A stretch of DNA of 64,000 bases. It comes from Pseudomonas sp. VD-NE ins. Lineage in GTDB: Bacteria; Pseudomonadota; Gammaproteobacteria; Pseudomonadales; Pseudomonadaceae. The notes under the pieces were generated by a model, which was given only the letters and a program-made list of their open reading frames with translations, searched no databases and was not told where the DNA came from. The DNA is taken from contig NZ_CP134772.1 in the NCBI RefSeq assembly GCF_031882575.1, positions 1,445,001 through 1,509,000 on the forward strand, read 5' to 3'. Made by a program: the position numbers and the translations under genes. Position 1 is the first letter of the stretch. Each line of letters opens with the position of its first letter. Below are positions 1 through 64,000 of this stretch, piece after piece.

Positions 1-180
1 GTTGTCGATGCGAAAGTGCAGGATGAATTTCTGTTCGAGCAGTTTGGCGCGCACCACTTCGACTTTCACCAGATGCACGGCGGGGTCGACGCTGTCATCG
101 CTGAACCACGACGCGCAACCGCCGAGGTTCAGGATCAGCATCAAAAACAGAAAATGTAGTGTGCGCCAGCGACCGAGCAT
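1..180 (-). CDS. LEA type 2-like lipoprotein, N-terminal part (cut by window edge)
   Basis: Reading from 180 down to 1 gives 60 codons without a stop, so the gene runs off the window. The product starts with a lipoprotein signal: basic MLGRWR, a hydrophobic run, then a GGC lipobox with Cys22. The mature part (DPAVHLVKVEVVRAKLLEQKF) has the look of LEA-14/water-stress domain lipoproteins that Pseudomonas carries beside ychJ. A GGAG sits 7 bases before the ATG (positions 188-191 on this strand). Without the C-terminal part the family call rests on the first beta strand and on gene context. Confidence 0.6.
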   Translation of the reverse strand, partial: MLGRWRTLHFLFLMLILNLGGCASWFSDDSVDPAVHLVKVEVVRAKLLEQKFILHFRIDN

Positions 181-213
181 GGTTTTACTCCCTTTGCGGG
201 CAGTCTAGCCGCT

Positions 214-291
214 AAAAGATCGCAGCCCTCGGCAGCTCCTACAGAGGAAACGCAAATCCTGTGTAGGAGCTGCCGCAGGCTGCGATCTTTT
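214..291. repeat. Inverted REP pair, type A
   Basis: Two copies of GTAGGAGCTGCCGCAGGCTG-like sequence, each ending in GCGATCTTTT, face each other with the GATCTTTT ends outward. They lie between the ychJ-like gene and the LEA-like gene. This is a Pseudomonas REP doublet (REPIN). Confidence 0.9.
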
Positions 292-302
292 GATCCTGAA
301 CC

Positions 303-779
303 TCAAGCGCCGAAATACCCCGCGCAGCATTTCTTGAACTTCTGTCCACTGGCGCACGGGCAACTGTCATTGCGCCCCAGCTTCAATTGCACCGTCGGAT
401 CAATGAAGTACCAGCGTCCGGTGTTCTGCACGAACGAGGAGCGCTCGCGATGGCTGTGTTCGCCCTGGTCGTCGTGCCAGCGCGCGGTGAAGGTGACGAA
501 GGCGTGTTCCGGCTGGCCACCGAAGACTTCCGAGCTTTCGACATCCAGGCCGAGCCAGGTGCTTTGCGCGCTCCAGTTGCTGATCGACTGGCGATCCAGG
601 CCCGCTTGCTGAGCGGGCAGGGTGGTCGCCACCAGATAATCGATCAACCCCAGCACATAGGCGCTGTAGCGTGAACGCATCAGGGCTTCGGCGCATGGCG
701 CCGGGTGGCCGTCGTGATAATGGCCGCAGCAGGCCTCCAGCAGATTGCCGCTGCCGCACGGGCAAATGGCTGTACTCAT
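303..779 (-). CDS. YchJ family protein with two SEC-C motifs
   Basis: The 158-residue product has a SEC-C zinc motif at each end: [14 protein letters not shown] near residue 6 and [13 protein letters not shown] near the C-terminus. Between them is the NTF2-like YchJ core ([24 protein letters not shown]). The family is conserved in proteobacteria but its biochemical role is not settled; SEC-C motifs bind zinc. The start chosen is the ATG at 779, which yields [11 protein letters not shown]; upstream in-frame codons would place start inside the preceding gene. The ATG is only 4 bases after the stop of the DUF6231-like gene, so the two are probably co-translated. Confidence 0.85.
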
Positions 780-783
780 TGCA

Positions 784-1281
784 TTACCACCAGTATTTCC
801 CGAAGTTTTCCGGATTGGCCCAGAACCGTGAGTTGAGCCAGTCGGGGACTTGTTTGTAGTCAAGCAGATCATAGGTGAACAGGTTCAGCACTTGATCGTC
901 GCGTTGAAAACGTTCACTGGCTTGCAGTGCCAGTGAATAGAAGTCGGTTTCCTGCCAGCCGCTCGCCGACAGGTCCGCCAGCACGGCGATGCGACTGGCG
1001 TTGAGATTGCGAATTCCGCCCAACAGGTTAAGGCCATCGCGCTTGGGCAAATGTTCCAGGCAATCGACCACCAGCGCCAGGTCGAAACGCTGTGCCGCCA
1101 GTTCGGCAGGCAGTGCGCCCGGCGCGGCATGGGCCACAACGGTGTCTGGATGTGCCTCTTTAAAGGCGCTCAGGGCCGGAAACTCACTAGCGCCAATCAG
1201 CAGCAGACGCGCCGGGGCGTAGCGATCCAGCAAAGCGGCCAACGCCTGTTGCGGCGTGCGGGAAGAAATGGCGACGTTCAT
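784..1281 (-). CDS. DUF6231-like protein, degenerate methyltransferase fold
   Basis: The 165-residue product has a Rossmann-like opening ([17 protein letters not shown]) followed by [11 protein letters not shown], which resembles motifs of class I SAM methyltransferases, but the glycine-rich SAM loop is weak. It matches what is annotated as DUF6231 in Pseudomonas. The ATG at 1281 is preferred over a TTG one codon earlier because GAGGAG lies 5 bases upstream of it. It forms a tight unit with the ychJ-like gene downstream. No activity can be assigned from sequence. Confidence 0.7.
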
Positions 1282-1413
1282 CAAAGCTCCTCAATCAGAC
1301 CGCCAAGACTAGCCTGCCTGACGTTGGCGGCAAAGAGCCCTGTTCCGCCCGTTTGCGGCAAATGTGCCGAAGTCCTGTGAACACGCTCGCAAACAGCGGT
1401 GGCCTATTGCTGG

Positions 1414-1472
1414 CGGAGATTAAAACTCCGGTCTTTACTCCCTGAATCGGTTCTAAGCCGATCCCTCAGGAG
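1414..1472 (+). promoter_or_regulatory. Structured leader of first OmpA lipoprotein gene
   Basis: A short hairpin (CGGAG/CTCCG arms, about 1414-1429) is followed by GGTCTTTACTCC (1430-1441). CTCC at 1438-1441 can pair with the Shine-Dalgarno GGAG at 1469-1472, continued by TGA/TCA and ATCGG/CCGAT, with loop TTCTAAG and small bulges. The AGGAG of the gene would be hidden in this stem. The same layout occurs before the second OmpA gene. Confidence 0.5.
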
Positions 1473-1480
1473 AAAACCAG

Positions 1481-2176
1481 ATGAGCATAGTTCGGACAGC
1501 ATTACCTTTGATTCTGCTAACCAGTGTGTTGACTGGTTGCGCAGGTTTGCAGAAAACCGACTGGCCGACCTGTGCGGCGGTCGGTGGTGTCGTCGGTGCC
1601 GGCCTCGGCGCAACCGAAAGTTCGGCATGGGCCGGTTACGGTGCGTTGCTGGTCGGTGGCACGGCAGCGGCCTATTGCTGGGTTCACGGTGATGGCGACG
1701 AAGACGGCGATGGTGTGCCGGACAGTCGCGACAAGTGCCCGGGCACGCCTAAAGGCGTACAGGTCGATGCTGACGGTTGCCCTCCACCAGCGCCTGCACC
1801 CGTGGTCGAAGAAGCTGTAGTGGTCAAGGAAGAAACCATTGTTATCCGTGATGTGCACTTCCAGTTCGACAAAGCCACGCTGACCGGCCCTGACAAGCAA
1901 GTGCTCGACAAGGTCGCCACCCGCCTGAAACAGGAATCCTCGACGGCGCAACTGACCGTGACCGGTCATACCGACAGCGTGGGCAGCGATGCCTACAACA
2001 AGAAACTGTCGGATCGTCGCGCGCACTCGGTGGTGGATTACCTGATCCAGCAAGGTGTGCCTCGCGCCAGCTTCGTTTCGGTGTCCGGTCTGGGTGAAAG
2101 CCAGCCTGTTGCCGACAACAAAACCGCTGACGGCCGCGCGCAAAACCGTCGTACCGAAATCAAAATCCAGCGTTGA
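1481..2176 (+). CDS. OmpA family lipoprotein with TSP3-like calcium motif (copy 1)
   Basis: A 231-residue outer-membrane lipoprotein. Lipobox LTGC puts the acylated Cys at residue 20. A glycine-rich segment (VGGVVGAGLGATES) precedes a thrombospondin type 3-like motif, DGDEDGDGVPDSRDKCPGTP, around residues 70-89, typical of calcium-binding spacers. Residues about 118-231 form an OmpA/MotB peptidoglycan-binding domain with TVTGHTDSVGSDAYN and GRAQNRRTEI. It likely anchors the outer membrane to the cell wall. AGGAG lies 8 bases before the ATG but inside a predicted hairpin. It is a tandem paralogue of the next gene, from which it differs mainly in the linker. Confidence 0.9.
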   Translation: MSIVRTALPLILLTSVLTGCAGLQKTDWPTCAAVGGVVGAGLGATESSAWAGYGALLVGGTAAAYCWVHGDGDEDGDGVPDSRDKCPGTPKGVQVDADGCPPPAPAPVVEEAVVVKEETIVIRDVHFQFDKATLTGPDKQVLDKVATRLKQESSTAQLTVTGHTDSVGSDAYNKKLSDRRAHSVVDYLIQQGVPRASFVSVSGLGESQPVADNKTADGRAQNRRTEIKIQR

Positions 2177-2184
2177 GCCCCTCT

Positions 2185-2215
2185 CGCATCCGCGGCTTGT
2201 GCAGTCGCGGATGCG
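2185..2215 (+). terminator. Hairpin after first OmpA gene
   Basis: Perfect 10-bp arms CGCATCCGCG and CGCGGATGCG around an 11-base loop, 8 bases after the stop codon. The tail GGTCTTTACT is only partly T-rich, so it may be a weak terminator or part of the leader of the next gene. Confidence 0.5.
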
Positions 2216-2259
2216 GGTCTTTACTCCTGTGTAACCGGTATGGGCCGGTGACACAGGAG
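2216..2259 (+). promoter_or_regulatory. Structured leader hiding the ribosome site of second OmpA gene
   Basis: GGTCTTTACTCC (2216-2227) is identical to the motif before the first OmpA gene. CTCCTGTGT (2224-2232) pairs perfectly with ACACAGGAG (2251-2259); an A-G mismatch and a further 5-bp stem ACCGG/CCGGT close on a six-base loop. The Shine-Dalgarno AGGAG is entirely inside this stem, 8 bases before the ATG. Confidence 0.6.
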
Positions 2260-2267
2260 CTTTCACA

Positions 2268-2990
2268 ATGACTGTTTTCTCAAGGTCCGTCTTGCCGGTG
2301 CTGCTGCTAGGCAGTTTGCTCACCGGTTGCGCCACCCACAGCGATGGCACTGCACCCCTCAATCAACGTACGTGGCCGATCTGCAGCCTTATCGGCGGGC
2401 TGGTCGGTGGCGGTCTCGGCGCCATTGAAAGTGGCGGCTGGGCCGGTGGCGGCGCGGCGCTGGGGATCCTCACCGGCGGACTGATCTGTTATGCCCAGGA
2501 CGGCGATGAAGACGGCGATGGTGTGTTCGACCGCCGTGACCGTTGCCCGGACACCCCGGAAAATACTCCGGTCGATCACCGTGGTTGCCCGTTGCCGCAG
2601 TACCCGGTCACGGAAAAAGTGCCGGAGCCTGCACCGCAAACTGAAGTCATCACCCTCAGCGATGCCGGCAACGTGCTGTTCGATTTCGACAAATCCGACC
2701 TGACCCCGGCGGCGAGAGCCCAGCTCGATACGCTGATGGACAAACTGCGTAATGCCGACGTGGTGAGCATCAAGGTCATCGGTCACACCGACAGCAAAGG
2801 TTCGGATGCCTATAACCAGGCATTGTCGGAACGGCGTGCGAGCAGTGTCGCGGCGTATCTGCTGAGCCAGGGCCTGGCGCCGAACAAACTCACCAGTGAA
2901 GGTCGCGGTGAAAGCGAACCGGTCGCTGATAACGCCAGCGATGAAGGTCGCGCGCAGAACCGTCGCGTGGAGTTGCACATCAATCGTTAG
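2268..2990 (+). CDS. OmpA family lipoprotein with TSP3-like calcium motif (copy 2)
   Basis: A 240-residue paralogue of the preceding gene: lipobox LTGC with Cys21, glycine-rich stretch (GGLVGGGLGAIESGG), acidic repeat DGDEDGDGVFDRRDRCPDTP, then an OmpA domain with VLFDFDKSDLTPAA, VIGHTDSKGSDAYN and GRAQNRRVELHI. The role inferred is the same, a peptidoglycan-associated outer-membrane lipoprotein. The ATG follows AGGAG with an 8-base gap, within the hairpin described separately. The pair probably arose by duplication including the leader. Confidence 0.9.
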   Translation: MTVFSRSVLPVLLLGSLLTGCATHSDGTAPLNQRTWPICSLIGGLVGGGLGAIESGGWAGGGAALGILTGGLICYAQDGDEDGDGVFDRRDRCPDTPENTPVDHRGCPLPQYPVTEKVPEPAPQTEVITLSDAGNVLFDFDKSDLTPAARAQLDTLMDKLRNADVVSIKVIGHTDSKGSDAYNQALSERRASSVAAYLLSQGLAPNKLTSEGRGESEPVADNASDEGRAQNRRVELHINR

Positions 2991-3153
2991 GACGTGTCCG
3001 TAGGGCGCAGGCTAGAGCTGCCGGGCGACGATCAGCGTCGTTCCGGCAGCCATTTGGCAGACGATGGAAGTTTTTTCATTTACCCCTCTGGCTTATCCCC
3101 CGCAGAAGCCGTTACTGTGCGCCCAAAGAATAATTCGCAACACGGGGGAGCGT

Positions 3154-3435
3154 ATGAAAGTGTTCTGGGGGCTGGGGCGGTTTTTGACCCTGCTGTTCTG
3201 CTGTGTGGTGCTGGCCAACCAACTGGTGCCTTTCGTACATCCGCTGCATCTGCTGGTCAATCTGGCCGGCGGTCTGCTGTTGCTGATCCATGTGTTCGAA
3301 GTGCTGCTGTGCAATCGCAGCCTCAAAGGTCGCCCGCACCCTTGGCGTGATCGTGGCCGTATCCTGCTGTTCGGCGTCTTCCACCTGCAAACCATCCCGG
3401 CCCCGGCCGCTCCGGAGGCTTCTTCCCATGCGTAA
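3154..3435 (+). CDS. DUF1145 small membrane protein
   Basis: A 93-residue protein with at least two hydrophobic helices (LGRFLTLLFCCVVLANQLVPF and LHLLVNLAGGLLLLIHVFEVLL) followed by a short basic tail. It fits DUF1145 (YhhL-like) inner-membrane proteins of unknown function. The ATG at 3154 was chosen because GGGGGAG precedes it by 3-4 bases; the open frame starts earlier but without a ribosome site. Its last 8 bases overlap the start of the collagen-like gene, so the two are expected to be co-translated. Confidence 0.7.
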   Translation: MKVFWGLGRFLTLLFCCVVLANQLVPFVHPLHLLVNLAGGLLLLIHVFEVLLCNRSLKGRPHPWRDRGRILLFGVFHLQTIPAPAAPEASSHA

Positions 3436-4186
3436 ACTCTGCTTGCTCGCTGCATTTATCAGTCCGTTGGCCTGTGCCCAGGTGGTCAGTGTCGAAACCA
3501 ACTCGCTGATGCGTCTGCCCAATACCACCAGTACCTTGCAGCTCGAACGTCTGGACGTCGCCGATTACGGCACTTTGCTGGTTCCGGCCAACGTGACCGA
3601 GTTGACGGTGGGCGAATTGCGTCTTGGCCATGAAGCGCGCATCGCCATCGTACCGGCCGAACAGGCGCTGGAATTGAAAGTGGCCCGAGCCGAACTGAGC
3701 GAAGGCAGCCAGATCACCGCGCGCGGTGCACCGGGTACTTATGAAAAAGCCGCCCGTGCCGGGCGCAATCTGAATCTGCAATTCAAGGCGTTGAACGCGC
3801 CGCAGCTGTTGGTCGATGCCCGTGGCGGCACCGGCGCGCCGGGTTTTGTCGGCCTCGATGGCGGCAACGGTGAAGACCCGGGCTGCACCTACGGCGCGGC
3901 CGGGCATGGTTTTGATGGCAGTAACGGCAGTGACGGCCAACCGGGCGCTCCGGGTGCGCTGGTGCGTCTTGAAGTGCCGCGCGAGTTTCCCGCGGAGTTG
4001 ATCAAGGTCAATGTGGCTGGCGGCAACGGTGGCCCGGCGGGTGTTGGCGGTAAAGCAGGGAAGGGCGGCAAGTCCAAGGGCTGCCTGGTGTATCGCGCCG
4101 ATGGCGGCAAGAATGGCAAGGCCGGGGCGGATGGACAGCCTGGGCCAGTGGGGGCGGCGGGGGCTGTGACTGTGCAGCGCCTCTGA
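3428..4186 (+). CDS. Secreted collagen-like Gly-repeat protein
   Basis: A 252-residue protein with signal peptide MRKLCLLAAFISPLACAQ. Residues about 20-125 look like a beta-rich domain; the second half is full of Gly-X-Y type runs (GGTGAPGFVGLDGGNGEDPG, GSNGSDGQPGAPGA, GGKNGKAGADGQPGPVG), the signature of bacterial collagen-like proteins. Two cysteines (DPGCTYG, SKGCLV) interrupt the repeats. The ATG at 3428 has GGAGG 9 bases upstream and lies inside the end of the DUF1145 gene. It is probably periplasmic or surface exposed; partner and function are unknown. Confidence 0.75.
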   Translation: MRKLCLLAAFISPLACAQVVSVETNSLMRLPNTTSTLQLERLDVADYGTLLVPANVTELTVGELRLGHEARIAIVPAEQALELKVARAELSEGSQITARGAPGTYEKAARAGRNLNLQFKALNAPQLLVDARGGTGAPGFVGLDGGNGEDPGCTYGAAGHGFDGSNGSDGQPGAPGALVRLEVPREFPAELIKVNVAGGNGGPAGVGGKAGKGGKSKGCLVYRADGGKNGKAGADGQPGPVGAAGAVTVQRL

Positions 4187-4215
4187 AAGTTTTACCCTCA
4201 CCCCAGCCCTCTCCC

Positions 4216-5500
4216 TGTATGTACCGGACACATGGTGGACACATGTTCGGAGACATGGTGGACGGTTTTAGATCTTCTTACCTGCCGTGACGATCTGCAA
4301 GTTCAAGTCGATTCGGGCGATACGATGTCTACTCCAGTAGACATCGTGGATGCCGTCCTCCGTCGTTTCCCGGATAGCCACTGACCTCCCGTAAAACGCC
4401 TTCCCGACAGTGTATTCACGGTTGCCCCAGTAGATCTCGCCCTTCACCTGAACCTTCCTGACCACATCTCCATCGTCGTACTCAGGCGCCGCCGGTTGCT
4501 CCTGATATTCCCGCGGGCTGCTGCTGTAGCGAGTAGCAGGAACCTGCATGCCCAGTGCTTGATGAGGACGCTTCTGGTTGTAGATATCACGCCAGATATC
4601 AAACGCCCGTTGTGCATCGTCCAGATCGATGAAGAGTTGGCCTTGCAGGACTTCCCTTTTCAGGCTGCGGTGGAAGCGCTCCAGCTTTCCTTGGGTTTGC
4701 GGGTGATAAGGTCGGGAGTGGCCGACCTTGATGCCCTGGCTCATCAGCCAGACCTCCAGCGCGGTATAAACGCCGGTCTGGTCACCCCATGGCGAACCGT
4801 TGTCCATCGTCATGCGCAGAGGCAGACCGTAGAGCCGAAAGGCCCGCATTAGTTGCTCCTGAACGGTTCGGCGCTGCTCATTGGCGCACGCAGCGATGCA
4901 CAGTGAGAACCGCGAGTGATCGTCCAGTATCGTCAGCGGATGGCAACGTCCGTGGTTCAGGCTGATATGACCCTTGAAGTCGATTTGCCAAAGATCGTTG
5001 GGCGCCTCGTGCTCGAACCGGATAAACGGTTTGACCTCGGCAGCCTTTGGGTCAACGCGCGAATGACGCTGTAAAACCGCATGCACGGTGCTGACAGAGG
5101 GCATCACTTTGCCGTCGTCTTCCAACACGCGCTTGAGCTTGCGAGCGCCCCAAGCGGCGTACTCCTGACTCACGGTCAAAATCTGCTGCTCAACCTCTTC
5201 AGCGCAGCGTTTGGGTGACGTCTTTGGTCGTCGAGACTGATCGATCAACCCTTGCGCACCGAGATTTTCAAACCTGTTGAGCCATTTGTAGGCAGTGCTT
5301 GGGCTGATACTGAATCGACGGCAAAGCTGCCGAACATTGGCCCCTTCTTGCCGAGCCAACAGCACGAATTCTGAACGAAGCTGCACAGTGGACACCTCTT
5401 CCCAGGACACAGGTCATCTCCTTGGTGATGAGCAATGTGTCTATTAAAATGTGTCCACCATGTCTCCGAACACCCGTCCACCATGTGTCCGGTACATACA
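4216..5500 (-). mobile_element. IS481-family insertion sequence, complete
   Basis: The element is 1285 bp. Its ends match as inverted repeats for 48 bases with three mismatches; both begin TGTATGTACCGGACACATGG and each holds an internal repeat of the ACATGGTGGAC motif. The flanks are CTCCC on both sides (4211-4215 and 5501-5505), a 5-bp target duplication, so the insertion looks recent and intact. It carries one transposase gene. The target is the centre of a palindromic repeat, not a gene. Confidence 0.9.
4268..5410 (-). CDS. IS481-family transposase
   Basis: A 380-residue DDE transposase. Residues about 20-75 form a helix-turn-helix (ANVRQLCRRFSISPSTAYKW). The integrase core follows with WQIDFKGH (first Asp), TMDNGSPWGD (second Asp) and KLERFHRSLKREV (Glu), then a C-terminal beta domain. 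The frame is uninterrupted and ends 52 bases from the IS left end, so it is likely active. Start taken at the ATG at 5410; GGAGATGACCTGTGTCC upstream gives a loose ribosome site. Confidence 0.92.
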   Translation of the reverse strand: MSWEEVSTVQLRSEFVLLARQEGANVRQLCRRFSISPSTAYKWLNRFENLGAQGLIDQSRRPKTSPKRCAEEVEQQILTVSQEYAAWGARKLKRVLEDDGKVMPSVSTVHAVLQRHSRVDPKAAEVKPFIRFEHEAPNDLWQIDFKGHISLNHGRCHPLTILDDHSRFSLCIAACANEQRRTVQEQLMRAFRLYGLPLRMTMDNGSPWGDQTGVYTALEVWLMSQGIKVGHSRPYHPQTQGKLERFHRSLKREVLQGQLFIDLDDAQRAFDIWRDIYNQKRPHQALGMQVPATRYSSSPREYQEQPAAPEYDDGDVVRKVQVKGEIYWGNREYTVGKAFYGRSVAIRETTEDGIHDVYWSRHRIARIDLNLQIVTAGKKI

Positions 5501-5683
5501 CTCCCAGAGGGAGAGGGAGCCGACCGAGGTGACTCAGGCTACCCATCGACCTGAAAAACCGAGTCGATTATGGATTCAAAGCAAATATCTCAAGTCGGCG
5601 TAACTCTTCAATATCCCCCATTCAGTCCCCTCTCCCCTTGGGAGAGGGCTAGGGTGAGGGGCTTTTGATCTTTGCCCCAATTT

Positions 5684-6148
5684 TCAGATCATTGGCCGAG
5701 CCGCCGCAATCGCCACCAGCACCAACCCGACAATCAGATTAAGCCCCACCACCCGGCGAATCCGCCCCAGCACCGCCGCACCCGCCGGCCAGTCCTTCGC
5801 GTCCACCGCCGTACGCAACTCCGGCAGCATCAACCCCTGAATACGGATAAACAGCGCGGTCATCACCACATACAAGCCCATCATCACCTGCACATACTTC
5901 GGCGCGGTCTCAAAGCCGACCTGCTGCAAATGCAACATGCCCACGCCGCTGATCGGCAACAGGATCACCGCAACCCAGACCCAACGGAAAAAACCTTGAA
6001 ACACTTCCACCCACAAGGTCAGTCGGGCAGGACCGTCGAGGGCCTTCACAGCCGCGGGGCGCAGGACCATCCAGGCGAAAAACATGCCGCCGACCCAGAC
6101 CAGGGCGGACAGCACATGCAGGGGATAGACGAGGCTAAAAAGTGTCAT
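5684..6148 (-). CDS. CopD-like integral membrane protein
   Basis: A 154-residue protein with four likely membrane helices (LYPLHVLSALVWVGGMFFAW, WVWVAVILLPISGVGML, YVQVMMGLYVVMTALFI, GLNLIVGLVLVAIAAA). The His in the first helix and the overall layout fit the CopD/HemJ-like superfamily; NCBI-style annotation would be CopD family protein. GGAGTAACCC precedes the ATG at 6148. It is divergent from dinG with about 100 bases between the starts. No copper genes lie next to it, so a copper role is not supported by context. Confidence 0.75.
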   Translation of the reverse strand: MTLFSLVYPLHVLSALVWVGGMFFAWMVLRPAAVKALDGPARLTLWVEVFQGFFRWVWVAVILLPISGVGMLHLQQVGFETAPKYVQVMMGLYVVMTALFIRIQGLMLPELRTAVDAKDWPAGAAVLGRIRRVVGLNLIVGLVLVAIAAARPMI

Positions 6149-6247
6149 TGGGTTACTCCGTTCTGCGCGGGATTAATTAGCGGGGTATGATAGCCGCCAT
6201 CCGAAACCACTGAAAATTTATCCAGCGTTTTTTGCGCCCGACAATCC

Positions 6248-8392
6248 ATGATCAGTACTGAACTCAAAACCACGATCCAGGGCGCCTACTCGCGTTTTCT
6301 AGAGGCCAAGAGCCTCAAGCCGCGTTATGGCCAGCGCCTGATGATCGCTGAAATCGCCAAAGTCCTCGGGGATATCGACACCGACGACGAAGGCCGGCGC
6401 AGTGGCGACCCCGCGATTGTTGCGGTGGAAGCCGGCACCGGTACCGGCAAGACAGTGGCCTACAGCATGGCGGCGATCCCGACCGCGAAAGCTGCCGGCA
6501 AGCGTCTGGTCATCGCCACGGCGACCGTCGCGCTGCAAGAGCAGATCGTCTACAAGGATTTGCCCGACCTGATGCGCAACAGCGGGCTGAATTTCACTTT
6601 CGCCCTGGCCAAGGGCCGGGGCCGCTACATGTGCCTCTCCAAGCTCGACATGCTGCTGCAGGAAGGCCACGCGCAGACCGCCACCGCGCAGCTGTTCGAA
6701 GAAGAAGGCTTCAAGATCGAGGTCGATGAGGCCAGTCAGAAGCTGTTCACCAGCATGATCGAGAAGCTTGCCGGCAATAAATGGGACGGCGACCGCGACA
6801 GCTGGCCGAATGCGCTGGAAGACGCCGATTGGGCGCGCCTGACCACCGATCACAGCCAGTGCACCAACCGCCATTGCCCGAACTTCGGCCAGTGCGCCTT
6901 CTACAAGGCCCGCGAAGGCATGGGCAAGGTCGACGTGATCGTCACCAACCACGACATGGTTCTGGCTGACCTGGCATTGGGCGGCGGTGCAGTGCTGCCG
7001 GATCCACGCGACACCATTTATGTGTTCGACGAAGGTCACCACCTGCCGGACAAGGCGATCGGCCACTTCGCCCACTACACGCGCTTGCGCTCCACCGCCG
7101 ACTGGCTGGAAACCACGGCGAAAAATCTGACCAAACTGCTGGCCCAGCATCCGCTGCCGGGCGACCTCGGTAAATTGATCGAACAAGTGCCGGAGCTGGC
7201 GCGAGAGATCAAGGCCCAGCAGCAGTTCATGTTCAGCGCCTGCGAGCAGGTCGCCGATTTCAAACCCGGCGAAGACGTTGAGGGCCGTGAACGCCCGCGT
7301 CATCGTTTCGTTGCCGGGGTGATTCCCGAACACATGCGCGAAATGGGCATCGAGCTGAAGAAAGGCTTTTCACGCCTCAACGATCTGTTCACGCGCCTGA
7401 CCGACCTGCTCAAGGAAGGCATGGACGGCGAGGTCAACATCGGCATCGCCAGCAATCAGGCCGAAGAGTGGTATCCGCTGTTCGGCAGCCTGTTGTCCCG
7501 CGCTTCGGGCAACTGGGAGCTGTGGACGGCGTTCACCGCCGAAGACCCGGAAGACAGTCCGCCGATGGCGCGCTGGCTGACCCTGGCCGAAAGCGGCTCG
7601 CTGTTCGACATCGAGGTTAACGCCAGCCCGATTCTGGCGGCGGAAACCTTGCGCCGCAGCTTGTGGAACGTGGCTTACGGCTGCCTGGTGACCTCGGCAA
7701 CCCTGACGGCGCTGGGCACCTTCGACCGCTTCCGCATGCGCGCCGGCCTGCCGAAAAAAGCCGTCACCGCGGTGGTGCCGAGCCCGTTCCATCACGCCGA
7801 TGCCGGCGTGCTGCGGGTTCCGGATCTGAAAGCCGACCCGCGCGATGCCGCTGCTCATACGGCAGCGATCATCCGTGAGTTGCCGGATCTGGTCGAAGGC
7901 TCGCGTGGCACCCTGGTGCTGTTCTCTTCGCGCAAACAGATGCAGGACGTGTTCGACGGCCTCGACCGCGACTGGCGCAAGCAAGTGTTCATTCAGGGCA
8001 ATCTGTCGAAGCAGGAAACCCTGAACAAGCACAAGGCGCGGGTCGATGGCGGTGATTCAAGTGTGCTGTTCGGTCTGGCCAGTTTCGCCGAAGGCGTCGA
8101 CTTGCCGGGTGCCTACTGCGAGCACGTGGTGATTGCCAAGATTCCGTTCTCGGTCCCGGACGATCCGGTCGAAGCGGCGTTGTCGGAGTGGATCGAGGCC
8201 CGTGGCGGCAATCCGTTCATGGAAATCTCCGTGCCCGATGCCTCACTGAAGCTGGTGCAAGCCTGCGGGCGTCTGCTGCGCACCGAAGAAGACCGCGGCA
8301 CCATCACCTTGCTCGATCGGCGCCTGGTCACCCAGCGCTACGGCAAGGCGATCCTCAATGCGTTGCCGCCATTCCGTCGTGAAATATCCTGA
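6248..8392 (+). CDS. dinG: ATP-dependent DNA helicase DinG
   Basis: A 714-residue XPD-like superfamily 2 helicase, the normal length for DinG. Walker A GTGTGKT is at residues 63-69, and the DEAH-type motif II reads DEGH at 261-264. Cys129, Cys205, Cys210 and Cys216 are placed to bind the iron-sulfur cluster. The C-terminal helicase part shows LVLFSSRKQM, GLASFAEGVDLPG and QACGRLLRTEEDRG. The enzyme unwinds 5' to 3', including D-loops and R-loops. The ATG at 6248 lacks a strong ribosome site. No LexA box was seen in the short upstream region. Confidence 0.93.
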   Translation: MISTELKTTIQGAYSRFLEAKSLKPRYGQRLMIAEIAKVLGDIDTDDEGRRSGDPAIVAVEAGTGTGKTVAYSMAAIPTAKAAGKRLVIATATVALQEQIVYKDLPDLMRNSGLNFTFALAKGRGRYMCLSKLDMLLQEGHAQTATAQLFEEEGFKIEVDEASQKLFTSMIEKLAGNKWDGDRDSWPNALEDADWARLTTDHSQCTNRHCPNFGQCAFYKAREGMGKVDVIVTNHDMVLADLALGGGAVLPDPRDTIYVFDEGHHLPDKAIGHFAHYTRLRSTADWLETTAKNLTKLLAQHPLPGDLGKLIEQVPELAREIKAQQQFMFSACEQVADFKPGEDVEGRERPRHRFVAGVIPEHMREMGIELKKGFSRLNDLFTRLTDLLKEGMDGEVNIGIASNQAEEWYPLFGSLLSRASGNWELWTAFTAEDPEDSPPMARWLTLAESGSLFDIEVNASPILAAETLRRSLWNVAYGCLVTSATLTALGTFDRFRMRAGLPKKAVTAVVPSPFHHADAGVLRVPDLKADPRDAAAHTAAIIRELPDLVEGSRGTLVLFSSRKQMQDVFDGLDRDWRKQVFIQGNLSKQETLNKHKARVDGGDSSVLFGLASFAEGVDLPGAYCEHVVIAKIPFSVPDDPVEAALSEWIEARGGNPFMEISVPDASLKLVQACGRLLRTEEDRGTITLLDRRLVTQRYGKAILNALPPFRREIS

Positions 8393-8426
8393 GACAACGG
8401 TGGGCAGTTTTGCCCGCCGTGTTGTC
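8393..8426 (+). terminator. Strong hairpin after dinG
   Basis: Arms GACAACGGTGGGCA and TGCCCGCCGTGTTGTC pair over about 14 bp with a two-base bulge and a four-base loop, directly after the stop codon. There is no T run, so termination is not certain. Confidence 0.4.
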
Positions 8427-8487
8427 TATCTCTCTGCCATCGCTTTTCCATTGGCCATTGTTGGTCGTTAGGGAGAACTCCGTTCTT

Positions 8488-10968
8488 ATGATCCGCCGTT
8501 CGTTGCCCGCCGTATTTGCCTTGATCTTCGCCACGCCGCTGTTCGCGGCGCCTGCGGGTCAGCAAACCCTGTTCAACTTTGTCCGTCCTGCCGACGTGGT
8601 GAAAATCGCCACCGAAAACGCTGATCTGCCGCAAGCCAACGCCGAGCAAACGCCTGAAGGCGAAGTGCTGCGCCGGGTGACGTTCAACCCGGTGGCGCGC
8701 CCGACCTTGCGCCTGACGCCGCAGACCGGCGCGTGGGACTGGTCGCAGTCCGGGATGATGACCCTGCGGTTGCAGAGCGCAATGGACTGGGCGGTGACGG
8801 TCTATGTGCAAATCCAGAGCAACGACGGCCGCACCCTGGTCAGCCGCGTCGACCTGCCGGCAGGCCCTGCGCAAACCCTGTTGGTGCCGCTGGTCGCATC
8901 GTCACCGTTGAGTCTTGGCATGAAAGCCGGGCCACCCATGCCAATGACGGTCGATGGTCAGCGGATCCTGCTGGCCAGCAGCAGCGGTGAGATCGATCGC
9001 AGCCAAGTGGTTTCGGTGAGCTTGTCTTTGGATCAGCCGAAAGTCGCCCAGAGTTTGCTGCTGGAGCGTTTCGGTGTGCAGGACGGCGAATCGGTCACCC
9101 AGGCCGTTTACGGCAATCTGGTCGATGTGTACGGGCAGTCGACCCGCAGCAAGTGGCCGGAAAAGATCAGCAACGACGAGCAACTGAAATCCGCCGCCGC
9201 CAAGGAACAGCAACAACTGAAAACCTGGTTGGCCGAGCGTGAAAAGTCCTCGCTGGACAAGTTCGGTGGCTGGAACAAAGGCCCGGCGTTCAAGGCCAGC
9301 GGGTTCTTCCGCACTGAAAAGCGTGATGGCCGTTGGTATCTGGTCACGCCTGAAGGTCACCCGTTTTACTCGTTGGGCGTGAACACCGTCAGCCCGCAGG
9401 TCAATCAGACCTACGTGGCCGGTCGTGAGTACATGTTCGAATCCTTGCCCAAAGCGGATGAACCCTTGGCCAGTCACTTTGGCGAAGGCGACAACCGTGG
9501 CGGCAATGGTGTTGATCAGGGCCGGGGTTATGGCAACGGGCGCTGGTACGACTTCTACGGCGCCAACCTGCAGCGCGTGTACGGTGAACCTTGCAAAGCC
9601 GACAGTGAGAGCAAGTCCGGGGTAGCGGAAGCGGCCAAGTCTGCAGCCGCTGAAACGGCCGCCGTCCAAGCCGCCGAGCCTGCCCCTGTACCTGCCGAGC
9701 CGAAGTCCGGCGTCGCTGAAGCGGCCAAGACTGAAACCGTACAAGCGACGACAGAAAAGGCTGCCGAACCGTGCAAGGCCACCATCGATGAGCAGCAGTG
9801 GGCCAGCCACACGCTTGATCGCCTGCAAGCCTGGGGCTTCAACACGGTCGGCAACTGGAGTGCCGATTCGCTGACCGATGCCGAGCGCGTGCCGTACACC
9901 TTGCCGCTGTCGATTGTCGGCGACTACACCAGCATCAGCACCGGCAGCGACTGGTGGGGCGGCATGCCCGATCCATTTGATCCGCGCTTCGCCATGGCCA
10001 CCGAGCGCGCTGTGGCTATCGCCGCCCGTGATCACCGCGATGATCCATGGCTGATCGGCTACTACGCTGACAACGAACTGGCATGGGCCGGTCCCGGCGA
10101 TGATCCGAAATCCCGCTACGCGCTGGCTTACGGCACGTTGAAAATGACCACCGACGTGCCGGCCAAACGTGCGTTCCTCAAGCAATTGCGCGACAAGTAC
10201 CGTAATCAGGCGGGGCTGTCGAAGGCGTGGGGCATCGATCTGCCGGCGTGGGAGTTGATGGAAGACCCGGGTTTCGTGCCACCGCTGCCGAATCCCGAGC
10301 ATCCGGAAATCGAGGCGGACTTCAAATATTTCCAGAAAGTCTTCGCCGACACTTACTTCAAAACCATCTCCGACTCGCTGAAATGGCACGCGCCGAACCA
10401 GTTGCTGCTCGGCGGCCGCTTCGCCATCAGCACCCCGGAAGCCGTGGCCTCTTGCGCGCAGTATTGCGATGTACTGAGCTTCAACATGTACACGCTGAAA
10501 CCGCAGGACGGCTATGACTTTGCCGCGCTGGGCGCTTTGGACAAACCGGTACTGATCACCGAATTCAACTTCGGCTCAGCGGATCGTGGCCCGTTCTGGG
10601 GCGGCGTCACGCCAGTGGTCAGGGAAGAAGATCGCGGCCCTGCATACGCCAATTTCCTCAAGCAGGCCTTGAGCGAGCCGTCGATTGTCGGCGTGCATTG
10701 GTTCCAGTATCTCGATCAACCGGTGACCGGGCGTCTGCTCGATGGCGAGAATGGTCACTTTGGTCTGGTGGGCGTGACGGATCTGCCGTATCAGGGCTTT
10801 GTCGAAACCGTGCGCAAGAGCAATTTGCAGGCGATTGATCAGCTTGGCAAAGAGGCAGAGAAAGCGGCCGCCGCAGCGGGGCATGAGGCTGAGGGCGGCC
10901 GCAAAGGCGAGGCCGGCAAAGGGTCGGGGGCAGGGCATGCCGGTGGTCATTCCGGCAATGGTCACTGA
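8488..10968 (+). CDS. GH50/agarase-like glycoside hydrolase, exported
   Basis: An 826-residue protein with signal peptide MIRRSLPAVFALIFATPLFA. After a beta-sandwich region comes the catalytic (beta/alpha)8 part, opened by FFRTEKRDGRWYLVTPEGHP. Likely acid/base Glu is in YYADNELAW (Glu530) and nucleophile Glu in VLITEFNFGS (Glu692), as in GH50-type beta-agarases. Residues about 366-429 are a low-complexity Ala/Glu/Pro insert flanked by EPCKA on both sides. The tail is Gly/His-rich. Start ATG 8488 has GGGAG upstream. The true substrate in a soil Pseudomonas is unknown and may not be agarose. Confidence 0.65.
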   Translation: MIRRSLPAVFALIFATPLFAAPAGQQTLFNFVRPADVVKIATENADLPQANAEQTPEGEVLRRVTFNPVARPTLRLTPQTGAWDWSQSGMMTLRLQSAMDWAVTVYVQIQSNDGRTLVSRVDLPAGPAQTLLVPLVASSPLSLGMKAGPPMPMTVDGQRILLASSSGEIDRSQVVSVSLSLDQPKVAQSLLLERFGVQDGESVTQAVYGNLVDVYGQSTRSKWPEKISNDEQLKSAAAKEQQQLKTWLAEREKSSLDKFGGWNKGPAFKASGFFRTEKRDGRWYLVTPEGHPFYSLGVNTVSPQVNQTYVAGREYMFESLPKADEPLASHFGEGDNRGGNGVDQGRGYGNGRWYDFYGANLQRVYGEPCKADSESKSGVAEAAKSAAAETAAVQAAEPAPVPAEPKSGVAEAAKTETVQATTEKAAEPCKATIDEQQWASHTLDRLQAWGFNTVGNWSADSLTDAERVPYTLPLSIVGDYTSISTGSDWWGGMPDPFDPRFAMATERAVAIAARDHRDDPWLIGYYADNELAWAGPGDDPKSRYALAYGTLKMTTDVPAKRAFLKQLRDKYRNQAGLSKAWGIDLPAWELMEDPGFVPPLPNPEHPEIEADFKYFQKVFADTYFKTISDSLKWHAPNQLLLGGRFAISTPEAVASCAQYCDVLSFNMYTLKPQDGYDFAALGALDKPVLITEFNFGSADRGPFWGGVTPVVREEDRGPAYANFLKQALSEPSIVGVHWFQYLDQPVTGRLLDGENGHFGLVGVTDLPYQGFVETVRKSNLQAIDQLGKEAEKAAAAAGHEAEGGRKGEAGKGSGAGHAGGHSGNGH

Positions 10969-10981
10969 CCTTTGATGCTCT

Positions 10982-11058
10982 AAAAAGATCGCAGCCTGCG
11001 GCAGCTCCTGCATGGGAACGCGTTTCTCTGTAGGAGCTGCCGCAGGCTGCGATCTTTT
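10982..11058. repeat. Inverted REP pair, type A
   Basis: AAAAGATCGCAGCCTGCGGC and its inverse flank a short spacer; same arrangement as the pair at 214-291. It lies in the gap between the agarase-like gene and the serine hydrolase. Confidence 0.9.
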
Positions 11059-11159
11059 GACTTGGCTTTTAACCGTCCGGCCCGCAGCTGTTCCCAAATC
11101 CCTCTAGGGCTGGAACAATGCGGGCCACTTTGTAGAGCGTTTTCGCGGGGGAGTTGCGG

Positions 11160-12305
11160 GTGCAGATTCAGGGACATTACGAGCTTCAATTCGAAGCGGT
11201 GCGCGAAGCTTTCGCCGCACTGTTCGACGATCCCCAGGAACGCGGCGCAGCCCTGTGCATCAAGGTCGGCGGAGAAACCGTCCTCGACCTCTGGTCCGGC
11301 ACTGCTGATAAGGATGGTGCTGAAGCCTGGCACAGCGACACCATCGCCAACCTGTTCTCCTGCACCAAAACCTTCACCGCCGTCACCGCCCTGCAACTGG
11401 TCGCCGAAGGCAAGCTGCAACTGGATGTTCCGGTCGCCCGCTACTGGCCGGAGTTCGCCGCTGCCGGCAAAGAATCCGTGACCCTGCGCCAATTGCTCTG
11501 CCACCAGGCCGGTCTGCCGGCACTGCGCGAGCTGTTGGCACCGGAAGCCCTCTACGACTGGCAAACCATGGTCGACGCCCTCGCCGCCGAAGCTCCGTGG
11601 TGGACGCCGGGCACTGGCCACGGTTATGCCGCAATCACTTACGGCTGGCTGATCGGCGAGTTACTGCGCCGCGCCGACGCTCGTGGGCCGGGCGAATCCA
11701 TCGTCGCGCGTGTGGCCAAGCCGTTGGGCCTGGATTTCCACGTCGGTCTGGCTGACGAAGAATTCCACCGCGTGGCGCACATTGCCCGCGGCAAGGGCAA
11801 TGCTGGCGATGCTGCCGCGCAACGTCTGCTGCAGGTGACCATGCGCGAGCCGACCGCGATGACCACCCGTGCTTTCACCAATCCACCCTCGGTGCTCACC
11901 AGCACCAACAAACCGGAATGGCGGCGCATGCAGCAACCGGCGGCCAATGGCCACGGCAATGCGCGCAGCCTGGCCGGTTTTTATGCCGGTCTGCTCGATG
12001 GCAGTCTGCTCGAAAGCGACATGCTCGAAGAGCTGACCCGTGAACACAGCCTCGGCGAAGACAAGACTTTGTTGACCCAGACCCGTTTCGGTCTGGGCTG
12101 CATGCTCGATCAACCGGACGTGCCCAACGCCACTTACGGTCTCGGCCCTCGTGCATTCGGTCATCCGGGTGCGGGCGGTTCCATCGGTTTTGCTGACCCC
12201 GAGCATGATGTCGCGTTTGGTTTTGTGACAAATACCCTTGGGCCGTACGTCTTGATGGATCCGCGCGCGCAGAAGCTTGCGCGGGTGCTTGCCACTTGTC
12301 TGTAA
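11160..12305 (+). CDS. Serine hydrolase, class C beta-lactamase fold (EstB-like)
   Basis: A 381-residue protein of the beta-lactamase/DD-peptidase esterase family. The SxxK motif is in LFSCTKTFTAV, a Tyr motif candidate is GYAAITYGWL, and HPGAGGS near the C-terminus takes the place of the KTG box (as in EstB esterases). No signal peptide is seen, so it is probably a cytosolic esterase rather than a true beta-lactamase. GTG at 11160 is preferred over TTG at 11154 because GGGGGAG lies 6 bases upstream of the GTG. Confidence 0.75.
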   Translation: MQIQGHYELQFEAVREAFAALFDDPQERGAALCIKVGGETVLDLWSGTADKDGAEAWHSDTIANLFSCTKTFTAVTALQLVAEGKLQLDVPVARYWPEFAAAGKESVTLRQLLCHQAGLPALRELLAPEALYDWQTMVDALAAEAPWWTPGTGHGYAAITYGWLIGELLRRADARGPGESIVARVAKPLGLDFHVGLADEEFHRVAHIARGKGNAGDAAAQRLLQVTMREPTAMTTRAFTNPPSVLTSTNKPEWRRMQQPAANGHGNARSLAGFYAGLLDGSLLESDMLEELTREHSLGEDKTLLTQTRFGLGCMLDQPDVPNATYGLGPRAFGHPGAGGSIGFADPEHDVAFGFVTNTLGPYVLMDPRAQKLARVLATCL

Positions 12306-12329
12306 AACGTCATTTGAAGTTCCAGGGTC

Positions 12330-12357
12330 GGAACCTCGGCGTGATTTTCGTTTCAAA
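12330..12357 (+). promoter_or_regulatory. Candidate AlgU/RpoE-type promoter
   Basis: GGAACCT at 12330-12336, a 16-base spacer, then TCAAA at 12353-12357, close to the envelope-stress sigma factor consensus (GAACTT, 16-17, TCtgA/TCAAA). It lies about 60 bases before the OmpA-like gene, an envelope protein, which makes the assignment plausible. Confidence 0.4.
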
Positions 12358-12418
12358 ACGGCTGTTTATCCGGGCGAAAGTGCTCTGATTTTTCATTACT
12401 TCATTTTGTGGATTTTCA

Positions 12419-13519
12419 ATGTCATCTAAAAAGACCCTCGCCCTGGCCCTGTGTGTAGCGATCACCGGTTGTGCACAGACCCCGAAAAACGATGCGGACG
12501 GCGGCAGTTGGTGGCCGTTCGGTTCTTCCGACAAGGTTGCGGCCAAAGAACCCGCGCCGGTCCCTTTGAAACCGGCTGCTACCGCACCGGTTGCCAAATC
12601 TGAAAGCAGCAGCCCATGGTACTGGCCGTTCGGTTCCGATGATGAAGCGGCCAAGGCCGACATGAAGGCTGAAGTCGCCCCGGAAGCGAAAAAACCGGCG
12701 ACCGTTGCCAAAGCCGAAGCCGATGCAGGTGGCAAATGGTGGTGGCCGTTCGGCGGCAAGGATCAACCCACCACCAAAGCCGTGCCGATGCCGGATCCGA
12801 AAGTGACCCAGGCTTGGCTCGACGACTACGAACCGCGTCTGCGTGAAGCGGTTAAAGACAGCAATCTGCAACTCGAACGCCGTGAAAACGTGCTGGTTGT
12901 CACCGCGCCGGTCGAAGGCTCGTTCAACCCGGATCGTCCAGCCATGCTGCTGCCGGTCACCCTCGGCCCGTTCACCCGCGTAGCGAAAATCCTCGAAGCC
13001 GACCCGAAAACCGCCGTGCTGGTCCTTGGTCACAGCGATACCACTGGCGCAGCGCCAGCCAACATCAAACTGAGCCAGGAGCGTGCCCAGGCCGTTGCCG
13101 CGATTTTCCGCCTCAGCGGCCTGCAGCGTGATCGCCTGATGCTGCGCGGCATGGGTTCGGAAGCGCCGCGCGCCGCCAATGACAGCGTTGAAGGGCGTGC
13201 CCTGAACCGTCGTGTCGAACTGCTGGTGACTCCGCAGAACACCATGGTTGCGCTGCTGAGCAAGTACAACATGCCCGCGCCGAAGCCGGTGACCATGGTC
13301 GCCGCGCAAGACGTCAAGCCAGCTGCCAAACCGGTAACTCCAGCGCCTGCTGCGAAAAAAGCTGCTGTTCCGGCAACCAAAAAGGCTCCAGCGAAGAAAA
13401 CGGCTGCCAAGGCCCCGGCTAAAAAAGCTCCGGCCAAGGCTCCAGCGAAAAAGACTGCTCCGGCCAAAGCCGCCGCGACCGACAAGAAAGTCGCCGCGAC
13501 CGATACCACCAAGAAGTGA
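12419..13519 (+). CDS. OmpA family lipoprotein with WPFG motifs and Lys/Ala/Pro tail
   Basis: A 366-residue lipoprotein (lipobox ITGC, Cys18). The N-terminal third repeats an aromatic motif three times: SWWPFGSSDK, WYWPFGSDDE and WWWPFGGKDQ. An OmpA/MotB peptidoglycan-binding domain follows (about residues 140-282; VLVLGHSDTTGAAPANIKLS, GRALNRRVELLV). The last 75 residues are repeats of the KAPAKK type, like AlgP or histone H1 tails, giving a strongly basic C-terminus. The ribosome site is weak. The tail may contact anionic surface polymer or peptidoglycan; this is inference. Confidence 0.8.
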   Translation: MSSKKTLALALCVAITGCAQTPKNDADGGSWWPFGSSDKVAAKEPAPVPLKPAATAPVAKSESSSPWYWPFGSDDEAAKADMKAEVAPEAKKPATVAKAEADAGGKWWWPFGGKDQPTTKAVPMPDPKVTQAWLDDYEPRLREAVKDSNLQLERRENVLVVTAPVEGSFNPDRPAMLLPVTLGPFTRVAKILEADPKTAVLVLGHSDTTGAAPANIKLSQERAQAVAAIFRLSGLQRDRLMLRGMGSEAPRAANDSVEGRALNRRVELLVTPQNTMVALLSKYNMPAPKPVTMVAAQDVKPAAKPVTPAPAAKKAAVPATKKAPAKKTAAKAPAKKAPAKAPAKKTAPAKAAATDKKVAATDTTKK

Positions 13520-13543
13520 TCCGCTAACGAAAAGGAATGCGCC

Positions 13544-14191
13544 ATGACCCAGGCTCTGGCAGATATGCGTCGTGATTACACCCGGGATGGTCTGACCGAG
13601 GCGCAAGCCCCGGCCGAGCCGTTTGCGTTGTTTCACCAATGGTTTGCCGACGCGGTGAAAACCGAACAGGCGCCGGTGGAAGCCAACGCCATGACCCTGG
13701 CCACGGTCGACAAGGATGGGCGGCCGCATTGCCGCATTCTGCTGCTCAAGGGCCTGGACGAGCAGGGCTTCACCTTCTTCACCAATTACGACAGCGCCAA
13801 AGGTCAGCATCTGGCGGCCAACCCGTTTGCCGCCATGACCTTCTTCTGGCCGACCCTCGAGCGCCAGGTGCGCATCGAAGGGCGGGTTGTGAAGGTCACT
13901 CCTGAAGAGTCCGATGCGTATTATCAGGTGCGTCCACTGGGCAGCCGTCTCGGTGCCTGGGCATCACCGCAGAGCCGGGTGATCAACGGGCGCGGTGAAC
14001 TGGAAAACTTGCTCAAAGCCACCGAGCAGCGTTTCTCCGACATCCAACCCGACTGCCCGGAACACTGGGGTGGTTACCGTTTGCTGCCTGAGCGCATTGA
14101 GTTCTGGCAGGGCCGTCCGAGCCGTCTGCACGATCGCCTCAACTACCGCTCACAGGGCGCCGACTGGATTCTTGAACGTCTGGCACCTTAA
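13544..14191 (+). CDS. pdxH: Pyridoxamine 5'-phosphate oxidase
   Basis: A 215-residue FMN enzyme that oxidises pyridoxamine or pyridoxine phosphate to pyridoxal phosphate. Family landmarks: [66 protein letters not shown] and the C-terminal [15 protein letters not shown], which binds FMN and substrate. The length is normal for PdxH. AAAGGAA lies 7 bases before the ATG. The gene starts 24 bases after the OmpA gene and may be cotranscribed with it. Confidence 0.95.
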
Positions 14192-14196
14192 GCAGT

Positions 14197-14433
14197 CTAC
14201 CGAGCGGGATAGCCTGCCGCAGCGGCCTCCAGCCACTTCGGCAGATCCCGGCGCTTGATCCTCTGCGCCTGAGCGTTCGCCAACTGCTCAAGCATGAAGG
14301 CGCGTTTGCCTTCATCCTTGCCCGCCAGCGACAGCGCCAGGTCGCGATCCATCCAGCGTTTGATCCGCACGTACAACCACCCGTGGAAGTACAAACCGGC
14401 GACAGTGGTGACGACGATGATGAAGTAATCCAT
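14197..14433 (-). CDS. Small conserved membrane-anchored protein
   Basis: A 78-residue protein with one N-terminal membrane helix (MDYFIIVVTTVAGLYFHGWLYV) and a charged cytosolic tail (KDEGKRAFMLEQLANAQAQRIKRRDL). Similar short proteins accompany pdxH in many Pseudomonas; function unknown. It converges with pdxH, leaving 5 bases between the stop codons. A GGATTTTC sequence before the ATG at 14433 can serve as ribosome site. Confidence 0.6.
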   Translation of the reverse strand: MDYFIIVVTTVAGLYFHGWLYVRIKRWMDRDLALSLAGKDEGKRAFMLEQLANAQAQRIKRRDLPKWLEAAAAGYPAR

Positions 14434-14612
14434 GAAAATCCTTGGTGTCCGTGGCGCAGAATCGGTAATTTGGCGCTACTGTAGGGCTACATCAGGGAGA
14501 GCGTGCAGGCGTCTGTACCGCGCCTGAATGAAAGCCAATTTATCCGGGCTGAGTCGTGACAGGCGTCAAGCCACGGAGTTTAATGACTATATGTTTCTTT
14601 GGAGTTGATGCT

Positions 14613-15077
14613 ATGCGTAAGTCTGTTCTGCTGGTTGCTTCCTTTTCCACGATGGCGATGTTGCTTACCGGCTGCCAATCGAGCCTGACCGGTGACTCCT
14701 ACTCCCGTGACGAAGCGCGTCGCGTGCAGACGATTCGCATGGGCACCATCGAATCCCTGCGCCCGGTGAAAATCGAAGGCACCAAAACCCCGATCGGCGG
14801 CATCGCCGGTGCAGCAGTCGGCGGCGTTGGCGGCAGCGCCATCGGCGGCGGCAAGGGCAGCATCGTTGCTGCGGTCATCGGTGCGGTGGCGGGCGGTCTG
14901 ATCGGCTCGGCGACCGAAGAAGGTCTGACCCGTACCCAAGGTGTGGAAATCACCGTACGCGAAGATGACGGCAGCATGCGTGCCTATGTGCAGCAAGTGC
15001 AGGAGAATGAAGTGTTCCGCGTTGGCGAACGCGTGCGCATCTCCACCGTTGGCGGGACCAGCCGCGTTTCGCACTAA
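14613..15077 (+). CDS. Glycine-zipper outer-membrane lipoprotein (SlyB-like)
   Basis: A 154-residue lipoprotein with lipobox LTGC (Cys21). The centre is a glycine-zipper 2TM segment (GGIAGAAVGGVGGSAIGGG and AAVIGAVAGGLIGSATEEG), followed by a beta-rich end (QGVEITVREDDGSMRAYVQQ). This is the SlyB/PcP layout; such proteins stabilise the outer membrane. The ATG at 14613 was selected since GGAG lies 8 bases upstream; an earlier in-frame ATG has none. A clean terminator follows. Confidence 0.85.
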   Translation: MRKSVLLVASFSTMAMLLTGCQSSLTGDSYSRDEARRVQTIRMGTIESLRPVKIEGTKTPIGGIAGAAVGGVGGSAIGGGKGSIVAAVIGAVAGGLIGSATEEGLTRTQGVEITVREDDGSMRAYVQQVQENEVFRVGERVRISTVGGTSRVSH

Positions 15078-15095
15078 GCGGAATTCAGGGTAAAG

Positions 15096-15130
15096 AAAAC
15101 CCCGATCAGGTGACTGGTCGGGGTTTTTTT
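15096..15130 (+). terminator. Rho-independent terminator after SlyB-like gene
   Basis: AAAACCCCGA and TCGGGGTTTT arms with a 12-base loop, running into seven T residues (15124-15130). Confidence 0.9.
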
Positions 15131-15150
15131 ATTGCTTACAGCTAGGTGAG

Positions 15151-15402
15151 TCAATAATCGGCGCATGTTCCCATGAAGTACTCTAGTCCCTTCGGGAAGC
15201 TAACGTTAAGAAGAACTTCCAGCGCAGTTATCTGATCCGAGCTCAACATTAACTCGCCGGGCTCCAGTTCGTTCAAGGGCTTGGACTCGATCAGTTGTGC
15301 GACCTTTTCATTCATTTCGCTGCCGGTCACGTCCAGCTCGAATTGCATTGAATTATCTTGGACGTCATCAGGATAGAAGCCGGTTATAGAAAGATAGAGC
15401 AT
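15151..15402 (-). CDS. Pyocin S6-type immunity protein
   Basis: An 83-residue acidic protein (MLYLSITGFYPDDVQD ... EPGELMLSSDQITALEVLL ... FPKGLEYFMG). Its form matches small immunity proteins of the pyocin S6 family, which block E3-type ribosomal RNases. It starts 10 bases after the stop of the bacteriocin gene, with AAGGA upstream of the ATG at 15402, the usual toxin-immunity arrangement. Its base composition is clearly poorer in GC than the neighbouring housekeeping genes. Assignment is from memory of family pattern plus context. Confidence 0.7.
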   Translation of the reverse strand: MLYLSITGFYPDDVQDNSMQFELDVTGSEMNEKVAQLIESKPLNELEPGELMLSSDQITALEVLLNVSFPKGLEYFMGTCADY

Positions 15403-15412
15403 ATGTCAGTCC

Positions 15413-16606
15413 TTAATTTCTCGAGGTTTTTCTATCTGGCTCTGCTGGCCCGGTTTGTTCACCTGTCAGGTGATTGAACTCACCCAAATGAGTCGTTCCC
15501 AGTTTGTCGTATTTTTCTACAGCATTACTTTTGTAATCCCACTCATATATTCGACCTTTGCGGTCGACCCAGCGTGCTCGCTGCTTTCCGCCACCTTGAA
15601 CCGATGACTTTGACTTCACTCTAATCGCATCGGGGAACGCAGGAAGTGTTTTTGGGTGGCCGTAGTAAGCGTGGTCTCTAGCCCGACTGACAACGATATA
15701 AATCGGCCGAACCAATGAGCCTGGTGGAAACACTAGAATAAAATCCCGATAATCCGGCGGATAAACCGGATTCACCAGAATCCCGTCCGCCGCTCTCGTC
15801 GGCGGATACACCCAGATATGCGGCGCTTGCGGTGCAGCCTCCAGCGCGGGGATGCCGAGGATGTCGGAGCCATCCACAGCCGGCGTCCAGATCAGTTCCA
15901 CACCTTCGCCCAAGTCAGCAATGAACTGGCTTCCACGCAACTTGAACTGCACGACATCAACCATTTCCCAATCGCGATTCTTGCCGGTGTAGAAGCCGTA
16001 GCCCTTCAGGCTGCCGTCGGCCTGCTGTTCGACCCTCAACCGAACACGCGTTCGCGCCTGTTCAAGTCCACGCAGTTGTTCGTCGGTATAGAGCGCGCTG
16101 TCACCAAGGCTCGATGGCATGAAAAGCGCAACCAAACCAACTAAAGGCGCAACAGCCGCACTAGATACAGCAGCGGGCAGTGCTTCAAACACCGATCCCG
16201 CCAAAGCCAGACTGCCAAATCCGGCCGGAACAGCAGTTGCACCGATTTTCTTGAGAGGAACTCCGCCGCTTTCATCGGCCTCACGTGCGCCCAGCAGGAT
16301 CAGGTCGCCGTAGTCCTTCAGACTGTCAGTCGGCACCATCCCCGCAGGACTGGAGTAATCGATAATCGCATCCGGCAATTTGCAGGACTTGGCGAAGACG
16401 CAGCCGGCACGAACGGGCTCTGTCTTTTTGACCGCCACCTCACGGCTGCGCTCGAAAGCCTCCTGCCGCGCCAGCATGGCGTCGTAAGCGTTTTGTCTGG
16501 CGTCGCGCTCGGCCAGTTCAGTGGCCGTCATGTAGCGGTAGGTGACGTGATGCCCGTCGCCTTGCGGTGGGTTTTGAACCCGAGGAATGTCCTTGTTGCC
16601 AGCCAC
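15413..16606 (-). CDS. S-type pyocin-domain bacteriocin with colicin E3-like rRNase end
   Basis: A 397-residue toxin. The central and following part (residues about 150-320: DSALYTDEQLRGLEQARTRV, WIPs such as LIWTPAVDGSD, HIWVYPPTRAADGILVNPVY) is the Pyocin_S translocation-type domain. The last 75 residues (GGGKQRARW, KGRIYEWD, HLGEFN, TGEQTGP) align with the colicin E3 16S rRNA-cleaving domain. The catalytic Asp (EWD) and Glu (AVEKY) are present, but the usual His three residues after the Asp is Ser (WDYKSNAVE). No receptor-binding domain precedes it. GTG start at 16606 with AAAGGA upstream. Confidence 0.85.
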   Translation of the reverse strand: MAGNKDIPRVQNPPQGDGHHVTYRYMTATELAERDARQNAYDAMLARQEAFERSREVAVKKTEPVRAGCVFAKSCKLPDAIIDYSSPAGMVPTDSLKDYGDLILLGAREADESGGVPLKKIGATAVPAGFGSLALAGSVFEALPAAVSSAAVAPLVGLVALFMPSSLGDSALYTDEQLRGLEQARTRVRLRVEQQADGSLKGYGFYTGKNRDWEMVDVVQFKLRGSQFIADLGEGVELIWTPAVDGSDILGIPALEAAPQAPHIWVYPPTRAADGILVNPVYPPDYRDFILVFPPGSLVRPIYIVVSRARDHAYYGHPKTLPAFPDAIRVKSKSSVQGGGKQRARWVDRKGRIYEWDYKSNAVEKYDKLGTTHLGEFNHLTGEQTGPAEPDRKTSRN

Positions 16607-16632
16607 TGATCGTCCTTTTGCTCATCCATCGA

Positions 16633-16652
16633 CAGCCCTTCGCAAAGGGCTG
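16633..16652 (-). promoter_or_regulatory. Hairpin in leader of bacteriocin gene
   Basis: CAGCCCTT and AAGGGCTG arms around a four-base loop, 27-46 bases upstream of the GTG. No T run follows. It could influence translation or mark a regulator site; neither a LexA nor a clear PrtN box was found nearby. Confidence 0.3.
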
Positions 16653-16795
16653 CGCAACGCTAACGAAGCAGGAAAGTGGTGGCTGTAGGACTCGTCGCTA
16701 AAGACGTGGGGATTGTTCGACGGATGCTGATCTGTAGATAGGCTGTTGTTCGAGACTCAGAGGATTGAGCCCGCAGGAAAAATTTGTTCAGCGCA

Positions 16796-17535
16796 CTACA
16801 GTAATTTGTCGAGCACGAACTCTTTGAACCAAGGTGGCTGAGTATCTGATTTGATCTCAATCAGCTCGCCATCGGTGATCTCCGCAATCTGCGTGAGGCC
16901 TTCGCTACCTTCATCCGAGTTGTCGAAAATGTAGGCTCTGTTGGAGGTCAGGATGGCATCAGACAGAAGCTCCAAAGATCTCCAGTACCGTGCCTCTATC
17001 TTTTCAGGAGGAACGCTGTGCCCACCTTGTTTAACACGATACGCAACCCTGGCAATGTTGATCTGAGGGTCGGCGGTAGCGACGTAGTAAACATAAACCC
17101 GGTAACCGGAAGCATGAGCTTCGGCGAGCAGTTTGACCTTGTCAGAGGACGACATGACAGTTTCAAACGTAAAGCTGATTCGCTCTTTGATCAAAGATCT
17201 TCGTATGAAGTCGGAAAGGGCTGATGCGACGTACGAGTCGATTACAGTATTTGCGAAGCTAAGCCTTTCACCGTCGATTTTCAGGGAATCCAGCTTTGCC
17301 AATGAGTGAGGGATTTCTTGAGTAGAGCGTGCTCACGAAAGAATTCAAAGATGTCTTCTTTGTGAGCTTCGATGCGATAGGAGGTGAAGTCAAAATACCC
17401 TGTATCTTTGATTGAGCGTTCTATGTCATCAGGATTTATGTAATTTCCCAGCAAATGCGCTGGAACCAGTCGATTGAAGGTGCTTTTTCCTGACCCGTTC
17501 GGGCCTGCGAATATCCGTATTCTCGGTGTGCTCAA
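16796..17535 (-). pseudogene. Zeta-toxin family kinase, frameshifted
   Basis: Two frames together make one zeta-toxin-like protein. The first (17535-17281) starts TTG and carries the P-loop AGPNGSGKSTF plus NPDDIE; it ends early after KKSLTHWQSWIP. The second (about 17302-16796) continues in another frame with SFTFETVMSS and YVYYVATADP, the typical downstream strands of this family. The shift lies near 17295-17305 and equals one lost base (or two gained). Zeta toxins phosphorylate UDP-N-acetylhexosamines. The gene is inactive unless the shift is a sequencing error. Confidence 0.75.
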
Positions 17536-17801
17536 GAAATAACCTGTTTCGAGGATTTATTGATGTGCAGGCGAGTGCCGCTTTTCAGATTTCCGTAGGT
17601 GCCTATTGTGCGCAAAGCAACAGAACTCTTCTCTGTCACTTCAAATAGCTGACCATCTTTAGCAACGAGCACTGCAGCACCATTGGCGAGCGCCATTCTG
17701 TAAGCGTTGCTGAATGCCTTCAGAGCGATGTCCGGAATCCGAGACTCCTGTATGGAAATCTGATCGTCCGTCATTGGGCGTTTTTCTGCTTTACGTGACA
17801 T
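17532..17801 (-). CDS. Putative antitoxin paired with zeta toxin
   Basis: An 89-residue protein (MSRKAEKRPMTDDQISIQESRI ... VLVAKDGQLFEVT ... GTRLHINK). The ATG at 17801 has GGAG 6 bases upstream. Its TGA stop overlaps the TTG start of the toxin, so the two are translationally coupled in antitoxin-first order. It does not resemble classical epsilon antitoxin in any motif I recognise, so the role is inferred from position and size. GC content is low, like the rest of the islet. Confidence 0.6.
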   Translation of the reverse strand: MSRKAEKRPMTDDQISIQESRIPDIALKAFSNAYRMALANGAAVLVAKDGQLFEVTEKSSVALRTIGTYGNLKSGTRLHINKSSKQVIS

Positions 17802-17923
17802 GGATGACTCCAGAATCGGTGCTGAGAAGGTGCGGCTGTCGACCAAAGATATAGCACACTTGCGAGGTTCAGAGCCAAGCCCCTCTGGATAGAAGGGCCT
17901 CGACTTTTGTAGAAAAATGCGTC

Positions 17924-19111
17924 TCAAGCGTTTTTCAGAGTATTCCGGCGACTCGCCGCCGCCGTCACCGCATAACCAATCAACGCCGCCAGAATCGACC
18001 CGGTCAAAATCCCCATCCGGTCCATCCCGGCGTAATCGCTCACGCCCGGTTCAAACGCCAGCGAACCGACGAACAGGCTCATGGTGAAGCCGATACCGCA
18101 AAGGATAGCTACGCCCATGACCTGGCCCCAGTTGGCACCTTGGGGCAGGGCGGCGATGCCGGTTTTGACCGCGAGCCAGGTCAGGCCGAACACGCCGACG
18201 GTCTTGCCCAGCAGCAGGCCTACCGCAATGCCCATTGGCACGTGGTGAGTGAAGCTTTCGACGGTGACGCCGCTCAGCGACAGGCCGGCGTTGGCGAAGG
18301 CGAACAGCGGCAGAATGCCGTAAGCCACCCACGGGTGCAGCGCATGTTCAAGGGTCAGCAACGGCGACGGCTCGGCGTTTTTAGTGCGCAGCGGGATGCA
18401 GAAGGCCAACGTCACACCCGCCAGCGTGGCGTGCACACCGCTCTTGAGTACGCAAACCCAGAGGATCAAACCGATGATCATGTACGGTCCAAGCTTGACC
18501 ACCCCGAGCCGGTTCATCGCCACCAGCGCTGCGATGCACGCTGCCGCCAGACCCAGCGACAGGGTCGACAATTCACCGGAGTAGAAGATCGCGATGATCA
18601 CGATGGCGCCAAGGTCATCGATGATCGCCAGGGTCATCAGGAACAGCTTCAGCGATACCGGTACGCGCTTGCCAAGCAGGGCCAGCACGCCGAGGGCGAA
18701 GGCGATGTCGGTCGCGGTCGGGATCGCCCAGCCGTCGAGGGCTGCCGGGTTGTCACGGTTGAGGAACCAGTAGATCAGCGCCGGCACCAGCATGCCGCCG
18801 ATCGCGGCCGCACCGGGCAGGACGATCTGTGACGGCTTGGACAGTTGGCCATCAAGGACTTCGCGCTTCACTTCCAGGCCGATGAGCAGGAAGAACATCG
18901 CCATCAGACCGTCGTTGATCCACAGCAGCAGAGGTTTAGCGATTTTCAACGCACCGATCTGCGCCACCACCGGTGTGTCGAGCAGGCCGGTGTACAGCCA
19001 CGACAGTGGCGAGTTGTTGATAATCAAAGCCAGGATGGCCGCGGCGATCAATAACAGACCGCTGGCAGCTTCCAACTGAAAGAAACGCGTGAAAGTGCTA
19101 CGCAGAGGCAA
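17924..19111 (-). CDS. nhaA: Na+/H+ antiporter NhaA
   Basis: A 395-residue inner-membrane antiporter with about twelve helices. The family signature is intact: [21 protein letters not shown] at the start, [26 protein letters not shown], and the ion-binding Asp pair in [18 protein letters not shown]. It expels sodium in exchange for protons at alkaline pH. The start is a TTG at 19111 preceded by GGAGAG with 7 bases spacing; the nearby ATG is out of frame. It ends beside the low-GC toxin islet. Confidence 0.93.
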
Positions 19112-19361
19112 GGTCGCTCTCCATCGATAAAGTCAAAAGGTGGGACACCCTAACCGGTACTGTTAGTTGTTAAAACAAAAGTTATATTCTTTTTTGTTAT
19201 ATGTCGTTACAAGGTGTCTGGCTCAAGCCACGCTGAGCCTAGCAGTTGCCTGACATATTGAGACTCAGCTGTATCTGTGCGCGCTATAGGATTTTTCCTA
19301 AGCTGATGAGTGAGCCTTTCTAATAGCTTCATCTCCTGCCGATTCAACGAGAACCATCACC

Positions 19362-20456
19362 ATGAGCGACAACCGACAGTGGGCCCGCGAAGCGATCCGC
19401 ATCATCGAGGCGGATTTTCAGCGCAGCGCCGACACCCACCTGATCCCTTTGCCGCTACCGGGTTTTGCGGGCATCGAGTTGTATTTCAAGGATGAGTCCA
19501 GCCATCCGACCGGCAGCCTCAAGCATCGTCTGGCTCGTTCGCTGTTTCTCTATGCGCTGTGTAACGGCTGGCTGAAACCCGGCGCGCCGGTGATCGAGGC
19601 GTCCAGCGGTTCGACGGCGATTTCCGAAGCGTACTTCGCGCGGATGCTCGGTCTGCCGTTTATTGCGGTGATGCCCGCGACCACGTCCAAAGAGAAGATC
19701 GCGCAGATCGCGTTCTACGGTGGCCAAAGTCATCTGGTGAAAGATCCCACGCAAATCTACGCCGAATCCGAACGCCTGGCCCGCGAACATGGCGGCCACT
19801 TCATCGACCAGTTCACCTACGCCGAACGCGCGACTGACTGGCGCGCGAACAACAACATCGCCGAATCGATCTTCCAGCAGATGCGCTACGAAAAACATCG
19901 GGAACCGAGCTGGCTGATCTCCAGCCCAGGTACCGGCGGCACCACCGCGACGCTCGGTCGTTACGTGCGCTATCGCCAGCATTGCACCCGCGTGCTGTGC
20001 GCGGATGCCGAGCGTTCGGTGTTCTTCGAGTACTACCAGACTGGCGATGCGAGTCTGCGTCTGGATTGCGGTTCGCGCATTGAAGGCATTGGCCGGCCGC
20101 GCGTTGAAGCGTCGTTTCTGCCCAAGGTGATCGATGCGATGGTCAAGGTGCCTGACGCCTTGTCGCTGGCCGCCATGCATTATCTGGCGCAGCGTCTGGG
20201 ACGGCATGTTGGCGGGTCGAGCGGGACCAATCTGATCGGCGCCTTGATGGCGGCGCAGCAGATGAAAGCGGCGGGGGAGTCGGGGTCGATCGTGGCGATT
20301 TTGTGTGATGGCGGCGAGCGGTATGCCGACACGTATTACGATCAGGATTGGTTGAAGGCGCAGGGGTATGAGTTGAGTGGGTTGATCGAATCGGTGGCGG
20401 CGAGTGCCGAGCGGGGTGAGGCGCTGCCGACCTCAGTCCTGCGCGCCAACATCTGA
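19362..20456 (+). CDS. PLP-dependent cysteine synthase family enzyme
   Basis: A 364-residue fold-type II PLP enzyme. The Schiff-base lysine is Lys54 in [11 protein letters not shown]; the substrate loop is [13 protein letters not shown], and the phosphate-binding loop reads [15 protein letters not shown]. The extended C-terminus ([26 protein letters not shown]) resembles the group that includes cysteine desulfhydrase Cds1 of mycobacteria rather than CysK or CysM. The exact reaction is uncertain. It is divergent from nhaA with a 250-base AT-rich gap and a weak ribosome site. Confidence 0.8.
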
Positions 20457-20470
20457 CACCCCAAAATCAA

Positions 20471-20561
20471 CTGTGGGAGCTGGCTTGCCAGCGATAGCGG
20501 AGTGTCAGTCAACAATTGGTTGAGTCTGAGTCCGTCATCGCTGGCAAGCCAGCTCCCACAG
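20471..20561. repeat. Inverted REP pair, type B
   Basis: CTGTGGGAGCTGGCTTGCCA and its inverse, with GCGAT inward, separated by about 35 bases. Lies between two convergent genes. Confidence 0.9.
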
Positions 20562-20589
20562 GGTTTTGTGTTGTGTCAGCCAGTTCTGA

Positions 20590-22203
20590 TCAACTTTCCA
20601 GGCCGAGAATATCGCGTGCCACGGCTTCAGCGATGCGAATACCATCAACACCCGCCGACAGAATCCCGCCCGCATAACCCGCGCCTTCACCGGCCGGGAA
20701 CAAGCCCTTCACGTTCATGCTCTGCAGCGTTTCGTTACGAGTGATGCGCAGCGGTGACGAAGTACGCGTCTCGATCCCGGTCAACACCGCATCGTGCAAC
20801 GAATAACCGCGAATCTGCTTCTCGAACGCCGGCAACGCTTCGCGGATCGCCTCAATGGCAAAATCCGGCAAGGCCAAGGCCAGATCACCCAGCGCCACAC
20901 CCGGTTTGTACGATGGCTCGACTTCGCCCAGTTCGGTTGAAGGGATGTCGTTGATGAAGTCGCCAACCAGTTGCGCCGGCGCCTTGTAATCGCTGCCACC
21001 AAGAATAAAGGCGTGGGATTCCAGACGTTCCTGCAACTCGATCCCTGCCAGCGGGCCGCCCGGATAATCGACTTCCGGGGTGATGCCGACGACGATGCCG
21101 GAGTTGGCGTTGCGCTCGTTACGCGAGTACTGGCTCATGCCGTTGGTGACCACGCGGTTCGGCTCGGAAGTCGCCGCGACCACGGTGCCGCCCGGGCACA
21201 TGCAGAAGCTGTAAACCGAACGGCCGTTCTTGGCGTGGTGCACCAGTTTGTAGTCGGCAGCACCGAGTTTCGGGTGGCCGGCGTATTTGCCCAATCGTGC
21301 ACGGTCGATCAGCGATTGCGGGTGCTCGATGCGGAAGCCCACCGAGAACGGCTTGGCTTCCATGAACACGCCACGGCTGTGGAGCATGCGGAAGGTGTCG
21401 CGGGCGCTGTGACCGAGGGCCAGAACCACGTGTTTCGAATGCAGGGTTTCGCCGCTGGCCAATTGCACGCCAACCAGTTGGCCGTCTTCGATCAGCACGT
21501 CGCTGACGCGTTCCTGGAAGCGCACTTCGCCGCCCAGTTCGCGGATCTGCTCGCGCATGTTTTCAACCATGCCGGTCAGACGGAACGTACCGATGTGCGG
21601 TTTGCTGACGTAGAGGATTTCTTCCGGCGCGCCGGCCTTGACGAACTCGTGCAGGACTTTACGGCCAAGGAATTTCGGGTCCTTGATCTGGCTGTACAGC
21701 TTGCCGTCGGAGAATGTGCCCGCGCCGCCTTCGCCGAACTGCACGTTGGACTCTGGGTTGAGCACGCTTTTACGCCACAGGCCCCAGGTGTCTTTGGTGC
21801 GCTGGCGGACTTCGGTGCCGCGCTCGAGGACGATCGGCTTGAAGCCCATTTGCGCCAGCAGCAGGCCGGCGAAAATCCCGCACGGGCCGAAACCGACGAC
21901 GATCGGGCGCTGGCTCAGGTCGCTCGGCGCCTGACCGACGAATTTGTAGCTGACATCCGGCGCCACGTTGACGTTACGGTCGTCGGCGAACTTGCCCAAC
22001 ACTTTGGCCTCGTCGCGCACTTCGAGGTCGATGGTGTAGATGAAGCACAGTTCGGAGGACTTTTTGCGCGCATCGTAGCTGCGCTTGAACAAGGTGAATT
22101 CGAGCAAGTCATCGCTGGCGATGCCCAGGCGTTGCACGATGGCAACGCGCAGGTCTTCTTCGGGATGGTCGATTGGCAGCTTGAGTTCAGTGATTCGTAA
22201 CAT
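20590..22203 (-). CDS. FAD-dependent oxidoreductase (COG2509 type)
   Basis: A 537-residue flavoprotein. An N-terminal domain of about 95 residues (MLRITELKLPIDHPEEDL) is followed by the dinucleotide-binding motif PIVVGFGPCGIFAGLLLAQ, then FGEGGAGTFSDGKLYSQI, and ends with LFPAGEGAGYAGGILSAGVDG, which closes the FAD site. This is the layout of the uncharacterised FAD-dependent dehydrogenase family found across bacteria. The substrate is unknown. Start at the ATG at 22203 gives the family N-terminus. It stands alone. Confidence 0.85.
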   Translation of the reverse strand: MLRITELKLPIDHPEEDLRVAIVQRLGIASDDLLEFTLFKRSYDARKKSSELCFIYTIDLEVRDEAKVLGKFADDRNVNVAPDVSYKFVGQAPSDLSQRPIVVGFGPCGIFAGLLLAQMGFKPIVLERGTEVRQRTKDTWGLWRKSVLNPESNVQFGEGGAGTFSDGKLYSQIKDPKFLGRKVLHEFVKAGAPEEILYVSKPHIGTFRLTGMVENMREQIRELGGEVRFQERVSDVLIEDGQLVGVQLASGETLHSKHVVLALGHSARDTFRMLHSRGVFMEAKPFSVGFRIEHPQSLIDRARLGKYAGHPKLGAADYKLVHHAKNGRSVYSFCMCPGGTVVAATSEPNRVVTNGMSQYSRNERNANSGIVVGITPEVDYPGGPLAGIELQERLESHAFILGGSDYKAPAQLVGDFINDIPSTELGEVEPSYKPGVALGDLALALPDFAIEAIREALPAFEKQIRGYSLHDAVLTGIETRTSSPLRITRNETLQSMNVKGLFPAGEGAGYAGGILSAGVDGIRIAEAVARDILGLES

Positions 22204-22300
22204 GGCGAGGATCCGGGTTCGCGGGGCGCACAACTGCGCCAGGGCGTTTGAAGGCCGCGATTATAAGCCGCAAAGGCCGGATCCGGTGAGGCTAAAACGC

Positions 22301-22954
22301 TCAGTCGTTGCGCGATCCGCCGAAATACCCGCAACCGCGCTGCACCTGGCCGTCGATGCGCAACTCGGCGCTCATGTGCTGCACGCTACCGGTGCTGCTG
22401 TCGACGCAGCGCTGCGGCGCAACCCACAATTCGATGCGCTGGTTGTTGGCTTTGCTGCTCAGATTGAAGCGGCCATCGCCCAATTGTTCTTCAACATAGG
22501 GAACGGCGAGAGGCGGCTGGCCTTCGCGGTCGATGACCATGCCTTTGCCGCTGACTTTGACGTTCCATTCCGGGCCATGGCCGGCGGCGCGCAGGATCAG
22601 CAGTTTGAAATTCGGATCATCACAGGCAGTGCCCGAGCGCTCGACGCGGTACAGCTGAGTCAGATCGAGTCGATCGCCGGCGACTTTACCGCGAACATCG
22701 GCAAACAGTTTGCCTTGTTCATCAGCCAGCGTTGCTGCCTCTTGCAGAATGCTGGTGCCGCCGATGTCATTGACCACCAGTTGACGCTGCTCCTGACACG
22801 GCTGAAACACCAGTTTGCCGTCAGCGGCGGTCAGTTGCCCTTGCATCCGCGTCTGGCCGACGTGCGAGGCACTTTCTCGCTGGCCATCGAGCAACTGGCA
22901 GGCGGCAAACAACGGCAGCAGGGCAACAAGGACTAACGAACGGGCAACACGCAT
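22301..22954 (-). CDS. COG3650-like lipoprotein
   Basis: A 217-residue lipoprotein with lipobox FAAC (Cys19). The first half has a MliC/COG3650-type pattern (VFQPCQEQRQLVVND) and the second half a beta-rich domain with cysteines at TACDDPNF, PQRCVDS and QRGCGYFGG, consistent with disulfides in the periplasm. Role unknown. The ATG at 22954 has GGAGAG upstream; an earlier ATG 18 bases upstream lacks one. It may form a unit with the downstream FAD gene, 97 bases apart. Confidence 0.65.
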   Translation of the reverse strand: MRVARSLVLVALLPLFAACQLLDGQRESASHVGQTRMQGQLTAADGKLVFQPCQEQRQLVVNDIGGTSILQEAATLADEQGKLFADVRGKVAGDRLDLTQLYRVERSGTACDDPNFKLLILRAAGHGPEWNVKVSGKGMVIDREGQPPLAVPYVEEQLGDGRFNLSSKANNQRIELWVAPQRCVDSSTGSVQHMSAELRIDGQVQRGCGYFGGSRND

Positions 22955-23013
22955 CTTCGGCTCTCCAGACAAGTGCCGCCACGTTACGCAGCCTGACCGT
23001 TCATCACAAGGGT

Positions 23014-23613
23014 TTAGCCCACGTGAAATGTCTGACCTGTCTGCAAGCCTTCGACACTTTTCGCGTAGGCCAATGCCACATCCGCTGCAGGAACCGGCTT
23101 GTAACCACGGAAATACGGGGCGTAGCTGCCCATGGCTTCGAGCAGCACAGTCGGGCTGATCGAGTTCACGCGCAAGCCGCGCGGCAACTCGATGGCGGCG
23201 GCGCGGACGAAGCTGTCGAGGGCGCCGTTGACCAGCGCTGCGGATGCGCCGCTGCGGATCGGATCGTGGCTGAGGACGCCGGTGGTGAAGGTAAACGAGG
23301 CGCCGTCATTGGCGAACTCGCGGCCGATCAGCAGCAGATTGACCTGGCCCATCAGTTTGTCTTTGAGACCGAGGGCGAAGCTGTCTTCCGTCATTTCACC
23401 CAGCGGTGCGAAGGTCACGTTGCCGGCGGCGCAGACCAGTGCATCGAACTTGCCGGTTTTTTCGAACAGCGTGCGGATTGACCCGCTGTCGCTGATATCC
23501 ACCTGCAAATCACCGCTGGTGCGCCCGATACGAATGACTTCGTGGCGTTGCGAGAGTTCTTTGTCTACGGCCGAACCGATGGTGCCGCCAGCGCCTATCA
23601 ACAGAATTTTCAT
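23014..23613 (-). CDS. Short-chain dehydrogenase-like protein lacking the YxxxK site
   Basis: A 199-residue Rossmann protein. The NADP-binding opening is MKILLIGAGGTIGSAV and VCAAGNVTF replaces the usual NNAG. In place of the catalytic Tyr-x-x-x-Lys there is SAALVNGALDSFVRAAAIELP, so the standard SDR chemistry is not expected; this subgroup is common in proteobacteria under the name short chain dehydrogenase. Start at 23613. It is transcribed away from a LysR regulator 105 bases apart, which probably controls it. Confidence 0.8.
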   Translation of the reverse strand: MKILLIGAGGTIGSAVDKELSQRHEVIRIGRTSGDLQVDISDSGSIRTLFEKTGKFDALVCAAGNVTFAPLGEMTEDSFALGLKDKLMGQVNLLLIGREFANDGASFTFTTGVLSHDPIRSGASAALVNGALDSFVRAAAIELPRGLRVNSISPTVLLEAMGSYAPYFRGYKPVPAADVALAYAKSVEGLQTGQTFHVG

Positions 23614-23717
23614 CGAGCTGTACCTCAAGTGATTGAACGAGGTTTCAGTCTAGAGTGGTTTTTTCTGCGGATAAGCGCGCTAATAGGCAACCTTTGGTTT
23701 TCAAATGGAAACAATCC

Positions 23718-24632
23718 ATGAGCGAGATGGATGATCTGGCGGCGTTCGCGGTGTTGATTGAAGCGGGCAGCTTTACCCTGGCGGCGCAGCAGTTGGGTTG
23801 CAGCAAGGGCCAGTTGTCCAAGCGCATCAGCCAGCTCGAAGCGCAGTTTTCCGTGGTGTTGCTGCAACGCACCACCCGGCGCTTGAGCCTGACCGCCGCC
23901 GGCGCCGCATTGCTGCCGCAGGCCCAGGCGCTGGTCGTCCAGGTGGAAAGGGCGCGTCAGGCCTTGGCGCGGTTGAAGGACGATATGGCCGGACCGGTGC
24001 GCATGACGGTGCCGGTTTCTCTGGGGGAAACCTTCTTCGATGGTCTGCTGTTGGAGTTCTCGCACAAATACCCCGAGGTGCAGATCGAGCTGGAGCTGAA
24101 CAACAGTTACCGCGATTTGTCCCGGGACGGCTTTGATCTGGGGATCCGCAGTGAGGTGGCCAATGATGATCGACTGGTGGCCAAGCCGTTACTGGCATGG
24201 CAGGAAATGACCTGCGCGAGCCCGGCCTACCTCGAGCGCTTCGGTGAACCGCTGACGCCACAAGCACTGGCCGAACACCGCTGTTTGCTCAACAGCCACT
24301 ACAGCGGGCGCGAGGAATGGCTGTATCACCAGCAGCATGAGTTGTTACGGGTGCGGGTGTCAGGACCGTTTGCCAGCAACCATTACAACCTTCTCAAGAA
24401 AGCCGCGCTCAGTGGCGCCGGTATCGCGCGATTGCCTTCCTACTTGCTGCAAGCGGAACTGGCTGATGGTCAATTGCGCTGGCTCCTGCGAGATTTTCAG
24501 ACCCGGCGCATGCCGATGTACCTCGTGCATCCGTATCAGGGCGGATTGCCGAAGCGCACGCAAGTGCTGGCGGACTATTTGATTGGTTGGTTCAAGCGCA
24601 GTGGCGAAGCGCTGGATCGCCTCCAGCATTGA
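23718..24632 (+). CDS. LysR family transcriptional regulator
   Basis: A 304-residue regulator. Residues 1-60 are a winged helix-turn-helix (SFTLAAQQLGCSKGQLSKRISQLE), followed by the linker helix and a periplasmic-binding-like sensor domain (VRMTVPVSLGETFFDGLLLEF, GIRSEVANDDRLVAKPL). The ATG at 23718 starts the normal MSEMDDLAAF N-terminus. It faces the SDR-like gene, the classic LysR divergent arrangement. The inducer is unknown. Confidence 0.88.
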   Translation: MSEMDDLAAFAVLIEAGSFTLAAQQLGCSKGQLSKRISQLEAQFSVVLLQRTTRRLSLTAAGAALLPQAQALVVQVERARQALARLKDDMAGPVRMTVPVSLGETFFDGLLLEFSHKYPEVQIELELNNSYRDLSRDGFDLGIRSEVANDDRLVAKPLLAWQEMTCASPAYLERFGEPLTPQALAEHRCLLNSHYSGREEWLYHQQHELLRVRVSGPFASNHYNLLKKAALSGAGIARLPSYLLQAELADGQLRWLLRDFQTRRMPMYLVHPYQGGLPKRTQVLADYLIGWFKRSGEALDRLQH

Positions 24633-24642
24633 CCCCACGTCC

Positions 24643-24722
24643 ACTGTAGGAGCTGCCGAAGGCTGCGATCTTTTGATCTTGAAAAATAACATCAAAAGAT
24701 CGCAGCCTCGGCAGCTCCTACA
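24643..24722. repeat. Inverted REP pair, type A, opposite polarity
   Basis: CTGTAGGAGCTGCCGAAGGC ... GATCTTTT and its inverse, here with the GATCTTTT ends inward. It separates the LysR gene from the DoxX gene. Confidence 0.9.
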
Positions 24723-24728
24723 GGGATA

Positions 24729-25205
24729 TCAGTGGTTGTAGCGGCGGGCAATCAGGTGATCGATCGATATTTTTCCTGGCCCGGTCGCCATCAGGTACAG
24801 CAACACCGCGGCCCAGGTGCCGTGGGTTGGATAAGCATCCGGGTAAACAAAAAGCTGAATGGTCATCGTCATGCCCAACAACGCCAATGCCGAAAACCGT
24901 GTGGCGAAGCCGATCAGTATCAGCAGCGGAAAAAAGTGTTCGGCGAACGCCGCCAGGTGCGCGGCGATCTCTGGTGGCAACAACGGCACGTGGTATTCAC
25001 TCTTGAACAACGGAATTGTCGAGTCGGCCAGACGTGGCCAGCCGAGTTGAAAAGTGCCGTCGATCAGGTCGATGGCCAGGCCTTCAACCTTGGTCTGTCC
25101 TGACTTCCAGAACACCGCGGCAATCGAGAAACGCGCAATAAACGCGATCAGGCTGTGAGGGATTTTTTCCAGTAACGTGATGGCATGGTTGATGAGCGTT
25201 TTCAT
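24729..25205 (-). CDS. DoxX family membrane protein of bufferin operon
   Basis: A 158-residue protein with four hydrophobic segments (LIAFIARFSIAAVFWKSGQTK, FFPLLILIGFATRFSALALL, GTWAAVLLYLMATGPG), the DoxX pattern. It is the last gene of a four-gene unit after the DUF2282 peptide, DUF692 enzyme and DUF2063 protein, overlapping the previous gene by 4 bases. In described bufferin (HvfABCD-like) operons a DoxX protein fills this place; it may act in the membrane during copper handling or export, which is inference. Confidence 0.8.
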   Translation of the reverse strand: MKTLINHAITLLEKIPHSLIAFIARFSIAAVFWKSGQTKVEGLAIDLIDGTFQLGWPRLADSTIPLFKSEYHVPLLPPEIAAHLAAFAEHFFPLLILIGFATRFSALALLGMTMTIQLFVYPDAYPTHGTWAAVLLYLMATGPGKISIDHLIARRYNH

Positions 25206-25960
25206 GGCAGTTCCTTGTTATTCAAGTGAGTGATGGCGTTGCGCGCGATCAGCAAGCCGAGGGTTTGCGCAAGGTCGAACTCAGGGCTGTTTTCAGCCGC
25301 TGCCAGCAGAGGCTGGCCATCGATCAGGTTGCCGATAAACCTGCTGGCGCCGGGGTCGAGGGTAAACACTTCGACGTCCAGGCCATTGCGCAACACCAGA
25401 GCGTGTTGCCTTTGGTTGATGTCGACTCCCCCCAGCGTCGAGTCCTGCTGATGTGCGCCCCAGATCGCGACCACGGCAAAGGCTGAGTCGAGCAGGTGCA
25501 GGGAGGGGTGAAACTCGAGGCGCAATTCACTCAGCGTTTGTGCATCAGCCAGCGCTGCGGTGATTGCTTCTAGCTGTACGGGCGGAGTGTCGGCCGCGTG
25601 ATAGGCGAGGGTACGCAGGTGCTCAAGGCGCGCCACGTCTGCCAGATAAGGCACGTCGCCGGCCGGTTCAAACGCTGCGATGAAGTCCGCAAATGCTTCG
25701 CCATAACGGCTCATCAACGGACTTTGCGGCGGTTGCTGCCTCACGAAAGTGGCCGCCATCGCGCGGAAGAATTCATCGCCGACCAATTGTGCAACCACCG
25801 GATAACTGTCGCCCAACGCATTGATCAGCGAGCACTGCACGTTGTTGCGATACACCGCGAAACGGCTCGCTGGATCAGCACCGTTGGCACAGCACAGACC
25901 ATCGGGGCAGGGCCGCCGCGTATCGATGAGCGCCGCAGCGAAAGCGCGTTGAGTGCTCAT
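25202..25960 (-). CDS. DUF2063 partner protein (BufC/HvfC-like)
   Basis: A 252-residue protein. The N-terminal half is the DUF2063 DNA-binding-type domain ([49 protein letters not shown]), which in MNIO systems serves as the peptide-recognition partner of the DUF692 enzyme rather than a DNA binder. The C-terminal half is less conserved. It overlaps the DUF692 gene by 4 bases and the DoxX gene by 4 bases, showing tight translational coupling. The CC near residue 24 is an unusual detail. Confidence 0.82.
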
Positions 25961-26844
25961 GTGCGCCCTCCGGCATCCCGCAAAAGCGCATCAGCCTGCT
26001 GCGCCTCGGCCATTAGCACCGCGAACGCCGGTACTTGATTGTCGCGCTCGATCAACGTCGCCACCGGGTCTGTGCGTTGCAGCACTTGTCGGTACAAACC
26101 CCAAACGGCTTGATCGATCGGCGCGCCGTGATCGTCGATCAGCAAGCGATCGCCAAGGCTGTCGCAGTCTTCGGCAAACCCGGCCAGATGAATTTCGCCC
26201 ACCGTGTGTAATGGCAACGCATCGAGATACGCCTGTGGATCACGCTGATGGTTCACGCAAGAAACGTAGACATTGTTGACGTCGAGCAACAAGCCGCAGC
26301 CGCTGCGGCGGATGACCTCGGCGATGAAATCTGCCTCATCGATCGTCGAGCGCTCGAACGCCAGATAGGTCGCCGGATTCTCCAGCAGCATCGGCCGTTG
26401 AAGCGTGTTCTGGACCTGATCGATATGTTCGCAGACGCGGTTCAACGTCGGCGTGTCATAGGCCAGCGGCAACAGGTCATTGAGAAACACCGGGCCATGG
26501 CTCGACCAGGCCAGGTGTTCGGAAAAGGCTTGCGGTTGATAGCGTCGAATCAGTTCCGCGAGGCGCTTGAGGTGCTGTTCATCCAGCGGGCCTTCAGCCC
26601 CGATGGACAACCCGACACCGTGCAGCGACAGCGGATACTGTTCGCGGATCAACCCGAGAAAATGATGAAACGGACCGCCGGCCACCATGTAGTTTTCGGC
26701 GTGGACTTCGAAGAAGCCGATGTCCGGTTGTAAGCCGAGCACTTCACGAAAGTGCCCGGTCTTGAGGCCCAGCCCGGCACGGGGCGGGAGCCCGGTGCGG
26801 GCTGCCTGAGTGCGGGATTGGGCATGGTCATTGATAGTGAGCAT
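25957..26844 (-). CDS. DUF692 multinuclear iron oxidase (BufB/HvfB-like)
   Basis: A 295-residue TIM-barrel enzyme of the MNIO family (relatives: MbnB, TglH, ChrH). Metal-site landmarks are [45 protein letters not shown] and GEIHLAGF. It is expected to modify cysteines of the small peptide encoded just upstream, using a partner encoded just downstream. The ATG at 26844 is taken; a GTG three codons earlier is possible, and neither has a strong ribosome site, so expression probably depends on the upstream gene 25 bases away. Confidence 0.87.
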
Positions 26845-26869
26845 GATCGTCACTCAGGCAGGCCAACGA

Positions 26870-27172
26870 TCAGGACTTGGCTTTGAACGCTTCCATCTGA
26901 CCGAAACCGGTCGGCGAGGTTTTGCTCTCAGTGTTAGCGCAAGTGCCCTTCGGAACGAGTTTCCAGGCGTTGGCCTGATAGTCCATTTTCGACGTGCCGG
27001 CGCAAGTGGTGCCTGCACCCGCGGCGCAATCGTTATGGCCCTTCATGGCCACGCCGAAGCATTTTTCCATGTCGTCGGCGGCGTGGGCGGTGGAGACGGC
27101 GGCGATGCTCAGGGCAGAACCGAGGGCCAGAACCAGGGCAGTGGCGGACAGGGTGCGAGTGGTAGCAGTCAT
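26870..27172 (-). CDS. DUF2282 Cys peptide precursor (bufferin type)
   Basis: A 100-residue precursor with a clear signal peptide ([20 protein letters not shown] ... AHAAD). The mature part has four cysteines in a BufA1-like pattern: [24 protein letters not shown] and KGTCAN. Known bufferins carry cysteines turned into thio-oxazoles by the MNIO enzyme and bind copper in the periplasm. GGAG precedes the ATG at 27172. It is first in the operon with DUF692, DUF2063 and DoxX genes. Modification and copper binding here are inferred from family knowledge. Confidence 0.85.
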
Positions 27173-27230
27173 GATGTTTCTCCAGTCTTGGTCAGGGTTT
27201 TTACAAGCGGTTTGCGCTTGCTTACCCCAC

Positions 27231-27258
27231 TAGAGAAAGCTCACTGCGATGCGTTACA
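27231..27258 (-). promoter_or_regulatory. Candidate ECF sigma-factor promoter of bufferin operon
   Basis: On the minus strand TGTAACG (27258-27252) is followed after about 17 bases by TCTA (27234-27231), a pattern like several ECF promoters with an AAC core. It lies 60-85 bases before the precursor start. No ECF sigma gene is in the window; weak evidence. Confidence 0.3.
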
Positions 27259-27344
27259 GCGCAAAGCAAAGTTTTTTCGAGAAAACCTTCGGACACTGCA
27301 GTCCAAGGTGGGATTCGGGTTGAACTCGGGGTTGTGGTGGGCAC

Positions 27345-27372
27345 AAAAAACGGCCCGAAGGCCGTTTTTTGT
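27345..27372 (-). terminator. Terminator of liv operon
   Basis: CGGCC and GGCCG arms with CGAA loop, flanked by AAAAAA and TTTTTT, so the stem extends and works in either direction. It lies 15 bases after the livF stop. Confidence 0.9.
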
Positions 27373-27386
27373 TTAGCGAAAATGCA

Positions 27387-28088
27387 TCAACCGCCGAGGT
27401 ACGCCTCGCGTACTTTCGGGTCGGTCAGCAGCGCTTCACCGGTGCCTTGCATGACCACGCGGCCGTTCTCCAGAACGTACGCGCGGTCAGCGATTTTCAG
27501 CGCCTGGTTGGCGTTCTGCTCGACCAGGAACACCGTCACACCATCCTTGCGCAGCATTTCGATGATGTCGAAAATCTGCTGGATGATGATCGGTGCCAGG
27601 CCCAGCGACGGCTCGTCGAGCAGCAGCAGTTTTGGCTTGCTCATCAGCGCACGGCCAATGGCGAGCATTTGCTGTTCGCCGCCGGACATGGTGCCGCCGC
27701 GCTGGTTGAAGCGTTCTTTCAGGCGCGGGAACAGGCCGAGGACCTTGTCCATTTGCTCCTGATAGTCGCCCTTGTCGGTGAAGAAACCGCCCATGGACAG
27801 GTTTTCTTCAACGGTCAGACGGGCAAACACCCGACGACCTTCCGGCACCACCGCGATGCTCTTGCGCATGATCTGTGACGAGTCCTGGCCGACCAGTTCC
27901 TCACCCATGTAGCGGATGCTGCCGCTGTGCGCCTGCGGCGAACCGCAAAGTGTCATCAGCAGCGTGGACTTGCCGGCACCGTTGGCACCGATCAGGGTCA
28001 CGATCTCGCCCTGACGGACTTCGACGTTGACGCTGTGCAGGGCCTGGATCTTGCCGTAGAAGGTGGAAACGTTTTCGAACTGCAGCAT
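27387..28088 (-). CDS. livF: Branched-chain amino-acid ABC transporter ATPase LivF
   Basis: A 233-residue ABC ATPase: Walker A GANGAGKSTLLMTL, signature MSGGEQQMLAIGRALM, Walker B KLLLLDEPSLGL and switch His within VTVFLVEQNANQAL. It is the second nucleotide-binding subunit of the Liv importer in the cytosol. It starts right after the livG stop. Last gene of livHMGF, followed by a strong terminator. Confidence 0.95.
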   Translation of the reverse strand: MLQFENVSTFYGKIQALHSVNVEVRQGEIVTLIGANGAGKSTLLMTLCGSPQAHSGSIRYMGEELVGQDSSQIMRKSIAVVPEGRRVFARLTVEENLSMGGFFTDKGDYQEQMDKVLGLFPRLKERFNQRGGTMSGGEQQMLAIGRALMSKPKLLLLDEPSLGLAPIIIQQIFDIIEMLRKDGVTVFLVEQNANQALKIADRAYVLENGRVVMQGTGEALLTDPKVREAYLGG

Positions 28089-28856
28089 TTACGCTTCCCC
28101 CAGGTAGGCTTTGATCACTTCAGGATTGTCGCGGATCTGTTCCGGCGTGCCGTCGGCCAGAGGCGTGCCCTGGTTGATCACGACGATGTGGTCGGAAATG
28201 CTCATGACCAGTTTCATGTCGTGTTCGATCAACAGCACGGTGACGTTGTGCTCTTCACGCAGCACGCTGATCAGCGCCTTGAGGTCTTCGGTTTCCTTCG
28301 GGTTCAGACCGGCAGCCGGTTCGTCGAGCATGAGGATCCGCGGACGGGTCATCATGCAGCGGGCGATTTCCAGACGTCGTTGCTGACCGTAAGCCAGGGT
28401 GCCGGCGGTACGGTTGGCGAACTCCTTGAGGTTGACCTTTTCCAGCCAGTACTCGGCAAATTCCATGGCCTCGCGCTCGCTTTTGCGGAACGACGGGGTC
28501 TTGAACAGGCCGGCCAGGAAGTTGGTGTTCAGGTGACGGTGCTGGGCGATCAACAGGTTCTCGACCGCCGTCATGTCCTTGAACAGGCGTACGTTCTGGA
28601 AGGTGCGTACCACGCCTTTGAGGGCAATCTTGTGGCCCGGCAGGCCTTGAATCGGCTCGCCGTCCAGCAGGATGCTGCCGCCGGTTGGCTGATAGAAACC
28701 GGTCAGGCAGTTGAACACAGTGGTCTTGCCCGCGCCGTTCGGGCCGATCAGCGCAACCACTTGTTTCTCTTTGACGGTCAGGGCCACGCCGTTGACCGCC
28801 AGCAAGCCGCCGAAGCGCATGCTCAGGTTCTCAACTTTCAAGATCTCGCGGCTCAT
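28089..28856 (-). CDS. livG: Branched-chain amino-acid ABC transporter ATPase LivG
   Basis: A 255-residue ABC ATPase with Walker [19 protein letters not shown], signature [16 protein letters not shown], Walker [15 protein letters not shown] and [11 protein letters not shown]. The long insert after Walker A ([21 protein letters not shown]) is typical of LivG/BraF. It overlaps livM by 4 bases and abuts livF, so the four genes form a coupled operon. Confidence 0.95.
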
Positions 28857-30109
28857 TTTCGCAACTCCATGTGTGGGCGTTGCATCGGCAGCAGACCTTG
28901 TGGACGCCAGATCATCATCAACACCATCAGCGCACCGAACATCAACATCCGGTACTCGCTGAACTCACGCATCATTTCCGGCAACAGGATCATTACCACA
29001 GCAGCCAGGATCACACCCAGCTGCGAGCCCATGCCACCCAGCACCACAATGGCGAGGATGATTGCCGACTCGATGAAGGTGAACGATTCCGGAGTCACCA
29101 GACCCTGACGGGCAGCGAAGAAGCTACCGGCGAAACCGGCGAAGCTCGCACCCAGGGTGAACGCCGACAGCTTGATGATCGTCGGATTCAGACCCAGTGC
29201 CCGGCAGGCGATTTCATCTTCACGCAGCGCTTCCCACGCACGGCCGATCGGCATGCGCAGCAGGCGGTTGATGATGAACAGCGCCGCCAGCGCCAGCAAC
29301 AACGCCACCAGGTAGAGGAAAATCACCTTGTTGATCGAGTTGTATTCGAGGCCGAAGTATTCGTGGAAGGTCTGCATGCCTTCCGCCGCTTTACGCTCGA
29401 AGGTCAGGCCGAAGAACGTCGGTTTCTCGATGTTGCTGATGCCGTTCGGACCGCCAGTGATGTCGGTCAGGTTACGCAGGAACAGACGGATGATCTCGCC
29501 GAAACCGAGGGTCACGATCGCCAGATAGTCACCGCGCAAACGCAACACCGGGAAGCCCAGCAGGAAGCCGAACGTCGCCGCCATCAGGCCGGCAATCGGC
29601 AGGCAGATCCAGAAGCTCAGGCCGTAGTAGTGCGACAGCAGCGCATAGCTGTAGGCGCCGACGGCGTAGAAGCCGACATAACCAAGGTCGAGCAGACCGG
29701 CCAGACCGACGACGATGTTCAGGCCGAGGCCAAGCATCACGTAGATCAGGATCAGCGTGGCGATGTCCACCGCGCCACGCGAGCCGAAGAACGGCCACAC
29801 CAGGGCACCGATGATCAGCGCAATGATGAAGTAGCGTTGCGTGGTCGGCAGGGTCAGGAAATTGCTGGCCTTGGCCGGGATCAGCGGCAGGCCCGGCGAA
29901 GAATTCCACGCCTTGCTGATCTGCTGGTTGAACAACACGCGCAGGAACATCAGCACCGAGCAGATGGCGATGGTCGCCAGAATCATCGGGCTGGTGTTGT
30001 GCACTTCGAGGTTGATGCCGACGATGGTCAGTTTCAGACCGAGTACCGGGTAGGCCACGGCCCACACCAGCAAGGCACTGAAGAGTGCCTGTTTAAGATT
30101 CCTAGTCAT
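28853..30109 (-). CDS. livM: Branched-chain amino-acid ABC permease LivM
   Basis: A 418-residue membrane permease with an N-terminal extension of three helices common in Pseudomonas BraE/LivM, then the permease core with [25 protein letters not shown] and the cytosolic coupling motif [20 protein letters not shown]. It pairs with LivH to form the membrane channel. It overlaps livH and livG by 4 bases each. Confidence 0.94.
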
Positions 30110-31029
30110 ACTTTCTCAACCTCCGGACGGCCCAGAATGCCGGTCGGACGGAACAACAGCACCAGAACCAACAAGCCGAAAGCCACGACGTCCTTGTACT
30201 GGTCGCCGAAGATATCGGCGCCAAAGGCTTCCGCCACCCCGAGCACCAACCCGCCGAGCATGGCGCCGGGGATGCTGCCGATGCCGCCGAGAACGGCTGC
30301 GGTGAAGGCTTTGAGGCCGACGAGGAAACCGGCGTTCGGGTTGATCACGCCGTATTGCATGCTCAGCAGCACGGCCGCGATGGCCGCCAGCGCAGCACCA
30401 ATGACGAAGGTCAGGGCGATGATGTTGTTGGTGTTGATGCCGAGCAGGTTGGCCATCTTGATGTCTTCGGCGCAGGCGCGGCAGGCGCGACCCAGGCGAG
30501 AGCGGGAGATGAACAGCGTCAGGCCGAGCATGGCGACCAGGGTCACCACGAATACCACGATTTGCATGTAGGAAATCAGCACTTCATGTGCGCCACCTGG
30601 CCCGAAGGAAATGTTCCCGGGGATCAGGTTGGGGATGGATTTGTCCTTGGAGTCTTGCGCCAGCAGAACCGTGTTCTGCAGGAAGATCGACATACCGATG
30701 GCGGAGATCAGCGGGATCAGACGGTTGCTGCCGCGCAGGGGGCGGTAGGCGATCCGTTCGATGCTGTAACCGTACGAACTGGTGACAACGATGCTCGCGA
30801 TGAAGGCTGCGGTCATCAACAGCGGGACGTTGTCGATTCCCATCATGGCCAGCCCGGCGATGGCGATGAACGCCACGTAGGAACCGATCATGTACACCTC
30901 GCCGTGGGCGAAGTTGATCATTCCAATGATGCCGTAAACCATCGTATAGCCGATGGCAATCAGGGCATACGTGCTGCCAATGGTCAGACCATTAACCAGC
31001 TGCTGGAAGAAGTGATAGAGGTCAGGCAT
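30106..31029 (-). CDS. livH: Branched-chain amino-acid ABC permease LivH
   Basis: A 307-residue permease: [37 protein letters not shown] at its start and the coupling motif [26 protein letters not shown] lies 7 bases before the ATG at 31029. First gene after the hairpin that separates it from livK, the usual way Liv operons make more binding protein than permease. Confidence 0.95.
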
Positions 31030-31209
31030 TACAACGCTCCTAAAAACCTGATACGCATTTCACTGGTGGAGTCATTTTCCCGCCCGGCCCCGTGGATCTT
31101 TATCCACTTCGAATCCGGGTTTTGCCAGCGAACCGCTGATGACGGTTTTGAGATTTTCAGGTGGGGAGACTGGCGGATCACGCCAGCGCGGCCCATACAT
31201 TCGTAAAAC

Positions 31210-31235
31210 AAAGCCCACGGCACGCCGTGGGCTTT
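31210..31235 (-). terminator. Hairpin between livK and livH (attenuator)
   Basis: Perfect 12-bp arms AAAGCCCACGGC and GCCGTGGGCTTT with a two-base loop, 25 bases after the livK stop. On the minus strand GTTTTACGA follows, so termination is probably partial and livH downstream can still be read. Confidence 0.7.
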
Positions 31236-31259
31236 ATTGGCAGTCAGTCAGGCAGCGCC

Positions 31260-32387
31260 TTACTGAGGCGAAACTTCAGTTTTTGGTTTGCCGAAGTGCC
31301 ACTCGTAAACCACAAATTTGAAGTCCTTCAGGTCGCCCTTGGCGTCGAAGCTCAGGTCGCCAGTCGGGGTTTTGAAGGTGCCGGCGTGAATGGCTTCGGC
31401 CACTTTGGCAGGGTCTTCGGATTTGGCCGCGGTGATACCGCCGGCAATCACTTCAACTGCCGAGTAGGAAGGGAACACGAACGGGCCGCTCGGGTCTTCT
31501 TTCTTCGCCTTGAATGCATCTGCCAGAGCGATGTTGGCCGGATCCTGGTCGAAGGATTTCGGCAGGGTCACCAGCAGACCTTCGGAAGCGTCTTTGGCGA
31601 TCTGCGAAATGGAGTCGTTACCCACGCCTTCCGGACCCATGAACTTGGCTTTCAGGCCTTTTTCAGCCGACTGACGCAGGATCAGGCCCAGCTCCGGGTG
31701 GTAGCCGCCGTAGTAAACGAAGTCGACGTTGGCTTGCTTGAGTTTGGCGATGATCGAGGAGAAGTCCTTGTCGCCGGCGTTGACGCCTTCGAACACGGCA
31801 ACTTTGGTGCCTTTCTTCTCGAGGGTGGCTTTAACGGCTGTGGCGATGCCTTCACCGTATTGTTGCTTGTCGTGCAGCACAGCAACGATTTTCGGTTTCA
31901 CGTGATCGGCAATGTAGTTACCGGCGGCAGGGCCCTGGGCGCTGTCCAGACCGATGGTGCGGAAGACCATTTTGTAACCACGGGCGGTGATGTCCGGGCT
32001 GGTGGCAGCCGGGGTGATCATGATCACGCCTTCGTCTTCGTAAATGTCCGAAGCCGGTTGAGTGGAGCTGGAGCACAGGTGACCGACCACGAACTTGACG
32101 CCGTCGTTGACGACCTTGTTCGCGACCGCTACCGCTTGTTTCGGATCGCAGGCATCGTCGTATTCAACGGCTTCGAGTTTCTTGCCGTCTACGCCGCCCT
32201 TGGCGTTGATTTGCTCAATGGCCATTTTTGCGCCACTGAACTGCATGTCGCCGTACTGGGCTACTGGACCGGTTTTAGGACCGGCGATACCGATTTTGAT
32301 GGTGTCAGCTGCGAACGAATGGCTGGCAACCCCGGCCAGAACCATAGCGGCAAACAGTTTGGAAATCTGCTTAGTAGCCTTAGTCAT
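31260..32387 (-). CDS. livK: Branched-chain amino-acid binding protein LivK
   Basis: A 375-residue periplasmic binding protein. Signal peptide ends at HSFAADTIK. The Leu/Ile/Val-binding fold is shown by IKIGIAGPKTGPVAQYGDMQFSGAKMAIEQIN, GHLCSSSTQPASDIYEDEGVIMITPAAT and YYGGYHPELGLILRQ. GGAG precedes the ATG at 32387 by 6 bases. It delivers Leu, Ile, Val (and probably Ala) to LivHM. It is the first gene of the unit, with its own leader of about 350 bases upstream. Confidence 0.95.
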   Translation of the reverse strand: MTKATKQISKLFAAMVLAGVASHSFAADTIKIGIAGPKTGPVAQYGDMQFSGAKMAIEQINAKGGVDGKKLEAVEYDDACDPKQAVAVANKVVNDGVKFVVGHLCSSSTQPASDIYEDEGVIMITPAATSPDITARGYKMVFRTIGLDSAQGPAAGNYIADHVKPKIVAVLHDKQQYGEGIATAVKATLEKKGTKVAVFEGVNAGDKDFSSIIAKLKQANVDFVYYGGYHPELGLILRQSAEKGLKAKFMGPEGVGNDSISQIAKDASEGLLVTLPKSFDQDPANIALADAFKAKKEDPSGPFVFPSYSAVEVIAGGITAAKSEDPAKVAEAIHAGTFKTPTGDLSFDAKGDLKDFKFVVYEWHFGKPKTEVSPQ

Positions 32388-32739
32388 AGTGCTCCACTCT
32401 TACTGTTGTAATTTTTTTGAGTTCTGGCGCCGTAGCAGCAGAACCGGGTCAGATATCTTTGCGATACCCTCCGGAAATGCCCCCGGCAACTGTACCGGTA
32501 CAGTGTAGAGCGCCGGTTGTCAGCCTGGGAAGCGGGCGCCGAGGGGCAAAACTTGGGGGTGTCGCATTTTTGAATGAAAAAGACAGAATTGCGGCGGGGC
32601 GTTCGTGGGCATATATCCCAATCAACAGCATTCCTTGGCGTTCCTGCTCTTTTCGTTCGGTGCAGCCTTTTGCAACCGGGTTTTGCTGGCGGACCACCAA
32701 CGTTATTATTCGCGTCGATTTCTTTTCCGGACAGCACCC
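32388..32739. other. Intergenic region between livK and DUF2288 gene
   Basis: Divergent gap of 352 bases. It should hold the livK promoter and the DUF2288 promoter. Short open frames here (for example 32449-32748) lack ribosome sites and codon bias. No clear operator or RNA was recognised. Confidence 0.5.
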
Positions 32740-33060
32740 ATGAATCAAGAACCTAGCACCCTCTATGCCAAGCTGCTTGGTGAAACCGCATCTATTACCT
32801 GGAAAGAGTTGGAGCCGTTCTTCGCCAAGGGTGCCCTATTGTGGGTCGACCCTGCGCTGGATTTGATCGCCGCCGCTGAGGCCGTGGCGTCGGATGATGG
32901 CGAGAAAGTGGCTGCCTGGCTGGCCGAAGACAAAGTCGCCAAGCTGTCTGAGACGCGGGCGCTGGATCTTTTCGAACGCGATCCCGAGATGTGGGCAGTG
33001 GTGGTTCGGCCGTGGATTCTGGTCCAGGAAAGGGCAGTTGCTGCCAACGTCGCACCTTGA
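32740..33060 (+). CDS. DUF2288 protein
   Basis: A 106-residue acidic protein (TLYAKLLGETASITWKELEPFFAKG, WVDPALDLIAAAEAVASDD, VVVRPWILVQE), matching DUF2288, a small family of unknown function in gamma-proteobacteria and cyanobacteria. The ATG at 32740 begins the family N-terminus; upstream in-frame codons are not supported. A terminator lies about 120 bases downstream. Confidence 0.75.
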   Translation: MNQEPSTLYAKLLGETASITWKELEPFFAKGALLWVDPALDLIAAAEAVASDDGEKVAAWLAEDKVAKLSETRALDLFERDPEMWAVVVRPWILVQERAVAANVAP

Positions 33061-33182
33061 TGGTGCGGCCGGTCATCAGCGAAAAGTGTGTAGCGGAGTA
33101 GCGTGATGGCACGTTGCCGTAGAGAAACACCACAAGCGCGGGTGGGCTCACGGTGACGTAAACGTAACGGGAACAGTTTAGT

Positions 33183-33208
33183 AAGCAGCCTAACGGCTGC
33201 TTAATTGT
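33183..33208 (+). terminator. Terminator after DUF2288 gene
   Basis: AAGCAGCC and GGCTGCTT arms with TAAC loop, followed by AATTGTTTC. Confidence 0.7.
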
Positions 33209-33255
33209 TTCTGGATATTGGAAAGGCTGAAATCTTCAGTGAATTTCAGGGCCTC

Positions 33256-33320
33256 TTCGCGAGCAGGCTCGCTCCCACAGGGGAATGCATTCCAATGTGG
33301 GAGCGAGCCTGCTCGCGAAG
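33256..33320. repeat. Inverted REP pair, type C
   Basis: TTCGCGAGCAGGCTCGCTCC and its inverse about a short spacer. It lies immediately downstream of the tubulin-like gene. Confidence 0.9.
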
Positions 33321-33339
33321 GGGGCGACTCGGTACTGGA

Positions 33340-35541
33340 TCAGACCGAGAACGACTTCCCGGTATGGTTATTCAGCGAAATAACCTTGGTCTTGCCAATC
33401 CGGTGACGATAAATCTCGCGCAGGTACTTGATCGACTTCTTCACACAATCGCGCGACAAACGAATGTCGTTGATCGAGACAAACTTCTCTTTGTCGTTGA
33501 TCAGCTCGCGGTACTTCTTCTCGTACATCGGTTTGATCGCGTACCAGTTGGTGTCGAGGATCTTCGCCGGGTTTTCGAACTCGTTGAGCAGGTCGTCGAT
33601 GCGGTCTTCGTCGAACTCCTCGTTGATGATGAAATCGAGGATCGAGTTGTCCAGGGTCTCGTCGAAACGGTACGGGTTCTTCGCGAAGCAGCGCTTGATG
33701 AACGCCACGATCAAAGTCAGGAAGTCGTCCGACAGGCACGGGCTCTTGGCGATCAGGGTGGTCAGCGACAGGTTGGCCGAGGCGCCGATCACCAGCGCGT
33801 AACGCTTGAGCGTGGTATTCGGGAACAGGCTGTTGAGGTGGGTCTTCAACCGGTTCAGGTCCATGTACGACAGCTTGTAGTCTTTCGGCAGCGAAACGAT
33901 CGAGACCACCGACGAGCAGTTCTTGAAGAAGTGCAGGTCGTGCAGGGCGGCGGCGTCGTAGCCGGAATTCTTGTACTGCTCAAGCGACGCGCGATAACGC
34001 TTGGACTCGATCGGCAAGAGGCTGATGCCTTCAATCGCCTGGGTCACTTTGTTGAAGTGCGGCAGGTCGATCGAGCGGAAGAACAGGTCGTCGATGTTCA
34101 GGCGCTGCGGCTCTTTGTCGAACACCTTGAATTTGTCGCTGCTCGGCGGCGGGGTTTCCGGCACCACCGATTCTGCGTAGGCAATCGCCACCGGTCCGGC
34201 CAGACTCATGAACAGGTCGTTGGCGTCGAGGCGAATGGTTTCGCCGATGTCGATGCCAGCGCGGCGGAAGTAGTTCTGGTCGTAGTCAGTGGTGACTGCC
34301 TGCGCCGTCAGAATGTTGAAGATCTGCTGCGAGATGTACTGGTTGGCGTGTTTTTCCATCGCATTGACATCAATGTTCTGGATGTTGCCGTCATCGCTCT
34401 CTTCGGCGTAACGCATGATGTCGTTGGAGATCAGCATCATCGCGTTCCATGGGCGAATACGGCCCATGACGCTGGCTTCGCTGCTGTCTTCATTGGCGAA
34501 GTTGTAGGAGAAATCCCACTCCTCCGAAAGATATTTGCACAACAGGCGACCGGCGTTGATGTGCAGCGCCTCGGACATTTCGCTGCGGTGATCGGAAATG
34601 TTCGGCAGCACGCAGATACCGCTGGTGAAGATCGGCTCGAACACGAACGAATGACCGCTCTTGCCGTCATGCTCGTCCATCGGCTTGGTGTCGAACGTCT
34701 TGTTCATGTACGAGTGCTGCTGGGCCAGACCGAACTCCGAAGCCATGCCGGAACCGGTACCGCCGCCGGCACTGAAGATCGAGAAATACAGGCGCGACTG
34801 GTTAGCCTTGATGCCACAGCTGTCGATCAGGTACGAGTGGATCATTTTCCAGTCAGGGCTGGAGAAGCGCTGGGTGTCCTTGTTGAGGATGATCTTCGCC
34901 AGGTACTGGCCGAGGATCGGCGCGTTACCGGCGCCACCGGCGTGGACTTCGGACAAGTCCATGATCTTCATTTTGCTGTAGTCGCGCAGGAAGCCGCTTT
35001 TCTCGCCTTTGCGCGAGAAACGGATGCGCCCGGCGATGTCTTTGTCGAGGTCGCCGAGCATGACAAGCGGTTCAACCAGGAACACCGGTTTGCTGGCCTT
35101 GTTGTTGCCGATGCGCAGGTTGTTCTTGATCCACTGCGCCGGGCTGTAGCCCTTGTCGGCGGTGCGTCGATCACTGCTCGGACGATCTTCGTTGTTGAAT
35201 TCGTTGAGGTAGAACTTTCGCGCGTTGTACACCAACTCCGCGACATCGAGGGCGATGTTCGAGCCGCAGCGACCGAGGCCGATCAGGCACACCGAGGGGA
35301 ATTCCTGATCGTTGTGCTGTTCGTTGTCGCCTTCCAGGTGCGGCGGGCGCGGGAACACCAGATCACGCAGGCCGTCGAGGTTGTCGAGGATGCGGTCGGT
35401 GTTGGTTTCGGTGAAGTACAGGTATTGCTGAGTCGACAGCGGACGCGACGGGACCAATGGCTTCGACGATGACGGGCTGTTGGCGGCAGGGCTCAAAGTC
35501 AGATCGGCTACCGCAGTGGCGGGATTGTTTTTAGAAGTCAT
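33340..35541 (-). CDS. Tubulin/FtsZ-superfamily GTPase-like protein
   Basis: A 733-residue protein, about twice FtsZ length. A nucleotide-binding opening CLIGLGRCGSNIALDVAEL is at residues 85-103. The tubulin signature GGGTGSG sits at 259-265 in FSIFSAGGGTGSGMASEFG. A candidate T7 catalytic loop, LSYMDLNRLKTHL, lies near 557-569, with the second acidic residue replaced by Asn. Residues 1-60 are Ser/Pro-rich and disordered. It is unlike FtsZ, TubZ or PhuZ in length and fits the FtsZ-like family described only in Proteobacteria, thought to act in membrane or cytoskeletal remodelling. ATG at 35541 chosen; a TTG at 35580 is possible. No partner gene is adjacent. Confidence 0.75.
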   Translation of the reverse strand: MTSKNNPATAVADLTLSPAANSPSSSKPLVPSRPLSTQQYLYFTETNTDRILDNLDGLRDLVFPRPPHLEGDNEQHNDQEFPSVCLIGLGRCGSNIALDVAELVYNARKFYLNEFNNEDRPSSDRRTADKGYSPAQWIKNNLRIGNNKASKPVFLVEPLVMLGDLDKDIAGRIRFSRKGEKSGFLRDYSKMKIMDLSEVHAGGAGNAPILGQYLAKIILNKDTQRFSSPDWKMIHSYLIDSCGIKANQSRLYFSIFSAGGGTGSGMASEFGLAQQHSYMNKTFDTKPMDEHDGKSGHSFVFEPIFTSGICVLPNISDHRSEMSEALHINAGRLLCKYLSEEWDFSYNFANEDSSEASVMGRIRPWNAMMLISNDIMRYAEESDDGNIQNIDVNAMEKHANQYISQQIFNILTAQAVTTDYDQNYFRRAGIDIGETIRLDANDLFMSLAGPVAIAYAESVVPETPPPSSDKFKVFDKEPQRLNIDDLFFRSIDLPHFNKVTQAIEGISLLPIESKRYRASLEQYKNSGYDAAALHDLHFFKNCSSVVSIVSLPKDYKLSYMDLNRLKTHLNSLFPNTTLKRYALVIGASANLSLTTLIAKSPCLSDDFLTLIVAFIKRCFAKNPYRFDETLDNSILDFIINEEFDEDRIDDLLNEFENPAKILDTNWYAIKPMYEKKYRELINDKEKFVSINDIRLSRDCVKKSIKYLREIYRHRIGKTKVISLNNHTGKSFSV

Positions 35542-35737
35542 TGTGCGCCATATACCTGGACTGGTTGGCTCGCTGGCCAATGCCGGCGAACCTCACGGAA
35601 TAAGATCTCGCGTCTTTTATTTGCGCGAATTGAGCCCGAGCATCAGGGTTTTCGCCTGACTGTCGCTGGGGGGAATCCTTTCCTGATCGTTGATGAATCG
35701 GCCATTATTCGGCGATCTTTAATCGAAAAGAGGCAAA

Positions 35738-36634
35738 ATGATGTCAACGCTACCTTCGTTGGGGTTCGCCGGAATCGGTCTGATGGGCCTGCCCATGTGC
35801 CGGCGTCTGTTGGCGGCGGGTTACCCGCTGACCGTGTGGAATCGCAACCCGGCCAAGTGCGCGCCACTGGTCGAGGCCGGTGCCCGCCAGGTGGCGAGTC
35901 CGGCTGAACTGTGCGAACACGCCGACGTGGTGATGCTGTGTCTGGCCGATACGGCGGTGGTGCGCGAGGTGGTTTTTGGCGCGGGCGGTATCGCCGAAGG
36001 TGCGAAAAGCGGTCAGTTGCTGGTGGATTTTTCCAGCCTTGAACCAACGGCCACTCGCGAGATGGCGGCGACGCTTGCGGAGAAAACCGGCATGTCCTGG
36101 CTGGATTCACCGGTGTCCGGCGGCGTGGTCGGCGCCGAGGCGGGCAGCCTGGCGATCATGGTCGGTGGCGAAACGGCAGATCTTCAGCGCGTGCGCCCAG
36201 TGCTGCTCAACCTCGGTCAACGCGTCACGCACATGGGTGGCATCGGCGCGGGGCAAGTGACCAAGGCTTGCAACCAGATGATCGTCGCCTGCAATGCGCT
36301 GGTGATTGCCGAAGTGGTGGCGCTGGCCGAACAGGCCGGGGTCGACGCGAGCCTGATCGCCGAAGCGTTGGCCGGTGGTTTTGCCGATTCGAAACCTCTG
36401 CAGATCCTCGCGCCGCAAATGGCTGAAAGCCGTTTCGAACCGATCAAATGGCACGTGCGCACGCTGCTCAAGGACCTCGACACGGCGGTGAAATTCTCCC
36501 GCGAACAGGGTTCGGCGACGCCGATCAGCGGATTGGCCGCACAATTGATGCGCCTGCATGGGGCGCAAGGCTATTTGGCGCAGGATCCAGCGACACTGGT
36601 GCAAATGTACCGCGCGCCAGAATCAACGGATTGA
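35738..36634 (+). CDS. 3-hydroxyisobutyrate dehydrogenase family oxidoreductase
   Basis: A 298-residue NAD(P)-dependent beta-hydroxyacid dehydrogenase. The nucleotide motif is LGFAGIGLMGLPMCRRLLAAG; the substrate loop is DSPVSGGVVGAEAGSLAIMVGG; the catalytic Lys is in GAGQVTKACNQMIVACN. This family includes 3-hydroxyisobutyrate dehydrogenase, tartronate semialdehyde reductase and GLYR1; the substrate cannot be fixed here. GAGG lies just upstream of two adjacent ATG codons (35738, 35741). Its last 110 bases overlap the 3' end of the convergent GGDEF-EAL gene. Confidence 0.85.
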   Translation: MMSTLPSLGFAGIGLMGLPMCRRLLAAGYPLTVWNRNPAKCAPLVEAGARQVASPAELCEHADVVMLCLADTAVVREVVFGAGGIAEGAKSGQLLVDFSSLEPTATREMAATLAEKTGMSWLDSPVSGGVVGAEAGSLAIMVGGETADLQRVRPVLLNLGQRVTHMGGIGAGQVTKACNQMIVACNALVIAEVVALAEQAGVDASLIAEALAGGFADSKPLQILAPQMAESRFEPIKWHVRTLLKDLDTAVKFSREQGSATPISGLAAQLMRLHGAQGYLAQDPATLVQMYRAPESTD

Positions 36635-38819
36635 CCGCGTGTGAATGTTTGCGCTGATTGATTTCTTCCAGCACCGGACGCAATTCGTCCAGCGGCACCG
36701 GACGACTGAGCAGGTAACCCTGAATAAAGTCGCAGCCCGAACGTTCAAGAAATTCGTATTGCTCCAGGCTTTCCACGCCCTCGGTCACGACCTGCAAATG
36801 CAGGGTGTGCGCCATGACGATGATCGCCTGGACAATCTCCATGTCGGCGGTCGCCGTGGGAATGTCGAGGATGAACGAGCGGTCGATCTTCAAGGTGTTT
36901 AGCGGCAGGCGCTTGAGGTAAGCCAGCGACGAATAGCCGGTGCCGAAGTCGTCGATCGACAGCGACACACCGAGCGCGCGTATCTGCCGCAGCAGCACCA
37001 GGGTGTTGGCGATGTTGCCCATCAACGCGTTCTCGGTGACTTCCAGTTCCAGCCGTTCCGGCGCGACACCGGCAGTGCGCAAGGCACTTTCGATTTCAGT
37101 GGCCAGTTCTTCCCGGGCAAGATTGAGCGGCGAGCAGTTCCAGGCGATTTTCAGTTCTGCGCAGCCATGCCGTGACAGTTCACCCAGATCCTTGCAGGCG
37201 CGGCGCAGCACCCAGTTGTCCAGTTCGGCGATCAGGCCATTGTTTTCGGCGATGCTGATAAATCGATCCGGGGTTAGCAAACCATGCAGTGGATGCTGCC
37301 AGCGGATCAGCGCTTCGAGTTTGGTGACACGGCCGGTTTTCAGTTCGAAGATCGGTTGGTAATAGAGCGTCAGACCGTTTTCTTCGCGCAGGGCATGGCG
37401 CAGTTCTTCTTCCAGTTGCAGCTCGAAGCTGGCGCGGGTCTTGAGGTTGGAACTGAAAAAATGCAGGCCATTACGCCCCGCGCCTTTGGATTGATACAAC
37501 GCCAGATCAGCGTGCTTGAGCAGTTCTTCGCAGGTGCTGCCATCTTCCGGAAACAGACTGATGCCGATGCTGGTGGTCATCACCATGCGGCGCCCGGCCA
37601 GTTCGATCGGCTCTTTCATCTTGAGCATGATGCGCTGGGCCATATTGCGGGCTTCTTCGCGCTCACGAAGACTGATGAGGATGCAGAACTCGTCACCGCC
37701 GAAACGCGCGACCACGTCTTCATGACTGCGCACCGAGCCTTTGATGTGATTGGCGATGACCTTTAGCAACTCGTCACCGGCATCATGGCCGAGGCTGTCG
37801 TTGATCCGCTTGAAGTGGTCGATGTCGAGAAACATCACCGCGAGCATGCCGCCTTCGCTGGTTTTCTGGCTGAGTTTCTCGGCGAAGATCTGGTTGAAAC
37901 CGCGACGGTTGATCAGGTTGGTCAGGGCGTCGTAGTTGGCCACTTGTTGCAGCGACATGCGCGCCTGATCGAGTTGACTGAGCAAGGCGTTGAGCCGGCG
38001 CAGGTCGTGTTCCTTGTTTTGCAATTTCTTGTCGGCCAGCGCCGCACTGATCGCACTGCCAAGGATCAGCAGGATGATCAGCGCTACGGTCAGACCCAGT
38101 TGCAGATGCCCGTTATCGCCGCCGCTCGCTGTCAGGCCTCCCTCGGGAAGAACCAGATCCAGCGCAGCCATGCCGGTGAAATGCATGCTGATGATGCCGG
38201 CGCCGAGAATCAGCGCAGCGCTGTACTTGAGCAACTGATGTGCCACGCCGCTGCCTTCGCTCAGATAGCGGGCGACCCACAGCGCGGCGAAACTGGCGCC
38301 GATGGCGATCGCCACAGACAGCGCGAACAGTCCTGGCTGATAGTAGGCGGTGGCGCTCGACTTCATCGCCGCCATGCCAACGTAATGCATGCCGGCGATG
38401 CCCAGGCCGATGACAAACGCGGTTTTCAAGCAATGCAACGCACTCGGCTGCGTTTCGCTCAGGGTTTGCATGGCCAGCCAAGAGGCGAGTAGGGCGATCA
38501 GCAACGAGAAAAGGGTGATGCCAAGGTCGTACTGAATGTCGATCGGTGTCTGGAAAGCCAGCATGCCGATGAAATGCATGGCCCAGATGCCGCCGGCCAG
38601 GCAGGTCGCGCCGATCCAGCGCCAGACGCGCTGAGAGCCGGGATCTTCAGCGTGGCCAACCCGTTCGGCCATGTCGAGGGTGGCAAAACTCGCCGCGCAG
38701 GCGACCAGGTAGGCCACCAGCACCAGCAAGGGATTATGTGTGCAATCTAAAATGACCTGCCCGCTCTCCGGCAGCTCGGTAACAAACTGCAAACCAAGCC
38801 ACTCCATAGCATGCCCCAT
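36525..38819 (-). CDS. MHYT-GGDEF-EAL c-di-GMP signalling protein
   Basis: A 764-residue membrane protein. Seven helices hold three MHYT motifs: MHFIGM (81-86), MHYVGM (144-149) and MHFTGM (212-217), proposed to sense gas or copper. A GGDEF domain follows with RFGGDEF at 372-378, then EAL at 502-504 with DDFGTGYSSLAYLKRLP. Both motifs look intact, so it may make and break c-di-GMP. The last 36 residues are encoded opposite the convergent dehydrogenase gene. An alternative ATG four codons in (38807) has a better GGGG upstream. Confidence 0.88.
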   Translation of the reverse strand: MGHAMEWLGLQFVTELPESGQVILDCTHNPLLVLVAYLVACAASFATLDMAERVGHAEDPGSQRVWRWIGATCLAGGIWAMHFIGMLAFQTPIDIQYDLGITLFSLLIALLASWLAMQTLSETQPSALHCLKTAFVIGLGIAGMHYVGMAAMKSSATAYYQPGLFALSVAIAIGASFAALWVARYLSEGSGVAHQLLKYSAALILGAGIISMHFTGMAALDLVLPEGGLTASGGDNGHLQLGLTVALIILLILGSAISAALADKKLQNKEHDLRRLNALLSQLDQARMSLQQVANYDALTNLINRRGFNQIFAEKLSQKTSEGGMLAVMFLDIDHFKRINDSLGHDAGDELLKVIANHIKGSVRSHEDVVARFGGDEFCILISLREREEARNMAQRIMLKMKEPIELAGRRMVMTTSIGISLFPEDGSTCEELLKHADLALYQSKGAGRNGLHFFSSNLKTRASFELQLEEELRHALREENGLTLYYQPIFELKTGRVTKLEALIRWQHPLHGLLTPDRFISIAENNGLIAELDNWVLRRACKDLGELSRHGCAELKIAWNCSPLNLAREELATEIESALRTAGVAPERLELEVTENALMGNIANTLVLLRQIRALGVSLSIDDFGTGYSSLAYLKRLPLNTLKIDRSFILDIPTATADMEIVQAIIVMAHTLHLQVVTEGVESLEQYEFLERSGCDFIQGYLLSRPVPLDELRPVLEEINQRKHSHAVNPLILARGTFAPVSLDPAPNSLAPHAGASIVRPIR

Positions 38820-38956
38820 CTTTGAAGTCGTCCTGACTGCGCAGTGAACGCAGGCGAATGACTGGAGTATAGAGGCGGTTTTTGCCGTGCAAGGAGTAGT
38901 GGCACATTGGCGCTAATGATTTCGGCATTAGCGTCATAGCGATTGGCGCTAACGGC

Positions 38957-39325
38957 TCAAGCGATCTGCTCGAAAGGGATTTGCGCCCAATCCGGTTGCA
39001 GCGGCGGCAAGCCGAAACGCGCGCGGGCCTTATCGCAATCGACATTCTGCTCGCCATTTTCCCATGACGACTCGAATTCGCGGCAGGGGCTGGAGCGCAA
39101 TTCATAAATCGAGCACTTGACCTCGCTGCCGACTTCGCCGACCAACGCCGTGCAGCGCGGTGACTTGCAGTCGGTGCCGTTCATCGCCACCCGACTGGGA
39201 CTGATCTGCGTGACCAGCTCATCAGGCACCGTGCCGCCGGAAGATGCGCACTCACCCCAAAAGAAAGACACGCGAAAATGGGAACAGCAGGCACCGCAAT
39301 TCAGACACGGACTGACTTCAGACAT
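38957..39325 (-). CDS. YkgJ family cysteine-cluster protein
   Basis: A 122-residue protein beginning MSEVSPCLNCGACCSHFRVSFFWGEC, the CxxCxxCC cluster of the YkgJ/UPF0153 family, likely to bind zinc or an Fe-S cluster. Further Cys residues lie in KSPRCTAL, VKCSIY and SSPCREFE. Start ATG at 39325 is taken as the family start. Function unknown. Confidence 0.82.
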   Translation of the reverse strand: MSEVSPCLNCGACCSHFRVSFFWGECASSGGTVPDELVTQISPSRVAMNGTDCKSPRCTALVGEVGSEVKCSIYELRSSPCREFESSWENGEQNVDCDKARARFGLPPLQPDWAQIPFEQIA

Positions 39326-39626
39326 GGGCGAGGGTATCAAAGGGATTGATCGGGAGATCCGGACGGATCCGGCGGCCATTCTAGGCTTTGCCGCAGACTT
39401 GGGAAGGGGGGCGCGAAACTATTTTTTTGTGGCAAGGTTTTGCCGCAAAAGCCCCGGTTTTCGGGGGATTTCAGGCTTATCAAGGGCTTACGTTTCGTTA
39501 CAGTGCCATGGCCCGATATCAGGCAGACGAATGATCACAGACAGCCTCGGTCTGGCTGACTAGATTGCAGGTTCCGGGCTCGGATGCGTTGGCAGTGAAG
39601 CCCTATGACAATAAAGAGACGGACCC

Positions 39627-40976
39627 ATGCAGAACTCGACCCAAGCGGCGAATGCCTGGCGCATTCTGTTCCTGCTGTTCCTCGCCAACCTGTTCAACTT
39701 CTTCGACCGCACCATTCCGGCGATCATCATCGAGCCGATCCGCATGGAATGGCACCTCAGTGACTTTCAACTGGGCATCGTCGGTACCGCATTCACCATC
39801 GTTTACGCCATCGCCGGATTGCCGCTGGGGCGCATGGCCGATACCGGTTCGCGCAGCAAACTGATGGGCTGGGGCCTGGCGACGTGGAGTGCGCTGACGG
39901 CGGTTAACGGTCTGGTCGGCAGTTTCTGGAGCTTTCTGATCGTGCGCATGGGCATCGGCATCGGCGAGGCCAGTTATGCGCCGGCGGCCAACTCGCTGAT
40001 CGGTGATTTGTTTCCGGCCCATCGTCGGGCGCGGGCCATGGGCATTTTCATGCTCGGTCTACCCTTGGGGCTGTTGCTGGCGTTCTTCACCATTGGTGCG
40101 ATGGTCAAAGCGTTTGATAGCTGGCGAGCGCCGTTCTTCATTGCGGCGGTGCCGGGGCTGATCCTCGCGATTTTCATGTTCTTCATTAAGGAACCGAAGC
40201 GCGGCGCGGCGGAAACCGTGCAGGTTTCGCAAGAGAAGGTCGACAAGCCGATCCGGCGGATTCTGGCGGTGCCGACTTTTCTCTGGCTGGTGCTGGCCGG
40301 GTTGTGCTTCAACTTTGCGACATATGCCTGCAACTCGTTTCTGGTGCCGATGCTGCAGCGCTATTTCCTCATGCCTTTGCAGGAAGCGGCGGTGGCGACC
40401 GGGATGATCGTCGGCGTCACCGGGCTGGTCGGGTTGACCCTGGGCGGCTGGATTGCCGACAAGATTCACCAGCGCGTGGCCAATGGGCGGCTGTTGTTCG
40501 CGGCGTTCAGCCTGATTATCTCGACCTTGTGCACGGCGTGGGCGCTGCATTCGGGGCGGATCGAGATTGGCGTGTTTGTCGCGGTGTTCAGTGTTGGTTG
40601 GCTGTTTGCCTACAACTTTTACACCTGCGTTTACACGGCGATTCAGGATGTGGTCGAACCGCGTTTGCGGGCGACGGCGATGGCGTTGTTCTTTGCCGGG
40701 CTGTATCTGTTGGGTGGTGGTTTAGGGCCAGTGGTGGTCGGTGGTTTGTCCGATCACTTTGCGCATACCGCGATGGCGGCGGCGGGGGCTGAGCAGATGA
40801 CCGAGGCGTTCAAGGCAGTCGGGCTGCATGATGCGATGTACCTGATTCCAGTGGCGCTGTTTTTGACCATGGTGTTTCTGTTTCTGGCGGCGCGGTGTTT
40901 TGTGCGCGATGCGCAGCGGATGAAGGAGGGGCTGGTTGCGGTGGTTGAGCCAGAGGTTGCAGTAGCGACTGCCTAG
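39627..40976 (+). CDS. MFS transporter, spinster-like
   Basis: A 449-residue major facilitator protein with about twelve helices. Landmarks: LFNFFDRTIPAIIIEPIRMEW in helix 1, GLPLGRMADTGSRSKLMGWG in the loop 2-3, and GIGEASYAPAANSLIGDLFPAHRRARA. The spinster-type pattern is common in Pseudomonas; the substrate is unknown. The gene stands alone and ends before a REP and a shared terminator. Confidence 0.85.
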   Translation: MQNSTQAANAWRILFLLFLANLFNFFDRTIPAIIIEPIRMEWHLSDFQLGIVGTAFTIVYAIAGLPLGRMADTGSRSKLMGWGLATWSALTAVNGLVGSFWSFLIVRMGIGIGEASYAPAANSLIGDLFPAHRRARAMGIFMLGLPLGLLLAFFTIGAMVKAFDSWRAPFFIAAVPGLILAIFMFFIKEPKRGAAETVQVSQEKVDKPIRRILAVPTFLWLVLAGLCFNFATYACNSFLVPMLQRYFLMPLQEAAVATGMIVGVTGLVGLTLGGWIADKIHQRVANGRLLFAAFSLIISTLCTAWALHSGRIEIGVFVAVFSVGWLFAYNFYTCVYTAIQDVVEPRLRATAMALFFAGLYLLGGGLGPVVVGGLSDHFAHTAMAAAGAEQMTEAFKAVGLHDAMYLIPVALFLTMVFLFLAARCFVRDAQRMKEGLVAVVEPEVAVATA

Positions 40977-40982
40977 CCGCTA

Positions 40983-41085
40983 TCGCTGGCAAGTCGAATC
41001 GTCGCACCGCAGCTCCCACAGTGACCGAGTCGTACACATAATCTGTAAACGACCCGAAACCTGTGGGAGCTGGCTTGCCAGCGAT
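40983..41085. repeat. Inverted REP pair, type B, one arm degenerate
   Basis: The right arm CTGTGGGAGCTGGCTTGCCA is intact. The left arm keeps ATCGCTGGCAAG and AGCTCCCACAG but carries foreign bases in between, so one REP has decayed or been altered. Confidence 0.8.
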
Positions 41086-41125
41086 GCGGCCGCCAGCATC
41101 AGCTGAAAAATCACAGGCAACAAAA

Positions 41126-41154
41126 AAGGCCCGCATCGCTGCGGGCCTTGTTTT
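41126..41154. terminator. Bidirectional terminator between MFS gene and rapA
   Basis: AAGGCCCGC and GCGGGCCTT arms with a six-base loop, A run before and TGTTTT after. Serves both convergent genes. Confidence 0.9.
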
Positions 41155-41175
41155 CAGCGATAACGCGAGGGGCGA

Positions 41176-44022
41176 TTAACCCGCCACCAACACCCGAATC
41201 GCTTCCAGACGCAACGCCGCTTTATCCAGCATCGCCAGACCCTGCTCACGCTGTTGGCGCAACGCATCCAGTTCGCTGTCACGCACGGTCGGGTTGACCG
41301 CTTGCAACGCGGTCAGGCGCGCCAGTTCTTCGTCGGTGTCGGCCGCCAGACGGCGACGGGCCTCGGCCACGCGCTCGGCGTGACGTGGGGCGATCTTGTC
41401 CTCAACGGCGTTGATCCGTGGCGTCAGCTGATCACGCTGGGCCTGGATGAACTTGTTGGCGCTGGCACGTGGCACGCTTTCCAGCTGATCGTTCAAGGTT
41501 TCGAACGAGACGCGAGCCGACAGGTCGTTGCCGTTGGCGTCGAGCAGGCAGCGCAGGGCAGCCGGCGGCAGGTAACGGCCCAGTTGCAGCGAGCGCGGCG
41601 CCACCACTTCGCTGACGTAGAGCAATTCCAGCAGTACGGTGCCTGGCTTCAGCGCCTTGTTCTTGATCAACGCGACAGCGGTGTTGCCCATCGAACCGGA
41701 CAACACCAGGTCCATGCCGCCCTGCACCATCGGGTGTTCCCAGGTGATGAACTGCATGTCCTCGCGCGACAGCGCCTGGTTGCGGTCGTAGGTGATGGTC
41801 ACGCCTTCGTCGTCGCCCAACGGGAAACTGGCGTCGAGCATTTTCTCGCTCGGCTTGAGGATCAACGCGTTTTCCGAATGGTCTTCGCTGTCGATGCCGA
41901 ACGCGTCGAACAGGGTCTCCATGTAGATCGGCAGGGCGAACTGATCGTCTTGCTCAAGGATGTCCTCGACCAGCGCTTCACCTTCGCCGGCACCGCCGGA
42001 GTTCAGCTCCAGCAGACGGTCACGACCGGTGTGCAGCTCGGCTTCGAGACGCTCGCGCTCGGTGCGCGCTTCGTCGATCAGCGCTTGCCACTCGCCGTCG
42101 TCGGCTTCTTCGAGCAGCGGCAGCAGGCGCGGGCCGAACTGGTGCTGCAAGGCGTTGCCGGTCGGGCAGGTGTTGAGGAACGCGTTCAGCGCTTCGTGAT
42201 ACCACTGGAACAGGCGCTCTTGCGGGCTGGTTTCCAGATACGGCACGTGCAGTTCGATGATGTGCTTCTGGCCGATCCGGTCGAGACGACCGATACGCTG
42301 CTCGAGCAAATCCGGGTGCGACGGCAGATCGAACAGCACCAGGTGGTGAGCGAACTGGAAGTTGCGACCTTCACTGCCGATTTCCGAGCAGATCAGCACT
42401 TGCGCGCCGAATTCTTCGTCGGCGAAGTAAGCGGCGGCGCGGTCACGCTCAAGGATGTTCATGCCTTCATGGAACACTGTGGCCGGGATGCCGGAGCGCA
42501 CGCGCAGGGCGTCTTCCAGGTCCATCGCGGTTTCGGCGTGGGCGCAGATCACCAGCACTTTGGTGCGCTTGAGCATTTTCAGCTGATCGATCAGCCACTC
42601 GACGCGCGGGTCGAATTTCCACCAGCGGTCTTCTTCGCTGGCGTCCGGCTGCGCCTGGAAGCTGACTTCCGGGTACAGCTCGGCGTGTTCGCCCAGCGGC
42701 AGTTCGAGGTATTCGTCCGGGCACGGCAGCGGGTACGGGTGCAGTTTGCGCTCCGGGAAACCCTGCACGGCGGCGCGGGTGTTACGGAACAGCACGCGGC
42801 CGGTGCCGTGGCGATCGAGCAGTTCACGCACGAGGCGCGCGCTGGCTTCGGTGTCACCATCGTTGACCGCAGTCAGCAGGGCTTCGCCTTCGTTGCCGAG
42901 GAACCCGTGAATGGTTTTGTGCGCTTCGGCCGAGAGACGGCCCTTGTCGAGCAGTTCCTGAACGGCTTCGGCCACCGGGCGATAGTTGTCGCTCTCGGCG
43001 CGGAACGCAGCCAGGTCGTGGAAACGGTTTGGATCGAGCAGGCGCAGACGGGCGAAGTGGCTGTCCTGACCGAGCTGTTCCGGTGTCGCGGTGAGCAGCA
43101 GCACGCCGGGGATGACTTCAGCGAGTTGCTCGACCAGCGAGTATTCCGGGCTGGCTTTTTCTTCGTGCCAGACCAGGTGGTGCGCTTCGTCGACCACCAG
43201 CAGATCCCAACCGGCAGCGAACAGTGCGTCTTGCGCTTTCTCGTCGTCGACCAGCCATTCCAGCGCGACCAGCGCCAGTTGGGTGTCTTCGAACGGGTTG
43301 GCGGCATCGCTTTCGATGAAGCGCTCTTCGTCGAACAGCGCGACCTGCAGGTTGAAGCGGCGGCGCATTTCCACCAGCCACTGGTGCTGGAGGTTTTCCG
43401 GAACGAGGATCAGCACGCGGTTGGCGCGGCCCGAGAGCAGTTGGCGATGGATCACCAGACCGGCTTCGATGGTTTTACCCAGACCCACTTCGTCCGCCAG
43501 CAGAACGCGCGGCGCGATACGGTCGGCAACTTCACGGGCGATGTGCAATTGGTGCGCGATCGGTTGCGCACGCACGCCACCCAGGCCCCAGAGCGAAGAT
43601 TGCAGCTGGCGGCTGGTGTGTTCGAGGGTGTTGTAGCGCAGCGAGAACCACGCCAGCGGGTCGATTTGCCCGGCGAACAGACGGTCGCTGGCCAGACGGA
43701 ACTGGATGAAGTTCGACAGCTGGGTTTCCGGCAGGGTGACGGCTTCGTTCTGCCCGTTAAGACCGTGATAGACCATCAGCCCGTCGACATCGTCGACTTG
43801 CTGCACGGTCATCTTCCAGCCTTCGAAGTGGGTGATGCTGTCACCCGGCGAGAACCGCACGCGGGTCAGGGGCGCATTCCGTAGCGCGTACTGGCGGGTT
43901 TCGCCAGTGGCCGGGTAAAGCACGGTCAACAAGCGGCCGTCCTGTGCCAGAACGGTGCCTAAACCAAGCTCTGCTTCGCTGTCACTGATCCAGCGTTGCC
44001 CCGGTTGATACTGCTGCGCCAT
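41176..44022 (-). CDS. rapA: RNA polymerase-recycling ATPase RapA
   Basis: A 948-residue Swi2/Snf2 ATPase that releases stalled RNA polymerase. An N-terminal Tudor-like pair of domains ([23 protein letters not shown]) precedes the helicase: Walker [21 protein letters not shown] box [10 protein letters not shown], motif [11 protein letters not shown], and C-lobe [22 protein letters not shown]. The C-terminal spacer domains are complete. Length is normal. GGGAG lies about 10 bases before the ATG at 44022. Confidence 0.96.
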
Positions 44023-44095
44023 GCTGCCTGACTCCCACCTTGAAAAAGCGGGCTATCTTAACGGAATGAGGGCCTCAGGGCCAAAGATTACTGGC

Positions 44096-44189
44096 GTAGG
44101 AGCTGCCGCAGGCTGCGATCTTTTGATCTTTGAGAACCCTTGAGGTTTGAGCTGTCTGATAAAGATCGCAGCCTTCGGCAGCTCCTACA
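44096..44189. repeat. Inverted REP pair, type A, opposite polarity
   Basis: GTAGGAGCTGCCGCAGGCTG ... GATCTTTT and its inverse, GATCTTTT ends inward, between divergent rapA and the next small gene. Confidence 0.9.
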
Positions 44190-44274
44190 CGTGCCAAGTG
44201 CGTCACAGATTTGCGACGGATGGCTCAAGGCGCCTTTGCCGCAGCCGATAGCCTGCAGACAGGAGACCCTTTAT

Positions 44275-44616
44275 ATGTTGCCACCGATGCTCCCCCTGAG
44301 CGCTGTGCCGATCACTTCCCAGCAGGATCCGATCCGCCAGCGGCCGGATATTCCTCCGGTGGTGCCGGTGCAGGAAAGCTCCAACGAAAGCACGATCGAT
44401 CTGCAAAAGCGCGATCCGGAAGAGGATCGATTGCTGGCGCGCGAAGAACAGCGCCGTCAGCAAGAGCGTGATCGCCGTCGCCGCGAGGCTGACGAAGACC
44501 CCGAAGAGCATCTGGCCGTGCCGGGCACCGAACTCAACGCCGACAACACCGTGCCGGTAGTGCCGCTGATGGAAGATCAGCCGCGTCAGGGCTTGTGGGT
44601 CGATATCGAGATCTGA
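44275..44616 (+). CDS. Conserved charged protein of unknown function
   Basis: A 113-residue, Pro-rich then highly charged protein (MLPPMLPLSAVPITSQQDPI, DRLLAREEQRRQQERDRRRRE, EDQPRQGLWVDIEI). Homologues in Pseudomonas are often mislabelled aspartate-semialdehyde dehydrogenase, but no dehydrogenase domain is present. The middle is probably a helix or coiled coil. AGGAG is 9 bases upstream of the ATG. Confidence 0.65.
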   Translation: MLPPMLPLSAVPITSQQDPIRQRPDIPPVVPVQESSNESTIDLQKRDPEEDRLLAREEQRRQQERDRRRREADEDPEEHLAVPGTELNADNTVPVVPLMEDQPRQGLWVDIEI

Positions 44617-44713
44617 TCTTCGGCTGGTCAGCGCTGGTGTGACGTTGCATTATTGGCGCAGTCCTGCCGGTGATGTGGCAGTTGTGATCCTTTACTGCGA
44701 TGTACTGAACGCC

Positions 44714-44875
44714 ATGAGCCAAGACGACAAACTGATCGACCTCAGCACTGAGCGCGCCAAGCGGGTGCATGACATAAAAGAGAAACGCCTGAACGAAGTG
44801 CGCCAGGCTTTCGAGCAGGCGATGCCGCTGGGAAAAGCCAGGAAAAAGTCGAAAAACAAGCCGAAAAAGCGTTGA
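44714..44875 (+). CDS. Small basic conserved protein
   Basis: A 53-residue protein, MSQDDKLIDLSTERAKRVHD then a lysine-rich end (KARKKSKNKPKKR). It is a helical, basic peptide conserved in Pseudomonas by pattern; function unknown. The ribosome site is weak. It lies between the previous gene and the ANR-controlled small gene. Confidence 0.5.
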   Translation: MSQDDKLIDLSTERAKRVHDIKEKRLNEVRQAFEQAMPLGKARKKSKNKPKKR

Positions 44876-44941
44876 TCTGCCCCTGCATCCTTTGATGCAG
44901 GTCATTTAATTCCCCTCCTTTATCTCCCTTCCTTGCTGGTA

Positions 44942-44982
44942 TTGATCCCGGTCAATTTGTGCGCCTGTGTGTTTGGTAACTT
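44942..44982 (+). promoter_or_regulatory. ANR box and -10 of the ccoM-like gene
   Basis: TTGATCCCGGTCAA (44942-44955) is a near-perfect ANR/FNR box. TAACTT at 44977-44982 fits a -10 element, which puts the start of transcription near 44990, so the box is centred at about -41.5, the class II activating position. Confidence 0.75.
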
Positions 44983-45020
44983 AGTCCCATCGCAGCAGAG
45001 CAGGGGCCAGGAGGCCAGTC

Positions 45021-45134
45021 ATGTTTTTCGATAACGTGGTGTTTGCCGGGGTCCTGACTGTAGGGCTGATGGTTCTGTTTTTTGCAGGGTTTGGATTTTT
45101 TATCTGGAAGGATGCGAATAAGCGCAAGAAGTGA
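45021..45134 (+). CDS. ccoM: Cytochrome cbb3 oxidase small subunit CcoM
   Basis: A 37-residue single-helix membrane protein: MFFDNVVFAGVLTVGLMVLF, FAGFGFFIWKDANKRKK. Length, the WKDA end and the basic tail agree with CcoM, an extra subunit that stabilises cbb3-type oxidase in pseudomonads and is encoded away from ccoNOQP. AGGAGG is 6 bases before the ATG. An ANR box upstream and a strong terminator downstream make it a stand-alone low-oxygen gene, which supports the call. Confidence 0.75.
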   Translation: MFFDNVVFAGVLTVGLMVLFFAGFGFFIWKDANKRKK

Positions 45135-45167
45135 TTCTTCTGGATTGATGAGCACGCAAGGCATTTT

Positions 45168-45196
45168 GGGGCGACTTCGGTTGCCCCTTTTTTTTT
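45168..45196 (+). terminator. Rho-independent terminator of ccoM
   Basis: GGGGCGAC and GTTGCCCC arms closed by a TTCG tetraloop, followed by nine T residues. Confidence 0.95.
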
Positions 45197-45237
45197 GTGA
45201 CTTGGCGGCCTTTGGGCCGACCATGTTGTGGGTGTCT

Positions 45238-45535
45238 GGTGTGTATATCCGTTTCTTCGGTAACGGCGGCTTAGGGTTTCGCCCTTACGGCGACTCACTT
45301 TTTTTCAAACGCCAAAAAAAGTAAGCAAAAAACGCTTGCTCCTGCGTGCGGCCCGCTCGCTGGGGCTCGGGGTTCCTTCGCTGCGGGATCGATCCGGGCG
45401 CAGCGTCTCCGGTTTGCTTCGCTGCACCTACTCCCGCTGTGTTTGGCTTCGCCAAACGGTCGCTGCGCTCCCACGCCCGGATCAATCCCTCCACTCAGCC
45501 TTCCGACGTCGCTCGTGGATCAAGATCAAGATCAA
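45238..45535 (+). repeat. Left arm of large non-coding inverted repeat
   Basis: The segment with CTTAGGGTTTCGCCCTTACG, AAAGTAAGCAAAAAACGCTT and GGTTTGCTTCGCTGCACCT is related, inverted, to 45838-46100. It is full of small TTCGC-type hairpins and has no coding signal. Such sequence is a frequent intergenic repeat in fluorescent pseudomonads. Confidence 0.6.
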
Positions 45536-45608
45536 GAGCAGGCGAGCTGACACTCGGCCTATTGAGTGGTGAAGAGCGGGTGTTCGGCTTTGGATTTGTG
45601 TTGGATTT

Positions 45609-45776
45609 GCCCCTCATCGGAACGCCGCCCGCCCAGCCCTCTCCCGAGGAGAGGAAGCCGATTTTTGGGCTTTTCAGAATCTGAGTTCGACTCGGTATTC
45701 CAAGTCGGCGTATCTCTTCCAGTCCACGCAATCAGTCCCCTCTCCCTCCGGGAGAGGGCTAGGGTGAGGGGCTTTT
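45609..45776 (+). repeat. Second copy of palindromic intergenic repeat
   Basis: Matches the element around the IS: GCCCTCTCCC at the left, CAAGTCGGCGTA (45701-45712) inside and GGGAGAGGGCTAGGGTGAGG plus GCTTTTGAT at the right. It lies between the arms of the larger inverted repeat, so this gap is a nest of repeats. Confidence 0.65.
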
Positions 45777-45837
45777 GATTTGGCTTGTGATCTTGCTTTG
45801 GCTTTGGTTTTTGATCTTTTGCCCCTTCGGCAGGCCG

Positions 45838-46100
45838 AGCGAAGGTGTTCATCCGGGGGTAGGCGCGCAGCGCCGTGCGGCGCAGCCGCATACATCGAGA
45901 GGAGGTGCAGCGAAGCAAACCGTAGGCGATGCCCCCGGATGGACACCGTAGCGAGGGAACACTGAGCCTCAGCGAAGTGCCGTACGCCGGGGCAAGCCTT
46001 TTTGGTTACTTTTTTCTGGGCCGGCATTCCGGGCGTCTGGAAAAAGTGACCCGCCGTAAGGGCGGAACCCTAATCAGTAACACCCGCAGCAACGGATATG
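45838..46100 (-). repeat. Right arm of large non-coding inverted repeat
   Basis: The reverse strand reads TATCCGTT, TTAGGGTTCCGCCCTTACGG, AAAAAAGTAACCAAAAAGGC and GGTTTGCTTCGCTGCACCT, in the same order as the left arm. The arms have diverged and differ in their hairpin variants. Confidence 0.6.
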
Positions 46101-46105
46101 CCCCC

Positions 46106-46150
46106 AATCCAATCCAATCCAATCCAATCCAATCCAATCCAATCCAATCC
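46106..46150. repeat. Pentanucleotide tandem repeat, nine AATCC units
   Basis: Nine perfect AATCC units in a row, between the large inverted repeat and the pit terminator. Non-coding; perfect units suggest slippage can change the number. Confidence 0.95.
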
Positions 46151-46167
46151 AATCCCAAACCCCAAAC

Positions 46168-46197
46168 ACAAAAAAGGCGCGATCCTCTCGAATCGCG
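46168..46197 (-). terminator. Terminator of phosphate transporter gene
   Basis: AAAGGCGCGAT and ATCGCGCCTTT arms with an eight-base loop, flanked by an A run on the plus strand (T run on the minus strand). Confidence 0.9.
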
Positions 46198-46220
46198 CCT
46201 TTCTCATGTCCCGCTATCTA

Positions 46221-47696
46221 TCAGCTACCCAGCGCCTTCGACGCCAGCCAGAACAACCCGGCCGACAGCGCCACAGTCGCCGGCAAGGTCAACACCCAAG
46301 CCAACAGAATGGTGCGAACCGTGCCACCCTGCAGGCCGCTCTTGTTAGCGACCATGGTGCCCGCCACGCCCGAAGACAGAACGTGAGTGGTGGAAACCGG
46401 CAGGCTGAAGATGTTGGCCATACCGATCAAACTGGCAGTAGTGATCTGCGCCGACATGCCCTGGGAATAGGTCATGCCCTGCTTGCCGATCTTCTCACCG
46501 ATGGTCAGAACAACGCGTTTCCAGCCAACCATGGTGCCCAGGCCCAGGGCCAGAGCAACCGCCAGAATCACCCAGAACGGGGCGTATTCGGTGGTGGTGG
46601 TCAGGTCTTTGCGCAGCTTGTCGAGGTCAGCCTTTTCACGCGGTTCCAGGCCAGGCAACTTGCCAACCTTTTTCGCGGTGTCGTCCAGGCAGAGCAGGTA
46701 ACGACGCACTTCGATGCGGCTTTCCGACGACAGCGAGTGGTAGTCCGCTACACCTTTAAGGGTGTGCAGCAGGGCGCTGATGGTCGGTTCGGTCTGCTGC
46801 GGGTTGCAGCGGAATTTCTCCGGCAGGTCGCCTTCCACGCTTTTGCCCAGGGCCAGGAATTCACCCAGCGAATCGGCATTGCGCTGGTAGAACTGGCTCA
46901 GGTGCAGGGTCGCGTCGCGGGTGCGTTCGATCTGGTAAGTGGTGCTGTTCAGGTCGAGAACGAACTGCGCAGGGACGATACCGATCAGCACCAGCATGAT
47001 CAGGCCGATGCCTTTCTGGCCATCGTTGGAGCCGTGCACGAAGCTCACGGCCATGGCCGAGATCACCAGGACCAGACGGTTCCAGAACGGCGGATGCTTC
47101 TTGTCGTCGATCTTGCGGCGCTGTTCCGGTGTCTTGTGCATCTTCGACAGCGGACGCCACCATTTCAGGCCGATCAGGATCAGCGCGGCGATCAGGAAGC
47201 CAGCCATTGGCGAGAACACCAGCGAGGCGCCGATGTCGATCGCCTTCTGCCAGTTCACGCCATCGGCCAGCGGAATATCGTTGATCAGGGCGTTGGCCAG
47301 GCCGACACCGAGGATCGAGCCGATCAGGGTGTGCGAGCTGGAAGCCGGGATACCGAAGTACCAGGTGCCCAGGTTCCAGGCGATTGCCGCGGCGAGCAAC
47401 GAGAACACCATCGCCAGACCATGGCCGGTGTTCACATTGATCAGCAGTTCCACCGGCAGCAAGTGAACAATGGCATACGCCACGCCAACGCCGCCCAGCA
47501 GCACGCCGAGGAAATTGAACACACCGGAAAAGAACACCGCCAGGTGGGGCGGCATGGCTTTGGTGTAGATAACAGTGGCTACCGCGTTAGCGGTGTCATG
47601 AAATCCATTGATGAACTCGAAGGCGAGGACAAACGTCAGGGCGAGCAAGAGGCTCACAAGCACCCAAGCATCCAGTCCGCTGAATAAATCGATCAT
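46221..47696 (-). CDS. pitA: Low-affinity inorganic phosphate transporter PitA
   Basis: A 491-residue PiT-family permease. The duplicated signature is present: FEFINGFHDTANAVATVIYTK near the N-terminus and SFVHGSNDGQKGIGLIM in the middle; PVSTTHVLSSGVAG closes the second half. The long cytosolic loop between halves (residues about 190-400) matches PitA. It imports metal-phosphate by proton symport. The ATG at 47696 has a weak ribosome site; no Pho box was recognised upstream, as expected for a constitutive Pit. Confidence 0.94.
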   Translation of the reverse strand: MIDLFSGLDAWVLVSLLLALTFVLAFEFINGFHDTANAVATVIYTKAMPPHLAVFFSGVFNFLGVLLGGVGVAYAIVHLLPVELLINVNTGHGLAMVFSLLAAAIAWNLGTWYFGIPASSSHTLIGSILGVGLANALINDIPLADGVNWQKAIDIGASLVFSPMAGFLIAALILIGLKWWRPLSKMHKTPEQRRKIDDKKHPPFWNRLVLVISAMAVSFVHGSNDGQKGIGLIMLVLIGIVPAQFVLDLNSTTYQIERTRDATLHLSQFYQRNADSLGEFLALGKSVEGDLPEKFRCNPQQTEPTISALLHTLKGVADYHSLSSESRIEVRRYLLCLDDTAKKVGKLPGLEPREKADLDKLRKDLTTTTEYAPFWVILAVALALGLGTMVGWKRVVLTIGEKIGKQGMTYSQGMSAQITTASLIGMANIFSLPVSTTHVLSSGVAGTMVANKSGLQGGTVRTILLAWVLTLPATVALSAGLFWLASKALGS

Positions 47697-48069
47697 GAAG
47701 GTTTTCTGACCCGGTCGTAAGGGGGCGCGATTATGCCAGAAAAGACTGGAAATCGATCCCCTACCTGCTCATCGGTTACACACTTCTTCGATTTAATTTG
47801 TTGCAGAGCATGAAAACCCAGCGTTGCGCATGGTTTTTTAACCAATTGATTTACTTGATAAAAGTCTTGTTTTGCAGATGATTTCAGCGATGCGGAGGGG
47901 GCTCAAACGCTTGTCTGAAATATCTGTGAAACCTGTAGGACGGTCGTCCTCAGTCCGCAAGAGCGGGTGATGGCCGCTGCCCGCGGGTAGCGGGCGCGCG
48001 AGGCATCGTCGTTCCACCGCGCTTGTAACCGGTGTGGACGTAAACCTTCAAAAGATCGAGAACCGAGGC
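47697..48069. other. Intergenic region upstream of pitA
   Basis: About 370 bases without a supported gene. The part next to pitA is AT-rich and should hold its promoter; 47930-48030 is GC-rich with short inverted repeats (GCCCGCGGGTAGCGGGCGCG). No known RNA recognised. Confidence 0.5.
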
Positions 48070-48270
48070 TCAAGGCTCTTCGGGTTTCAGTTCTTCTTCC
48101 ATCTTTTTAAGTTCTTGCTGGAAAACCTGATCCTGAACGGTAGGGCGTTTACGCCACGCTTTACGTTCCGGTTCTGGCTGAGCGGCGTAGGTGGTGACTT
48201 CCCCGCCGTAAACTTCCTTGTAACGTTGTTCCTGGCGCTCAAGTTCCGCGCGCAGTTCGTCTTTCGTCAC
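48070..48270 (-). CDS. Small conserved acidic protein
   Basis: A 66-residue soluble protein starting GTG ([20 protein letters not shown] ... [18 protein letters not shown]), mostly helical and charged. AGGT lies 8 bases before the GTG. Conserved pattern in Pseudomonas, function unknown. Confidence 0.6.
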
Positions 48271-48923
48271 AGTGCTACCTGTATGAGTTGAGTTAAGTGT
48301 CTGGTGAAACGCACTGCAACGAATCGATTGAACGGCGTCACCGCGAGCTCAACGCCAGGACAGGCATTGGTGTAATCGGTGGGGCGATCAAGACTTCCGT
48401 GTTACAGGCGGCTACGGCACCAGATAAAAACTGACGCAGCATCAGTTTCCTGTTTCAGCGAGCGCAGGCGTTGCATGAGTGATGCGCGTCAGGCGCTGGC
48501 CGGGCTGTTGGCGATGGACATCGCCGCAGCGAGTGAAAACCTCGACGATTAAAAAACGAGGCGCCACTGAGGTGCATTATAGCGGTCGATTCGGGAATGA
48601 CTATCTTTGCCAAGTTAAAAACGGTTCCGGATGTGTGATTGTTTTGTGACTCGCAACTTTTGTCTCTAGTTGCAGTGCTCGCTGGCCCTTATTTGTCGCG
48701 CGATCAGTTTTTGGCGTCATTTAGTCGAACAACTTAGGCTGTGATTCAAATAACGGCCGAAGTTGCGCCAACCCCGGAAAGGGTTTGAGGCGACCTGCAC
48801 AGCTGATTGCGATTATCGGTCGGCGGTTCGATAATCGCCCAATCTTGCAGGCCCGACGCTTGTGCATTGGTCGGCAAGCCGTTTGTATAGCCCATTGATC
48901 CGTGCCGTATAGAAGGACAAGAA
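48271..48923. other. Long intergenic region before pcaR
   Basis: A 653-base gap. It holds the promoter of the small gene to the left and the pcaR promoter with its boxes (48807-48840) to the right. A 25-codon frame at 48475-48552 (MSDARQALAGLLAMDIAA...) lacks a ribosome site and is not called. Confidence 0.5.
48807..48840. promoter_or_regulatory. PcaR-type boxes upstream of pcaR
   Basis: GTTCGATAATCGCCC (48826-48840) is nearly the known PcaR site GTTCGATAATCGCAC. An inverted partner TGCGATTATCGGTC (48808-48821) lies beside it. Suggests autoregulation. Confidence 0.7.
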
Positions 48924-49766
48924 ATGAACGATCAAATGCGCAACTCTTTCACCTCCGTGGCGCCGCCGATCGTCGCCTCGCCGGCCAAACGCATCCAGGC
49001 GCTGACCGGTGATCCGGACTTCATGACCTCGCTGGCTCGAGGCTTGGCGGTGGTGCAAGCGTTTCAGGAGCGCAAGCGCCATCTGACCATCGCCCAAATC
49101 AGTCACCGCACGGAAATTCCCCGCGCCGCCGTGCGCCGTTGCCTGCATACCTTGATCAAACTCGGCTACGCCACCACGGACGGTCGCACCTACTCATTGC
49201 TGCCGAAAGTGCTGACCCTCGGCCACGCTTATCTGTCGTCGACGCCGTTGGCGGTGTCCGCCCAGCCCTACCTGGACCGCATGAGCGAGCAACTGCACGA
49301 AGCCTGCAACATGGCCACGCTGGAAGGCGACGACATTCTCTACATCGCCCGTTCGGCGACCACCCAGCGGCTGATTTCGGTGGATCTGTCGGTGGGCGGT
49401 CGCTTGCCGGCGTATTGCACCTCGATGGGGCGGATTCTCCTGGCAGCACTGGACGACACATCACTGCGTGAGTACCTCGATCACGCCGAACTGGTCGCCA
49501 AGACCAGTCGCACGATCCATACCCCTGATGCATTGCTCGAATGTCTGCAGGAAGTGCGGCAGCAAGGCTGGTGCATCGTCGATCAGGAACTGGAGCAAGG
49601 CCTGCGTTCGATTGCCGTGCCGGTCTACGATGCTTCCGGCCAGGTGGTGGCGGCGCTCAACGTCAGCACTCACGCCGGTCGCGTCAGTCGTACCGAACTG
49701 GAACAGCGCTTTCTGCCGGGCCTGCTCAGCGCCAGCCGCGACCTCAGCGCGCAGTTGTTTGCCTGA
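48924..49766 (+). CDS. pcaR: IclR-type regulator of the beta-ketoadipate pathway, PcaR
   Basis: A 280-residue IclR-family regulator. Residues about 35-90 form the winged helix (LARGLAVVQAFQERKRHLTIAQISHRTEIPRAAVRRCLHTL), the rest the effector domain (MATLEGDDILYIARSATTQRLISVDLSVGGRLPAYCTSMGR). PcaR activates pca genes with beta-ketoadipate. Its site matches boxes before pcaR, pcaK and the CoA-transferase genes. First gene of the pca cluster. Confidence 0.93.
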   Translation: MNDQMRNSFTSVAPPIVASPAKRIQALTGDPDFMTSLARGLAVVQAFQERKRHLTIAQISHRTEIPRAAVRRCLHTLIKLGYATTDGRTYSLLPKVLTLGHAYLSSTPLAVSAQPYLDRMSEQLHEACNMATLEGDDILYIARSATTQRLISVDLSVGGRLPAYCTSMGRILLAALDDTSLREYLDHAELVAKTSRTIHTPDALLECLQEVRQQGWCIVDQELEQGLRSIAVPVYDASGQVVAALNVSTHAGRVSRTELEQRFLPGLLSASRDLSAQLFA

Positions 49767-49772
49767 TGAAGT

Positions 49773-49805
49773 GTTCGATAAACGCACAGTGTCGCGTTTA
49801 TCGAA
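49773..49805. promoter_or_regulatory. PcaR-type inverted boxes upstream of pcaK
   Basis: TTCGATAAACGC (49774-49785) and its exact inverse GCGTTTATCGAA (49794-49805), 12-bp arms with an 8-base spacer; the first arm reads GTTCGATAAACGCAC in full, close to the PcaR site. Confidence 0.75.
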
Positions 49806-49917
49806 TTGACGCTAAAACCCTCGGATCATTAATGTCGCGGCAGCGTCATCCGGCGCTGATGTGAATGAGCCCGCCGGACTGCCGACTCCCATAATAATGA
49901 CAAGAGGCAACTCACCA

Positions 49918-49980
49918 TGCGCATGTTCCCCGACTGTCGCCGCCCCATCCGCTGTTGCCGGGTTCACCGCAACGCCTGAT
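49918..49980 (+). CDS. Possible 20-residue leader peptide before pcaK
   Basis: A short frame MRMFPDCRRPIRCCRVHRNA with AGAGGCAA 7 bases before the ATG. It has three Cys and six Arg. It ends 79 bases before pcaK. It may be chance; no family is recognised. Confidence 0.3.
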
Positions 49981-50059
49981 CCAGACCTTCTATTCTTGTG
50001 ACCGTGCCGCTCTCTGGCCGGCCGCCGTTCGACTGCGTTTTTTGCGTGGAATAAAAATA

Positions 50060-51406
50060 ATGAACCAGCCTCAGTCCGCTGTAGGTCAATGCCTCGACGT
50101 GCAGACCTTCATCAATGCCCAACCGATCTCGCGCTATCAATGGCGAGTGGTGATCCTGTGTTTCCTGATTGTCTTCCTCGATGGCCTCGACACTGCCGCG
50201 ATGGGTTTCATTGCCCCGGCGTTGTCGCAGGATTGGGGCATCGACCGCGCCAGTCTCGGCCCGGTGATGAGTGCCGCGTTGATCGGCATGGTCTTCGGCG
50301 CATTGGGCTCCGGCCCATTGGCTGACCGCTTCGGACGTAAAGTCGTACTCGTTGGTGCCGTCGTCCTGTTTGGTGCCTTCAGCCTGGCGTCGGCGTACAG
50401 CACTAACGTTGAACAACTGCTGGTGCTGCGCTTCCTCACTGGCCTGGGTCTGGGCGCCGGAATGCCGAATGCCACCACGCTGCTCTCGGAATACACCCCG
50501 GAGCGCAAGAAATCGCTGCTGGTGACCAGCATGTTCTGCGGCTTCAACCTCGGCATGGCCGGTGGCGGGTTTATTTCCGCCAAGCTGATTCCGGCGTTTG
50601 GCTGGCACAGTTTGCTTATGATCGGCGGGATCTTGCCCCTGATTCTCGCCGTGGTGCTGCTGTTCTGGCTGCCAGAGTCGGCGCGCTACCTTGTTGTCCG
50701 TAACCGTGGCACCGACAAAGTGCGCAAAACCCTGGCGCCGATCGACCCGGTCACCGTCGCCCAGGCCTCCAGTTTCAGTGTGCCGGAGCAAAAGACCGTC
50801 AAGGCACGCAATGTGTTCGCGGTGATCTTCTCCGGCACTTACAGCACCGGCACCTTGCTGCTGTGGCTCACGTATTTCATGGGCCTGGTGATCGTTTACC
50901 TGCTGACCAGTTGGCTGCCGACGCTGATGCGTGACAGTGGCGCGAGCATGGAGCAAGCCGCGTTCATCGGTGCGTTGTTCCAGTTTGGCGGGGTATTGAG
51001 CGCGGTCGCTGTGGGATGGGCGATGGATCGCTTCAATCCGCACAAGGTCATCGGCATTTTCTACCTGTTGGCCGGGGTGTTTGCCTACGCGGTGGGGCAA
51101 AGCCTGGGCAACATCACCTTGCTGGCGACTTTGGTACTGGTGGCGGGGATGTGTGTGAACGGCGCGCAATCGGCGATGCCGTCGCTGGCGGCGCGGTTTT
51201 ATCCGACGCAGGGGCGGGCGACCGGGGTCTCGTGGATGCTGGGGATTGGCCGCTTTGGCGCGATTCTCGGGGCGTGGATGGGCGCGACCTTGTTGGGCCT
51301 GGGCTGGAATTTCGAGCAGGTGCTGACGGCGTTGGTGATTCCGGCGGCATTGGCGACTACTGCGGTGCTGATCAAAGGCATGGTCAGTCATGCGGATGCC
51401 ACCTGA
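50060..51406 (+). CDS. pcaK: 4-hydroxybenzoate/protocatechuate transporter PcaK
   Basis: A 448-residue MFS transporter of the aromatic acid:H+ symporter family. Landmarks: FLDGLDTAAMGFIAPALSQDWG in helix 1 with the DGLD charge, GPLADRFGRKVVLVGAV in loop 2-3 and LLSEYTPERKKS. It imports aromatic acids and, in related strains, aids chemotaxis. ATG at 50060 has GTGGA upstream. It follows pcaR and PcaR boxes. Other AAHS substrates are possible but context supports the pca role. Confidence 0.88.
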   Translation: MNQPQSAVGQCLDVQTFINAQPISRYQWRVVILCFLIVFLDGLDTAAMGFIAPALSQDWGIDRASLGPVMSAALIGMVFGALGSGPLADRFGRKVVLVGAVVLFGAFSLASAYSTNVEQLLVLRFLTGLGLGAGMPNATTLLSEYTPERKKSLLVTSMFCGFNLGMAGGGFISAKLIPAFGWHSLLMIGGILPLILAVVLLFWLPESARYLVVRNRGTDKVRKTLAPIDPVTVAQASSFSVPEQKTVKARNVFAVIFSGTYSTGTLLLWLTYFMGLVIVYLLTSWLPTLMRDSGASMEQAAFIGALFQFGGVLSAVAVGWAMDRFNPHKVIGIFYLLAGVFAYAVGQSLGNITLLATLVLVAGMCVNGAQSAMPSLAARFYPTQGRATGVSWMLGIGRFGAILGAWMGATLLGLGWNFEQVLTALVIPAALATTAVLIKGMVSHADAT

Positions 51407-51423
51407 TATTTCGATGTAAAGCG

Positions 51424-51499
51424 AAAAGATCGCAGCCTTCGGCAGCTCCTACATGTGAACGCGTAACCCTGTAGGAGCTGCCGAAGGCTGCGATCTTTT
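51424..51499. repeat. Inverted REP pair, type A
   Basis: AAAAGATCGCAGCCTTCGGC and its inverse with the GATCTTTT ends outward, just upstream of the boxes for the CoA-transferase genes. Confidence 0.9.
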
Positions 51500-51534
51500 G
51501 CAGGCAACACGAACCGATAGGTTGACAACAATCT

Positions 51535-51569
51535 GTTCGATAAACGAACACTCAGTCGATTATCGGATT
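51535..51569. promoter_or_regulatory. PcaR-type boxes upstream of CoA-transferase genes
   Basis: GTTCGATAAACGAAC (51535-51549) and, inverted, CCGATAATCGACTG (51565-51552). Same core as the boxes at pcaR and pcaK. Confidence 0.7.
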
Positions 51570-51668
51570 GTTTGGCCATTTCCCCAGGCTTAATCTGCAG
51601 TGACTCCGGCGCTGAACCTCGCGCCTTTTTATCACTGGCGATTCATTACAAAAACAGGAGCCCGCTCC

Positions 51669-52526
51669 ATGGCTGAGATCCTTTCGCTGCACGACGCGGT
51701 GAAGCAATTCGTCAACGACGGTGACACCGTCGCGCTCGAAGGCTTCACTCACCTGATCCCTACAGCAGCGGGTCATGAAATCATTCGTCAGGGCAAGAAA
51801 GATCTGACGCTGGTGCGGATGACGCCTGACCTGATCTACGACCAACTGATCGGTGCCGGTTGCGCACGCAAACTGATTTTCTCCTGGGGCGGCAACCCGG
51901 GTGTCGGTTCGCTGCACCGTCTGCGTGACGCGGTCGAGAAGCAATGGCCGCACGCTCTCGAAATCGAAGAGCACAGCCACGCCGACTTGGCGAATGCCTA
52001 CGTCGCTGGCGCCTCCGGCCTGCCGTTCGCGGTGCTGCGTGCCTACGCCGGCTCTGACCTGCCGAAGGTCAATCCACTGATCAAAACCGTGACCTGTCCG
52101 TTCACCGGTGAAGTGCTGGCGGCCGTGCCGTCGGTGCGCCCGGACGTGACCGTGATCCACGCACAGAAAGCCGACCGCCAAGGCAACGTGCTGCTGTGGG
52201 GCATTCTTGGCGTACAGAAAGAAGCCGCTCTGGCCGCCAAGCGCTGCATCGTCACCGTCGAAGAAATTGTCGATGACCTCAAGGCGCCGATGAACGCCTG
52301 CGTACTGCCGACCTGGGCCTTGAGCGCGGTCTGCCACGTACCCGGTGGCGCGCATCCGTCCTACGCCCACGGTTACACCGAGCGCGACAATCGTTTCTAT
52401 CAGGCGTGGGATCCGATCGCCCGCGACCGTGAGACGTTTACCGCGTGGATCAACGAATACATCCATGGCTGCGCTGACTTCAGCGCGTTCCAGGCCAAAT
52501 TGGCCGCTGCTTCGGAGGCCAAGTAA
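51669..52526 (+). CDS. 3-oxoadipate CoA-transferase subunit A (CatI type)
   Basis: A 285-residue CoA-transferase family I subunit (GDTVALEGFTHLIPTAAGHEIIRQG, LIFSWGGNPGVGSLHRL, ADRQGNVLLWGILGVQKEAA). Length and form match CatI of the B13 type rather than the 231-residue PcaI of P. putida. With the next subunit it moves CoA from succinyl-CoA to 3-oxoadipate. AGGAG is 8 bases before the ATG. First gene of the structural operon. Confidence 0.85.
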   Translation: MAEILSLHDAVKQFVNDGDTVALEGFTHLIPTAAGHEIIRQGKKDLTLVRMTPDLIYDQLIGAGCARKLIFSWGGNPGVGSLHRLRDAVEKQWPHALEIEEHSHADLANAYVAGASGLPFAVLRAYAGSDLPKVNPLIKTVTCPFTGEVLAAVPSVRPDVTVIHAQKADRQGNVLLWGILGVQKEAALAAKRCIVTVEEIVDDLKAPMNACVLPTWALSAVCHVPGGAHPSYAHGYTERDNRFYQAWDPIARDRETFTAWINEYIHGCADFSAFQAKLAAASEAK

Positions 52527-53305
52527 TGACTTACACCACCAATGAAATGATGACCGTCGCGGCGGCCCGTCGCCTGAAGAACGGCTCGGTGTGCTTCGTC
52601 GGCATCGGCCTGCCGTCGAAAGCCGCCAACCTGGCGCGCCTGACTTCTTCGCCGGACGTAGTGCTGATCTACGAATCGGGTCCGATTGGCGCCAAGCCAA
52701 GCGTGCTGCCGCTGTCCATCGGTGACGGCGAACTGGCGGAAACTGCCGACACCGTCGTACCGACTGGTGAGATTTTTCGCTATTGGTTGCAGGGTGGACG
52801 CATCGACGTCGGTTTTCTCGGCGCCGCGCAGGTCGACCGTTTCGGCAACATCAACACCACCGTGGTTGGCGATTACTTCTCGCCGAAAGTGCGTCTGCCG
52901 GGTGCCGGTGGCGCGCCGGAAATTGCCGGTTCGGCGAAAAGCGTATTGATCATCCTTAAACAGTCGGCGCGTTCGTTTGTCGACAAGCTCGATTTCATCA
53001 CCTCGGTCGGTCACGGCGAGGGCGGCGATTCGCGCAAACGTCTGGGCCTGCCGGGCGCTGGGCCGGTCGGCATCATCACTGACCTGTGCATCATGGAGCC
53101 GGAAGAAGGCACCCACGAATTCGTGGTCACCGCGCTGCATCCGGGCGTGACCCGCGAGCAAGTGGTCGCGGCCACCGGTTGGGCGATTCGTTTTGCCGAG
53201 CATGTTGAAAACACCGCTGAACCGACTGAAGTCGAACTGACTGCGCTGCGCGATCTCGAAGCGCGTACTGCCGCCGCCCACGGCCAGGCACCGGGAGAAG
53301 CATGA
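52526..53305 (+). CDS. 3-oxoadipate CoA-transferase subunit B (CatJ type)
   Basis: A 259-residue partner subunit. The active-site Glu is in the LIYESGPIGAKPSVLPLSIGD segment; VGFLGAAQVDRFGNINTTVVGD is typical of the B subunit. It starts in a TAATG overlap with subunit A, so the two are coupled one to one. Larger than PcaJ of P. putida (213 residues), again the CatJ form. Confidence 0.87.
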   Translation: MTYTTNEMMTVAAARRLKNGSVCFVGIGLPSKAANLARLTSSPDVVLIYESGPIGAKPSVLPLSIGDGELAETADTVVPTGEIFRYWLQGGRIDVGFLGAAQVDRFGNINTTVVGDYFSPKVRLPGAGGAPEIAGSAKSVLIILKQSARSFVDKLDFITSVGHGEGGDSRKRLGLPGAGPVGIITDLCIMEPEEGTHEFVVTALHPGVTREQVVAATGWAIRFAEHVENTAEPTEVELTALRDLEARTAAAHGQAPGEA

Positions 53306-54507
53306 TGCGTGACGTTTATATCTGCGACGCGATTCGCACGCCCATCGGCCGGTTCGGCGGCGGTTTGTCCGCTGTGCGAGCCGATGACCTGGCCGCCGTG
53401 CCGATCAAGGCCCTGATGGAACGCAATCCATCGGTGGACTGGAGCGCCATCGACGAAGTGTTCCTCGGTTGCGCCAACCAGGCCGGCGAAGACAACCGCA
53501 ACGTCGCGCGCATGGCGCTGCTGTTGGCGGGCCTGCCGGACAGCGTGCCGGGCGTGACGCTCAATCGTCTTTGCGCTTCGGGCATGGACGCGATCGGCAC
53601 AGCATTCCGGGCGATTGCCAGCGGCGAGATGGAGCTGGCGATTGCCGGCGGTGTCGAGTCGATGTCCCGCGCGCCGTTCGTGATGGGCAAGGCGGACGCG
53701 GCGTTTTCGCGCAACATGAAGCTGGAAGACACCACCATCGGCTGGCGTTTCATCAACCCGTTGATGAAGGCGCAGTACGGCGTCGACGCGATGCCGCAGA
53801 CCGCTGACAACGTCGCCGACGACTATAAAGTGTCGCGCGCCGATCAGGACGCGTTCGCTCTACGCAGTCAGCAACGCACTGCTGCCGCGCAGGCTGCGGG
53901 CTACTTCGCCGAAGAAATCGTCGAAGTGCGGATCACCCACAAGAAGGGCGAAACCGTAGTCAGCCAGGACGAACATCCTCGTGCCGATACCACGATCGAA
54001 GCACTGACCAAGCTGAAGCCAGTCAACGGCCCGGACAAAACCGTTACCGCCGGCAATGCTTCCGGCGTCAACGACGGTGCTGCTGCACTGATTCTCGCCT
54101 CCGCTGAAGCGGTGAAAAAACATGGCCTGACCGCCCGCGCCAAAGTGCTCGGCATGGCCAGCGCCGGTGTGGCGCCGCGAGTGATGGGCATCGGCCCGGT
54201 GCCGGCGGTACGCAAGCTGATCGAACGCCTCGGCGTGGCGGTCAACGATTTCGATGTGATCGAACTCAACGAAGCGTTTGCCAGCCAAGGCTTGGCGGTG
54301 CTGCGCGAACTGGGTCTGGCGGATGACGCTGCGCAGGTCAACCCGAATGGTGGTGCGATTGCCCTCGGTCACCCGTTGGGCATGAGCGGTGCGCGTCTGG
54401 TGCTGACCGCACTGCATCAGTTGGAAAAGACCGGTGGCAAGAAAGGTCTGGCGACCATGTGCGTCGGTGTCGGCCAAGGTTTGGCCCTGGCCATCGAACG
54501 CGTCTGA
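53305..54507 (+). CDS. pcaF: Beta-ketoadipyl-CoA thiolase PcaF
   Basis: A 400-residue thiolase that splits 3-oxoadipyl-CoA to succinyl-CoA and acetyl-CoA. The nucleophile Cys is in LNRLCASGMDAIG, with His in GHPLGMSGARLV and the second Cys in TMCVGVGQGLAL. RDVYICDAIRTPIGRFGGGL is the typical start. Two adjacent ATG codons (53302, 53305) are possible; the second gives 400 residues as usual and better spacing from GGGAG. It overlaps the previous stop. Confidence 0.93.
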   Translation: MRDVYICDAIRTPIGRFGGGLSAVRADDLAAVPIKALMERNPSVDWSAIDEVFLGCANQAGEDNRNVARMALLLAGLPDSVPGVTLNRLCASGMDAIGTAFRAIASGEMELAIAGGVESMSRAPFVMGKADAAFSRNMKLEDTTIGWRFINPLMKAQYGVDAMPQTADNVADDYKVSRADQDAFALRSQQRTAAAQAAGYFAEEIVEVRITHKKGETVVSQDEHPRADTTIEALTKLKPVNGPDKTVTAGNASGVNDGAAALILASAEAVKKHGLTARAKVLGMASAGVAPRVMGIGPVPAVRKLIERLGVAVNDFDVIELNEAFASQGLAVLRELGLADDAAQVNPNGGAIALGHPLGMSGARLVLTALHQLEKTGGKKGLATMCVGVGQGLALAIERV

Positions 54508-54543
54508 CGCAAGCCGTGACGAAAAAGAACAGAGGAAAGCGAC

Positions 54544-55248
54544 ATGTCTGACAAGCCTGGTTACCGTCGTCCGCAGGAAGGCACTCAGCCTGAGTACCTG
54601 CACCCGACGTATCAATCCACCAACCTGCGCTCGCCGTCGAAGCCGTTGGTGTTTCTGCCGCACTCGCTGTCGGAAATCACCGGGCCGACCATCGGCGCCG
54701 AGCGTGTGGGCGACACCGATAACGACCTGACCGCCCAGCATGCAGGCGAGCCGCAAGGCGAACGCATCATCATTCACGGCCGCGTGCTTGATGAAAACGG
54801 TCTGCCGGTACCGGGAATTCTGGTGGAGATCTGGCAGGCCAACGCCGCCGGCCGCTACAACCACAAACGCGACCTGCACGACGCGCCGCTGGACCCGAAC
54901 TTCACCGGCACCGGCCGCACCGTCACCGATGCCGACGGCTGGTATCAGTTTCAGACCATCAAGCCCGGCGCCTACCCGTGGGGCAACCACCACAACGCCT
55001 GGCGTCCGGCGCACATCCACTTTTCGCTGTTCGGGCCGAGCATCCTCACCCGCCTGGTCACGCAAATGTACTTCCCGGGCGATCCGCTGCTGGCCTACGA
55101 CCCGATCTACAACTGCGTGCCGGATACCTCGGCCAAGGAACGCCTGATCGCCAGTTTCGATCTGGAAAAAACCATTCCGTCCTACGCCCTCGGTTATCGT
55201 TGGGACATCGTGCTGCGCGGGCGTGAAGCCACGCCGATGGAGAAATAA
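54544..55248 (+). CDS. pcaH: Protocatechuate 3,4-dioxygenase beta subunit
   Basis: A 234-residue intradiol ring-cleaving dioxygenase subunit that carries the catalytic iron. The ligands are Tyr in GRYNHKRD, Tyr in GAYPWGNHHN and two His in WRPAHIHFSLFG. IWQANAAGRY is the usual signature. AGGAAA precedes the ATG. It is placed between pcaF and pcaG and starts the ortho cleavage of protocatechuate. Confidence 0.95.
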   Translation: MSDKPGYRRPQEGTQPEYLHPTYQSTNLRSPSKPLVFLPHSLSEITGPTIGAERVGDTDNDLTAQHAGEPQGERIIIHGRVLDENGLPVPGILVEIWQANAAGRYNHKRDLHDAPLDPNFTGTGRTVTDADGWYQFQTIKPGAYPWGNHHNAWRPAHIHFSLFGPSILTRLVTQMYFPGDPLLAYDPIYNCVPDTSAKERLIASFDLEKTIPSYALGYRWDIVLRGREATPMEK

Positions 55249-55249
55249 G

Positions 55250-55816
55250 ATGACGCTGACTGCGACCACGTCCCACACCGTCGGGCCGTATTACCACATC
55301 GGCCTGACCTGGCTGAACCGCGAAAACCTCACCGTCGAGCAAACCCTTGGCGAGCGCGTCGCAATCACCGGGCAGGTGGTGGATGGCAATGGCGATGTCG
55401 TCAACGACGCCATGCTCGAAGTCTGGCAGGCCAATGCCGCCGGCAAATACGACCACCCGGAAGATGAGCAGGACAAGCCGCTCGATCCGCATTTCGAAGG
55501 CTTTGGCCGGGTGCCGGTGGACGCTGAAGGGCGCTTCCGTTTCACCACGATCAAACCGGGTACGGTTGAGGGGCTGAAAGGCTCGACTCAGGCGCCGCAT
55601 CTGGTGGTTTTGGTGTTTGCCCGTGGCTTGGTCAAGCACTTGCTGACGCGGATCTACTTTGAGGGCGAGCCGGCGAACGTCGATGATCCGTTGCTCGAAT
55701 GCGTACCGGCTGAACGTCGTAGCACGTTGCTGGCCAAGCAGGACGCCTCGGGTGTTTACCAGTGGAATGTAATTCTGCAAGGCACCGATGCCGAAACCGT
55801 CTTCTTCGATTATTAA
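55250..55816 (+). CDS. pcaG: Protocatechuate 3,4-dioxygenase alpha subunit
   Basis: A 188-residue structural subunit (MTLTATTSHTVGPYYHIGLTW, MLEVWQANAAGKYDHPEDEQ, KGSTQAPHLVVLVFARGLVKH). It lacks the iron ligands of PcaH, as normal for the alpha subunit. The ATG at 55250 starts 1 base after the pcaH stop. A REP pair follows. Confidence 0.94.
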   Translation: MTLTATTSHTVGPYYHIGLTWLNRENLTVEQTLGERVAITGQVVDGNGDVVNDAMLEVWQANAAGKYDHPEDEQDKPLDPHFEGFGRVPVDAEGRFRFTTIKPGTVEGLKGSTQAPHLVVLVFARGLVKHLLTRIYFEGEPANVDDPLLECVPAERRSTLLAKQDASGVYQWNVILQGTDAETVFFDY

Positions 55817-55830
55817 AAGAACACCACCAA

Positions 55831-55930
55831 TCCCCTGTGGGAGCGAGCCTGCTCGCGAAAGCGGTGGGTCAGCCAACATAAATGTCGTCTGACACTCCCT
55901 CTTCGCGAGCAGGCTCGCTCCCACAGGGGA
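55831..55930. repeat. Inverted REP pair, type C
   Basis: TCCCCTGTGGGAGCGAGCCT ... CGCGAA and its inverse, between pcaG and pcaT; may affect mRNA 3' ends inside the cluster. Confidence 0.9.
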
Positions 55931-56013
55931 GAACTGTGTTGCTGATGGAACTGTGGAACGGGACTGTTGCAAAGTATGTCTAGACTCTCACTGTCCCTAT
56001 CGAGTGAAAAACA

Positions 56014-57309
56014 ATGACAACCACCACCTCCCATTACACCGGTGAAGAGCGCAGCAAGCGCATCTTTGCCATTGTCGGCGCCTCGTCCGGCAACCTCGTC
56101 GAATGGTTCGACTTCTACGTCTACGCCTTCTGCGCGATCTATTTCGCCCCGGCGTTTTTTCCCTCCGACAACCCGACGGTGCAACTGGTCAACACTGCCG
56201 GCGTGTTCGCTGCCGGCTTCCTGATGCGCCCGATTGGCGGCTGGATTTTCGGCCGGGTCGCCGACAAGCACGGGCGCAAGAATTCGATGCTCATCTCGAT
56301 TCTGATGATGTGCTTCGGCTCGTTGCTGATTGCCTGCTTGCCGACCTATAAGGACATCGGCGTCTGGGCGCCGGTCCTGCTGCTGTTCGCCCGCCTGCTG
56401 CAGGGCCTGTCGGTCGGCGGCGAGTACGGCACCACCGCCACCTACATGAGCGAAGTCGCCCTCAAGGGTCAGCGCGGATTTTTCGCCTCGTTCCAGTACG
56501 TGACGCTGATTGGCGGGCAACTGCTGGCCGTGTCGCTGGTGGTGGTTCTTCAGCAATTCCTCACCGAAGACGATCTGCGTGCCTACGGCTGGCGGATTCC
56601 GTTTGTGGTCGGTGCGGTGGCGGCGTTGATTTCGCTGTTCCTGCGTCGCAGCTTGAAAGAAACCACCAACAAGGAAACCCGCGCGCACAAAGACGCTGGC
56701 AGCATCAGCGCACTGTTTCGCGATCACAAAGCCGCGTTCATCACCGTGCTCGGTTACACCGCCGGTGGCTCGCTGATTTTCTACACCTTCACCACCTACA
56801 TGCAGAAGTATCTGGTGAACACCGCCGGCATGCACGCCAAGACCGCCAGCTACATCATGACCGGCGCGCTGTTCCTGTATATGTGCATGCAGCCGCTGTT
56901 TGGCATGCTCGCCGACAAGATCGGCCGACGTAACTCGATGCTCTGGTTCGGCGCGCTCGGTACGCTGTTCACCGTGCCGATTCTGCTGAGCCTGAAAAGC
57001 GTCAGCAGCCCGTTCCTCGCGTTTGTGCTGATCACCGTGGCGCTGGCGATTGTCAGTTTCTACACCTCGATCAGCGGCCTGGTAAAAGCCGAAATGTTCC
57101 CGCCGGAAGTCCGCGCCCTCGGCGTCGGTCTGGCCTATGCGGTGGCGAATGCGATCTTCGGCGGCTCGGCGGAATTCGTCGCCCTGAGCCTGAAGAACAT
57201 CGGTATGGAAAACTCCTTCTACTGGTACGTGACGGCGATGATGGCGATCGCGTTCCTGTTCAGTCTGCGCTTGCCGAAACAGGCGGCGTATTTGCACCAC
57301 GATCTTTAA
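56014..57309 (+). CDS. pcaT: MFS dicarboxylate/3-oxoadipate transporter PcaT
   Basis: A 431-residue metabolite:H+ symporter (MHS) MFS protein related to KgtP. Signatures: [39 protein letters not shown] and [20 protein letters not shown]. In P. putida PcaT takes up 3-oxoadipate. Position before pcaBDC supports the name. Confidence 0.88.
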
Positions 57310-57355
57310 CCCGAAGTGCGCGGGCCGTCATGGCCCGCGCCGGCAAGGACTGTTT

Positions 57356-58720
57356 ATGACTCAGCGACCGGGCAATCAATTGTTCGATGCCTACTTCACT
57401 GCCCGCAATATGCGTGAAGTGTTCTGCGATCAGGGCCGTGTGCAGGCGATGCTCGACTTTGAAGCCGCATTGGCGCGGGCCGAAGCGCGGGTTGGTTTGA
57501 TTCCTTCTTCGGCTGTCGCACCGATTGCTGCGGCGTGTAACGCGGGGTTATATGACTTTGCGGCACTGGGCGAGGCGATTGCCACGGCGGGCAATTCGGC
57601 GATTCCGCTGGTCAAGGCGCTCGGCAAGCAGATTGCTGCCCGCGACGCTGAAGCCGAACGTTATGTGCATTTGGGCGCGACCAGTCAGGACGTGATGGAT
57701 TCCGGGCTGGTGCTGCAATTGCGTCAGGCGTTGGAACAGATCGAAAGCGATCTGGCGCAACTGGCCGATTCGCTCGCCGCTCAAGCGCAACGCCATGCGG
57801 CCACGCCATTGGCCGGGCGCACTTGGCTGCAACACGCGACGCCTGTGACCCTGGGCATGAAAATCGCCGGATGGCTGGGCGCCGTGACTCGCAGTCGTCA
57901 GCGCTTGCGCGAACTCAAGCCGCGTTTGCTGGTGCTGCAATTTGGCGGTGCTTCCGGGACCCTCGCCGCGTTGGGCGAACAGGCCTTGCCGATTGCCGAA
58001 GCGCTGGCTGAAGAACTGCAACTGACCTTGCCGGAACAACCGTGGCACACCCAGCGCGATCGCGTGGTCGAGTTTGGCGCGGTGCTCGGTTTGATCGCCG
58101 GCAGCCTCGGCAAATTCGGCCGCGACATCAGCCTGTTGATGCAGACCGAAGCAGCTGAAGTGTTCGAGCCATCGGCGCCAGGCAAGGGTGGTTCGTCGAC
58201 CATGCCGCACAAACGCAATCCGGTCGGCGCAGCGGTGTTGATCGGCGCAGCGACGCGGGTGCCGGGTCTGGTCTCGACGCTGTTCAGCGCGATGCCCCAG
58301 GAACACGAACGCAGCCTGGGTCTGTGGCATGCCGAATGGGAAACCTTGCCGGAGATTTGCTGCCTGGTTTCGGGCTCGCTGCAACAGGCTCGCTTGTTGG
58401 CCGATGGCCTGGAAGTCGATGCCGAGCGCATGGGCCGAAACCTCGAATTGACGCAGGGGCTGGTGCTGGCGGAAGCCGTGAGCATCGTCCTCGCCCAGCG
58501 GGTCGGCCGCGACACCGCGCATCATCTGCTTGAGCAATGCTGCAAACGCGCGGTGGCCGAGCAGCGTCATTTGCGCGCCGTACTCGGTGATGAGCCGAAG
58601 GTCACCGCTGAGCTGAGCGACGCTGAACTCGATCATCTTTTGAACCCCGCCCATTACCTCGGCCAGGCGCAAGTCTGGGTCGAGCGCGCGGTGGCCGAAC
58701 ACAACGCATTGTCTGACTGA
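57356..58720 (+). CDS. pcaB: 3-carboxy-cis,cis-muconate cycloisomerase
   Basis: A 454-residue member of the fumarase/aspartase superfamily. The signature loop GGSSTMPHKRNPVGAAV is intact and HLGATSQDVMDSG and RTWLQHATPVTLG are the other active-site stretches. It converts 3-carboxy-cis,cis-muconate to 4-carboxymuconolactone. AAGGAC upstream of the ATG. Confidence 0.94.
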   Translation: MTQRPGNQLFDAYFTARNMREVFCDQGRVQAMLDFEAALARAEARVGLIPSSAVAPIAAACNAGLYDFAALGEAIATAGNSAIPLVKALGKQIAARDAEAERYVHLGATSQDVMDSGLVLQLRQALEQIESDLAQLADSLAAQAQRHAATPLAGRTWLQHATPVTLGMKIAGWLGAVTRSRQRLRELKPRLLVLQFGGASGTLAALGEQALPIAEALAEELQLTLPEQPWHTQRDRVVEFGAVLGLIAGSLGKFGRDISLLMQTEAAEVFEPSAPGKGGSSTMPHKRNPVGAAVLIGAATRVPGLVSTLFSAMPQEHERSLGLWHAEWETLPEICCLVSGSLQQARLLADGLEVDAERMGRNLELTQGLVLAEAVSIVLAQRVGRDTAHHLLEQCCKRAVAEQRHLRAVLGDEPKVTAELSDAELDHLLNPAHYLGQAQVWVERAVAEHNALSD

Positions 58721-58732
58721 AAGGAGAGGGCT

Positions 58733-59521
58733 GTGGCTTTCGTTCAACTCGCCGATGGCGAACTGCACTATCAAATCGAGGGCCCGGTCGATGCGCCGGT
58801 GCTGGTGTTGTCCAACTCGCTGGGCACTGATCTGCACATGTGGGACGTACAGATGCCGGCGTTTACCGAGCATTTTCGCGTGCTGCGGTTCGACACCCGT
58901 GGCCACGGCAAATCGCTGGTGACGCCGGGTCCGTACAGTATCGAGCAACTGGGCCACGATGTACTTGGTCTGCTGGATGCACTGCACATCGAGCGCGCGC
59001 ATTTCTGTGGACTGTCGATGGGTGGCCTGATCGGTCAGTGGCTGGGAATCAACGCCGGGCATCGTCTGAACAAGCTGATCGTCTGCAACACAGCGGCAAA
59101 GATCGGCGATCCGTCGGTGTGGAATCCACGCATCGAAACCGTGCTGCGCGACGGCGCGGCAGCGATGGTTGCCCTGCGTGACGCGTCGATTGCCCGCTGG
59201 TTTACCCCGGACTTTTCGGCTGCTCATCCAGCAGCGGCCAAGCAGATTACCGACATGCTTGCGGCGACGTCGCCGCAAGGTTATGCGGCCAACTGTGCAG
59301 CGGTGCGTGATGCCGATTTCCGCGAGCAACTGGCGTCGATCAACGTGCCGTTGCTGGTGATTGCCGGCACGGAAGATGCGGTGACGCCGCCGTCCGGTGG
59401 GCACTTTATTCAGGAACATGTACGCGGTGCCGAGTACGCCGAGTTCTATGCGGCGCACCTGTCCAATGTGCAGGCTGGCGCGGATTTCAGTGATCGTGTG
59501 TTGGTGTTTCTAAACGCCTGA
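58733..59521 (+). CDS. pcaD: 3-oxoadipate enol-lactonase
   Basis: A 262-residue alpha/beta hydrolase. The triad is Ser in FCGLSMGGLIGQ, Asp in IAGTEDAVTPP and His in YAAHLSNVQ. It opens 3-oxoadipate enol-lactone. Start is GTG with AAAGGAGAGGG upstream, 12 bases after pcaB stop. Confidence 0.94.
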   Translation: MAFVQLADGELHYQIEGPVDAPVLVLSNSLGTDLHMWDVQMPAFTEHFRVLRFDTRGHGKSLVTPGPYSIEQLGHDVLGLLDALHIERAHFCGLSMGGLIGQWLGINAGHRLNKLIVCNTAAKIGDPSVWNPRIETVLRDGAAAMVALRDASIARWFTPDFSAAHPAAAKQITDMLAATSPQGYAANCAAVRDADFREQLASINVPLLVIAGTEDAVTPPSGGHFIQEHVRGAEYAEFYAAHLSNVQAGADFSDRVLVFLNA

Positions 59522-59534
59522 TAAGGGGATTTTC

Positions 59535-59927
59535 GTGGACGAGAAACAACGTTACGACGAAGGCATGCAAGTGCGCCGCGCGGTACTCGGTGATGCCCAT
59601 GTCGATCGCAGCCTGACCACGCTGACCGAGTTCAACTCGGAGTTTCAGGAAATGATCACCCGCCATGCCTGGGGCGATATCTGGACACGTCCGGGCTTGC
59701 CTCGGCACACGCGCAGCCTGATCACCATCGCCATGCTGATTGGCATGAACCGCGAAGGCGAGCTGAAGCTGCACCTGCGTGCGGCGGCCCATAACGGCGT
59801 GAGCCGGAGTGAGATCAAGGAAGTGATCATGCAGAGCGCGATCTATTGCGGGATTCCGGCGGCGAATGCGACGTTTCATTTGGCCGAGTCGGTTTGGGAT
59901 GAGCTAGGAGTCGAATCCCGGGAGTGA
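59535..59927 (+). CDS. pcaC: 4-carboxymuconolactone decarboxylase
   Basis: A 130-residue CMD/AhpD-fold enzyme (RYDEGMQVRRAVLGDAHVDR, WGDIWTRPGLPRHTRSLITI, ELKLHLRAAAHNGVSRSEIKE). It decarboxylates 4-carboxymuconolactone to the enol-lactone. GTG start with AAGGGGA upstream, right after pcaD. Last enzyme gene of the operon. Confidence 0.94.
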   Translation: MDEKQRYDEGMQVRRAVLGDAHVDRSLTTLTEFNSEFQEMITRHAWGDIWTRPGLPRHTRSLITIAMLIGMNREGELKLHLRAAAHNGVSRSEIKEVIMQSAIYCGIPAANATFHLAESVWDELGVESRE

Positions 59928-59946
59928 TGTTGCCTGAGCTGACGCC

Positions 59947-60037
59947 ATCGCTGGCAAGCCAGCTCCCACAGGTTTTTCAGGTGTGCACAAAATCTGTGTT
60001 CGCTGAAAATCCCTGTGGGAGCTGGCTTGCCAGCGAT
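59947..60037. repeat. Inverted REP pair, type B
   Basis: ATCGCTGGCAAGCCAGCTCC and its inverse, in the gap after pcaC. Confidence 0.9.
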
Positions 60038-60058
60038 AGCAATAGTGGCCGCGACCAA

Positions 60059-60863
60059 TCAAACCGTGGCAACAATAAATATCCGCTTGAACGCAAACAA
60101 CGTGTGCCCATCCCCCTCCTGCGGATAATGCTCATGCACCCGCATCAGGTAGTGATAGATAAACCGCGTCTGTTCCTCTGGACTCAGCGCCTGCATCACC
60201 GGCCGCAGCGCCGAAACTTTCACCCAGTCATATACCGGTGATTTGCCGTCGACTACCTGCAGCTGCTCGGTCTCCCAGATATCCAGCGACGAGGTCAGCG
60301 GCGCGAGCAACCGGTAGTAATCCTCCAGTGCCAACAACGGCCGCGCCGACATGCGCTGGCGCAGTTCAGGTGTGCCTATCGGCGTGCCGCCGGGGCCGCC
60401 GTTTTCGAGGGTATCGAGCATCAGCCGATACCACAGCGCATCGCGCCAGTCCGGCATGTGCGCTGCCAGACAACCGCCGGGATTCAGATAACCGAGCAGG
60501 TGCGGCAGCAGTGTTTCATGGCCCCCCGATAAAGTGCAGCACGGCGGCAGCGAGCAGCAGGTCCGCCGGCTGCTCGGGTTGCCAATCGAGCAGATCGCAG
60601 TGTTTCCATGATGCCCGGATCGGCAGACAGCGTGCTTCATCGAGCATTTGCGCGGAGCTGTCGACGCCCTGCAACTGCGCACGCGGCCAGCGTTTGGCCA
60701 ACAATTGCGTGGCAATGCCGGTGCCGCAGCCAAGGTCGTAGATGCGTTGCGGGTTGGGCAGGTCGACACGGTCGAGCAATTCATGGACCGGGCGTTGCCT
60801 GAGACGGGAAAACTGCTGGTACGCCTTGGCGTCCCAGTCGGGTGTTGCGAGACGAGAGATCAT
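60059..60863 (-). pseudogene. Trans-aconitate methyltransferase-like gene, frameshifted
   Basis: Two frames give one class I SAM methyltransferase. The first (60863 down to 60516) has MISRLATPDWDAKAYQQFSR, the SAM motif IYDLGCGTGIATQLLAKRWP and LLLAAAVLHFIGG; the second (about 60530 to 60059) goes on with HETLLPHLLGYLNPGGCLAAHMPDWRDA. The change of frame falls in a run of six C (60522-60527); five would restore the frame. The N-terminal pattern resembles Tam (trans-aconitate 2-methyltransferase). Either a recent mutation or a homopolymer sequencing error. Confidence 0.8.
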
Positions 60864-61051
60864 TGAGGTGGTCCTCCGGTGATCGTTGGTGTCTTCCGAT
60901 GACAACCTGGCTCCCAGCTTGAGGACCGACTACGACGACGGAAGCGGAAAGGTGAAGCACCTGAGTCCTTCAGGTTTTGTCACTTTACCTGCCGGCCGGC
61001 GAAGTGCCACTTCTCCTGACCAATGGCGATAACTGCCTGTAGGAGATCAAA

Positions 61052-61145
61052 TGTGGGAGCGAGCCTGCTCGCGAAGGCGGTGTATCAGTCAACATCTCTG
61101 TTGAATGTTAAGCCCTCTTCGCGAGCAGGCTCGCTCCCACAGGGG
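61052..61145. repeat. Inverted REP pair, type C
   Basis: GTGGGAGCGAGCCTGCTCGC ... and its inverse ... CGAGCAGGCTCGCTCCCAC, downstream of the porin gene. Confidence 0.9.
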
Positions 61146-61156
61146 AATATCAGTGT

Positions 61157-62416
61157 TTAGAGGAGGCTGATCGGGTAACTGACGATCAAGCGGTTCTCAT
61201 CGAACTCGTTGTTGCTGAAGTCGCGGCGCATGGTCGAGTTGCGCCATCTGACGTTCAGGTCCTTGAGCGCGCCGCTCTGCACGGTGTAGCCCAGTTCCGA
61301 TTCGCGGCACCATTCCTTGCCGTCGGTGATCGTCCCGGTGTGCACGTTGTCGCCGCTGATATAGCGGTTCATCAGAGTCAGACCGGGGATGCCCAGCGCG
61401 ACGAAGTTGTAGTCGTGACGCAGTTGCCAGGAACGTTCCTGCGCATTGTCATAGCTGGCGTTGTAGCTATCGTTGGCCAGCGTCCCGCCGCTGGTGCCGT
61501 TGACGCGCATCCACGCACTGTCGCCGGTGAGTTTCTGCAGGCCGACGTAGAAGGTGTTGCCGCCGTACTTCGCCGAGAACATCCCCGACCAGGTCTTGTT
61601 GTCCAGCTCGCCGGCGCGGGCGCTGCCATCGTCCTTGCCGTAGAAGAAACCGAGGTTGGCGCCCAGCGTCCAATCGCCCAGCGGCTGGCTGTGGATCAGG
61701 TTGACGTATTGCTGGCTGTAGATGTCTTTGAGTTCGGCATTCCACAGGCCGATCTGCGTGCGTTTTTCGTTGAAAACGTATTCACCACCCTGGAAGTTGA
61801 AGCGATCAGAGGTGAACGCCGCTTTGCCGGTCATCGACATGTCGCTCATGCTGCTGTCGTCGCGCGGGCTGTTGGCGCGGAACTGGCCGCCATAGAGGGT
61901 CAGGCCGTCGATTTCCTTCGAGGTGATCTGCCCGCCACGGAAGGTTTGCGGCAGTGAGCGACCGTCGTCCGAGCGCAGGATCGGCAGCACCGGCATCCAC
62001 TCGCCGACCTTCACTTCGGTCTGGGAAAGCCTGGCTTTGAAGGCAACGTTGGTGCGGCCGAAGTTGTCCGCCGGACGGCCGTCGTGATCCAGCGGCAGCA
62101 ATGCCGTGCCGCCGGTGCCTTTACCGCCATCGAGTTTCACCGAATACAGGCCCAGTACATCCATGCCGAAACCGACGGTGCCTTGGGTGAAGCCGGATTT
62201 GGCGTCGAGGATGAAGCTCTGCGTCCATTCTTCAGCCTTGCCCTGAGCCTTGGTCGGGTTGGTGAAGTTGCGGTTGATGTAGAAGTTGCGCAGGTTCAGG
62301 TTGACCTTGGCCCCTTCGATGAAACCGGCCTCTTCAGCCGCAGCGGGCATTGCCGCGCCGGCCAGGGCCAGGGCGATCAGACCGGGAAATGCGTAAGGCG
62401 CAGGGGAGGTTGTCAT
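61157..62416 (-). CDS. OprD-family outer-membrane porin
   Basis: A 419-residue porin with signal peptide ending PAAAEEAGF. OprD hallmarks are EGAKVNLNLRNFYINRNFT, RGGQITSKEIDGLTLYGGQ and the last strand ENRLIVSYPISLL ending in a hydrophobic residue. OprD/Opd porins take up carboxylates; next to pca genes it is a candidate for aromatic acids such as protocatechuate or 4-hydroxybenzoate. AAGAGAGA precedes the ATG. The orientation is opposite to the pca operon, so it has its own promoter. Confidence 0.88.
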   Translation of the reverse strand: MTTSPAPYAFPGLIALALAGAAMPAAAEEAGFIEGAKVNLNLRNFYINRNFTNPTKAQGKAEEWTQSFILDAKSGFTQGTVGFGMDVLGLYSVKLDGGKGTGGTALLPLDHDGRPADNFGRTNVAFKARLSQTEVKVGEWMPVLPILRSDDGRSLPQTFRGGQITSKEIDGLTLYGGQFRANSPRDDSSMSDMSMTGKAAFTSDRFNFQGGEYVFNEKRTQIGLWNAELKDIYSQQYVNLIHSQPLGDWTLGANLGFFYGKDDGSARAGELDNKTWSGMFSAKYGGNTFYVGLQKLTGDSAWMRVNGTSGGTLANDSYNASYDNAQERSWQLRHDYNFVALGIPGLTLMNRYISGDNVHTGTITDGKEWCRESELGYTVQSGALKDLNVRWRNSTMRRDFSNNEFDENRLIVSYPISLL

Positions 62417-62683
62417 AGCTGGGGTCTCTCTTGTTTTTTTAAGGCGAACGGGGGCGCTGCCACCGGTTTTCGGGGTGCAGACCTGGAAAGTATTCAGAGG
62501 TGAAACGACGGCAATCAGCCGGACGGGGCAGGGCGCGGGAGCATGGTGTCGAACCTGTTGTTATTGGTTTTGTGGAGCGAATGGTGCGGGGGGCGGATGT
62601 TCGGATTCAATTGGCTAAAGCGGGTTTTGGGCGATTATCGAACGCAAGATTCAGTTGGATTTTATGGTGTCTGTGAGGGCCTC

Positions 62684-62773
62684 ATCGCTGGCAAGCCAGC
62701 TCCCACAGGTTTTTGTGTCGTTCACAATGTTGGGTACACCACAGAACATTGTGGGAGCTGGCTTGCCAGCGAT
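62684..62773. repeat. Inverted REP pair, type B
   Basis: ATCGCTGGCAAGCCAGCTCC and its inverse around a spacer, between the porin and the OprM-like gene. Confidence 0.9.
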
Positions 62774-62810
62774 GGGGCCTGCCCAGACAACACACCTTTC
62801 TGCCAGGCAA

Positions 62811-62843
62811 CAAAAAGCCCACCAATCGGTGGGCTCCTTGTTT
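62811..62843 (-). terminator. Terminator of OprM-like gene
   Basis: AGCCCACC and GGTGGGCT arms with AATC loop, A run on the plus strand side (T run on the minus strand). Confidence 0.85.
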
Positions 62844-62854
62844 TCACCTGATGA

Positions 62855-64000
62855 TCAGAACAACTTCATCTTCGGCGCTTCTTCTTTCAGCGGTTCGTTC
62901 TGCGCGGTCTGCGCATTCCAGCCACCACCCAAGGCCTTGTACAGGTTGACCGCACTGGTCAGCTGCGCGAGGCGGTCGGTGATCAGCGCTTGTTGCGCGC
63001 TGAACAGCTGACGCTGGGCATCGAGGAAGGTCAGGTTGCTGTCGACGCCGATGCGGTAGCGACGCTCGGCCAGACGGTAGTAATCCTGGTTGGCCGCGAC
63101 AAAGTCACGCTGCGCTTGCAACTGCTCGGTGTAGGTCTGGCGTGCGGCCAGGCCATCGGCGACTTCCTGGAAGGCCGTTTGAATGGACTTCTCGTAGTTC
63201 GCCACGCCGATGTCCTTCTGGATCTTGGCGTAGTCGAGGCTGGCGCGCAGGCTGCCGGCGTTGAAGATCGGCAGGTTGATCTGCGGCTGGAACAGCCACG
63301 TCCCCGAACCACCCTTGAACAGGCCGGACAGGTCTGGGCTCAGGCTGCCCGCATTGGCGGTCAGGCTGATGCTCGGGAAGAACGCTGCACGGGCCGCGCC
63401 GATGTTGGCGTTGGCCGCTTTCAGGTTGTATTCCGCTTGCAGGATATCCGGACGACGTTGCAGCAGGTCCGAAGGCAGACCGGCCGGTACGTCGCTGAGC
63501 AGGTCATCGGACAGCGGTTTGGCCGCTTGCAGGTTGGCCGGGATACCGGTACCGAGCAGCAGCGTCAGGCTGTTTTCGTCCTGCGCGACCTGGCGGGTGT
63601 AACGCGCCAGTTGGGCACGGGCGTTTTCCACCGAAGTACGCGACTGCGCCAGATCCAGTGCCGAAGCGACACCGACTTCGTTGCTGCGGCTGGTCAGCTT
63701 GTAGCTTTCTTCGAAGGCACCGAGGGTGTCTTGGGTCAGCTTGAGCAGTTCCTTGTCCGCTTGCCAGGTCAGATAAGCGTTGGCGACGCTGGCAACCAGA
63801 CTGATCTGGGTGCTGCGGCGTGCTTCTTCAGTGGCGAAGTATTGTTGCAGCGCTTGCTCGCTCAGGCTGCGAACGCGACCGAACAGGTCGAGTTCGTAAG
63901 CGCTGATACCGACGGTGGCGGAGTAGGAGCTGGTGATGCTCGACTCGCCGGTCTGCGAAGCACGGGCCGGAACCCGCTGACGGCTGCCGCTGGCGTTGGC
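62855..64000 (-). CDS. OprM/TtgC-type outer-membrane efflux protein, C-terminal part
   Basis: The frame is open without a stop from the window edge (64000) to 62855, 382 codons with the stop. [47 protein letters not shown] and the repeat half [40 protein letters not shown] belong to the OprM/AdeK family, TolC-like channels of RND pumps. The N-terminus and any mexAB/ttgAB partners lie outside the window. Confidence 0.9.

Follow-up and report, generated by a model that had tools for sequence, protein, structure and literature searches.

A gene on the minus strand of the window (the whole 64,000-nucleotide stretch of Pseudomonas DNA that was analysed) raises the question of what an almost double-length relative of FtsZ would do in a bacterium that has FtsZ as well. 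The host genome (6.7 Mb, a single contig) encodes an ordinary FtsZ of 398 aa at a separate locus (match at G000:C1:5469662-5470141), beside a gene that we take to be ftsA. The original prediction had assigned the 733-residue product to the tubulin/FtsZ superfamily, had remarked that it exceeds FtsZ in length, and had pointed to a proteobacterial FtsZ-like family of which it might be a member; it had named no strand for the gene. The length was borne out, and the family exists: it is FtsZl2, described by Makarova and Koonin in 2010 with PFL_1302 of P. fluorescens Pf-5 as its type (PMC2875224), and the window's protein fits the description given there. The gene and the parts of its product are as follows.

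33340 to 35541, minus strand: FtsZl2 gene encoding 733 aa, from an ATG at 35541 to a stop codon at 33342-33340, supported by its relatives and dN/dS
35311 to 35541, minus strand: variable N-terminal tail, residues 1-77, which has a block pLDDT of 30-49 in model 1 and is probably disordered; residues 42-59 are more conserved
35257 to 35280, minus strand: T1 nucleotide loop at residues 88-95, GLGRCGSN, aligned in register to GVGGGGGN of the host's own FtsZ
34747 to 34767, minus strand: T4 tubulin signature GGGTGSG, residues 259-265, aligned with positions 113-129 of the Pfam Tubulin profile
34297 to 34368, minus strand: predicted core helix H7, residues 392-415, from the template-free model and fold matches (block pLDDT about 60-65)
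34213 to 34236, minus strand: T7 motif IRLDANDL, residues 436-443, just before predicted helix H8 (block pLDDT 50-64)
33748 to 34224, minus strand: residues 440-598, predicted to form an activation domain of the tubulin/FtsZ type with the element order H8-S7-H9-S8-H10-S9-S10; residues 478-597 have a block pLDDT of 72-92
33343 to 33735, minus strand: helical C-terminal extension, residues 603-733, with an H11-like helix at 605-618 and then family-specific helices

The gene is under purifying selection. In the minus frame, dN/dS was 0.021-0.055 against seven close relatives and 0.077-0.239 against six more distant ones, and third-position changes prevailed in the comparison with these 13 relatives. 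An open reading frame of 755 aa lies opposite the gene (33205-35472, plus strand). Across the length of the gene this antisense frame has one stop in the window; among the 13 relatives it has one stop in four and none in two, and it is probably spurious because it has at least three stops in the other seven. A search for a sigma-70-like promoter upstream of the FtsZl2 gene gave no match, which says little.

According to the passages of PMC2875224 on FtsZl2, the family is proteobacterial, has T1, T4, T6, T7, and H7 with inserts between T1 and T4, lacks associated genes and, in contrast to FtsZl1, a coiled coil, and ends in a C-terminal region of ~300 aa for which its authors detected no relatives. 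The window's protein comes from the same genus and shares the three motifs T1, T4, and T7, the T1-T4 inserts, ~300 aa after T7, and the lack of conserved neighbors. The three motifs recur across 281 family proteins (the window's own included), which form 80 clusters at 90% identity: the T1 and T4 patterns each occur in 280 and T7 in all 281, and the alpha/beta region from T7 to the C-terminal end, in which helices and strands are predicted, has a median length of 297 aa. Marinomonas is in the species list of a figure legend in PMC2875224 and also among the relatives found here. Orthology with PFL_1302 is likely because each positive Pseudomonas genome has one match, the comparison being with the published description rather than with the PFL_1302 sequence. 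Among the matches listed, the relatives' source names were mostly hypothetical or uncharacterized, with a few entries as "Tubulin-like protein" or "FtsZ/tubulin family protein." Searches of openly licensed PMC papers turned up no functional work on FtsZl2 later than its 2010 description; the sole other paper with the string "FtsZl2," PMC7327170, is by its title a study of FtsZ degradation.

The original prediction correctly placed GGGTGSG at residues 259-265 and an N-terminal nucleotide loop at GLGRCGSN, the T4 pattern being present in the window's protein as in its relatives. Its reading of a T7 loop with the second acid replaced by Asn did not hold. In register with INVDFADV of the host's own FtsZ, IRLDANDL keeps both D439 and D442, which occupy the positions of the E. 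coli FtsZ residues D209 and D212. RLDAND is present in 281 of 281 family proteins, and the window's protein has RLDANDL at residues 437-443. The residue that differs is the Asn in GXXNXD of FtsZ, replaced by Arg437, an Arg invariant in 42 representatives, and the FtsZ T7 Gly is missing along with this Asn. As reported in PMC8142252, E. coli FtsZ D212A retains 7% of GTPase activity. The motifs are also widely spaced: T1 and T4 are 171 residues apart in the window's protein (mostly 166 in relatives, 88 in the host's FtsZ) and T4 and T7 are 178 apart, distances that exceed those of the host's FtsZ by 83 and 76 residues, respectively.

Profile searches placed T1 and T4 matches in the right order, in different members, but the matches were weak, and all those with a listed score were under the Pfam cut-offs. 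In the window's protein, Pfam Tubulin scored 18.2 bits (cut-off, 33), with its best stretch at residues 253-269, 17 residues around T4, and Tubulin_2 (PF13809) scored 16.5 bits (cut-off, 27) over residues 240-379. At an E value of ≤1, Tubulin matched 42 of 42 representatives (best, 3.1e-5) and Tubulin_2 matched 39 of 42 (best, 0.0012); all Tubulin scores among the matches listed were under the curated cut-off. When 10 members were scanned singly, the best Tubulin stretch was at T1 (profile positions 2-44) in P0132, P0235, P0175, and P0166, these T1 stretches being under the limit when taken alone, and at T4 (profile positions 109-151) in the remaining six. Pfam E values of this size alone decide nothing because DUF6562, a family without evident relation, scores about equally, with matches to 13 of 42 representatives (best E value, 0.0026) and to one further member (7.6e-4). 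Comparison of the FtsZl2 profile with a profile of 11 FtsZs put T4 on T4, weakly overall (E values of 0.025 and 0.026; probability, about 2%). With the T4 segments alone the E value was 0.00085 (probability, 24%), and with the T7 segments alone IRLDAND paired with INVDFAD, which was not significant (E value, 0.43). Local comparison of the segments from H7 through the C-terminal domain found nothing (E value, 0.75), and forced global alignments of the two profiles did not place the segments sensibly, T7 not falling on T7.

Structure prediction, with a template-free model made from FtsZl2 sequences alone, yielded an activation domain with tubulin fold matches but left the Rossmann-type GTPase domain at low confidence. 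Of five models, one clearly outscored the others (56 versus 43-48). In it, residues 121-290 (protein residues 198-367, T4 included) had a block pLDDT of 25-44, too low for the model to confirm the nucleotide-binding fold. The activation domain was confident, and H7 and T7 were less so (block pLDDT, 50-65). Model 1 (42 sequences) was poor, with no tubulin or FtsZ among its best 50 Foldseek rows, and the C-terminal extension past residue 640 comes from that model only. Foldseek gave no E value of <0.001, and TM-scores were at most 0.32 for tubulin-superfamily rows. CetZ was the nominal best fold match; TubZ, BtubA, and FtsZ were tied with it within about 1 Z unit, so no special kinship with CetZ is indicated. 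Helices follow S10 in the FtsZl2 prediction, as they do in tubulin and TubZ. The C-terminal half, as modelled, appears to hold a tubulin-type second (activation) domain. This predicted domain is the new element here, the C-terminal region being unclassified in the account of PMC2875224 and now modelled as an activation domain followed by a helical extension. Motif order, the partial, weak Pfam alignments, and the C-terminal-domain model together support the assignment of the window's protein to the tubulin superfamily as a member of FtsZl2. An N-terminal amphipathic membrane-targeting helix was considered and dropped, as residues 48-65 come 74th among 716 windows when these are ordered by hydrophobic moment; the highest 19-residue Kyte-Doolittle mean in the protein is 1.4.

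From this anatomy we infer that FtsZl2 probably forms GTP-dependent filaments that grow head to tail, with hydrolysis triggered by T7 and an accessory role outside division. The N-terminal domain would bind GTP through T1 (G88-N95) and T4 (G259-G265), and subunits would stack head to tail, with T7 (Arg437, Asp439, and Asp442) meeting the GTP of the next subunit. This contact would trigger hydrolysis and so give dynamic homopolymeric filaments. The two tails of the protein, a helical one at the C terminus and a probably disordered one at the N terminus, might tune or link these filaments. The constraint on T7 fits stacking because T7 of FtsZ acts on the GTP of the adjacent subunit, as stated in PMC8456036. 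Arg437 may act as a finger into the neighbor's GTP, and an Arg in place of the T7 Asn could also weaken hydrolysis.

The protein could instead be a tubulin-fold protein that binds GTP without making filaments, the inserts, the T7 Arg, and the C-terminal extension having converted it to a GTP-dependent regulator or scaffold that acts as a monomer or dimer. The 83 and 76 additional residues between the motifs, the loss of the FtsZ T7 Gly and Asn, and the long C-terminal extension would all suit such a protein, but conservation of RLDAND without exception in the family argues against it, and we regard it as unlikely.

The accessory filament that we favor would be a cytoskeletal protein rather than a division ring and would work without a co-encoded partner. 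FtsZl2 has in common with FtsZ the T1, T4, and T7 acid positions and the predicted order H7-T7-H8-S7-H9-S8-H10-S9-S10. It differs from FtsZ in its almost double length, its long inserts, the T7 Asn-to-Arg replacement, and the lack of the C-terminal peptide: the FtsA/ZipA-binding pattern D[IVL]P.F[LIV]R was found in 0 of 281 FtsZl2 proteins, and DIPAFLR is invariant in the 11 FtsZs aligned. The suggestion in the original prediction of a role separate from cell division thus gains indirect support, because the host has a normal FtsZ, the FtsZl2 gene is often absent from relatives, and the FtsZ C-terminal peptide is missing. That FtsZl2 serves shape or envelope organization in the manner of CetZ is a guess that we hold to be possible but doubtful; CetZ, which unlike FtsZl2 is archaeal, is described as acting on the shape and motility of Haloferax cells, and this served as a guide only.

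Protein searches with three queries returned 666, 647, and 643 relatives, of which 120 each were listed. Genera among the matches listed were Pseudomonas, Marinomonas, Celerinatantimonas, Agarivorans, Rheinheimera, Arsukibacterium, Cellvibrio, Corallincola, and Neiella, and we take all named organisms among them (3 × 120, most rows nameless) to be Pseudomonadota. The listed family is compact, as the lowest pairwise BLAST identity among its 281 proteins is 54%. Leaving out the window's own genome, and with some genomes recurring between samples, an FtsZl2 match was found in 41 of 58 sampled congeners, one match in each, and none was found in the other 17. The same sample included 36 further genomes of the order, 2 of which had a match. 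Samples taken across the order, the class, and the phylum were positive in 11 of 193, 1 of 368, and 8 of 397 genomes, respectively, and one of the eight phylum-level copies is decayed. Searching 398 Pseudomonadota genomes with a profile recovered the same nine positive genomes as the single-protein search. A decayed copy in another gammaproteobacterial family (L138 in G821, 8910-11608) consists of several pieces with internal stops, which points to loss of FtsZl2 there.

Horizontal exchange of FtsZl2 is suggested by sequence comparison. Over gap-free columns, identity within Pseudomonas is higher for FtsZ (92.2%) than for FtsZl2 (87.7%), and between Pseudomonas and other lineages the order is inverted: 70.4% for FtsZ and 80.0% for FtsZl2 with G129, 73.1% and 78.9% with G929, and 66.7% and 71.1% with the Marinomonas-type group f26. 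The f14 pair is reversed (FtsZ, 71.1%; FtsZl2, 60.8%). In the FtsZl2 tree G129 and G929 share an unresolved fork with Pseudomonas; the FtsZ tree supports Pseudomonas as a clade. We do not regard transfer as proven: the identities cross over, yet a Pseudomonas clade for FtsZl2 withstood an AU test (P = 0.164).

The surroundings of the gene bear on whether it has partners, and the following features mark them.

32740 to 33060, plus strand: flanking gene DUF2288, which marks the empty site in relatives
33252 to 33323, strand not assigned: REP doublet of two 36-nt inverted arms, 16 bp beyond the FtsZl2 stop codon
35738 to 36634, plus strand: flanking 3-hydroxyisobutyrate-dehydrogenase-like gene, divergent from the FtsZl2 gene, which also marks the empty site

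The gene had been described as solitary, with no phage or plasmid genes nearby, and the four flanking genes scanned agree. It had also been placed alone between REP repeats, which was wrong: one doublet, which we take to be REP, lies downstream, and on the upstream side no inverted repeat was found in 35500-35760. The window has six REP cores, and the next after this doublet is at 55837, 20 kb away. Two more REP doublets (55837-55924 and 61053-61140) have the same 20-nt core with the opposite arm order and wider spacing. The sole Rfam family in the window at the gathering threshold is the small RNA PhrS (44981-45195, plus strand; 183.9 bits, model positions 1-212 of 212).

No neighbor was conserved across genera in 20 loci, including the window; neighbors were kept only within a genus, and cross-genus likeness was limited to remote GGDEF/EAL and ABC-transporter similarities. 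A close copy of the dehydrogenase-like gene (71-84%) is present in 8 of the 17 congeners without FtsZl2. Four of these eight (G037, G044, G056, and G003) have an empty site, a gap of 172-326 bp between DUF2288 and the dehydrogenase-like gene with no FtsZl2 match in it; the other four had no DUF2288 match in the 10 kb read. The difference in presence is probably recent because LivK of G037 is 97.6% identical to that of the window. The dehydrogenase-like neighbor is not fixed, since G010, a positive control, has FtsZl2 and only a 38% dehydrogenase match. An MHYT-GGDEF-EAL gene (36525-38819, minus strand) overlaps the convergent dehydrogenase-like gene by 110 bp at its 3' end. A GGDEF/EAL gene is near the FtsZl2 locus in Pseudomonas and adjoins it in four of six Marinomonas-group loci (L104, 5568-8630; L129; L136; and L137), on the same strand, with the order swapped in L136; the L104 protein, the one scanned, is fused to an ammonium transporter and PAS. 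A link to c-di-GMP enzymes was dropped because the protein is not the same at all loci (of the MHYT type in the window but fused to an ammonium transporter in L104) and the domains are common.

A cargo-moving segregation filament like TubZ or PhuZ, captured from a plasmid or phage, would account for the patchy spread, and TubZ is among the best fold matches, the predicted fold of the C-terminal half being common to both. It is nevertheless very unlikely: tblastn searches of 72,556 plasmid and 50,697 phage records found no relatives, the 20 loci have no conserved neighbor fit to be an adaptor gene, and each of the 41 positive congeners has one match.

Even less probable is that the protein belongs to a membrane-remodelling system of the FtsZl1 type. 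Membrane remodelling, which the original prediction had entertained, found no support here, and in PMC2875224 it is the FtsZl1 family to which the idea belongs. Tubulin_2, the Pfam family of FtsZl1, does give the longest Pfam alignment and aligns collinearly, if weakly, in 10 of 10 members (73-183 residues; E values, 5.5e-4 to 0.031), but at 14-19.7 bits against a cut-off of 27. The passages of PMC2875224 on the two families treat them as separate and state that T6-H7 could not be identified in FtsZl1, whereas H7-T7 is predicted here. Families of von Willebrand A, OmpA, and P-loop GTPase proteins were absent from 10 genes near the locus (four in the window and six at other loci), and Tubulin_2 was found in 0 of 120 Pseudomonadota genomes. 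That GGGTGSG arose by chance in an unrelated protein is hardly credible. In favor of such a coincidence are the 17 residues to which the best Tubulin stretch in the window's protein is confined and the comparable DUF6562 scores of some members. Against it, hits to the Tubulin profile fall in the expected order, at T1 in some members and at T4 in others, and the model built solely on FtsZl2 sequences gives a tubulin activation domain for the C-terminal part, where GGGTGSG does not occur.

A broader conception, improbable as a whole, is that FtsZl2 would be a self-sufficient, horizontally exchanged cytoskeleton: a filament without co-encoded partners, with Arg for the T7 Asn as a finger into the neighbor's GTP and a built-in helical C-terminal module in the place that tethers and adaptors have for FtsZ and TubZ, serving many gammaproteobacteria as an optional second tubulin cytoskeleton. 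The fold result itself turns a published, unclassified C-terminal region into a recognizable predicted activation domain, with D439, D442, and R437 as test points. If FtsZl2 does form filaments, many Pseudomonas species would own a second tubulin-type cytoskeleton, one that is open to test in easily handled hosts.
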